Shown here piece by piece: positions 1 to 32,968 of a DNA stretch of 32,968 bases. Source of the stretch: Candidatus Saccharimonadota bacterium (GTDB lineage Bacteria; Patescibacteriota; Saccharimonadia; Saccharimonadales; Saccharimonadaceae). The position numbers were made by a program, and so were the translations under genes. Under the pieces are notes generated by a model. It was not told the DNA's origin. It saw only the letters and a list, made by a program, of their open reading frames with translations, and searched no databases. Within the stretch, counting starts at the first letter, position 1; the number at the start of each line of letters is the position of its first letter. Location: positions 1 to 32,968 of the forward strand of contig RZYF01000005.1 in assembly GCA_010014665.1 (NCBI GenBank). The letters run 5' to 3'.

Positions 1-7
1 AGCAGTT

Positions 8-36
8 CGGCGGGTCGGGTCGGGGGCGACCCGCCG
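8..36. repeat. GC-rich inverted repeat (10-bp stem CGGCGGGTCG/CGACCCGCCG)
   Basis: Perfect inverted repeat at 8-17 and 27-36, flanked by an A-run. Function is unclear this close to the window edge. Confidence 0.6.
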
Positions 37-234
37 AAAAACCTCATTTCTCGGACTTGGTGCTAAAATAGGTTCTAGCGTGGGCGTAAAAACTCACCAA
101 ATACAATTAAAATCTTTTGAAACTTGCTTTATTTAGTATCTAACAAAGATGGTTTTGTGTTAATCGTATTGCCTAGCCTGAAATTAGCCGTTGTTATGAA
201 ATACAGCAATTCTGAGATGCGGTTTATAAAAGGG

Positions 235-240
235 TATAAT
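235..240 (+). promoter_or_regulatory. -10 box TATAAT 7 nt upstream of the murT ATG
   Basis: TATAAT at 235-240, ATG at 248. Spacing fits a leaderless transcript. Confidence 0.55.
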
Positions 241-247
241 AGACGGT

Positions 248-1522
248 ATGTTTTTGATAAATACTGTTATAGGCAAGATAATTGCACATACTTTACGATT
301 ATTCGGGCGCGGTGGCGGTACTTTACCTGGTCTGATAATTGAACGAATACATCCAAACTTTTTACCCAAAGCTATCGCACGACTACCGTATGGTGCCGTC
401 ATAGTAACCGGTACAAACGGTAAAACAACGACCACTAAAGTTCTGGCCACGTTACTTCGGAGCCACGACTTACGGGTACTCACGAACGAAACAGGTAGTA
501 ATTTTGTGCGAGGAACAATCGCTGCCGTATTAAATCATATTCGTTGGACGGGTAGTTTACCGTTTGATATTGCAATTTTTGAACTTGATGAAGCGTATGC
601 TCGTCGATTCGCAAAAATAGTCCGGCCAACTGGTGTTGTTGGCTTAAATATTCTCCGTGACCAAATGGATCGTTTTGGCGAGATTGATACAACAGCTGCG
701 TATGTTCGTGAGACTTGCCTCGCTGCGACAAAATGGCTGGTTCTAAATGCGAACGACCCTCGTATTGCACGAGTAGCTGACGAAGCTATAGTTCCAATTC
801 GTTGGTTTGGTCATGTCGAGTCACTTGCTACAGTATATGCGAGTGACGATCAGCATCATAGTCATGATTCAATTAATTATTTTCAAGCAAATGAAGCCCA
901 AGACGTCCTGGAGTCTTACACAGAGAATCATGTGAAGATACGTAGTGATGGCATTTCTGCAGACTACATAGTGCAACTTGCCGGCTCACACAACGCAATC
1001 AACATAACCGCAGCGCTTGCCGCATTGCATTGCGTTATCGAGGAAGTTAATTACGATATCGTTATGCAGACGCTTAAAAGGTTATTGCCGGCATTTGGTC
1101 GAGGCGAGGAACTAATATTGCCATCTGGTTTGATATTACGTCTTCAACTAGTAAAAAATCCAAACGGCTTCACACATGCACTCAGAACCGCCCAGGATGA
1201 TAATTATAGACTGGTGGCGATTGCTATCAATGACGATTATGCCGATGGCCGTGATGTTTCGTGGCTCTGGGATGTTGGTTTTCATTGTTTACAAGGCAGA
1301 ACGGTTTTATGTAGTGGAACGAGAAGTACAGACATGGCAGTACGCTTACGATACGATGAAGTTGAAACGACTGCGGATATTGAGGATTTTAACGCGCTTA
1401 TTGTTCGTTTGATGTCTGAACAAACTGACAAAGCGATCGTCTACTGTACATATACGGCAATGTTGCGAATCAGAAAGTTATTGCACCATCAAGGTGTTGC
1501 TATGGAGCACGTTGACTTATGA
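248..1522 (+). CDS. murT: Mur ligase family protein, MurT-like lipid II amidation subunit
   Basis: GTNGKTTTTK P-loop, NLLRDQMDRFGE motif, and overlap with a downstream GatD-like gene. Confidence 0.88.
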   Translation: MFLINTVIGKIIAHTLRLFGRGGGTLPGLIIERIHPNFLPKAIARLPYGAVIVTGTNGKTTTTKVLATLLRSHDLRVLTNETGSNFVRGTIAAVLNHIRWTGSLPFDIAIFELDEAYARRFAKIVRPTGVVGLNILRDQMDRFGEIDTTAAYVRETCLAATKWLVLNANDPRIARVADEAIVPIRWFGHVESLATVYASDDQHHSHDSINYFQANEAQDVLESYTENHVKIRSDGISADYIVQLAGSHNAINITAALAALHCVIEEVNYDIVMQTLKRLLPAFGRGEELILPSGLILRLQLVKNPNGFTHALRTAQDDNYRLVAIAINDDYADGRDVSWLWDVGFHCLQGRTVLCSGTRSTDMAVRLRYDEVETTADIEDFNALIVRLMSEQTDKAIVYCTYTAMLRIRKLLHHQGVAMEHVDL

Positions 1523-2235
1523 ATAAACAATTAAACATCGTACACCTATACCCAAAAGAGATGAATATTTATGGCGATACTGGAAATCGTTTGATTTTAC
1601 AGAAACGTCTACTGTGGCGTAATATTGACACAAGTCTACACCTTGTTGGGATTGGAGATTCAATTCCTGCTGATACGGACATTATTATTGGCGGTGGTGG
1701 ACAGGATGCTGGGCAAGACGTGGTGCAGAAGGATCTTAAACTAAAGGCTCCGGTGCTCCAGTCTATGGCACAGGACGGTGTTGTGATGTTGATGATTTGC
1801 GGGCTCTACCAATTATTCGGACGTCGTTTTATCACTGGACAAGGTAATGAAATCCAAGGAATTGGATTATTGCCGTTAGAAACTATTGCGGGAGATACAC
1901 GGCTAATTGGTAATACACTCTATCAAACATTATGGGGTGAAGTAGTCGGTTACGAAAATCATAGCGGCAAAACAACACTTGATGATGCTTCTATGGCTTT
2001 TGGAACTGTTTTGCGCGGAGCTGGCAATAACGGTGAAGACAAAACGGAAGGCTGTGTTCTGCATAACGTATTTGGCACGTATAGCCATGGTCCTGTTTTG
2101 AGCAAAAACCCGAAGCTTGCTGATGAACTTCTCCTCAGGGCTTTAGCCCGTAAATATTCTATGAACAATTTACAGCCACTTAACGACACGCTCGAGCAAG
2201 CCGCAGCACTAACGGCAAAAAATCGACCTCGATAA
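1519..2235 (+). CDS. gatD: Type 1 glutamine amidotransferase, GatD-like
   Basis: LYPKEMNIYGDTGN N-terminus, IIGGGGQDAGQ, nucleophile region MICGLYQLFG; start overlaps the murT stop. Confidence 0.88.
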   Translation: MNKQLNIVHLYPKEMNIYGDTGNRLILQKRLLWRNIDTSLHLVGIGDSIPADTDIIIGGGGQDAGQDVVQKDLKLKAPVLQSMAQDGVVMLMICGLYQLFGRRFITGQGNEIQGIGLLPLETIAGDTRLIGNTLYQTLWGEVVGYENHSGKTTLDDASMAFGTVLRGAGNNGEDKTEGCVLHNVFGTYSHGPVLSKNPKLADELLLRALARKYSMNNLQPLNDTLEQAAALTAKNRPR

Positions 2236-2591
2236 CTATCTCTGGTATTTATAAGATAATTTCGAGTCCTCTTATCCGCGCAAATGGGATATTATTGGGA
2301 TGAACTTAGAAGGTAGTTGATGTCTGGTATTTCTTCAATTTAAATGTTTATATAATTAATTTTGCAAACTCTCGTTACTAGATTGGATATAACGCCAAAA
2401 TATTAAGCACGAAGTATGTAAGCACAATGCTCGATAGTCGATAGCGACACACAAAAAAAGAATTTATTGTTCAATTATTTTATTCTGTTCGCTTTAATAC
2501 ATCGTGTCTAGACCGACAAGTACTTAAGGAATAGTTGTTACACATGATTAACGTTTTCTATGCATGTCGATTTAGTTTGTCAGTATATATC

Positions 2592-2656
2592 TATGGGTGA
2601 TTAGCTCAGTTGGGGAGCCATCAGCGAAAAATAATGCGCACGCTCTAGCCAACTGA
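2592..2656 (+). other. tRNA-Val leader element 1: copy of the tRNA 5' end plus inverted D-arm
   Basis: TATGGGTGATTAGCTCAGTTGG (2592-2613) repeats 2686-2707. CGCTCTAGCCAACTGA (2641-2656) is the exact reverse complement of 2700-2715 in the tRNA. Confidence 0.8.
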
Positions 2657-2688
2657 ATATGGTATGCTAAATCTGGCGATAAAATTAT

Positions 2689-2765
2689 GGGTGATTAGCT
2701 CAGTTGGCTAGAGCGCACGATTCACATTCGTGAGGTCGCAGGTTCGAGCCCTGCATCGCCCACCA
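2689..2765 (+). tRNA. tRNA-Val (anticodon CAC), CCA encoded
   Basis: Cloverleaf: GGGTGAT/ATCGCCC acceptor, GCTC/GAGC D-stem, CACGA-TTCACAT-TCGTG anticodon arm, GGTTCGAGCC T-arm, ACCA end. Confidence 0.95.
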
Positions 2766-2777
2766 TAGTTTGTGTGA

Positions 2778-2783
2778 TATAAT
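2778..2783 (+). promoter_or_regulatory. Extended -10 promoter (TGATATAAT) ahead of the second tRNA-Val leader element
   Basis: TGnTATAAT between the first tRNA-Val and the second leader element, about 14 nt before the mimic. Confidence 0.5.
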
Positions 2784-2796
2784 AATTTTCACGCAT

Positions 2797-2856
2797 GGGC
2801 GCTTAGCTCAGTTGAAAAGTCATCAGCGAAAACAATCGCAATATGCTCTAGTCAAC
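2797..2856 (+). other. tRNA-Val leader element 2: copy of the tRNA 5' end plus inverted D-arm
   Basis: GGGCGCTTAGCTCAGTTG (2797-2814) repeats 2902-2919. GCTCTAGTCAAC (2845-2856) complements tRNA GTTGGCTAGAGC with one G.U pair. Confidence 0.78.
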
Positions 2857-2901
2857 CGCCGTAAAGTATTATCAGATATCGGCTGTGTACGTTCAATTTT
2901 C

Positions 2902-2978
2902 GGGCGCTTAGCTCAGTTGGCTAGAGCACCTCGTTTACACCGAGGGGGTCGGGGGTTCGAGCCCCTCAGCGCCCACCA
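2902..2978 (+). tRNA. tRNA-Val (anticodon TAC), CCA encoded
   Basis: GGGCGCT/AGCGCCC acceptor, CCTCG-TTTACAC-CGAGG anticodon arm, GGGTTCGAGCCC T-arm, ACCA end. Confidence 0.95.
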
Positions 2979-2987
2979 AAAGAAACG

Positions 2988-3010
2988 CCTGGCAAGTTGC
3001 CAGGTTTTTT
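2988..3010 (+). terminator. Rho-independent terminator after the tRNA-Val pair
   Basis: CCTGGCAA-GT-TGCCAGG hairpin (approximate split) followed by TTTTTT. Confidence 0.85.
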
Positions 3011-3029
3011 CGTAATCTATTGTTTCTAT

Positions 3030-4670
3030 CTAAGTCCTTGGTAAATGGTCTGCGAAATGAGCTAGTGAGTATTCCTTACGCAAAGCCTCACCTAATTGCT
3101 TAGGATCAGTGCCTATTTTAACACCTGGATTTAATAAATTATGCGGGTCAAATCCGGATTTAATAATTTTGAACAAATCCAACATTTTATCTCCCACCTG
3201 TAACTTCACGAATGGAACGCGAATACGACCGTCGCCCTGCTCGGCAGATATAGTCCCACCTATCTTTACCACTTCTTTATAGTATTCTTCCATAATCTGG
3301 AAAACCTTCTGGCGGTCAGTTAACTTGGCAAGGTCCAAAAACGGATGAACGTGTAGATTTGCATCGCCAGCATGACCCCACACCATTACTGGTAATTTGA
3401 ATTTATCAAATATTCTATAAATCATCTGTATGAAATCAAATAGATATTCTACAGGTACAGCAGCAGCGTCAATAATTGGCAAAGATGCTTTTCCACCCTG
3501 ATGATAATTTACAACCTCCGAAGTAGCGTGTCTAATGATTAAATATTGTTCTTTTTCATCAAAATCATTTGTCAATAAACAATGGTCTGTGTACGCTTTT
3601 ACGATCTTCATAGCTTGCTTAGCTTTTTTTAATTTGGCTTTTCCTGGATTGTCAAACTCTACAAATAACAAAAAACTTGGTTTATAATCTGGAGATTTTA
3701 GATTTTCGGGTAAGTTAACTGATTGTTGTTGCTGAATAAACTCTAGAAAATTATCATCAACCATGTCTATCATGCTTGGTCCAAGATTTCTCAACCTAGT
3801 TACTACTTCTGTTATGTTGTCGAACGATTCAAATGCCGCTACTAAAAGCTCTGTTTTAGGATTGTAAGGTTCAGCCCGCAATATTGCTTCAGATATTACA
3901 CCTAATGTACCTTGTGATCCGACAAAAATAGGCGTTAGATCAATTGAACCATCGCGACGCCTGACGTCTGCGAGAGCGTAACCAATACTGTCTTTTGTAA
4001 CTCGTAATTTGTCATAGTATTCATCAAGTACGTCATCATTTTCTGACAATACCGCATCCACAATACGATAAATCTCCCCTTCTAATGTGGTCAGACCTTT
4101 TTTCTTATCAATCTCTTTGCGACCAATTCTACCCGTTTGTATGAGCTCACCGTTAGCTAGTACAACCTCTAGCTTATCTACCCAATCAGCAATTGATCCG
4201 TATTTGAGCGACTTCTCACCATAGGCGTTGTTAGCGATTGCACCACCGATTGTTGAGTATTTATACGAAGACGGAAATACTGGTATGTGTAATCCGTGAG
4301 TCTGCAGGGTTTCCTGTAAAGATTTAAAATTCACTCCTGGCTGTACCCGAACTAGTTTTTGTTGACTATCTAACTCTAATATCTTGTTCATGTGAGCTGG
4401 AAAAACCATAATAATGCCTTTTCCTATAGCCGCACCGGTTTGGTCCGTCCCGCTGCCACGCGCTGTTATCGGAAGAGTATGTTTTTTTTCTGCTAATTGC
4501 CAAGAGAAACGTGCAATCTTACGTATATCGTTGGTGGTTCGAGGATAAACAACAACCGATGGCGTCATACTCAGAACACTGGCGTCCGTCGAGAACCTTT
4601 TACGCATCTGATCATCATCAAAAACTTCACCACTCAGATGCGACTGTAAATAACTCGCTACTTTACCCAT
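3030..4670 (-). CDS. FAD-binding oxidoreductase (GlcD / D-lactate dehydrogenase type)
   Basis: ITARGSGTDQTGAA, VGSQGTLGVISEA, GHAGDANLHVHPF and GTISAEQGDG motifs of the FAD_binding_4/FAD-oxidase_C family. Confidence 0.88.
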   Translation of the reverse strand: MGKVASYLQSHLSGEVFDDDQMRKRFSTDASVLSMTPSVVVYPRTTNDIRKIARFSWQLAEKKHTLPITARGSGTDQTGAAIGKGIIMVFPAHMNKILELDSQQKLVRVQPGVNFKSLQETLQTHGLHIPVFPSSYKYSTIGGAIANNAYGEKSLKYGSIADWVDKLEVVLANGELIQTGRIGRKEIDKKKGLTTLEGEIYRIVDAVLSENDDVLDEYYDKLRVTKDSIGYALADVRRRDGSIDLTPIFVGSQGTLGVISEAILRAEPYNPKTELLVAAFESFDNITEVVTRLRNLGPSMIDMVDDNFLEFIQQQQSVNLPENLKSPDYKPSFLLFVEFDNPGKAKLKKAKQAMKIVKAYTDHCLLTNDFDEKEQYLIIRHATSEVVNYHQGGKASLPIIDAAAVPVEYLFDFIQMIYRIFDKFKLPVMVWGHAGDANLHVHPFLDLAKLTDRQKVFQIMEEYYKEVVKIGGTISAEQGDGRIRVPFVKLQVGDKMLDLFKIIKSGFDPHNLLNPGVKIGTDPKQLGEALRKEYSLAHFADHLPRT

Positions 4671-4800
4671 AGAACACAGTCCTTTTCATATACCTCAACT
4701 ATAGCATAAGTACTTACAACGCTCCATATATCTTGAAAAAAACGCCTCCATAACCTACAATACATCTCTGTACTCTTAACAAAGATTGCATTCAAGCTGT

Positions 4801-4996
4801 ATTTATAAGAGTTGGCGGCTACGTGAAACGCAAGTTAATCGTAGACGCGAGTGCGTTGTCCGAGATGACAAAAAAACTAATCGTACATTGATAGCTTTAT
4901 TTATAAGAGTTGGCGGCTGCGTGAAACGCAAGTTAATCGTAGACGCGAGTGCGTTGTCCGAGATGACAAAAAAACTAATCGTACATTGATAGCTTT
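4801..4996 (+). repeat. Two tandem 98-bp repeats immediately upstream of tRNA-Leu, with D-arm-like sequence
   Basis: ATTTATAAGAGTTGGCGGCT... at 4801 and again at 4899, nearly identical. A third repeat start (ATTTATA at 4997) runs straight into the tRNA-Leu. Confidence 0.92.
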
Positions 4997-5004
4997 ATTT
5001 ATAC

Positions 5005-5092
5005 GCGGACGTGGCGGAATCGGTAGACGCGCTAGCTTGAGGGGCTAGTGATTATTGCAATCGTGGAAGTTCAAGTCTTCTCGTCCGCACCA
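5005..5092 (+). tRNA. tRNA-Leu (anticodon GAG), CCA encoded
   Basis: GCGGACG/CGTCCGC acceptor, GCG/CGC D-stem, CTAGC-TTGAGGG-GCTAG anticodon arm, long variable arm, GGAAG TTCAAGT CTTCT T-arm, ACCA end. Confidence 0.95.
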
Positions 5093-5128
5093 AGTAAAAA
5101 GCTAACCATTATGGTTAGCTTTTTACTT
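5092..5128. terminator. Near-perfect hairpin terminator, possibly bidirectional
   Basis: AAGTAAAAAGCTAACCAT-T-ATGGTTAGCTTTTTACTT, an 18-bp inverted repeat with T-rich and A-rich flanks. Confidence 0.8.
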
Positions 5129-5210
5129 GTTATGAGATGAGTGGTTTGAACCTCCACGACAAAAACTTTTGCTGAGCTTGGGTTTAAATCACATATCAGC
5201 CACATTCATT

Positions 5211-5435
5211 CTAAAGACCCGAGAGCTCACTCACGTATCCAACAATACCGAGAAGCACAATAACAATTATTATCGTAAGAATAGACCTGTAAACGACACC
5301 TAGCCTATGCCATATTCTACCTAATAACTAGTACGCTATTAGACCGACGGCGAAGCAACCGACTGTAAAAATTAATATTTGGCCTAGCAAAATATATTTA
5401 AAATTTGAATCTGTTATAAAACTAAACAAAATCAT
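5211..5435 (-). pseudogene. Small two-TM membrane protein ORF interrupted by one in-frame TAG
   Basis: Minus-strand translation: MILFSFITDSNFKYILLGQILIFTVGCFAVGLIAY*LLGRIWHRLGVVYRSILTIIIVIVLLGIVGYVSELSGL*. The TAG is at 5328-5330. Both halves are hydrophobic. Confidence 0.5.
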
Positions 5436-5539
5436 ATCTAAAAACTATTATAATACTTGATTATCTAATTTATTAAAATTACATTTTTATTTTTTTCGTT
5501 ATTTCAGTCTGTGATTTACGATAAATACTTAATTCTTGA

Positions 5540-6394
5540 TTAAATCATTACCACCAGACAGCAGATTGTAATTACTGCTCCAGCGAAATAGTTTAACGAC
5601 AAAAATCGCTTCCAGCCTTTTCTCGCTAAATAAGATTCCTTATCACTAATTGATAAATACGAAATAATATTTATTGAGTATATGAGAGCAGTCATCGCTA
5701 CTACTAGAGCCAACCCCCCGCCAAGGGAAACGACTAAAATAGTGGCTATGATATACATACAAAACGCAAAGCGAACCGTACGCGCAGCTCCAAGAACTGT
5801 TCCAATAGATTTTATATTTGCTTTCCTGTCTGGCACGATATCCTGAACGGCTCCAAAAGCTTGACTGGCAATACCCCAAAAAAAGAACGCTAGTGCGGCT
5901 AGCCAGCCCGCATTAGAAGCTCCAACAAGCGAATAGGCATAAACTAGTGGACCGACAAAATGTATACTCGACGTAATAGAGTCGATAAAAGGTATTTCTT
6001 TGAACCGCAGACCCTTTACGCTATATGCCACCACGAAAAACAAAATAGCAGCAAGTACGACAACACTCGATGCGTTACCCAACGCTACTAAAGCTATAAC
6101 GAAAGGTATACAAAGACCAACAGATACTAATATTATACGTAAATGGAATTTTGGCGGCGTAACGGCACCTTCAACACTGCCTTTACGAGGATTTAATATA
6201 TCGGATTCATAATCGAAAACATCATTTATCCCATACATCAGTAGGTTATATGGTATTAGGAAAAACAACGCACCAATGAAAAAGCGAGCATCATAACCGC
6301 CACCCATCATCAAATACCCTAGTACAAAAGGATATGCGGTATTCACCCAAGAAATCGGACGTGAAGTCATAAATAACAGTTTAATTGTCTGCAC
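5540..6394 (-). CDS. crtEb: UbiA-family prenyltransferase, lycopene elongase/CrtEb-like
   Basis: MSRPISW-type N-terminus, NDVFDYESDILNPRKG prenyl-diphosphate-binding motif, multiple TM helices, position at the end of the crt cluster. Confidence 0.82.
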   Translation of the reverse strand: MQTIKLLFMTSRPISWVNTAYPFVLGYLMMGGGYDARFFIGALFFLIPYNLLMYGINDVFDYESDILNPRKGSVEGAVTPPKFHLRIILVSVGLCIPFVIALVALGNASSVVVLAAILFFVVAYSVKGLRFKEIPFIDSITSSIHFVGPLVYAYSLVGASNAGWLAALAFFFWGIASQAFGAVQDIVPDRKANIKSIGTVLGAARTVRFAFCMYIIATILVVSLGGGLALVVAMTALIYSINIISYLSISDKESYLARKGWKRFLSLNYFAGAVITICCLVVMI

Positions 6395-6683
6395 GATCGC
6401 CTCTTTTGAATATATTCCATAATCCTGGAATCAATACTGCTGCAATTATCGTATAGAAAAAGTCTTCTACGGGTGCTTTGGCAACATATATTCCGAGCAA
6501 ATTGTCTGGATTGTAGGCCACGATTCCCGCATTAATAATAAGAGAATCGAAAACGACCGTTGTAAGTAATAAAATGATTAACGTCACCCAAACTGCGCGA
6601 TTCCAGACTAGTAATTTGCTTAATATTAGAAATACTAAGATTACTGCGCTAACCACTAGGTTAAGAACTAAATATGTCGCCAT
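6381..6683 (-). CDS. crtYd: Lycopene cyclase domain subunit, CrtYd/CrtYf-like
   Basis: Three-TM small protein with KAPVEDFFYTI motif. Overlaps its neighbours. Confidence 0.82.
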   Translation of the reverse strand: MATYLVLNLVVSAVILVFLILSKLLVWNRAVWVTLIILLLTTVVFDSLIINAGIVAYNPDNLLGIYVAKAPVEDFFYTIIAAVLIPGLWNIFKRGDRADN

Positions 6684-6985
6684 CGTGTTTCCAATAGTCT
6701 ATAAAGTACAAGTGTAAAATAACAAAGAAATGTTAAAAACATAATTTCTTCTACAGGAAATTCTGGAGCAATATACCAGCCACTCATATACGGCGATGAA
6801 CCACTAAAGAAAATATTCAAAGCGACGCCTAGTATGTCCCATAGGCTAAATAGCAGAACCCCAATCAACAACGTAGTAGTCGTACGAATGATGTCGAAGA
6901 AAAACGCTAGATTGTACTTTTTATCAATGATTAAAATACCAATAAAACTAAGAGTTATTGCTAACATATATGCAAATTCTGTCAT
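6668..6985 (-). CDS. crtYc: Lycopene cyclase domain subunit, CrtYc/CrtYe-like
   Basis: Small TM protein with FPVEEIMFLTFLCY motif, paired with CrtYd. Confidence 0.82.
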   Translation of the reverse strand: MTEFAYMLAITLSFIGILIIDKKYNLAFFFDIIRTTTTLLIGVLLFSLWDILGVALNIFFSGSSPYMSGWYIAPEFPVEEIMFLTFLCYFTLVLYRLLETRWRHI

Positions 6986-8499
6986 ACTATATCCTTATAT
7001 AACGGTCCTGGTCTTCGATTGTTTGTTATTTTTTTAAAGGTAAGCTCTGCTCCAATTAGACACATCGGTAGCCCAATACCGGGAAGCGTACCAGCGCCGA
7101 CATAATAGAGATTTTTAAGTTTTTTACTCTTGTTTGGCGTACGGAAAATAATACTTTGACTAAGCAGATGAGACTCGCCTCCAAATGCGTTGTATTCCCA
7201 TGCGTTAAACTTCTGTTTAAAATCGTCTGGTCCAACTATAATCTGTTTCTCGATACGCGATTCGAGATCAGGTATATCCGCAGCTTTTGCAAACTCCTTC
7301 ACTACCCTAGTAGCTAATTCATTTTGCTGCTTAGATGATAACGATAAACCTGCCGGTATTGGCATAAGTATAAATAAATTCTCATAGCCTTTGGGAGCCA
7401 CGCTACGATCGGTTTTAGTAGGATTGCATACATAAATAGAAGCTTTTTCAGGTATTGTCTTATTCTCATAAATTGCGGCAAAATTCTCTCGCCACGCATC
7501 AACAAAATACAGGTTATGGTGTAATAACTGCGGTAGTTCACCTTTTACTCCAAGCGAAATCATCAAAGCTCCTGGACCCGGTTGTCGTTTATCCCAGTAT
7601 GACTGCGGAAAACTTTGGTGGTCTGAGCTAAGAAGTTTGGTTTCTGTATGCTGAATATCAGCATTGGATACTACTGTATTAGCATGATATTCCGAGCCGT
7701 CCGATAAACGAACCCCTACAGCAGCCCTGTGTGAAACGAGTATAGACTCAACAGGTGACTCATAATGATAAGTGATATCATAAGAACTTCCTAAAAGCTT
7801 TATATCATCGACAAGCGACATCATGCCGAGCTTTGGGTAGAATACACCACTTCGATAGTCCAGATGGCTCATAAGGGTATATATCGCCGGTGCCTGAAAC
7901 GGCGAACTTCCTAAAAATACCATATGATACTCAAGTAATTGCTGTAGACGCTGATCTTTGAAATACAACTTCACGTAGTTATCAAGTTTTTGAGCGACCA
8001 ACATAAGCATTTGTGGAGAATTTTTAATCACCGGCCACGCTATAACGTCACGTAATGATAATAGGTTTGTGTATAGAAAATATTCAACGGCAACCTTATA
8101 GGCTAGAGAACTCTTACTTACATATCTTTGCAATTTTTTTCCTGCTCCAAGTTCAATTGATTCAAATAATTTTTTGTCATTATTAACATCACCTTGAATC
8201 GTTAACGAGGGGTTATTTTCAAAAAAAACTCTATAGCCAGGCGTCAACCGGACAAGATCTAGTCGCTGTTTTGATGATTCACCAAAAACTTTATAATAAT
8301 TCTCAAATACTTCCGGCATTAGATACCACGATGGCCCGATATCAAACACATATCCGTCACTTTCAATAGCCGATACCCGACCACCAGCTGAAGCGTTTTT
8401 TTCAAATACATCGACCTTATAGCCTGCTTTTCCGAGCAAATTAGCCAACGCCATACCACCATAGCCGGCACCAATAATAATTGCAGTTTTTTTAGTCAT
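6982..8499 (-). CDS. crtI: Phytoene desaturase
   Basis: IIGAGYGGMALANLLGKAGYKVDVFEKNASAGGR FAD motif and C-terminal YYVGAGTLPGIGLPMCLIGAEL. Confidence 0.93.
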   Translation of the reverse strand: MTKKTAIIIGAGYGGMALANLLGKAGYKVDVFEKNASAGGRVSAIESDGYVFDIGPSWYLMPEVFENYYKVFGESSKQRLDLVRLTPGYRVFFENNPSLTIQGDVNNDKKLFESIELGAGKKLQRYVSKSSLAYKVAVEYFLYTNLLSLRDVIAWPVIKNSPQMLMLVAQKLDNYVKLYFKDQRLQQLLEYHMVFLGSSPFQAPAIYTLMSHLDYRSGVFYPKLGMMSLVDDIKLLGSSYDITYHYESPVESILVSHRAAVGVRLSDGSEYHANTVVSNADIQHTETKLLSSDHQSFPQSYWDKRQPGPGALMISLGVKGELPQLLHHNLYFVDAWRENFAAIYENKTIPEKASIYVCNPTKTDRSVAPKGYENLFILMPIPAGLSLSSKQQNELATRVVKEFAKAADIPDLESRIEKQIIVGPDDFKQKFNAWEYNAFGGESHLLSQSIIFRTPNKSKKLKNLYYVGAGTLPGIGLPMCLIGAELTFKKITNNRRPGPLYKDIV

Positions 8500-9314
8500 C
8501 TTTTCACCTTTGCTTTGACAAGAAACATCACTTTTATGACATCAGGTACTCGCTTACGAGTTTTTAATAGTACGTCAACCGGGGTATCTCTAAGTATCTT
8601 TAATAAATGACGATAATAGTAATAGCTAGCCCGCACTGCCGAACGTGAATTACCAGGGAGTAAATTGATGGCATCGGATGCCGTAACGAAATCACGCTCA
8701 ATATCGTCAATGATTTGTTGTTTAGAAGACTCGCTGAATGTATCGTAAGATACTCCTGGAAAATACCATCTGTTCAAAACAACCCAATCATCATGAATGT
8801 CTCGCAAAAAATTTACTTTCTGATACGCAGAACCAAGTGCTTGGGCACCAGGCGTTAATTTTTTATAAAGCTCTAGGTCATTCGCTACAAACAATTTAAG
8901 ACACATCAGCCCTACAACCTCAGCTGATCCATAAATATATGTTCTATAGGTTGATTGATTAAATATGTTTTGCGTCAAATCCATCGCCATACTATCAAAA
9001 AAGGGGTTGATCAGCGTTTCATCTATCGAAAACCGTCTACACGTATCGCCAAATGCATGCAGTAACGGATTGTGTGAATAATTATTTGAAATAGCTTGAT
9101 CAACCTGAATTCTCAAATCTGCTAATTGCTTTTTTGCATCTTCGCCTCGATAGCTGTCAACTATTTCGTCTGCTAGACGTACCATACCGTAAATTGCGTA
9201 TATATAACGGCGTACAGACTGATCGAATAATCTACTACTTAAAGAGAATGATGTCGAGTAGCGTTTTGTATAGCGTTCTGAAAGATCGTAACTTAAACTA
9301 GTATAGGTTTCCAT
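8496..9314 (-). CDS. crtB: Phytoene synthase
   Basis: Squalene/phytoene synthase signatures: YAIYGMVRLADEIVD, GSAYQKVNFLRDIHDD. Confidence 0.93.
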   Translation of the reverse strand: METYTSLSYDLSERYTKRYSTSFSLSSRLFDQSVRRYIYAIYGMVRLADEIVDSYRGEDAKKQLADLRIQVDQAISNNYSHNPLLHAFGDTCRRFSIDETLINPFFDSMAMDLTQNIFNQSTYRTYIYGSAEVVGLMCLKLFVANDLELYKKLTPGAQALGSAYQKVNFLRDIHDDWVVLNRWYFPGVSYDTFSESSKQQIIDDIERDFVTASDAINLLPGNSRSAVRASYYYYRHLLKILRDTPVDVLLKTRKRVPDVIKVMFLVKAKVKR

Positions 9315-9316
9315 AT

Positions 9317-10366
9317 TTACTTCTTCCGGGCCTCTATACGGGAAGTTAGTTCAACTAAAGCAGTTTTACGAAAACTATCTGGAATCTTATCAAGTTGTAT
9401 TCTAGCTTGTTGTAAATATTCTAAAATTAGATTTTCAGTTTTTTGTTTAGCCCCCGATTCAACCATGTCTAGTTTTATCTTTTGCAACAACCCGTTCGTC
9501 GCTATTGACTTGCCAAAGTATTTAAAATTTTTAGCATGGCTTTCGTTCATTAATTGTTCATGGAAAGCAACCAGGGCAGTTCTTTTTCCTTCGCGCAAAT
9601 CTGCAATATTTGATAATTTTCCAGTATCGACGATATCACCATATAAATCCAAAAGATCATCTTGCATCTGAAAGGCAATACCAATACTGGCTGCGTATTT
9701 TTCTAAAATCTCACAGATTTGACTATCTGTATCCTGACAGTATGCACCTACTAAAAGCGGACCAATGAAACTATAGCCCGCTGTCTTATAACGATAGATA
9801 TCATTTGGATCAAACCCAATGTCATCAACAAAAGTTGCCTCAACATCCATCAGTTCGCCTCCGATTACCTCAAACACAGAAGATGCTAGTTGCTCAGCAA
9901 TCAATCGTTTAGTATTCTCCGAATAATCTACCTTATACAATAGTCTGTAAGCTTCAGATAATAAGACGTCACCCGCCAGAATACCAGTGGAGTTAGCATA
10001 ATGAGCAGCCCTATCAGTATTAACATAGTTACTGTAAACATCTCTGTAGATACCGCTTATATTCTTTTCACCGTGACGCACATCATCTTGATCTATTACA
10101 TCATCATGAATTAACATTGCGACATGAACCAGCTCTTGAGCAACCGCTACAGGTAAAATTTTATCGTCAAAACCATCGTTACCAACAATCGTCAAATACG
10201 GCCTTATACGCTTGCCTCCAACCAAAACAATATGTTCTATCCGTGACCATAAAGCTTGATAAGTTGCATTAATCTGACCAGCCTCTTGTTTACGTATATA
10301 TAACAAATTAGTCAGGTAATCGTCTATAATCGCCTTTGTTTCAGCTATCGAAATTGAACTGGGCAT
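9317..10366 (-). CDS. crtE: Polyprenyl (geranylgeranyl) diphosphate synthase
   Basis: LIHDDVIDQDDVRHG first Asp-rich motif; QMQDDLLDLYGD second motif. The ORF track starts at 10384, but the Met at 10366 is preferred because the upstream ATG overlaps a -10 box. Confidence 0.9.
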   Translation of the reverse strand: MPSSISIAETKAIIDDYLTNLLYIRKQEAGQINATYQALWSRIEHIVLVGGKRIRPYLTIVGNDGFDDKILPVAVAQELVHVAMLIHDDVIDQDDVRHGEKNISGIYRDVYSNYVNTDRAAHYANSTGILAGDVLLSEAYRLLYKVDYSENTKRLIAEQLASSVFEVIGGELMDVEATFVDDIGFDPNDIYRYKTAGYSFIGPLLVGAYCQDTDSQICEILEKYAASIGIAFQMQDDLLDLYGDIVDTGKLSNIADLREGKRTALVAFHEQLMNESHAKNFKYFGKSIATNGLLQKIKLDMVESGAKQKTENLILEYLQQARIQLDKIPDSFRKTALVELTSRIEARKK

Positions 10367-10373
10367 AGTATTT

Positions 10374-10379
10374 ATTATA
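10374..10379 (-). promoter_or_regulatory. -10 box TATAAT 7 nt upstream of the proposed crtE ATG
   Basis: Minus strand TATAAT-AAATACT-ATG. Confidence 0.55.
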
Positions 10380-10522
10380 CACATTATCAGATAGCAAATT
10401 CATCACTAATTGATAATTTTTTTCACGAATTTGTAGAAAGAATTTATTATAATATTGAAGATTGATATATTACTATGAAACTTAATGTAATATTTTAGAT
10501 TAATTAAAAGATATCATGTGGA

Positions 10523-12322
10523 TCAAGGAGTTTTATAAACTGTCGCTGATTGTGCAGTCCATTCATGGACAGAACGTAACCTCGTACTCGGTTCTGCCAA
10601 AATAGAACCATCCTCTCCCGTAACTGCAGAAGAAACAGTTAGATAATTTGCTTCGGGCTGATACAGAGCGATCGCTGGTGAATCTATAGACCAACGTTCG
10701 GCGAATGCTTGGTATTTGCTAAGCCTCAACTTAGAATCCATCCGACTCCGCGCACTGGATAATATATCATCAGCTATCGAGGATTTATAGTTTGCAAAGT
10801 TTAAACCCTCAGGCTTAGCTTGAGATGAATGCCAATAAGCATAAACATCCGGGTCAGCTCCAATTGATAACTCATTCAAGAAGACATCATATGACCTGGG
10901 TTGTACGAACTCACCGAATAACTCATCACGATCGACTAATTTTACTGAAGTTTTCACGCCAACTTGTTTCCATTGTTTCGTTATTAACGCAAGAATAGCT
11001 GGATAATCTCCTGTATCTGGCGCGACGATTTCAAGTTCAAGTTTTTGACCATCTTTTTGTCGTATGTCGTCCGACCCGACTATCCAGCCCAGTTGGTCTA
11101 ATTTGTTTGCAGCTTTTCGCGTGTCATAACTCAACTGGAAGTTCCCAGACTGAACAAGAATTGGACCATCCATAAGAGCACCATTCCCATATAGAGCATC
11201 AGATATAATTGACCTGCGATTAGTTGCTTCCACTAGTGCTTGGCGCACTGTACTATCGGCCAGTATAGGACTTGAGGTATTAAATATTGCAAATACTCCA
11301 TTATTTAGCTTCATATGGGTGTTTTTTATAAAAGGATTCTGTGATTGAACCGTTTGAATATCGGAAGCACTTAAACGAAAGGCTGCATTAACCTCACCAG
11401 TCAGAATACCCTTCTTGAGATATTCAGAAGACTTAAAGGTATGTATCTGGAAACGGCTAAGACGTACTGTTCCTCCATAGTATTTGTCGTTTTTTTCCAT
11501 ATGTATAACCATCCGATTAGTCGATGGGCTGATTATCTGAATTCTCTGAAATTTAAACGGACCACTACCAACAGGTATACGGCTAAAAGAATGCTCTCGT
11601 AATTTTGACGTAGTCACACCGTCTAAAATATGTTTCGGTAGAATACTGAACGTTAGAGCATGCGCAAACGGAGCATATACTGTCGGAGTCGTGATACGAA
11701 TCTGCTTGTTGGTAATTTTTTCCACACTAACCCCAGCCCAACTCTTATATAAACTCGTTTTGGACCCTGGAGATTGCATCAGTTTTATAGTAAACAAAAC
11801 ATCCTCAATCGTTAACTTGCTACCATCATGCCAATATATATCATCACGTAAATTGATAGTGTATACTTTGCCATCATCGCTAACATCCCATGACTTAGCT
11901 GCGTCAGATCTTAGAGAATTATCACGATCGTAAGCTAAAAGTGATGAAAAAAGAAGTTTTTCGGCTGTCTTCTCTGGTTGTGTCGAAATATAGAGAGGGT
12001 TCAAAGTTTCTATTTCTCCCACCATACCTTCAGCATACACTCCACCATCCTGAGGCCCTTCTGTCATATATCCGGCCTGGAACCAACTCATTTGAAAAAA
12101 CGTTAATCCGATTAGTAAGGCAGTCAATACTAACCATGAAATCATTCGTCGACTAACCGAATTAACGTTTGACCAACGTCGTAAAATAAATCGACGAGCA
12201 TGTTTTACCGAGGCTGTTTCTAGCTTACGCGCTGTTCGCTTGAAAACACCTTTTTTAACACCTAACCTAGTAAAACTTCGCCAGCTGGTATTTTTAGTAT
12301 GATTTTTTTCATCAAGCGCCAT
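10523..12322 (-). CDS. Peptide/nickel-type ABC transporter substrate-binding protein (SBP_bac_5), membrane-anchored
   Basis: N-terminal TM helix, GEIETLNPLYIS, WDVSDDGKVYTINLRDDIYWHDGSKLTIEDV. Confidence 0.88.
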   Translation of the reverse strand: MALDEKNHTKNTSWRSFTRLGVKKGVFKRTARKLETASVKHARRFILRRWSNVNSVSRRMISWLVLTALLIGLTFFQMSWFQAGYMTEGPQDGGVYAEGMVGEIETLNPLYISTQPEKTAEKLLFSSLLAYDRDNSLRSDAAKSWDVSDDGKVYTINLRDDIYWHDGSKLTIEDVLFTIKLMQSPGSKTSLYKSWAGVSVEKITNKQIRITTPTVYAPFAHALTFSILPKHILDGVTTSKLREHSFSRIPVGSGPFKFQRIQIISPSTNRMVIHMEKNDKYYGGTVRLSRFQIHTFKSSEYLKKGILTGEVNAAFRLSASDIQTVQSQNPFIKNTHMKLNNGVFAIFNTSSPILADSTVRQALVEATNRRSIISDALYGNGALMDGPILVQSGNFQLSYDTRKAANKLDQLGWIVGSDDIRQKDGQKLELEIVAPDTGDYPAILALITKQWKQVGVKTSVKLVDRDELFGEFVQPRSYDVFLNELSIGADPDVYAYWHSSQAKPEGLNFANYKSSIADDILSSARSRMDSKLRLSKYQAFAERWSIDSPAIALYQPEANYLTVSSAVTGEDGSILAEPSTRLRSVHEWTAQSATVYKTP

Positions 12323-12347
12323 AGGATTATCGCTAAATTGCTTTCTG

Positions 12348-12572
12348 TTAAGCTAAAATAAGATTGACTAATATTGATAACACAAATATTATCGCTATTA
12401 CCACTGTCGCCTCAAACAAGCTCTTATCTACACCACGTCGAGTGGTAAAAAGCTCACCCGAACTACCGAAACCAGCACCCAGGCTAGCACCGCGGGCCTG
12501 TAATAATATAAACAGCATCAATAGTATCCCTGAAACAATTGTTACTATCTGAAGTATATATGCGATACTCAT
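12348..12572 (-). CDS. secG: Preprotein translocase subunit SecG
   Basis: Two TM helices; LLQARGASLGAGFGSSGELFTTRRGVDKSLFEATV. Confidence 0.88.
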   Translation of the reverse strand: MSIAYILQIVTIVSGILLMLFILLQARGASLGAGFGSSGELFTTRRGVDKSLFEATVVIAIIFVLSILVNLILA

Positions 12573-12961
12573 GACTGTATTAACTCCCTGTTATTATCTA
12601 ACCTATAATCCATTATACCCGTAATTATATAATTAATCATACTTATTAACATACCTGTCAGGACAGCTCCCCAGAAACTTACTTCAAGACCCGGTACCAA
12701 TTTAAGAGCAACATAGACCATGAGGCCGTTGATTATCAGCATAAAAAGCCCCAAAGTTAGTAAAATAGCCGGTAGCGACAGTACGGCCACAAGGGGTTTT
12801 AAAAATGTGTTTACTAGCGATAGTACCAAACCAGCTAACAAAAAAGTTGCTGTAGTTGCTTCATTCTCCACGAAACTACCACTTAATAATCGTGACGCAA
12901 CCCAAAGCCCAAGACTAATCATTAGCCATCTTAAAACAAAAAACTTGAACTGCTTACGCAT
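12569..12961 (-). CDS. Phage holin family 4 / YvlD-like membrane protein
   Basis: LVNTFLKPLVAVLSLPAILLTLGLFMLIINGLMVYVALKLVPG pattern typical of this four-TM family. Confidence 0.82.
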   Translation of the reverse strand: MRKQFKFFVLRWLMISLGLWVASRLLSGSFVENEATTATFLLAGLVLSLVNTFLKPLVAVLSLPAILLTLGLFMLIINGLMVYVALKLVPGLEVSFWGAVLTGMLISMINYIITGIMDYRLDNNRELIQS

Positions 12962-12981
12962 CGTTGTTATTAGTATACCAT

Positions 12982-14559
12982 TTAATTGATTTTATGACTC
13001 GGGCTATAGATATAATCATAAATTTTTTGCCCAGTTTTTAAGCCAACAACTTGCTGTAGTTCGTCTAATGATGCTTTTTTTACACCATTAATACTACCAA
13101 ATTTTTTTATAAGTTTTTTTCTAATTACATCACCAACACCTGGTATATCCTCAAGACGACTTTTTAGCTGACCACTACGTCGCAAAGTCTCATGATAACT
13201 GACTGCGAATCGGTGCGACTCATCACGAACCCGCTGGAACAACTTTGTAATATCGCTATAACGACTATTATTTCCACCGCGAAGGTTTTTGGAATGTGTG
13301 CCCGCATTCAATTGACCAACATGCAGATTCACGAAGTAGTATTCATTTTCTAGCCTAACAAAAACTCCTGGCTCTGGATGAATTTTAAGCTCATCTAAAT
13401 ATCTAATTTTTACGTTTGAACGAAGCCTATGCACGACAACCTCTTCGTTACGTTTTGATATGCTGATAGCTGGAATTTTTAAACCATAATTATCTAATAC
13501 ATCTACAGCAACTTGCAGCTGTTGGCTACCACCATCTATCAATATCAAATCAGGCAAACCCCAAGCTTTACAATTTTTTTCACTAAAGCGTCGCTGCAAA
13601 GCCTCACGCATACTAGCGTAATCATCATTGATCTGTTTGGACATTTTAAATTTACGATAGCGCGCTCGATCACTAACCCCATTCGTAAATACCACCATGC
13701 TGGCTACAACATTCGTACCACTTAGATGCGAGATATCATAGCCCTCAATTCTTGCTGGCGGATTATCTAGACCTAGAAGATTTGCTAAATCAGTTAATGC
13801 TTGATCCTTAGATAAATCTAAAAATTCTTTATCCGAAAATACAATTTGTTTGCCTAGTTCCTTAAGATACCTCAACTGGTTACGTATCTGGGCTGCTTTT
13901 TCAAATTCCTGCTCTGTGGCTGCCTGATGCATTTCTTTTTCAAGTTCTTTAACTATACTTCGCTTTTTGCCTTCAATAACCGCAATCAAACGACGTAAAT
14001 TTACTCTATAATTTTCGACTGAGGTCTTACCGCTTTCAAGACCAGGGTCAAGCCCTAGATAATACTGCAGACTAGCTCTTTTCTGTCTACCAACTTGTTT
14101 AGTCGCATAGGGAAATATTCGTCTCAGTAATCTTAAGGCTTGGCGTACATTGTAAAGTGAAAAATATGGCCCAAAATAACGTGCTCCATCATCTTGTGGT
14201 TGTCTAGTTGTGCTTACCGTTGGATAATCACTGTCGATATCGATTCTTATATAACTCAAAGATTTGTCGTCTCGTAATAATATATTGTATGGTGGCATAT
14301 ATCGTCGCACCATCTCGGCTTCTAAAAATAAAGCTTCAATTTCACTATCAACCACCATCCAGTCCGTATCGGCAATGTTTGAAATCAACTGTTCGGTTTT
14401 GAGATCACGAGTTCTCGATGCTTGAAAATATTGTCTGACTCGATTACGTAAATTAGCCGCTTTGCCGACATAGATAACATCACCTGTAGCGTTTTTATGA
14501 AAATAAATACCGGGTTCTTTCGGCAATTCCTTGAGTTTATTCTCTAGATCGTGATTCAT
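12982..14559 (-). CDS. uvrC: Excinuclease ABC subunit C
   Basis: GIYFHKNATGDVIYVGKAANLRNRVRQYF GIY-YIG domain, UVR motif, EGYDISHLSGTNVVASMVVF, C-terminal HhH. Confidence 0.95.
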   Translation of the reverse strand: MNHDLENKLKELPKEPGIYFHKNATGDVIYVGKAANLRNRVRQYFQASRTRDLKTEQLISNIADTDWMVVDSEIEALFLEAEMVRRYMPPYNILLRDDKSLSYIRIDIDSDYPTVSTTRQPQDDGARYFGPYFSLYNVRQALRLLRRIFPYATKQVGRQKRASLQYYLGLDPGLESGKTSVENYRVNLRRLIAVIEGKKRSIVKELEKEMHQAATEQEFEKAAQIRNQLRYLKELGKQIVFSDKEFLDLSKDQALTDLANLLGLDNPPARIEGYDISHLSGTNVVASMVVFTNGVSDRARYRKFKMSKQINDDYASMREALQRRFSEKNCKAWGLPDLILIDGGSQQLQVAVDVLDNYGLKIPAISISKRNEEVVVHRLRSNVKIRYLDELKIHPEPGVFVRLENEYYFVNLHVGQLNAGTHSKNLRGGNNSRYSDITKLFQRVRDESHRFAVSYHETLRRSGQLKSRLEDIPGVGDVIRKKLIKKFGSINGVKKASLDELQQVVGLKTGQKIYDYIYSPSHKIN

Positions 14560-14815
14560 ATGACTATTATATCGCCTTAACAGCTAGTCACTACTGTGTC
14601 AAACCGATTTTATTATATATAGATACTTTCGCCATCTGTGCCACGTGTACTATATGTTTATTAATACTATCGAACAAAAATTAATCATCTTTCCTAAAAT
14701 AGCCGGCTATCCCACACATATATAATCCTTTTGTTGTCTTTCCATTCGCAAGCTATTATACCGCACTTTAGGTTGTTTTTTAGTTATTGTAAATAATTTA
14801 CAATAAGAAATTTTT

Positions 14816-15598
14816 CTATTCAACATTCGTACGTCCAAAGGCTATCAAGCCGCGCTCACCAACAGCTAATTTACTATAACGAATCTGCATAATCGAATCC
14901 TTGGTCTCGTTACCACCTATAGTTATAAGCTTATCGCCTTCTACGCCAAGTACTAGCGCCACATGTTCCGAGCTATTCGAATCAGCAGTATCGCCCTCAT
15001 AAAATGCCACGTCACCTAACTTTGGAACATAATCACCCACTACGAAATACGCATCATACTGACGGTAGTAGTCACGGAGCGTACTGACTCCAGGTATACG
15101 CCAATAGCCAGTTGTTGGGTGTTCGTACGGTATACCGGCTTCGTCACGTACCCAGCTAATAAAATCGGCACACCACGGCTCCTTAATTCCTTCAGTATAA
15201 GCCATGACTGATTCATCGTAGCCTGTCGGGTGCTTAGCATATTCGCTCTTAATAATAGTGACTAAGGTTTTTTGGACCGCAGTAAGTTTAGATTCATCTA
15301 TCAGTGGAAACGGTCGATAATTAATATTTGGTAATTTAGTCTCTACTGATTGTTTAGCGATAATCAGCTGAGTTAAGCTTGCTTGTCCTGTTTTGCTATT
15401 GTTATTTGACCCACTGAATGGTAGCGCTCCTCCAACGACGAATATTGTTACTAAGAGGATTGGCGTGAAACGCGCAGATTGACGATAATTAGCTTGGCTA
15501 ATATTTGATACGGCCGACTTTCGGTCGACAGAAATAGTCCGGTCATGACGATTCGTGAATTGTTGTGGCATTTTTTGTTTTTTCTTGAGGATTATCAA
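14816..15598 (-). CDS. Secreted/anchored CHAP-domain protein, putative cell-wall amidase
   Basis: TM segment followed by EPWCADFISWVRDEAGIPY...GDVAFYEG...SEHVALVLGVEGDKLITIGGN. Confidence 0.82.
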   Translation of the reverse strand: MIILKKKQKMPQQFTNRHDRTISVDRKSAVSNISQANYRQSARFTPILLVTIFVVGGALPFSGSNNNSKTGQASLTQLIIAKQSVETKLPNINYRPFPLIDESKLTAVQKTLVTIIKSEYAKHPTGYDESVMAYTEGIKEPWCADFISWVRDEAGIPYEHPTTGYWRIPGVSTLRDYYRQYDAYFVVGDYVPKLGDVAFYEGDTADSNSSEHVALVLGVEGDKLITIGGNETKDSIMQIRYSKLAVGERGLIAFGRTNVE

Positions 15599-15823
15599 TG
15601 ATAAGTATACAACAAACCTAACAATTGATGAAATACATAATAATCGTACTAGGAATAGTCAGATTGGTTACACTATTCAACGTTAAAATGTTAATATAAT
15701 ACGCACTATGAACGTCTCATTTTGAACGTTCCACTATTCACGCAGATGTTCGAACAAGCCGAACCAATAGCGATATCTTTCCTAGATACGTCATGTTAAA
15801 GCTAAATACGAAAGGATCTTTTC

Positions 15824-17623
15824 TTGGCAAAGACAAAGCATAAAACTCAGAAAGTTGTACGGGTCGCCGACACAGTCAAACTATATTGGCAACAGATTAG
15901 ACAATACAAAATTAGTTTTTTTATTATGCTGATATTTATACCGATCTCCGCTGTTTTACTAGACACAATAGTTCCCTACTACCTTTCAAGAGCTATCGGT
16001 TCGCTGGCCCAAGCAGGCTCACCTGAGCTCTCACAATTCATCATCAACGCGACTATCGCTGCAATGGGCGGTGTCATTCTCAATATTATTGGTTTTCAAG
16101 TAATGATTCGACACGAGAGTAGTGTCAGGAAAAATTTACTCCACGATACTATGCAACAGCTACTAGCTAAAGATGCTAGTTTCTTTGCCAATCAAAAAAT
16201 CGGATCTCTAACGAGTAAATTTATTGATTTTATGAACGGCCACGCTGAATTGCAGGATCTATTTATTATCCGCAGCCTCAATCTAGGTATTGGTATTATC
16301 ACTGGTGTTATCCTCATATCTTTCCAAGCTCCCGTACTGTCTATGATTATCCTAGGTCTACTAATGTTTTTGATACTACAGATAAAAATTAGCCGCAATT
16401 TACGTTCTCACCTACGAGATCAACGCAAAAAGCTCATAAACGAAATAAATGGCATGAGCGCCGACACAATCACCAACAATTTTACTGTTAAGACCTTCGC
16501 TAAAGAACGTTATGAGATAAAAGAAATCGACAAACTCAGCGACAAATTTAAAAAAGCCTATCGAGCGGATTTTCGTTGGTTATCAATTGAGAGCTCGAGT
16601 CGGATCGCCCTAATGAATATCGTACAGATAGTTGCTATTTTGATTATCGCTTCTATGTTAGCCGAAAACGTAATCGAACTTGGCATCGCTATATTCGCAC
16701 TTACCTACCTACAACGACTTGCTGGTAATCTGTTTGTCCTCGGAGAAATATTGAACGGTTATGACCGTATATTTCTCCGCACGACTCCTATGGCCGAAAT
16801 ACTTATGGAAAAACCCCAGCTAATCGATGTTCCCAACGCCAAAAAACTAAGTGTTACACAAGGAGCAATTGAACTTCAAAATATCACCTATGCCTACGCT
16901 GACAACAAAGATTCGAAAGTACTACAAAATTTATCCCTCTCTATTCCACCAAACAACAAGGTCGGTCTGATTGGTACTTCCGGAGCCGGCAAAACAACTA
17001 TCACGAAATTACTGTTGCGATTTGACGACGTGAATGATGGAAAAATTTTGATCGATGAACAGGATATCGCAAAAGTAACCCAAGCTAGCTTGCGCGAAAA
17101 CATAGCCTACGTACCACAGGAGCCTCTGCTTTTCCATCGATCGCTCCGTGAAAATATAGCTTATGCTCGACCTGGTGCAACAGATCAAGAAGTCTATGAG
17201 GCGGCTGTCAAAGCTTACGCTCTAGAATTTATCGAAGCTTTGCCACAAGGTCTTGACACAATCGTCGGTGAGCGTGGTGTCAAACTTAGTGGCGGACAAC
17301 GACAACGAGTGGCTATAGCCAGAGCAATTTTGAAAAACGCACCGATTTTAATTCTCGATGAAGCTACGAGCGCGCTTGATAGTGATAGCGAAAAACTCAT
17401 ACAATACGCTCTGGCAAAGTTAATGCAAGGCCGCACCAGTATAGTTATTGCGCATCGCCTTAGTACTATCGCAAAACTTGATCGTATAGTCGTTCTAGAC
17501 AACGGTCAAATTATTGAAGATGGCACCCACAAACAGCTTATAGACAAAAATGGTATTTACGCCAAGCTCTGGAAGCATCAATCTGGCGGATTCTTAGAAG
17601 ATAATCAAGCAGAGGAAGATTAG
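15824..17623 (+). CDS. ABC transporter, fused permease/ATP-binding protein
   Basis: Six-TM region, GTSGAGKTT Walker A, LSGGQRQRVAIARA signature, LILDEATSALD Walker B. TTG start. Confidence 0.93.
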   Translation: MAKTKHKTQKVVRVADTVKLYWQQIRQYKISFFIMLIFIPISAVLLDTIVPYYLSRAIGSLAQAGSPELSQFIINATIAAMGGVILNIIGFQVMIRHESSVRKNLLHDTMQQLLAKDASFFANQKIGSLTSKFIDFMNGHAELQDLFIIRSLNLGIGIITGVILISFQAPVLSMIILGLLMFLILQIKISRNLRSHLRDQRKKLINEINGMSADTITNNFTVKTFAKERYEIKEIDKLSDKFKKAYRADFRWLSIESSSRIALMNIVQIVAILIIASMLAENVIELGIAIFALTYLQRLAGNLFVLGEILNGYDRIFLRTTPMAEILMEKPQLIDVPNAKKLSVTQGAIELQNITYAYADNKDSKVLQNLSLSIPPNNKVGLIGTSGAGKTTITKLLLRFDDVNDGKILIDEQDIAKVTQASLRENIAYVPQEPLLFHRSLRENIAYARPGATDQEVYEAAVKAYALEFIEALPQGLDTIVGERGVKLSGGQRQRVAIARAILKNAPILILDEATSALDSDSEKLIQYALAKLMQGRTSIVIAHRLSTIAKLDRIVVLDNGQIIEDGTHKQLIDKNGIYAKLWKHQSGGFLEDNQAEED

Positions 17624-17632
17624 TTACTGAAC

Positions 17633-18370
17633 TTAGTTTGACTGTTTGTCTTCGGTTGGCTGTTCTTCATCTACTGGAACTTCAGCACCATTCTCGGCTT
17701 CAACTTCGCTAACATCTTCAGCACTACCGGCTGAAGCATTGTTGGCAGCTTCTAGCGCAGCTGGTTCCCAGACACTAGCAATCTGTAGATCAAAAATAGT
17801 TGGTTTTTCTTCTTCGCCTTCATCGTCTTCATCTTCACGACCATCGTTATGATCAACTAACTCAACATTATCGGGCAGTTTTATATCACTGACAAGCACA
17901 CGCTCGCCGGCTTCTTTGAGATAACGAATATCAACTTCCAGTGCGTCGGGCATTTCGAGAGGCAACGCCTTAACTTCAAGAGTGTCAATGTTCTGGAGTA
18001 TAATCAATCCAGCTTTTTCAGCTTCTGATTCGCCTTCACCGATTAATCGTACCGGCACTTCAGCCTCGATAGTTTTGTTCTGATTAACAGCGTGAAAAGC
18101 CACGTGATCTATGCTATTCTTCGACGGGTTAAAGCTAATTTCTTTAACCATAGCAATACGTTTTTTTTCATCAATCGTAAGATGAACTGGTGTATGTTTA
18201 CCAGCAGTACGTACAACCTTTTCGAGCTCGTTGTATGAAGCCTGTGCTGGTTTCGGGTCCATACCTGGACCATAGATCACAATCGGGACTAAGCCATCAC
18301 GACGTAATTCTTTGACTTTCTTACCATAGACAGTGCGCTCTTGCACCTTGAGTGTAATTTTATCTCCCAT
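17633..18370 (-). CDS. rplY: 50S ribosomal protein L25/general stress protein Ctc with acidic C-terminal tail
   Basis: RTVYGKKVKELRRDGLVPIVIYG; L25/TL5 two-domain layout; acidic tail. Confidence 0.92.
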   Translation of the reverse strand: MGDKITLKVQERTVYGKKVKELRRDGLVPIVIYGPGMDPKPAQASYNELEKVVRTAGKHTPVHLTIDEKKRIAMVKEISFNPSKNSIDHVAFHAVNQNKTIEAEVPVRLIGEGESEAEKAGLIILQNIDTLEVKALPLEMPDALEVDIRYLKEAGERVLVSDIKLPDNVELVDHNDGREDEDDEGEEEKPTIFDLQIASVWEPAALEAANNASAGSAEDVSEVEAENGAEVPVDEEQPTEDKQSN

Positions 18371-18439
18371 CTCTTTCCCTTTCTTAGGATACTTGTTCGG
18401 AGTTAGTTAATTGTTTATATATTATAGCAAATAAACTGC

Positions 18440-18445
18440 TATAAT
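18440..18445 (+). promoter_or_regulatory. Extended -10 (TGCTATAAT) 8 nt upstream of the dedA GTG start
   Basis: TGCTATAAT TAAACCCC GTG. Confidence 0.55.
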
Positions 18446-18453
18446 TAAACCCC

Positions 18454-19122
18454 GTGGAAGCTTTAATACATTTCATAACTGGTTTTGGAATTTTTGCTAT
18501 ACTGTTCGTAATTTTTGCCGAATCTGGCTTGCTGGTTGGTTTTTTTCTACCTGGCGACAGTCTGCTTTTCACATCTGGCTTCCTAGTTCAACAAGCTGAA
18601 CAAGGATCAACGTTTGGTATCAATGTAAATATCCATCTGTTTGTAATTTTGCTGTTTTTAGCTGCTGTATTGGGCGATAATACGGGTTACGCTTTCGGAC
18701 ACCGAGTTGGTCGTAAGTTATTCGAGCGTCCGAATTCAAAATTCTTTAAAAAACATCATCTCGAACAAGCAGAGAGCTTTTACCAAAAATATGGTGGTAA
18801 AGCAATCGTACTAGCTCGTTTCGTACCGATCGTCCGAACTTTTGCGCCCATAGTTGCCGGTGCTAGCAAAATGCACTATCGAAAATTTTTGGCATACAAC
18901 ATTGTCGGTGGGCTACTCTGGACAACACTGTTTACCTATCTAGGATACTATGTCGGCAAGGAATTAACTGACATGGGTATAAATATCGAAATCATTGCCA
19001 TAATTATTATATTGCTATCAGTTGCTCCGATGTTTATCCACGCATTATCCGACCAAGCCAGACGTGAAAAAATCTGGTCCGGTACTAAGCATCAGCTAAA
19101 GATATTGTTTAAGAAAAAATAA
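18454..19122 (+). CDS. DedA family membrane protein
   Basis: FAESGLLVGFFLPGDSLLF, FGRFVP-like ARFVPIVRTFAPIVAGASKM. GTG start. Confidence 0.92.
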   Translation: MEALIHFITGFGIFAILFVIFAESGLLVGFFLPGDSLLFTSGFLVQQAEQGSTFGINVNIHLFVILLFLAAVLGDNTGYAFGHRVGRKLFERPNSKFFKKHHLEQAESFYQKYGGKAIVLARFVPIVRTFAPIVAGASKMHYRKFLAYNIVGGLLWTTLFTYLGYYVGKELTDMGINIEIIAIIIILLSVAPMFIHALSDQARREKIWSGTKHQLKILFKKK

Positions 19123-19159
19123 TCGATAAATATTTAGCTTATCTGAAAAAACTACAATT

Positions 19160-21970
19160 CTACAGAACACTTTTCAAATATTGTCCGGTATAGCTTGTTT
19201 TGTTTTGAATAATTTCTTCTGGTTTACCGCTAGCGACTATCGTACCACCGCCGTCACCACCTTCTGGACCCATATCGATTATGTGGTCGGCACATTTTAT
19301 TACATCCAGATTGTGTTCGATAATAATCATACTGTTACCGGTATCAACGAGTGCCTGTAGCACGTAGAGCAATTTTTTTACATCGGCGGCGTGTAGACCT
19401 GTCGTCGGCTCATCTAGTATGTAAAGAGTTTTTCCAGTTGGACGTCGTGAGAGTTCGGTCGCAAGTTTGATACGCTGAGCTTCTCCACCGCTGAACGTAG
19501 TAGCTGGTTGACCAAGCATGATGTAACCTAACCCAACTTCAACGAGTGTGTCCATTTTGCGCTTAATAGATGGTTGATTTTCGAAAAACTCCGCCGCTTG
19601 CTCTACTGTCATTGCCAAAATATCTGAAATTGTTTTGCCTTTAAATTTGATTTCTAGCGCTTCACGGTTATAACGCTTACCATGACAGACTTCACATTGT
19701 ACATAGACATCCGGTAGAAAATGCATTTCAATTTTGATGACACCATCACCCTGACAATTTTCACACCGGCCACCTTTGACGTTAAAACTAAACCGTCCAG
19801 CTTTGTAGCCACGCAGTTCGGACTCTGGTGTGCTCGCAAACAACTCACGTATTGCAGTAAAAACACCCGTATAAGTTGCAGGATTAGATCGAGGCGTACG
19901 ACCGATTGGTGACTGATCAATCATAATTACTTTGTCGAGTTGTTTGATACCTTCAATCTTATCGTGCTTTCCAGCTACATCATGAGCACGATGTAGCTGA
20001 GCAGCTAGTTCTTTGGCTAAAATATCGTTTACAAGCGTCGACTTACCCGACCCACTAACTCCAGTCACTATAGTCATTAAGCCAAGCGGAAAAACAGCTT
20101 CGATATTTTTGAGATTATGTTCATTAGCACCTATGACCTTAAGTACTTGACCGTTTCCTTTACGTCGTTTTTTTGGAATTTCAATCTTGAGATTACCGTT
20201 TAGGTACTGACCAGTAATACTATTTGAATTTAGCGCAACTTCTTCGGGTGTACCGATAGCACAAACTTCACCACCATGCACCCCTGCGCCGGGGCCTATG
20301 TCCACTAGATAATCGGCAGATCGAATAGTATCTTCATCGTGCTCTACTACTAAAACTGTATTGCCAAGATCGCGTAAATGCCGTAGTGTAGCAATCAGTC
20401 GGCCGTTATCGCGCTGATGTAGGCCAATCGAGGGCTCGTCAAGTACGTACAAAACTCCCTGCAAACCAGAACCAATCTGCGTCGCTAGTCTGATACGCTG
20501 TGCTTCACCACCCGAAAGCGTGTTGGCAGCTCGCGACAGGCTAAGGTACCCTAACCCAACGTTATTCATAAAACCTAGCCGCGCCATAATCTCTTTAATA
20601 ATCTGCTCGGCAATTGCTGCATCTTTTTCACTTAGTCGTACGTCATTAACTAGCATCTCTAGTGCATCCTCGACACTCAGGTCGCACATGTCCATAATAC
20701 TCATATTTTGCACCGTAACTGCCAGTACCTCAGGTTTTAGTCGTCGGCCTTTACATGTATAGCATGGGCGTTCGCGCATAAATCTTTCGATATCACGGCG
20801 CATAAAATCACTATCCGTTTCTTTCCAACGGCGTTCTAGATTTGGAATAACTCCTTCATATGTAGAATCGTAATACCGATTACCGCTCAAACTCACTCGG
20901 AACTTTTGATCACCGGTTCCATAAAGAATTTTCTGCAGATCTACATCTGACAAATCACGAACTGGGACATGTAGCGAAAATCCATGAGCTTCACCTACCT
21001 CAGCTAGTTTTTTCATCCACCATGAGTCAGTATTCACTCGGTTATATGGACGAATAGCCCCTTCGGCAATAGTGAGACTAGAGTTAAATACTAAATCAGG
21101 ATCAACCTCGAGTCTTGAGCCCAAGCCAGTACAGACTGGGCAAGCCCCTTGCGGTGCATTAAAACTAAACAACCGAGGCTCGAGCTCGGGTATAACGATG
21201 TCTGGGTGATCTACGCAGGCGTAACGTTCAGAGTACATATGAGATTCCTCAGTTTCAGCGTCTAACACCATCATAGTACCAGCAGCTAACTCTAGAGCTT
21301 GTTCGACTGACTGAGTTAGCCGACCTAGCGATTCCAGGTTGTTCACCAGACGATCAACTACAATTTCTATAGTATGTTTATAGTTTTTATCGATATCTTC
21401 AGGCCATTCGTCTAGAGAATAGATTACACCATCAAGCCGGGCCCTTACGAAACCCATCCGACTATATTGCTCTGGAATATGTCGAAATTCGCCTTTTTTA
21501 TCACTAACAACTGGCGCTAATATCATCAGACGATGTTCGTCGTGTGATGCAATCTCGTCGACAATTGCCTGTGAAGTACGCCTTACTACCGGCTTACCAT
21601 CGATTGGGCAATGCGGTATACCAATCCGAGCAAAAAGCAATCGCAAATAGTCGTAGATTTCAGTCACAGTAGCTACTGTCGATCGTGGATTGCGGCTTGT
21701 TGATTTTTGATCAATTGAAATCGCTGGGCTTAAACCTTCTATGCTATCGACATCCGGCTTATCCATGATACCCAAAAATTGACGAGCATAGCTACTCAAG
21801 CTTTCAACATATCGCCTCTGCCCTTCGGCATAAATAGTATCAAAAGCTAGGCTGGATTTACCTGAACCAGACAAGCCAGTTATGACCACCAACTTATCGC
21901 GCGGTATCTCAACATTTATATTTTTGAGATTATTTGCCCGTGCACCTGTAACCCTAATTGAATTTGACAT
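19160..21970 (-). CDS. uvrA: Excinuclease ABC subunit A
   Basis: [36 protein letters not shown], Zn-finger CxxC motifs, duplicated ABC domains. Confidence 0.97.
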
Positions 21971-22003
21971 CCTAGCTATTATACGCTATTTTACGTTCAA
22001 ATT

Positions 22004-22729
22004 CTAAGCTTTGGGATGACGATAAATCCACTTGCGGGTTAATTTTTCAATCTCTTGGCGTTTAAAATAACCTATGACAGTCGCTAAAACAAACAAAGAC
22101 GACACTATAATTACAAGTGTATAGTTCGAATCTGCCAAACCAGCCCCGACAAAAGCCGCTACGAGATAACCCGGTAATCTACCAACAAACGATACAACCA
22201 TAAGAGTTTTTATTGGAAGCTTACTAAGACCAGCTAAATAACATATGATATCGTCTGGCAACACTGGAATCAAAAATATCAGGAAAAAAACCAACACGCC
22301 GGCTCTATGTGCCAAATAATCTAACTTTTTTAAAGTTTCTTCCTTAACTAAGCGTTCGACGAACGGTCGACCCAGACGACGCGACAACACCAGAACCGTA
22401 AGAGTACCTAACATCGCACCAATCATAGAATAAAGCGTGCCTAGCCATGGCCCAAACATCGTCCCAGCTAACACGCTTGCCACTGTACCTGGTATAGGAG
22501 CGAGAAGTAATTGCAAATACTGAATGATTATCAAAATCAGCGGCCCCCAAGGCCCTGCGTCTTTTACGAGATCCCGTAATTTCGAAGGATCAACAGCAAT
22601 TTCGCTTAAAAAATCCCAATATTGCACCACTGCAAACACTATTACTCCGATAAACAAAATTGTTCCGACAATCACCCACGGAGAAATACGCTGCTCTAGC
22701 TGCTCAGACTGTTGCTTTTCCACAACCAT
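22004..22729 (-). CDS. TVP38/TMEM64 family (VTT/SNARE-associated) membrane protein
   Basis: [53 protein letters not shown]. Confidence 0.88.
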
Positions 22730-22852
22730 AGTATACGTGTAATGTTACCTATCGCCAAAGCCCAACGACAAATTAGAGTCGAAAGTTAGTTACGGTTAGT
22801 TATTTATGTTATAGTTATTGACTTATATATTGTTTTGTGGTAATATAAGAAG

Positions 22853-23230
22853 ATGAAACGTGTTGCTATATTTAGTACTGCCTTTTTAGTATTAATTTTG
22901 CTGTTACTACCAAGTTTACTTGATAACCTATTTATATTTATCTTAGTTGGTAGACTACCATATAGCGAAGTATATCTGCCACTTGAGGCTATGTTTATGA
23001 TCTACATGGCTCTGATCGCTTTAGGTGTTATCTTAATCATGCATCTTGGCAATGAAGCTAAAGACCAACATATGACGATAGCGATCGGTACCAGCCCAAA
23101 TGATAGCAAAGGAAAAAAGCAAAAAAACCCCAACGCCAATCAGAAATCTAGTCCCGAAACGACAATGTCTCGCAAAACTAAAAGACCTAAATCCAAAAGT
23201 ACTCGTCGTCAATCCGTCGTCAAAGCCTAA
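22853..23230 (+). CDS. Hypothetical small membrane protein with two TM helices and a Lys/Ser-rich tail
   Basis: Two hydrophobic N-terminal helices, then a basic low-complexity tail. Promoter TTGACT-N17-TAATAT sits 6 nt before the ATG. Confidence 0.6.
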   Translation: MKRVAIFSTAFLVLILLLLPSLLDNLFIFILVGRLPYSEVYLPLEAMFMIYMALIALGVILIMHLGNEAKDQHMTIAIGTSPNDSKGKKQKNPNANQKSSPETTMSRKTKRPKSKSTRRQSVVKA

Positions 23231-23234
23231 GTGT

Positions 23235-24647
23235 CTAATCTTCACCAGACGGAGCTATACTCTCCGCCCAGAGTTGCAGTTCTTCGAGCACATAAGTATC
23301 TTTCGATGACTCCGCTAGCTTGGTTAGTGTCTGTAAATAGCCGGGTAATTCGGCAGATATTTTCATAGCTCGGTATTTTTCCCAAGCCAAATGTTCGTCT
23401 TCGCTCAAACTGTCAGAAAACCACCTAGCTTTATAGCGTAGCAACAATTCACTCATGCGTACGTCGATAAAATTCGGGTGAAAATCTGCCAAATCATTAG
23501 CCGATGCCTTCCGCACTGCGTCCATATAGATTTTATCTTTGTCGGGAATAAAGCTATCGTATAGTTGGTTCTCGACGTCGGTTGATTTGTCATAGGGCTC
23601 GCGCATCTCGTATGCCGTTCGTACCGCCTCGCCAAATGTTGGATTCTGTTGTAATGCTTGAAGGTTTTTTTGAATTAACTCCATCGAAATATGCAATCGT
23701 TCTTGTGAGATAGTATCAAGCACTCCTAGAGGAGCTACCGCTGGGCATTTGTTATACGTTAGTTCTTTGACTGGTAACGGCGTAAAACTATCCTGCATTC
23801 TAGTTCGTTTGTCAGCCAGCAGAATACTAGCTAGAGCTTGTGGTGAGGCGCTAGCGAATTGAGTAGGATCGAAGCGTAAATCATAGACAATTACTGAATT
23901 CGGACGTGTCCCCGGCGCTATCGGGTAAGCAACAGTCGTGAACTGATGTTCTGGGCCATAACGACCCGAAGAATATACAAACGGCTGTGGTGAATTGAGA
24001 TTAACAAGCTTGGCTACTTCGTTTTTGCCACGTAGACTAAACATATAATCAAAAAGTTTAGGCTGTTTTTGGTGCAATAACTGTGCCATGGCTATAAGTG
24101 CCTCGACGTCGCTCAGAGCATCGTGAGCTTTAGTATGTAGCAGATTATTAGCCTTAGCCACAAGTTCCAAGCGGTTAGTGGCCTTGCCGTTGTTGTCGAC
24201 TGGCCACTCGATGCCATCCGGCCGGAGGGCTCGCGTCAGACGTACCACGTCAAGCATATCCCAACGACCACGACCTTCGCTCCACGCCCATTCATACGGA
24301 TCATAAAAATTTCGCCACAGGGTATGCCGCACGAATTCGTCGTCAAACCGCACGTTGTTATAACCTACCGCGATTGTACTAGATGTAAAGATTTCTTGGA
24401 TCAATAACTTAGCAAATTCCGGCTCACTCATACCATCTGCTAAAGTTGCTTGTGGGGTTATACCGGTTACGGTGATAGCGAATGGTTCGGGCAATATGTC
24501 ATCGCTCAGCTTCACAAGTACATTTACTGGATCACCAATCGGTTTCAGATTAGCATCGGTCCGCTGGCCGGCAAACTGCATAATCCGTTGCGTTCGAGCA
24601 TTCAAGCCGCTAGTTTCAAGGTCATAGAAGAAAAAAGTATGCGCCAT
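23235..24647 (-). CDS. sbcB: Exodeoxyribonuclease I (DEDDh)
   Basis: FFFYDLETSGLNARTQRIMQFAGQRTD, VGYNNVRFDDEFVRHTLWRNFYDPYEWAW, KAHDALSDVEA. Confidence 0.92.
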   Translation of the reverse strand: MAHTFFFYDLETSGLNARTQRIMQFAGQRTDANLKPIGDPVNVLVKLSDDILPEPFAITVTGITPQATLADGMSEPEFAKLLIQEIFTSSTIAVGYNNVRFDDEFVRHTLWRNFYDPYEWAWSEGRGRWDMLDVVRLTRALRPDGIEWPVDNNGKATNRLELVAKANNLLHTKAHDALSDVEALIAMAQLLHQKQPKLFDYMFSLRGKNEVAKLVNLNSPQPFVYSSGRYGPEHQFTTVAYPIAPGTRPNSVIVYDLRFDPTQFASASPQALASILLADKRTRMQDSFTPLPVKELTYNKCPAVAPLGVLDTISQERLHISMELIQKNLQALQQNPTFGEAVRTAYEMREPYDKSTDVENQLYDSFIPDKDKIYMDAVRKASANDLADFHPNFIDVRMSELLLRYKARWFSDSLSEDEHLAWEKYRAMKISAELPGYLQTLTKLAESSKDTYVLEELQLWAESIAPSGED

Positions 24648-24661
24648 ATCTACCTACTATA

Positions 24662-25348
24662 ACAAAAAATCCCAGCCTGTGCTGGGCTGGGTTAAACACG
24701 TCGGATAGAAGCAATACCGTTGGGGCACATTAACACCATTGGTTAATGTGCCCCCTGCACAGACAGGACTCAGCTTAACGCCCGGTTAAGGCCGCTCCGC
24801 ATTGCGGACTCAGCTTATCCATATTCAGTTATTGAGTGTGGATTCAGAGCGATTTCTAGGGGCGTCACGAGACGAAGCGAGTGTCTACTTGTTCATACAC
24901 ATATAGGCTTTTAGGTGCCACGATGTGCCATGCCTGAAGTAGTGAGCAAGCTAACCCCATTTACAAAACAGCCGTTAACCTAGGCCAGAGGTGAACCACG
25001 GGCGTTACCCGCTGGATTCACCTTTCAATGCCGACGATGTAAATCACGGCTCTCCTTCCGCTTTGTCTGATCGGCGCATCGTGCGTCGGCATTGACGCGG
25101 GGCAATGGCGAGCCCCTAGTACGGGACCTTCATGCGATATGCATCACCTTTCATGATCAATGAAACGACAGGCACATCGGCCTCTCATGCCGTTTCTAGC
25201 AGGATCCTCCTGCAATAGGGCAACAGGTTTCTTTGTCGCATACAAACCACGATAGGTTATGAGCTGTATGCGACAAAGAACAGTGTTCTATCCGACATGT
25301 CAATGGTCTCTTTAGCGAGGAGTAAATAAAACTCAACATCACTAAGAT
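24662..25348 (-). ncRNA. Candidate large structured non-coding RNA (about 600-690 nt), class unknown
   Basis: Promoter TAGACA-N17-TATACT at 25355-25383. 11-bp closing helix 25286-25296/24700-24710. Perfect hairpins 25229-25244/25265-25280 (16 bp), 25027-25036/25084-25093 (10 bp), 24722-24734/24742-24754 (13 bp). Terminator CCCAGCCCAGCACAGGCTGGG-ATTTTTT. No long ORF. Confidence 0.82.
24664..24691 (-). terminator. Rho-independent terminator at the end of the large ncRNA
   Basis: Minus strand CCCAGCCCAGCACAGGCTGGGATTTTTTGTT, 15-20 nt upstream of the sbcB start. Confidence 0.8.
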
Positions 25349-25354
25349 ACTGTC

Positions 25355-25383
25355 AGTATATCACATTGTTGCATATTTGTCTA
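25355..25383 (-). promoter_or_regulatory. Sigma70-like promoter of the large ncRNA
   Basis: Minus strand TAGACA (25378-25383), 17-nt spacer, TATACT (25355-25360). Confidence 0.65.
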
Positions 25384-25481
25384 TACTTATAACGTAATTC
25401 CAACTATTATTAACAATTAATCTCATATCTATCCCTGTATATATTATATAAAATTCTTATATTCAAAAATACGCACGTGGT

Positions 25482-25494
25482 GTATAATGTATAC
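25482..25494 (+). promoter_or_regulatory. -10 box within a palindrome (GTATA-ATG-TATAC) upstream of the PaaX/Cas2-like gene
   Basis: TATAAT embedded in a 5-bp inverted repeat, 25 nt upstream of the ATG at 25520. Possible autoregulatory operator. Confidence 0.4.
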
Positions 25495-25519
25495 ATAACC
25501 AAATTGGGAGTATGAAATT

Positions 25520-26068
25520 ATGAAAACTAAACAAGCTGTCAATGTTGCCCTAGGAGTAATCGGTCGGAATGGTATGAGTGGAGTCGTGTGTGAGGCGACT
25601 TCTCTACCAACAGCATTAAAGGTTGCTGGGCTCGGTAACCTCACCCATGACACCCTAGACCGCGTTGCAGCCGAACTGCGCCGTCAAGGGCTATTAGAGA
25701 TATCAAAACGCGACAAAAAACACTTACTTTTACAACTCTCAGTCAAAGGTATCCATCGTTTGCAACGTTCTGAAATCGGTGCGGTTACTATACCAGAACC
25801 CACCTTATGGGACAAAAAATGGCGTATGGTTACCTATGACATCCCCGCTACATATAGCATAAAACGTCGCCTCTTTACTACTGAACTCCGTCGGTTGGGT
25901 TTCGCGATGGTACGTGAAAGCGTATGGTTTCACCCACACCCATGTTTCGATCAACTAGACGAGCTGGTCCGTTATTGCGGTATTGTACCCTATGTGACAT
26001 TCGCGGAAATATCTAGATTAGATAAAACTACTTTGGAAAAACTCAAGCGACATTACCCCGAAATATAG
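25520..26068 (+). CDS. PaaX-family/Cas2-like-domain protein with N-terminal winged-HTH
   Basis: LGNLTHDTLDRVAAELRRQGLLEISKRDKKHLLLQLSVKG wHTH; KWRMVTYDIPATYSIKRRLFTTELRRLGFAMVRESVWFHPHPC ferredoxin-like Cas2/PaaX motif. Confidence 0.78.
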   Translation: MKTKQAVNVALGVIGRNGMSGVVCEATSLPTALKVAGLGNLTHDTLDRVAAELRRQGLLEISKRDKKHLLLQLSVKGIHRLQRSEIGAVTIPEPTLWDKKWRMVTYDIPATYSIKRRLFTTELRRLGFAMVRESVWFHPHPCFDQLDELVRYCGIVPYVTFAEISRLDKTTLEKLKRHYPEI

Positions 26069-26103
26069 ATTGAAACACAAGTAGATTTTAGATTATAGAT
26101 TAT

Positions 26104-26163
26104 GGATTTTAGAAAAGAAAATACAGTATATACTACAGTATAGAACCCAAAATCCATTATCTA
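26104..26163. terminator. AT-rich inverted-repeat terminator between convergent genes
   Basis: GATTATGGATTTT ... AAAATCCATTATC near-perfect inverted repeat between the convergent PaaX-like and obgE genes. Confidence 0.5.
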
Positions 26164-26178
26164 CTTTGCGACCTACAT

Positions 26179-27462
26179 TTATTGTTCGGTCAGTGTAAAC
26201 GTCTTACCAGCAATTTCTATAGTACTACCACCCTTCGCGCCCTGACGTAACAACTCATGTGTCACCCCTAGTTTACGCATAATATCACGTAGTCGCGCGA
26301 GACCATGATAGCTTTCTGTATCTGTACGACGAGCGAACTTCTCAATCTTAGCGCCACTAACAACGAACTTATTGTCTCTTCGCTCTATTTCCCAACCGGA
26401 ATCTATACAACCCTGGTCTAGCGAAATTACCGGTAAAGTCTCGACCTCTTCTACGTCTTCGGCTGCTTCTTCCTGACGAGTGGATTCAACTTGTTTTAAG
26501 AGAGCTCGTAGTACTGGAAGTATGCCTAAATGTGCTTGAGCTGACAGAGCGAATACCTGAACGTCAGAATCTACTGCTGACTTCAGAGAATCAATTTGCA
26601 TCTGAAGTATTTCCGGGTCTAGACCCTCAATTTTTGTTAGAGCCACTATTTCCGGAAGATTAGCAATCGATTCACCGTATTGCTCGAGTTCTTTTCTAAT
26701 AGTTTTGTATGCAATAGATGGATCGTCTTGGTAAGCGTCTATCAGGTGCAATATAACCACTGTGCGCTCTATATGACGTAAAAATGCGTCGCCTAACCCT
26801 TTGCCTTCAGATGCTCCCTCAATCAATCCGGGTATATCAGCTATAAGTAGTCCCGTACCGTTGACATCGGCTACGCCAAGATTTGGTGTCAGAGTCGTAA
26901 ATGCGTAGTCGCCAATCTCTGGTCGAGCATTTGAAACTACACTCAAAAAAGTGGATTTACCAGCATTTGGCATACCGACAAGCCCGACATCCGCTAACAA
27001 TTTAAGCTCTAGATTCGCCTCAAACGCCTCGCCGTCTTCACCAAGCTCAGCTACACGGGGAGCTTGACGAGTCGAGCTCTTAAAATGAGCGTTACCAAAA
27101 CCGCCGTCACCACCACGGGCCACCACAACAGGCTCCCCGCCAGTCACTAGATCTGCCACTAGTACACCATCACGCATTACAACCGTACCAACCGGAACCT
27201 TAACCTGAATATCCTGACCGTTACGTCCATGTTTGTTCTGCTTGCCCCCGGTTTGACCGTCTTGAGCTTTAATCTCTTGTTTCATTCGAAAATCAACTAA
27301 AGTGTTCGTGTTGTCGTCGGCCACAAATACCACGTTGCCACCCTTGCCGCCATTACCACCATCGGGACCACCTTTGTCGATAAATTTTTCATGACGAAAA
27401 CTAACCGCGCCATCACCACCACGGCCAGCCACTACACGTACTATAGCTGTATCTGCAAACAT
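26179..27462 (-). CDS. obgE: GTPase ObgE/CgtA
   Basis: Glycine-rich Obg domain, VGMPNAGKSTFLSVVSNARPEIGDYAFTTLTPNLGV, C-terminal OCT domain. Confidence 0.97.
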   Translation of the reverse strand: MFADTAIVRVVAGRGGDGAVSFRHEKFIDKGGPDGGNGGKGGNVVFVADDNTNTLVDFRMKQEIKAQDGQTGGKQNKHGRNGQDIQVKVPVGTVVMRDGVLVADLVTGGEPVVVARGGDGGFGNAHFKSSTRQAPRVAELGEDGEAFEANLELKLLADVGLVGMPNAGKSTFLSVVSNARPEIGDYAFTTLTPNLGVADVNGTGLLIADIPGLIEGASEGKGLGDAFLRHIERTVVILHLIDAYQDDPSIAYKTIRKELEQYGESIANLPEIVALTKIEGLDPEILQMQIDSLKSAVDSDVQVFALSAQAHLGILPVLRALLKQVESTRQEEAAEDVEEVETLPVISLDQGCIDSGWEIERRDNKFVVSGAKIEKFARRTDTESYHGLARLRDIMRKLGVTHELLRQGAKGGSTIEIAGKTFTLTEQ

Positions 27463-27511
27463 ATAGGATAAGTATACAGTATTTTACGGATTAGAGGTGA
27501 GTAACTGTTTT

Positions 27512-28570
27512 CTAGTGTATAAAGTTGTAGCTAGCGGCCTGTCCAGCAGTCAATGTTCGGCCCGATACAACATTCCAACCAGCGTAGTTCATCTCGCTGA
27601 TACGAAAGCTACCATCTTCAAAGATTTGTTCGACTACAGCCACGTGACCATAACCGCCACCACTTTGCATAACAGCACCGACAGTTGGAGTATTGTCTAC
27701 TTGATAGCCAGCCGATCGGGCAGCGTAAGCCCATGTAGCTGCATGACCCCATAAACTACCGATCGGCATGCCTAATTCGGCACGTCGATTATATGCATAC
27801 CAAGTACAGTAGCCATAACTGTAACGGTTACCAGACTGCATAGTGTAGTTAGAATTGTATAGACTAGTCGAAGACACACTCGTGCCACTAACTGGTCGTG
27901 GGGCAACATATCCTGGGCGCTCATTTTCTGGCAAAACACCGCCTGGTATTATCAATCTGGCGTTAGGCGATAGGCCTGTCAACTCAAGATCATTCTGGCT
28001 AATTATCCTCGTAGGATCAGACTGATATTTTTGAGCTAAAGCTTCGAGAGTGTCACCGTCTTTAGTCGTATAAACAACACCGTCGACAGGAGGAATTATT
28101 AAATCTTTATCTGGCGTCAAAGCATCACTAGCCAAGTTGTTTGCCCAGCGAATTGTTTCAGCCGAAACACTATATTTGTCGGCTACAGCATTTACTGTAT
28201 CTCCAGCAATAGTTTTATAAGTTTCAAATCCCCGAGTAGCGGCAACTTCAAATACTTGTGGTTTAGTAACAGCCGATTCACTAGCAGTTTGTGCTAAATC
28301 GCTCTGAACACTCAATGTCATAAACTGAGAAAAAACTTCCGTAGACACGGTAAGATCTGCGTTCTCAGCAACTTTTGAAGCCAAATTTACGACTGATATC
28401 TGGTCCACTGATGGTTTAGCAATATCAGCAATCTGCTGGGTTTCAAATAAGTTAGCGTTAGTTGTTTTATTATCAGAAACATCAACCGGTGATTTATATC
28501 CGGAAGATGCAATAATTGCGACGATGAACAGTACTGAAGCGTAAATAGAGGTTCGACCTAGCCTATTCAA
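27512..28570 (-). CDS. LysM and CHAP domain protein, putative peptidoglycan hydrolase
   Basis: Two LysM repeats (YKTIAGDTVNAVADKYSVSAETIRWANN; YTTKDGDTLEALAQKYQSDPTRI) and a CHAP domain (YGYCTWYAYNRR...GHVAVVEQI). Confidence 0.9.
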   Translation of the reverse strand: MNRLGRTSIYASVLFIVAIIASSGYKSPVDVSDNKTTNANLFETQQIADIAKPSVDQISVVNLASKVAENADLTVSTEVFSQFMTLSVQSDLAQTASESAVTKPQVFEVAATRGFETYKTIAGDTVNAVADKYSVSAETIRWANNLASDALTPDKDLIIPPVDGVVYTTKDGDTLEALAQKYQSDPTRIISQNDLELTGLSPNARLIIPGGVLPENERPGYVAPRPVSGTSVSSTSLYNSNYTMQSGNRYSYGYCTWYAYNRRAELGMPIGSLWGHAATWAYAARSAGYQVDNTPTVGAVMQSGGGYGHVAVVEQIFEDGSFRISEMNYAGWNVVSGRTLTAGQAASYNFIH

Positions 28571-28846
28571 TAAGACTGTCGAGGCTCTCGTTCTAATTTC
28601 TTTTTTGGCCGTGAAGCCAGAAGGTAAACTACGAATGTCTTACTCCTTGGGTAACAAACTGTGTCTGAAACCAAGCGTTCGATAATCATCTTGCTTCCCG
28701 CAATTACTGGGGAAAAGAGAGCTGCCGACCATTGCTTGTTAGTTATTATCTAAAAAATGTGTAAAGCTCTCGTGCGATTTTCTCTAACGATCACCGTCAA
28801 TCAGTTGAACCGTATGTAAAACATTGGTTTCACTATTAACAGAGAT
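28571..28846 (-). promoter_or_regulatory. Long structured 5' UTR candidate of the LysM-CHAP gene
   Basis: About 275 nt between the predicted start site and the start codon, with stems GAGAGCT/AGCTCTC, TTCCC/GGGAA and CTTGG/CCAAG. Confidence 0.45.
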
Positions 28847-28852
28847 AGGTCT

Positions 28853-28881
28853 ATATTATCAAACATTGACATTTTAGTCAA
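28853..28881 (-). promoter_or_regulatory. Promoter of the LysM-CHAP gene with overlapping inverted repeat
   Basis: Minus strand TTGACT-N17-TAATAT. ATTGAC-N6-GTCAAT palindrome at 28865-28882 overlaps the -35 box. Confidence 0.6.
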
Positions 28882-28899
28882 TATGTTAAGAAAAATAGT

Positions 28900-30078
28900 C
28901 TATTGACAAAGCGTCGTACAATAATCCGCTACATTGGCGTCGTGCTCGTCTTCGGTGCGAGCAAAATAAGTCCGCCCATCATCACCGGCAACAAAATACA
29001 AATAATCACCTGCAGAAGGAAAAGCGACAGCCTGAAGAGCAGTATAATTCATATTCGATATCGGACCAGGGGGAAGTCCTGGATATTTGCGTGTATTATA
29101 TGGCGATTCTAGGTCTACGCTTGGCGCTACGTCCATTTTTTTGGCAGCATACATATAAGTTACGTCTGAACCAAGCACCATGTTAGACTTGAGACGACTT
29201 AGAAATACCTGAGCTACTTGTTTCTGTACGGCCTCATCGTTAACTTCTTGCTGGACTATCGAAGCTAAGGTGATTGCCTGATGCAGATTTAAACCATGAC
29301 TAGCAAAAGCCTCAGGTAGCTTATCGCGCTGCATACGACCGTAGAGTTCATTAAACGTTCGCTCAAAAACATCACTCAGTGTTTGATCGGCACTCATCTG
29401 ATAAGTTTCTGGAAAAATATATCCCTCAAGTGATGCCTCGGCCGGTTTGTTTCGTAATAATTCTGAATTATAGCTGAATTTATAGGCTGTATTGATTTCT
29501 GCGCTTGTAAAACCTTGAGCAGCTAAACTATGCTCGATGTCTGGGTCAGATAACTCTTCGAGTGTTAGCCCAGGAGCTATCATCACGACATAAATACCCT
29601 TTTCGCCTGATACTAACTTCTGAATAATAGCCTCAACCGATTGTTTACTGGAAATAACATATCCGCCAGCTTGGATGTTTGGATAAGCCCGTATAGACCT
29701 TGCGTACCATTCAAAAGTTAGAGCACTTCGTACCAATTTATGATCTTCCAGATTTCGAGCGATCGATTCTAGAGACTCCCCCGGAGCTATAGTGATATGT
29801 TGATCTATTATGTTACCCCCCCTAGGTTGGAGCGTCCACCAGAAATACGTTCCCGATACGCTAGCCGCAACTATCAGGATAGATACAACTAAAATTATTG
29901 TACGAAAAATCGTCTTTCTAGGTCTAGGCACTTTGTTGTCTATGGTAGGTCCTTGGGTTGCTACCAACGGCTCCTGGATACTGTTATCGCTAGTAGGTAC
30001 CACAGACTGCTCGTGTGGCAAGGCTGTAGTTAACGGACTAGGTAGTACCGTAGGCTGCTGAGGCGGTTTAATATCCAT
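28900..30078 (-). CDS. mltG: Endolytic transglycosylase MltG
   Basis: ITLASIVQQEVNDEAVQKQVAQVFLSRLKSNMVLGSDVTYMYA; YNTRKYPGLPPGPISNM. Start set at the Met in MDIKPPQQP (30078) rather than 30156. Confidence 0.92.
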   Translation of the reverse strand: MDIKPPQQPTVLPSPLTTALPHEQSVVPTSDNSIQEPLVATQGPTIDNKVPRPRKTIFRTIILVVSILIVAASVSGTYFWWTLQPRGGNIIDQHITIAPGESLESIARNLEDHKLVRSALTFEWYARSIRAYPNIQAGGYVISSKQSVEAIIQKLVSGEKGIYVVMIAPGLTLEELSDPDIEHSLAAQGFTSAEINTAYKFSYNSELLRNKPAEASLEGYIFPETYQMSADQTLSDVFERTFNELYGRMQRDKLPEAFASHGLNLHQAITLASIVQQEVNDEAVQKQVAQVFLSRLKSNMVLGSDVTYMYAAKKMDVAPSVDLESPYNTRKYPGLPPGPISNMNYTALQAVAFPSAGDYLYFVAGDDGRTYFARTEDEHDANVADYCTTLCQ

Positions 30079-30484
30079 AATTAGTACCCAAATAATCTTG
30101 GAGAATAATAGTTGCAGCTTCGCTATCGATGTCAGCTTTTTCGTATGGCTTTTCACGCAGTTTCAAACGTTCTTCAGCCACAACGGACGTCAAGGACTCA
30201 TCCTGAAACTCCACTGAAAGCCTAAATTGTCTCAGCTGAGTAGCGAAATCATGGGCTATCGCGGTCTGTTGGGTTTTAAAACCAGACTGGTTCCTTGGGT
30301 AACCTACGATCAAAATGCTCGGTTCTTTCTCGGCAATCAGCTGTTTAATTCGCTCAAATTCAAGACCGTCTACGAAAATAGTACCTATCGGAAAAGCAAT
30401 CTTCAGAGATGTGTCAGCTTCGGCTATTCCGATCCGCTTTTCACCCACATCAAATGCTAATAATCGTTGTGTATTAATTCCCAT
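30068..30484 (-). CDS. ruvX: Putative Holliday junction resolvase RuvX/YqgF
   Basis: LLAFDVGEKRIGIAEAD, ILIVGYPRNQSG, VEFQDESLTSVVAEERL, DSEAATIILQDYL. Confidence 0.93.
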   Translation of the reverse strand: MGINTQRLLAFDVGEKRIGIAEADTSLKIAFPIGTIFVDGLEFERIKQLIAEKEPSILIVGYPRNQSGFKTQQTAIAHDFATQLRQFRLSVEFQDESLTSVVAEERLKLREKPYEKADIDSEAATIILQDYLGTNYGY

Positions 30485-32120
30485 TGGTCATTGTGAAAAT
30501 TATATGAACTTTTTTATCATCTTTAGGTACTGAGTTCACCCAGAACGGTGAGAATTTAACGTCTACGTCTTCGATGCCATCAATTGCATTAACCATTTCT
30601 CTAACGTCACCCTCACGCAAGCCAGCAATATCTCTAATAAGCTTAGCCTGGTCAATATTTGGGCCAACTTGGGCGGTCGCAACAGCCCGAATAGTATAGC
30701 CACCTTCAACTTTATTAAATTCGGAAAACTTCGTAGACTTTTCGCCAACTTCATAGATTTTTTGGTTCTTTTTGTTGGATAATTCAGTCTTTAAGAATGC
30801 ACTATAAACTTGCGATAGATCGTTAGTTTTAACACCGATTAAAGTATATGTGGTTTCAAGTGTTAGTTTACCAGACGTAGCTTCTTGGCCAACCGCCGGC
30901 GTTGCTACAGGATTACCCGGCTCAACCACAAATGCATCATTAATAGCAATTTCCGCACTAGTAAATTGTTTTTTCAGCTCTTCACGTACCGCATTCGAAT
31001 CTTGAGATTTAAGCTGTTCGAAAGCTTTATCTACATCGACCTGTGAAATAACTGTCACTTCTTTAGTAGTACCACCAGAAGTCTCTTCAGTCAGAGTAGC
31101 CGTCAAATCACTAGGTGCACCACTCATAGAACCCGAGGCGCCGTTATAGGTAGGGCCATTGGAAGCAGCCGTAACCCCTACAGTTGCCGAACCAGCTGTA
31201 CAATTAAATACACTCGCACAAGATCCTTTAGGTACAGTCACGGTAGTATTAGTCGTAAATTGCAACCCACTACTAGTTCTAAGTACTACGCCTGCGTTGA
31301 GCGTAACGGCAGTAAATGAACTATTAGCCAACTTTACAGTTCCAGTAGCCTTATCACCGACATCTTTTTTACCAGTTGCAGTTAAGTCAGCACTGGTAGC
31401 TTTTTTGATTTGTTTAACCACCGAAGGCAAAACGTTTTGCGCAGCATCCACTTTGGCGCCGTCACGGATTTGCAAAACTTTGTTTATATTTATTACGTTC
31501 GTACGAGCCTTAATAACTACGTCGGCTCTAGGAGCAAAAACCGTTGCCCAAACCACAAAACCTACTAGGAGTAACAAACCTCCAACAGCAATAAATAATT
31601 TTTTTCTAAACATATTAAAGTTTGGCAGTTTATTAGTAATCGAACGTTTTTTAGCAACATCCGATATTGCTACAGAACCTGCGCTTGACTTAAATGATTT
31701 TCTTGAATCGTCAGCTGTATTAACTTCGTCTTCCAGATTATTAGGGAATATTTCTACCTCAGAATCAACAGAATCCAGGTTGTTTGTTGGCTCAATTTCT
31801 TCGCCTTGAATCACATCATCATCAATTCCTTCAACAACTACCGGTGTACTAAGCTCTGGCTTACTCTGAAGGTTTTTGGCGATCGGAAGCAATAGTTCTG
31901 CGGCTAAATTTGATAATGCAGGATCATTTGTAATCAACACTATTCGTTTATCGGCTTGTTCAGCAGCTCTTTTGAGTAGCTTGAGATTTACGATACTCTG
32001 TAAAACACCCACTCTTTTAGGTGGTACTAAAGCGACTATAGACGATTTTGCGTCTTTTACTCGTTCTATGATAGCAGTGATATCGTCTTCTGTGTCAATG
32101 TAAACAACGTCTTTTTTCAT
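30474..32120 (-). CDS. Membrane protein with Baseplate_J-like C-terminal region, cell-surface associated
   Basis: N-terminal cytoplasmic domain, a single TM (KKLFIAVGGLLLLVGFVVWATVF), then a Thr/Ser-rich extracytoplasmic region resembling Baseplate_J-like Patescibacteria proteins. Confidence 0.6.
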   Translation of the reverse strand: MKKDVVYIDTEDDITAIIERVKDAKSSIVALVPPKRVGVLQSIVNLKLLKRAAEQADKRIVLITNDPALSNLAAELLLPIAKNLQSKPELSTPVVVEGIDDDVIQGEEIEPTNNLDSVDSEVEIFPNNLEDEVNTADDSRKSFKSSAGSVAISDVAKKRSITNKLPNFNMFRKKLFIAVGGLLLLVGFVVWATVFAPRADVVIKARTNVININKVLQIRDGAKVDAAQNVLPSVVKQIKKATSADLTATGKKDVGDKATGTVKLANSSFTAVTLNAGVVLRTSSGLQFTTNTTVTVPKGSCASVFNCTAGSATVGVTAASNGPTYNGASGSMSGAPSDLTATLTEETSGGTTKEVTVISQVDVDKAFEQLKSQDSNAVREELKKQFTSAEIAINDAFVVEPGNPVATPAVGQEATSGKLTLETTYTLIGVKTNDLSQVYSAFLKTELSNKKNQKIYEVGEKSTKFSEFNKVEGGYTIRAVATAQVGPNIDQAKLIRDIAGLREGDVREMVNAIDGIEDVDVKFSPFWVNSVPKDDKKVHIIFTMTNGN

Positions 32121-32968
32121 ACTCTTAGTATCCTATTAAGTCTTTCCTTCACAGAATCACCTTCGCTTATCGCTAGAGTATCATATCCTACTCGTAGTAA
32201 CCCCATTGCGGTAATATATGTATGATCGTTGACGTTACCAGTATGATCTTTCATACCAGATACATCAGACGGGCGAATATGCTGCACGGTCGGGCGCTTA
32301 GTGAAAGGCAATTCCTTATACCATTCGCGTTGTGACAAGGCTTCTACTAGAGGTACTAAGCTCGCACCACCACCACATAACAAAATCCGGTTAGGGAGGT
32401 GATCAACGCTATCGAATTCACTTAGTGCAATCTCAACCCCACTAATCCAAACGTCGAGGGTTTTTTCGATAGACGTATTTAGCTCTTCGGCAACCGATGG
32501 CTTGATCTTTGTGTCACCATAATGTAACTTTAGCTTTTCAGCTTCATCGTAAGTGATATCTAAGTCATTTGCTATCGTCCTAGTAAAGCTCCTACCTCCG
32601 ATACCAAACATCTTAGTTCCTTCGACACCACCGTCATCTACAACAGCAATGTCAGTTGTACCGCCACCAACATCCGCCAAAATAGCCGTAAAATTACTAC
32701 CCGTATCGGATCCAAGCATGCTACGAGATACCGCAAAAGGTTCAGCGGCAACCGCCAGTAGGTCTAAGTCTAAATCGTTAGCAGTGCGTTCTATCGCCCC
32801 AATATGAACCATCGGTGCAAAAGCTGTGTATATTTGTATAGCCACATCTCTACCTTGAAAACCAATCGGGTTTGCAACCTTGTAGCCATCAATATGTATA
32901 CTGACGATGGCAGAATTAACTAATTTTACCTCAACTTCTTTGTTACCTGTTTCAAGACCGATCTGTTG
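32117..32968 (-). CDS. FtsA/PilM-like actin-fold ATPase, 5' end truncated by the window edge
   Basis: ADVGGGTTDIAVV phosphate-binding motif, ILLCGGGASLVPL. The reading frame stays open upstream of the ORF-track start through 32968 (QQIGLETGNKEVEVKLVNSAIVSIHIDGYKVANPIGFQGRDVAIQIY). Confidence 0.82.
   Translation of the reverse strand, partial: QQIGLETGNKEVEVKLVNSAIVSIHIDGYKVANPIGFQGRDVAIQIYTAFAPMVHIGAIERTANDLDLDLLAVAAEPFAVSRSMLGSDTGSNFTAILADVGGGTTDIAVVDDGGVEGTKMFGIGGRSFTRTIANDLDITYDEAEKLKLHYGDTKIKPSVAEELNTSIEKTLDVWISGVEIALSEFDSVDHLPNRILLCGGGASLVPLVEALSQREWYKELPFTKRPTVQHIRPSDVSGMKDHTGNVNDHTYITAMGLLRVGYDTLAISEGDSVKERLNRILRV

Follow-up and report, generated by a model that had tools for sequence, protein, structure and literature searches.

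Why should a tRNA gene be preceded by a partial copy of itself and by a strand complementary to its own D-arm? The question is raised by the tRNA-Val(CAC) gene of a Candidatus Saccharimonadota bacterium, located in a 32,968-nucleotide stretch (the window) that forms one contig of a draft genome of 928 kb (G000); relatives of this genome belong to a single CPR order. An earlier note had reported a 5' mimic of the tRNA and an exact 16-nt anti-D-arm upstream of this gene; the coordinates proved exact, and the layout is repeated at independent loci. The locus reads as follows:

2592..2613, + strand: TATGGGTGATTAGCTCAGTTGG, comprising TAT and, at 2595-2613, the mimic itself, which copies tRNA-Val(CAC) positions 1-19; the whole is identical in letters to 2686-2707
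2614..2640, + strand: conserved core insert GGAGCCATCAGCGAAAAATAATGCGCA, with the motif GAGCCnTCAGC and an A-rich loop, from an alignment of 23 cores
2641..2656, + strand: antisense CGCTCTAGCCAACTGA to the real D-arm (tRNA sequence index 12-27), the exact reverse complement of TCAGTTGGCTAGAGCG at 2700-2715
2657..2688, + strand: spacer, in which GCTAAATC is partly complementary to GATTAGC of the mimic and tRNA, and TGGTATGCT is an extended -10-like site at about 2660-2668
2689..2765, + strand: tRNA-Val(CAC), intact, with CCA encoded (ARAGORN and RF00005)

The antisense can also pair with the mimic, as the earlier note had it, namely with the mimic block at 14-19 and through GAGC/GCTC with the insert, the antisense N20-A being bulged. 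Because the mimic pairing leaves this bulge, the antisense complements the real tRNA better than it does the mimic.

In a locus-based survey of the tRNAs of the source genome the same leader layout was found before tRNA-Val(TAC) (2797-2901, in the window), tRNA-Val(GAC) and tRNA-His, with variants before Lys, Thr(GGT) and Leu tRNAs. Every copy mimics its own tRNA (GGGTGAT in Val(CAC), GGGCGCT in Val(TAC), GGGCGGT in Val(GAC) and GCGGATG in His). The window holds the following further features:

2778..2783, + strand: TATAAT, candidate -10 of the second leader, 19 nt before the second mimic
2797..2815, + strand: second mimic, of tRNA-Val(TAC) positions 1-19, 18/19 identical (G19 to A)
2816..2843, + strand: second core AAAGTCATCAGCGAAAACAATCGCAATA, matched by the covariance model CM R1 at 2806-2860 (E 3.3e-13)
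2844..2856, + strand: second antisense TGCTCTAGTCAAC
2902..2978, + strand: tRNA-Val(TAC) (ARAGORN)
2987..3005, + strand: intrinsic terminator closing the Val(CAC)-Val(TAC) pair
4795..5003, + strand: leader of tRNA-Leu(GAG), related but different, with 2.1 tandem copies of a 98-nt unit containing Leu D-arm-like segments and CUGCGUGAAACG

The second antisense forms an A-U pair with the changed A19 of its mimic and only a G-U with the real tRNA, which makes the Val(TAC) leader a counter-example to the preference of the antisense for the tRNA where mimic and tRNA disagree. No terminator-like site was found in the window between tRNA-Val(CAC) and tRNA-Val(TAC). Elsewhere in the genome CUGCGUGAAACG recurs in the leaders of Leu(CAG) and Ser(GCT), and a class A RNase P RNA lies directly 3' of tRNA-Pro(GGG) (L027:983-1395, minus strand), which places RNase P in the source genome.

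A scan of relatives did not bear out absence of the element; its presence is patchy but widespread, and patchy even inside one genus: in the same-genus genome G002 both tRNA-Val(CAC) and its mimic have the acceptor sequence GGGGAAT, and the tRNA-Val(CAC) of G001 carries no element. The core pattern GCTCANNTGGNNAGCCNTNAGC gave 20 matches in 16 of 296 family genomes, each upstream of a tRNA matching it, and the reversed control pattern gave none in the same 296 genomes. CM R1, built from 23 cores, detected the element in 32/296 family genomes (15 of 61 genera), in 21/199 genomes of the order, and in 4/290 genomes sampled across the phylum, all four belonging to the window's own family. A combined core-plus-antisense pattern, for which less than one chance match is expected by our estimate, was found 26 times in 25 stretches over 85,488 prokaryote species, exclusively in CPR bacteria. 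Each of the 26 matches copies the 5' half of an intact tRNA that lies 93-129 nt downstream, or 199 nt in the case of the outer copy of a tandem. The named records among them are mostly Saccharibacteria, with Peregrinibacteria, Gracilibacteria, Doudnabacteria and Nanosynbacter also represented; Nanosynbacter, to which one carrier record (L250, with a double element at Ile(GAT)) is assigned, is a genus with cultured members. The tRNAs carrying the leader include those for Val, Ile, Ala, Arg, His, Met, Thr, Lys, Gly and Pro. Furthermore, the longest exact complement to the D-arm region within the 160 upstream nucleotides reached 10-18 nt at 46 of 154 tRNA loci, a set enriched for matches so that this fraction is not a prevalence, as against at most 9 nt in shuffled upstream sequences.

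To define the anatomy of the leader we collected 51 distinct examples on 16 tRNA species. These show the order mimic, core (GAGCCnTCAGC), antisense, spacer and tRNA, with 77-139 nt to the tRNA and the antisense 18-61 nt before it; a second antisense piece, complementary to tRNA 1-12, occurs in the spacer of about 20% of loci. In all 51 the mimic corresponds to its own tRNA at positions 1-19 and then stops: agreement at acceptor positions 2-7 is 44-50/51 (permuted maxima 25-37) and falls to 6/51 at position 20 and 2/51 at position 21. The antisense complements the real tRNA at sequence index 14-28 only, with no complementarity beyond 29. Watson-Crick complementarity amounts to 44/51 at index 20 (permuted maximum 29), 46/51 at index 27 (34) and 33/51 at index 28 (25), and these are tRNA letters that the mimic does not contain; kinship of the loci inflates such covariation counts, and the signal spans tRNA species. 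Covariation between mimic and antisense is also present and is confounded, since the mimic copies the tRNA. Mimic and tRNA disagree in 19 cases, five of which stem from L135, where the mimic is aligned with a shift; the antisense sides with the tRNA in 18 and with the mimic in four.

Are these parts maintained, or are they remnants of rearrangement? The 30 nt upstream of the mimic and of the tRNA share 33% identity across the 51 leaders, whereas the mimic is 19/19 identical in 26 and 18/19 in 12 more, so that 38 of the 51 match at 18 or more positions. This divergence of the flanks around a near-identical 19-nt segment is our main argument, and as a sequence comparison it favours selection on the leader parts. 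The inner hairpin P2 of the core scored weakly better than shuffled sequences, and we do not claim it as conserved on so slight a difference. Likewise, we set aside selection for pairing of the mimic acceptor strand with the 3' strand, as 12 of 26 differences still pair and transition bias suffices to explain this.

Several other recurrent sequences were noticed near these leaders. By eye, many leaders with the element show GCACCUUU(C) at 14-34 nt ahead of the real tRNA (L006, L004, L076, L108, L112, L114, L117). Leaders of Met and Phe tRNAs are preceded, ahead of the mimic or the tRNA, by a recurrent hairpin with a AAATTGAnAGGAGG-type sequence (L110, L112, L113, L162), which is possibly another leader RNA. 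Also seen by eye was a T-box-like block, GGNGGNACC, on the opposite strand upstream of tRNA-Val(GAC) (L060, L065, L070, L071, L002), which suggests a divergent tRNA-responsive gene adjoining this tRNA. Finally, a minihelix GGGGTGAACCAGG..CCTGGATCACTCCACCA, consisting of an acceptor and a T-arm-like hairpin and ending in ACCA, is situated between Ala(TGC) and Ile(GAT) (L087, L098, L140).

The alternative to selection is an origin at the DNA level without leader function, whereby tRNA genes repeatedly gain partial self-copies (a sense copy, an inverted piece and the intact gene) through template switching or through insertion into tRNA loops of a small, structured mobile element that duplicates a long stretch of its target; the ordered appearance would then merely reflect survival of those events that spare the intact tRNA. 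A single template-switch accident, which the earlier note had offered as the simpler alternative, fails as a full explanation in the face of the recurrent layout, the conserved core and the CPR-wide occurrence. Such debris should hold no conserved non-tRNA sequence and decay neutrally, and the core is conserved across CPR classes. In favour of a repeated process is a second class of inserts. Some tRNAs in the genus of the window carry mimics that extend further, covering 1-23 up to 1-60, and contain inserts of other kinds. Among these is class II, about 93 nt long with several hairpins and a possible pseudoknot, which is present in leaders of Gly(GCC), Arg(TCG) and Leu(TAG). Its last hairpin shows compensatory changes (GGUCGCG/CGUGACC versus GGUCGCC/GGUGACC); when the Gly leaders of G000 are compared with those of G002, the mimic, in our reading, tracks a D-loop insertion and the antisense a changed anticodon stem. 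The class II insert (GUGAGAACUGCC..GUGACC) was found inside partial tRNA copies on both sides of intact tRNAs (L019, L197-L215 of G002, L261-L290), and its covariance model (CM R2) matched 69 of 199 family genomes with up to 13 copies per genome, a dispersal that speaks for the DNA-level process.

The same holds for the many class II copies that lie 3' of tRNAs in mirror-image order, namely tRNA, terminator, T-arm antisense and 3'-half copy (L006, L267, L269, L270, L273, L274, L276, L286, L287, L289, L290). In these 3'-half copies, often with CCA, the insert replaces the T-loop TTC. Copies beyond terminators are awkward for a pure leader switch and keep a DNA-level origin or role alive; at such sites a leader switch would require leaky termination. 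To this may be added a copy of tRNA-Glu, preceding the real gene, whose D-, anticodon- and T-loops all carry inserts (L279, about 1370-1800), a 3' partial tRNA-Phe copy downstream of tRNA-Phe with a reversed class II insert (L284), tandem leader units (L105, L106, L151, L153, L245), a 57-nt perfect direct repeat in L241, and the patchy presence of the element. Against this stand the 19-nt mimic and 15-nt antisense, which persist between randomised flanks where neutral debris should decay, the antisense that follows the tRNA across species, and the same core in Saccharibacteria, Peregrinibacteria and Doudnabacteria. On balance we consider a purely DNA-level origin unlikely, though deserving of serious weight.

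A leader acting on its own tRNA needs to be transcribed with it. Hexamers resembling a -10 element precede the mimic in 49% of loci and elementless tRNAs in 49% (17% in shuffled sequences), and those before mimics are spaced like those of ordinary tRNAs; 35% of loci have such a hexamer between element and tRNA. This pattern makes co-transcription of antisense and tRNA plausible for most loci. The case is weaker for the Val(CAC) locus of the window, where, as in Arg(CCT) (L104/L105), a -10-like site lies between antisense and tRNA. Indeed, the best such site for Val(CAC) is TGGTATGCT, 3' of the antisense, and transcripts starting there would exclude the antisense.

The internal sites, together with the stable leader hairpin, could also point to a separate small RNA, transcribed from the mimic promoter or released by an RNase P cut at the tRNA, which would act in trans either through binding of the antisense to the D-arm of its own tRNA or through titration of a tRNA-binding protein by the mimic. 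We judge this improbable, since there is no terminator-like site between element and tRNA in the window, the distance to the tRNA is kept at 77-139 nt, and the D-arms of mature tRNAs, being closed and modified, are poor antisense targets. A terminator/antiterminator in the leader was likewise rejected for the window, which has no terminator-like site between mimic and tRNA.

What might the leader do to the tRNA that follows it? The leader alone is predicted to form mimic:antisense hairpins. When leader and tRNA are folded together, the minimum-energy structure contains the real acceptor helix in 0 of 51 cases; in 41 of 51 the acceptor strand of the mimic is instead paired with the 3' strand of the tRNA, and the antisense holds the real 5' half. 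This trapped fold is on average 12 kcal/mol lower than leader and tRNA folded apart, by nearest-neighbour energies that ignore tertiary structure and modification of the tRNA. In the controls the real acceptor helix formed in 50 of 153 combinations with swapped leaders (mimic acceptor 0/153) and in 60 of 90 elementless tRNAs with their native upstream DNA. It was restored in 37 of 51 by cutting the leader 3' of the antisense, and was seen in 0 of 51 when the antisense was kept and the mimic removed. In folds of the growing chain the antisense is on the mimic in 40 of 51 before the tRNA emerges, and on the tRNA in 39 of 51 at tRNA nucleotide 24 and in 51 of 51 at nucleotide 28. By prediction, one strand thus has two mutually exclusive partners, as in a three-strand switch.

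Based on these comparisons and folding models, the best supported reading, which we hold tentatively as close to an even call, is that of a cis-acting, self-referential pre-tRNA leader functioning as a folding switch that would set the output of mature tRNA. The leader would consist of A (the copy of the tRNA's own 1-19 with the conserved insert) and B (the antisense of 14-28), followed by the tRNA, A'. During transcription B is predicted to pair first with A and to move to A' as the latter emerges; B would leave A for A' because A, without letters 20-21, is the weaker partner. After this transfer the sole free 5' acceptor strand is predicted to be the copy, on which the 3' half of the tRNA would close; the product would be a chimeric cloverleaf, with a long hairpin enclosing the real 5' half. 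We infer a regulated competition in the cell between two states, the real tRNA with a closed leader hairpin and the chimeric or trapped precursor, with transcription speed, RNase P, a helicase or a core-binding factor possibly deciding the outcome and hence the amount of mature tRNA.

Such a switch accounts for the conservation of the antisense, for its siding with the real tRNA, for the mimic being the weaker partner and for the order in which the parts occur; conservation of the mimic acceptor would follow too, provided that the chimeric fold is real. The conserved acceptor strand falls outside the simple D-arm decoy that the earlier note had envisaged. Of the note's broader proposal, a choice between decoy and D-arm that might control tRNA maturation, the choice itself is strengthened by the covariation over 16 tRNA species, the siding of the antisense with the tRNA (18 versus 4 of 19) and the predicted exchange in 51 of 51. 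In energetic terms, a 12 kcal/mol trap counts against the switch: without some means of reversing it, it would be lethal where an essential tRNA has a single gene copy.

The chimeric cloverleaf, as the predicted minimum, invites an intron-like reading, in which the mimic would be a functional 5' exon, the RNA from mimic position 20 to position 19 of the second copy would be removed, and the antisense would serve as a splint or guide over the junction, covering 6 nt of the 5' exon and 9 nt of the 3' exon. It accords with this that the mimic ends exactly at 19, that the antisense spans 14-28 around that junction, that mimic 1-19 joined to 20-76 would give a canonical tRNA, and that promoter-like -10 sites precede the mimic with the spacing of ordinary tRNAs. 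However, every complete locus has an intact second copy, making splicing unnecessary, and where the copies differ the decayed one is the mimic (G2A in Val(GAC); scrambled 8-9 in Arg(CCT)). The element is also only about 95-125 nt in size, with no ribozyme-sized core and no Rfam match. RtcB (PF01139), the one ligase tested for, was absent in all 37 genomes searched. With the mimic decaying before the real copy and RtcB absent, we rejected the mimic as the 5' exon of a spliced tRNA; enzymatic splicing is disfavoured on this genomic evidence, and we give little credence to the intron-like reading as a whole.

Returning to the folding switch, the leader family has the appearance of a novel type of RNA switch acting on the production of tRNA, as far as comparative sequence and modelled folds can indicate. 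A wider formulation, possible if somewhat doubtful, is that of a CPR-confined mode of tRNA gene control in which each gene would carry its own competitor: the D-arm would be passed to the antisense, a chimeric giant tRNA would form on the copied 5' half, and its formation or resolution, sensed via the conserved core, would set the supply of mature tRNA, with the same logic implemented by several unrelated inserts (the class I core and the Lys-, Leu- and class II types). Control of bacterial tRNA genes is generally ascribed to promoters and processing, and no leader of a bacterial tRNA is known to us that both copies and opposes the tRNA it precedes; in the open-access literature on Saccharibacteria, tRNA leaders and CPR tRNA introns we found no description of such a leader. 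If the reading is correct, it would represent a new RNA-switch principle, would mean that tRNA supply can be regulated gene by gene in host-dependent ultrasmall bacteria, and would offer a direct test of how nascent tRNAs escape misfolding. If the origin lies instead at the DNA level, an unusual engine multiplies and disrupts tRNA fragments around CPR tRNA genes. On either reading this is a sizeable undescribed feature of CPR genomes.

How does the leader relate to known systems? An Rfam scan of 12 leader loci (E up to 5) recovered tRNA, RNase P and chance matches only, so that no known RNA family in Rfam was matched by these leaders. Remnants of integrase att sites resemble them in placing a partial tRNA copy beside an intact tRNA; here, however, the copies lie about 100 nt apart with no integrase between them, the 5'-half copy has a fixed endpoint, and an antisense block is present. 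Short-range template-switch mutations (quasi-palindromes) share the sense-antisense-sense layout, but do not predict a conserved non-tRNA core or long-term covariation, both of which are present here. Group I introns in bacterial tRNA genes likewise use a guide complementary to both sides of a tRNA junction; our elements, at about 95-125 nt, have neither a P3-P7 core nor an Rfam match, and a complete tRNA follows in every complete locus, excluding assignment to that class. In the archaeal tRNA introns and split tRNAs that have been reviewed (PMC4090602), tRNA halves are joined via intervening helices and introns move between tRNA genes, whereas the genomes here are bacterial, lacked RtcB in all 37 searched and always retain the intact gene; introns have been mentioned in CPR rRNAs (PMC10714607).

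The closest parallels are leader RNAs with alternative folds. T-box riboswitches also deal with tRNA sequence in this manner, but their ligand is an uncharged tRNA, recognised in trans through its anticodon and acceptor end, and the genes under their control are synthetase or amino acid genes. The present leader sits on the tRNA gene itself with a 5'-half copy and an anti-D-arm, and none of the 12 leader loci scanned matched the Rfam T-box model, on which ground a T-box identity was rejected. Attenuators and riboswitches with three-strand exchange similarly offer one strand, B, to an upstream A or a downstream A', with the order of transcription deciding between them. In attenuators, however, the downstream structure is a terminator or a ribosome-binding site, whereas in the leader described here it is the tRNA itself, and A is a literal copy of A'.
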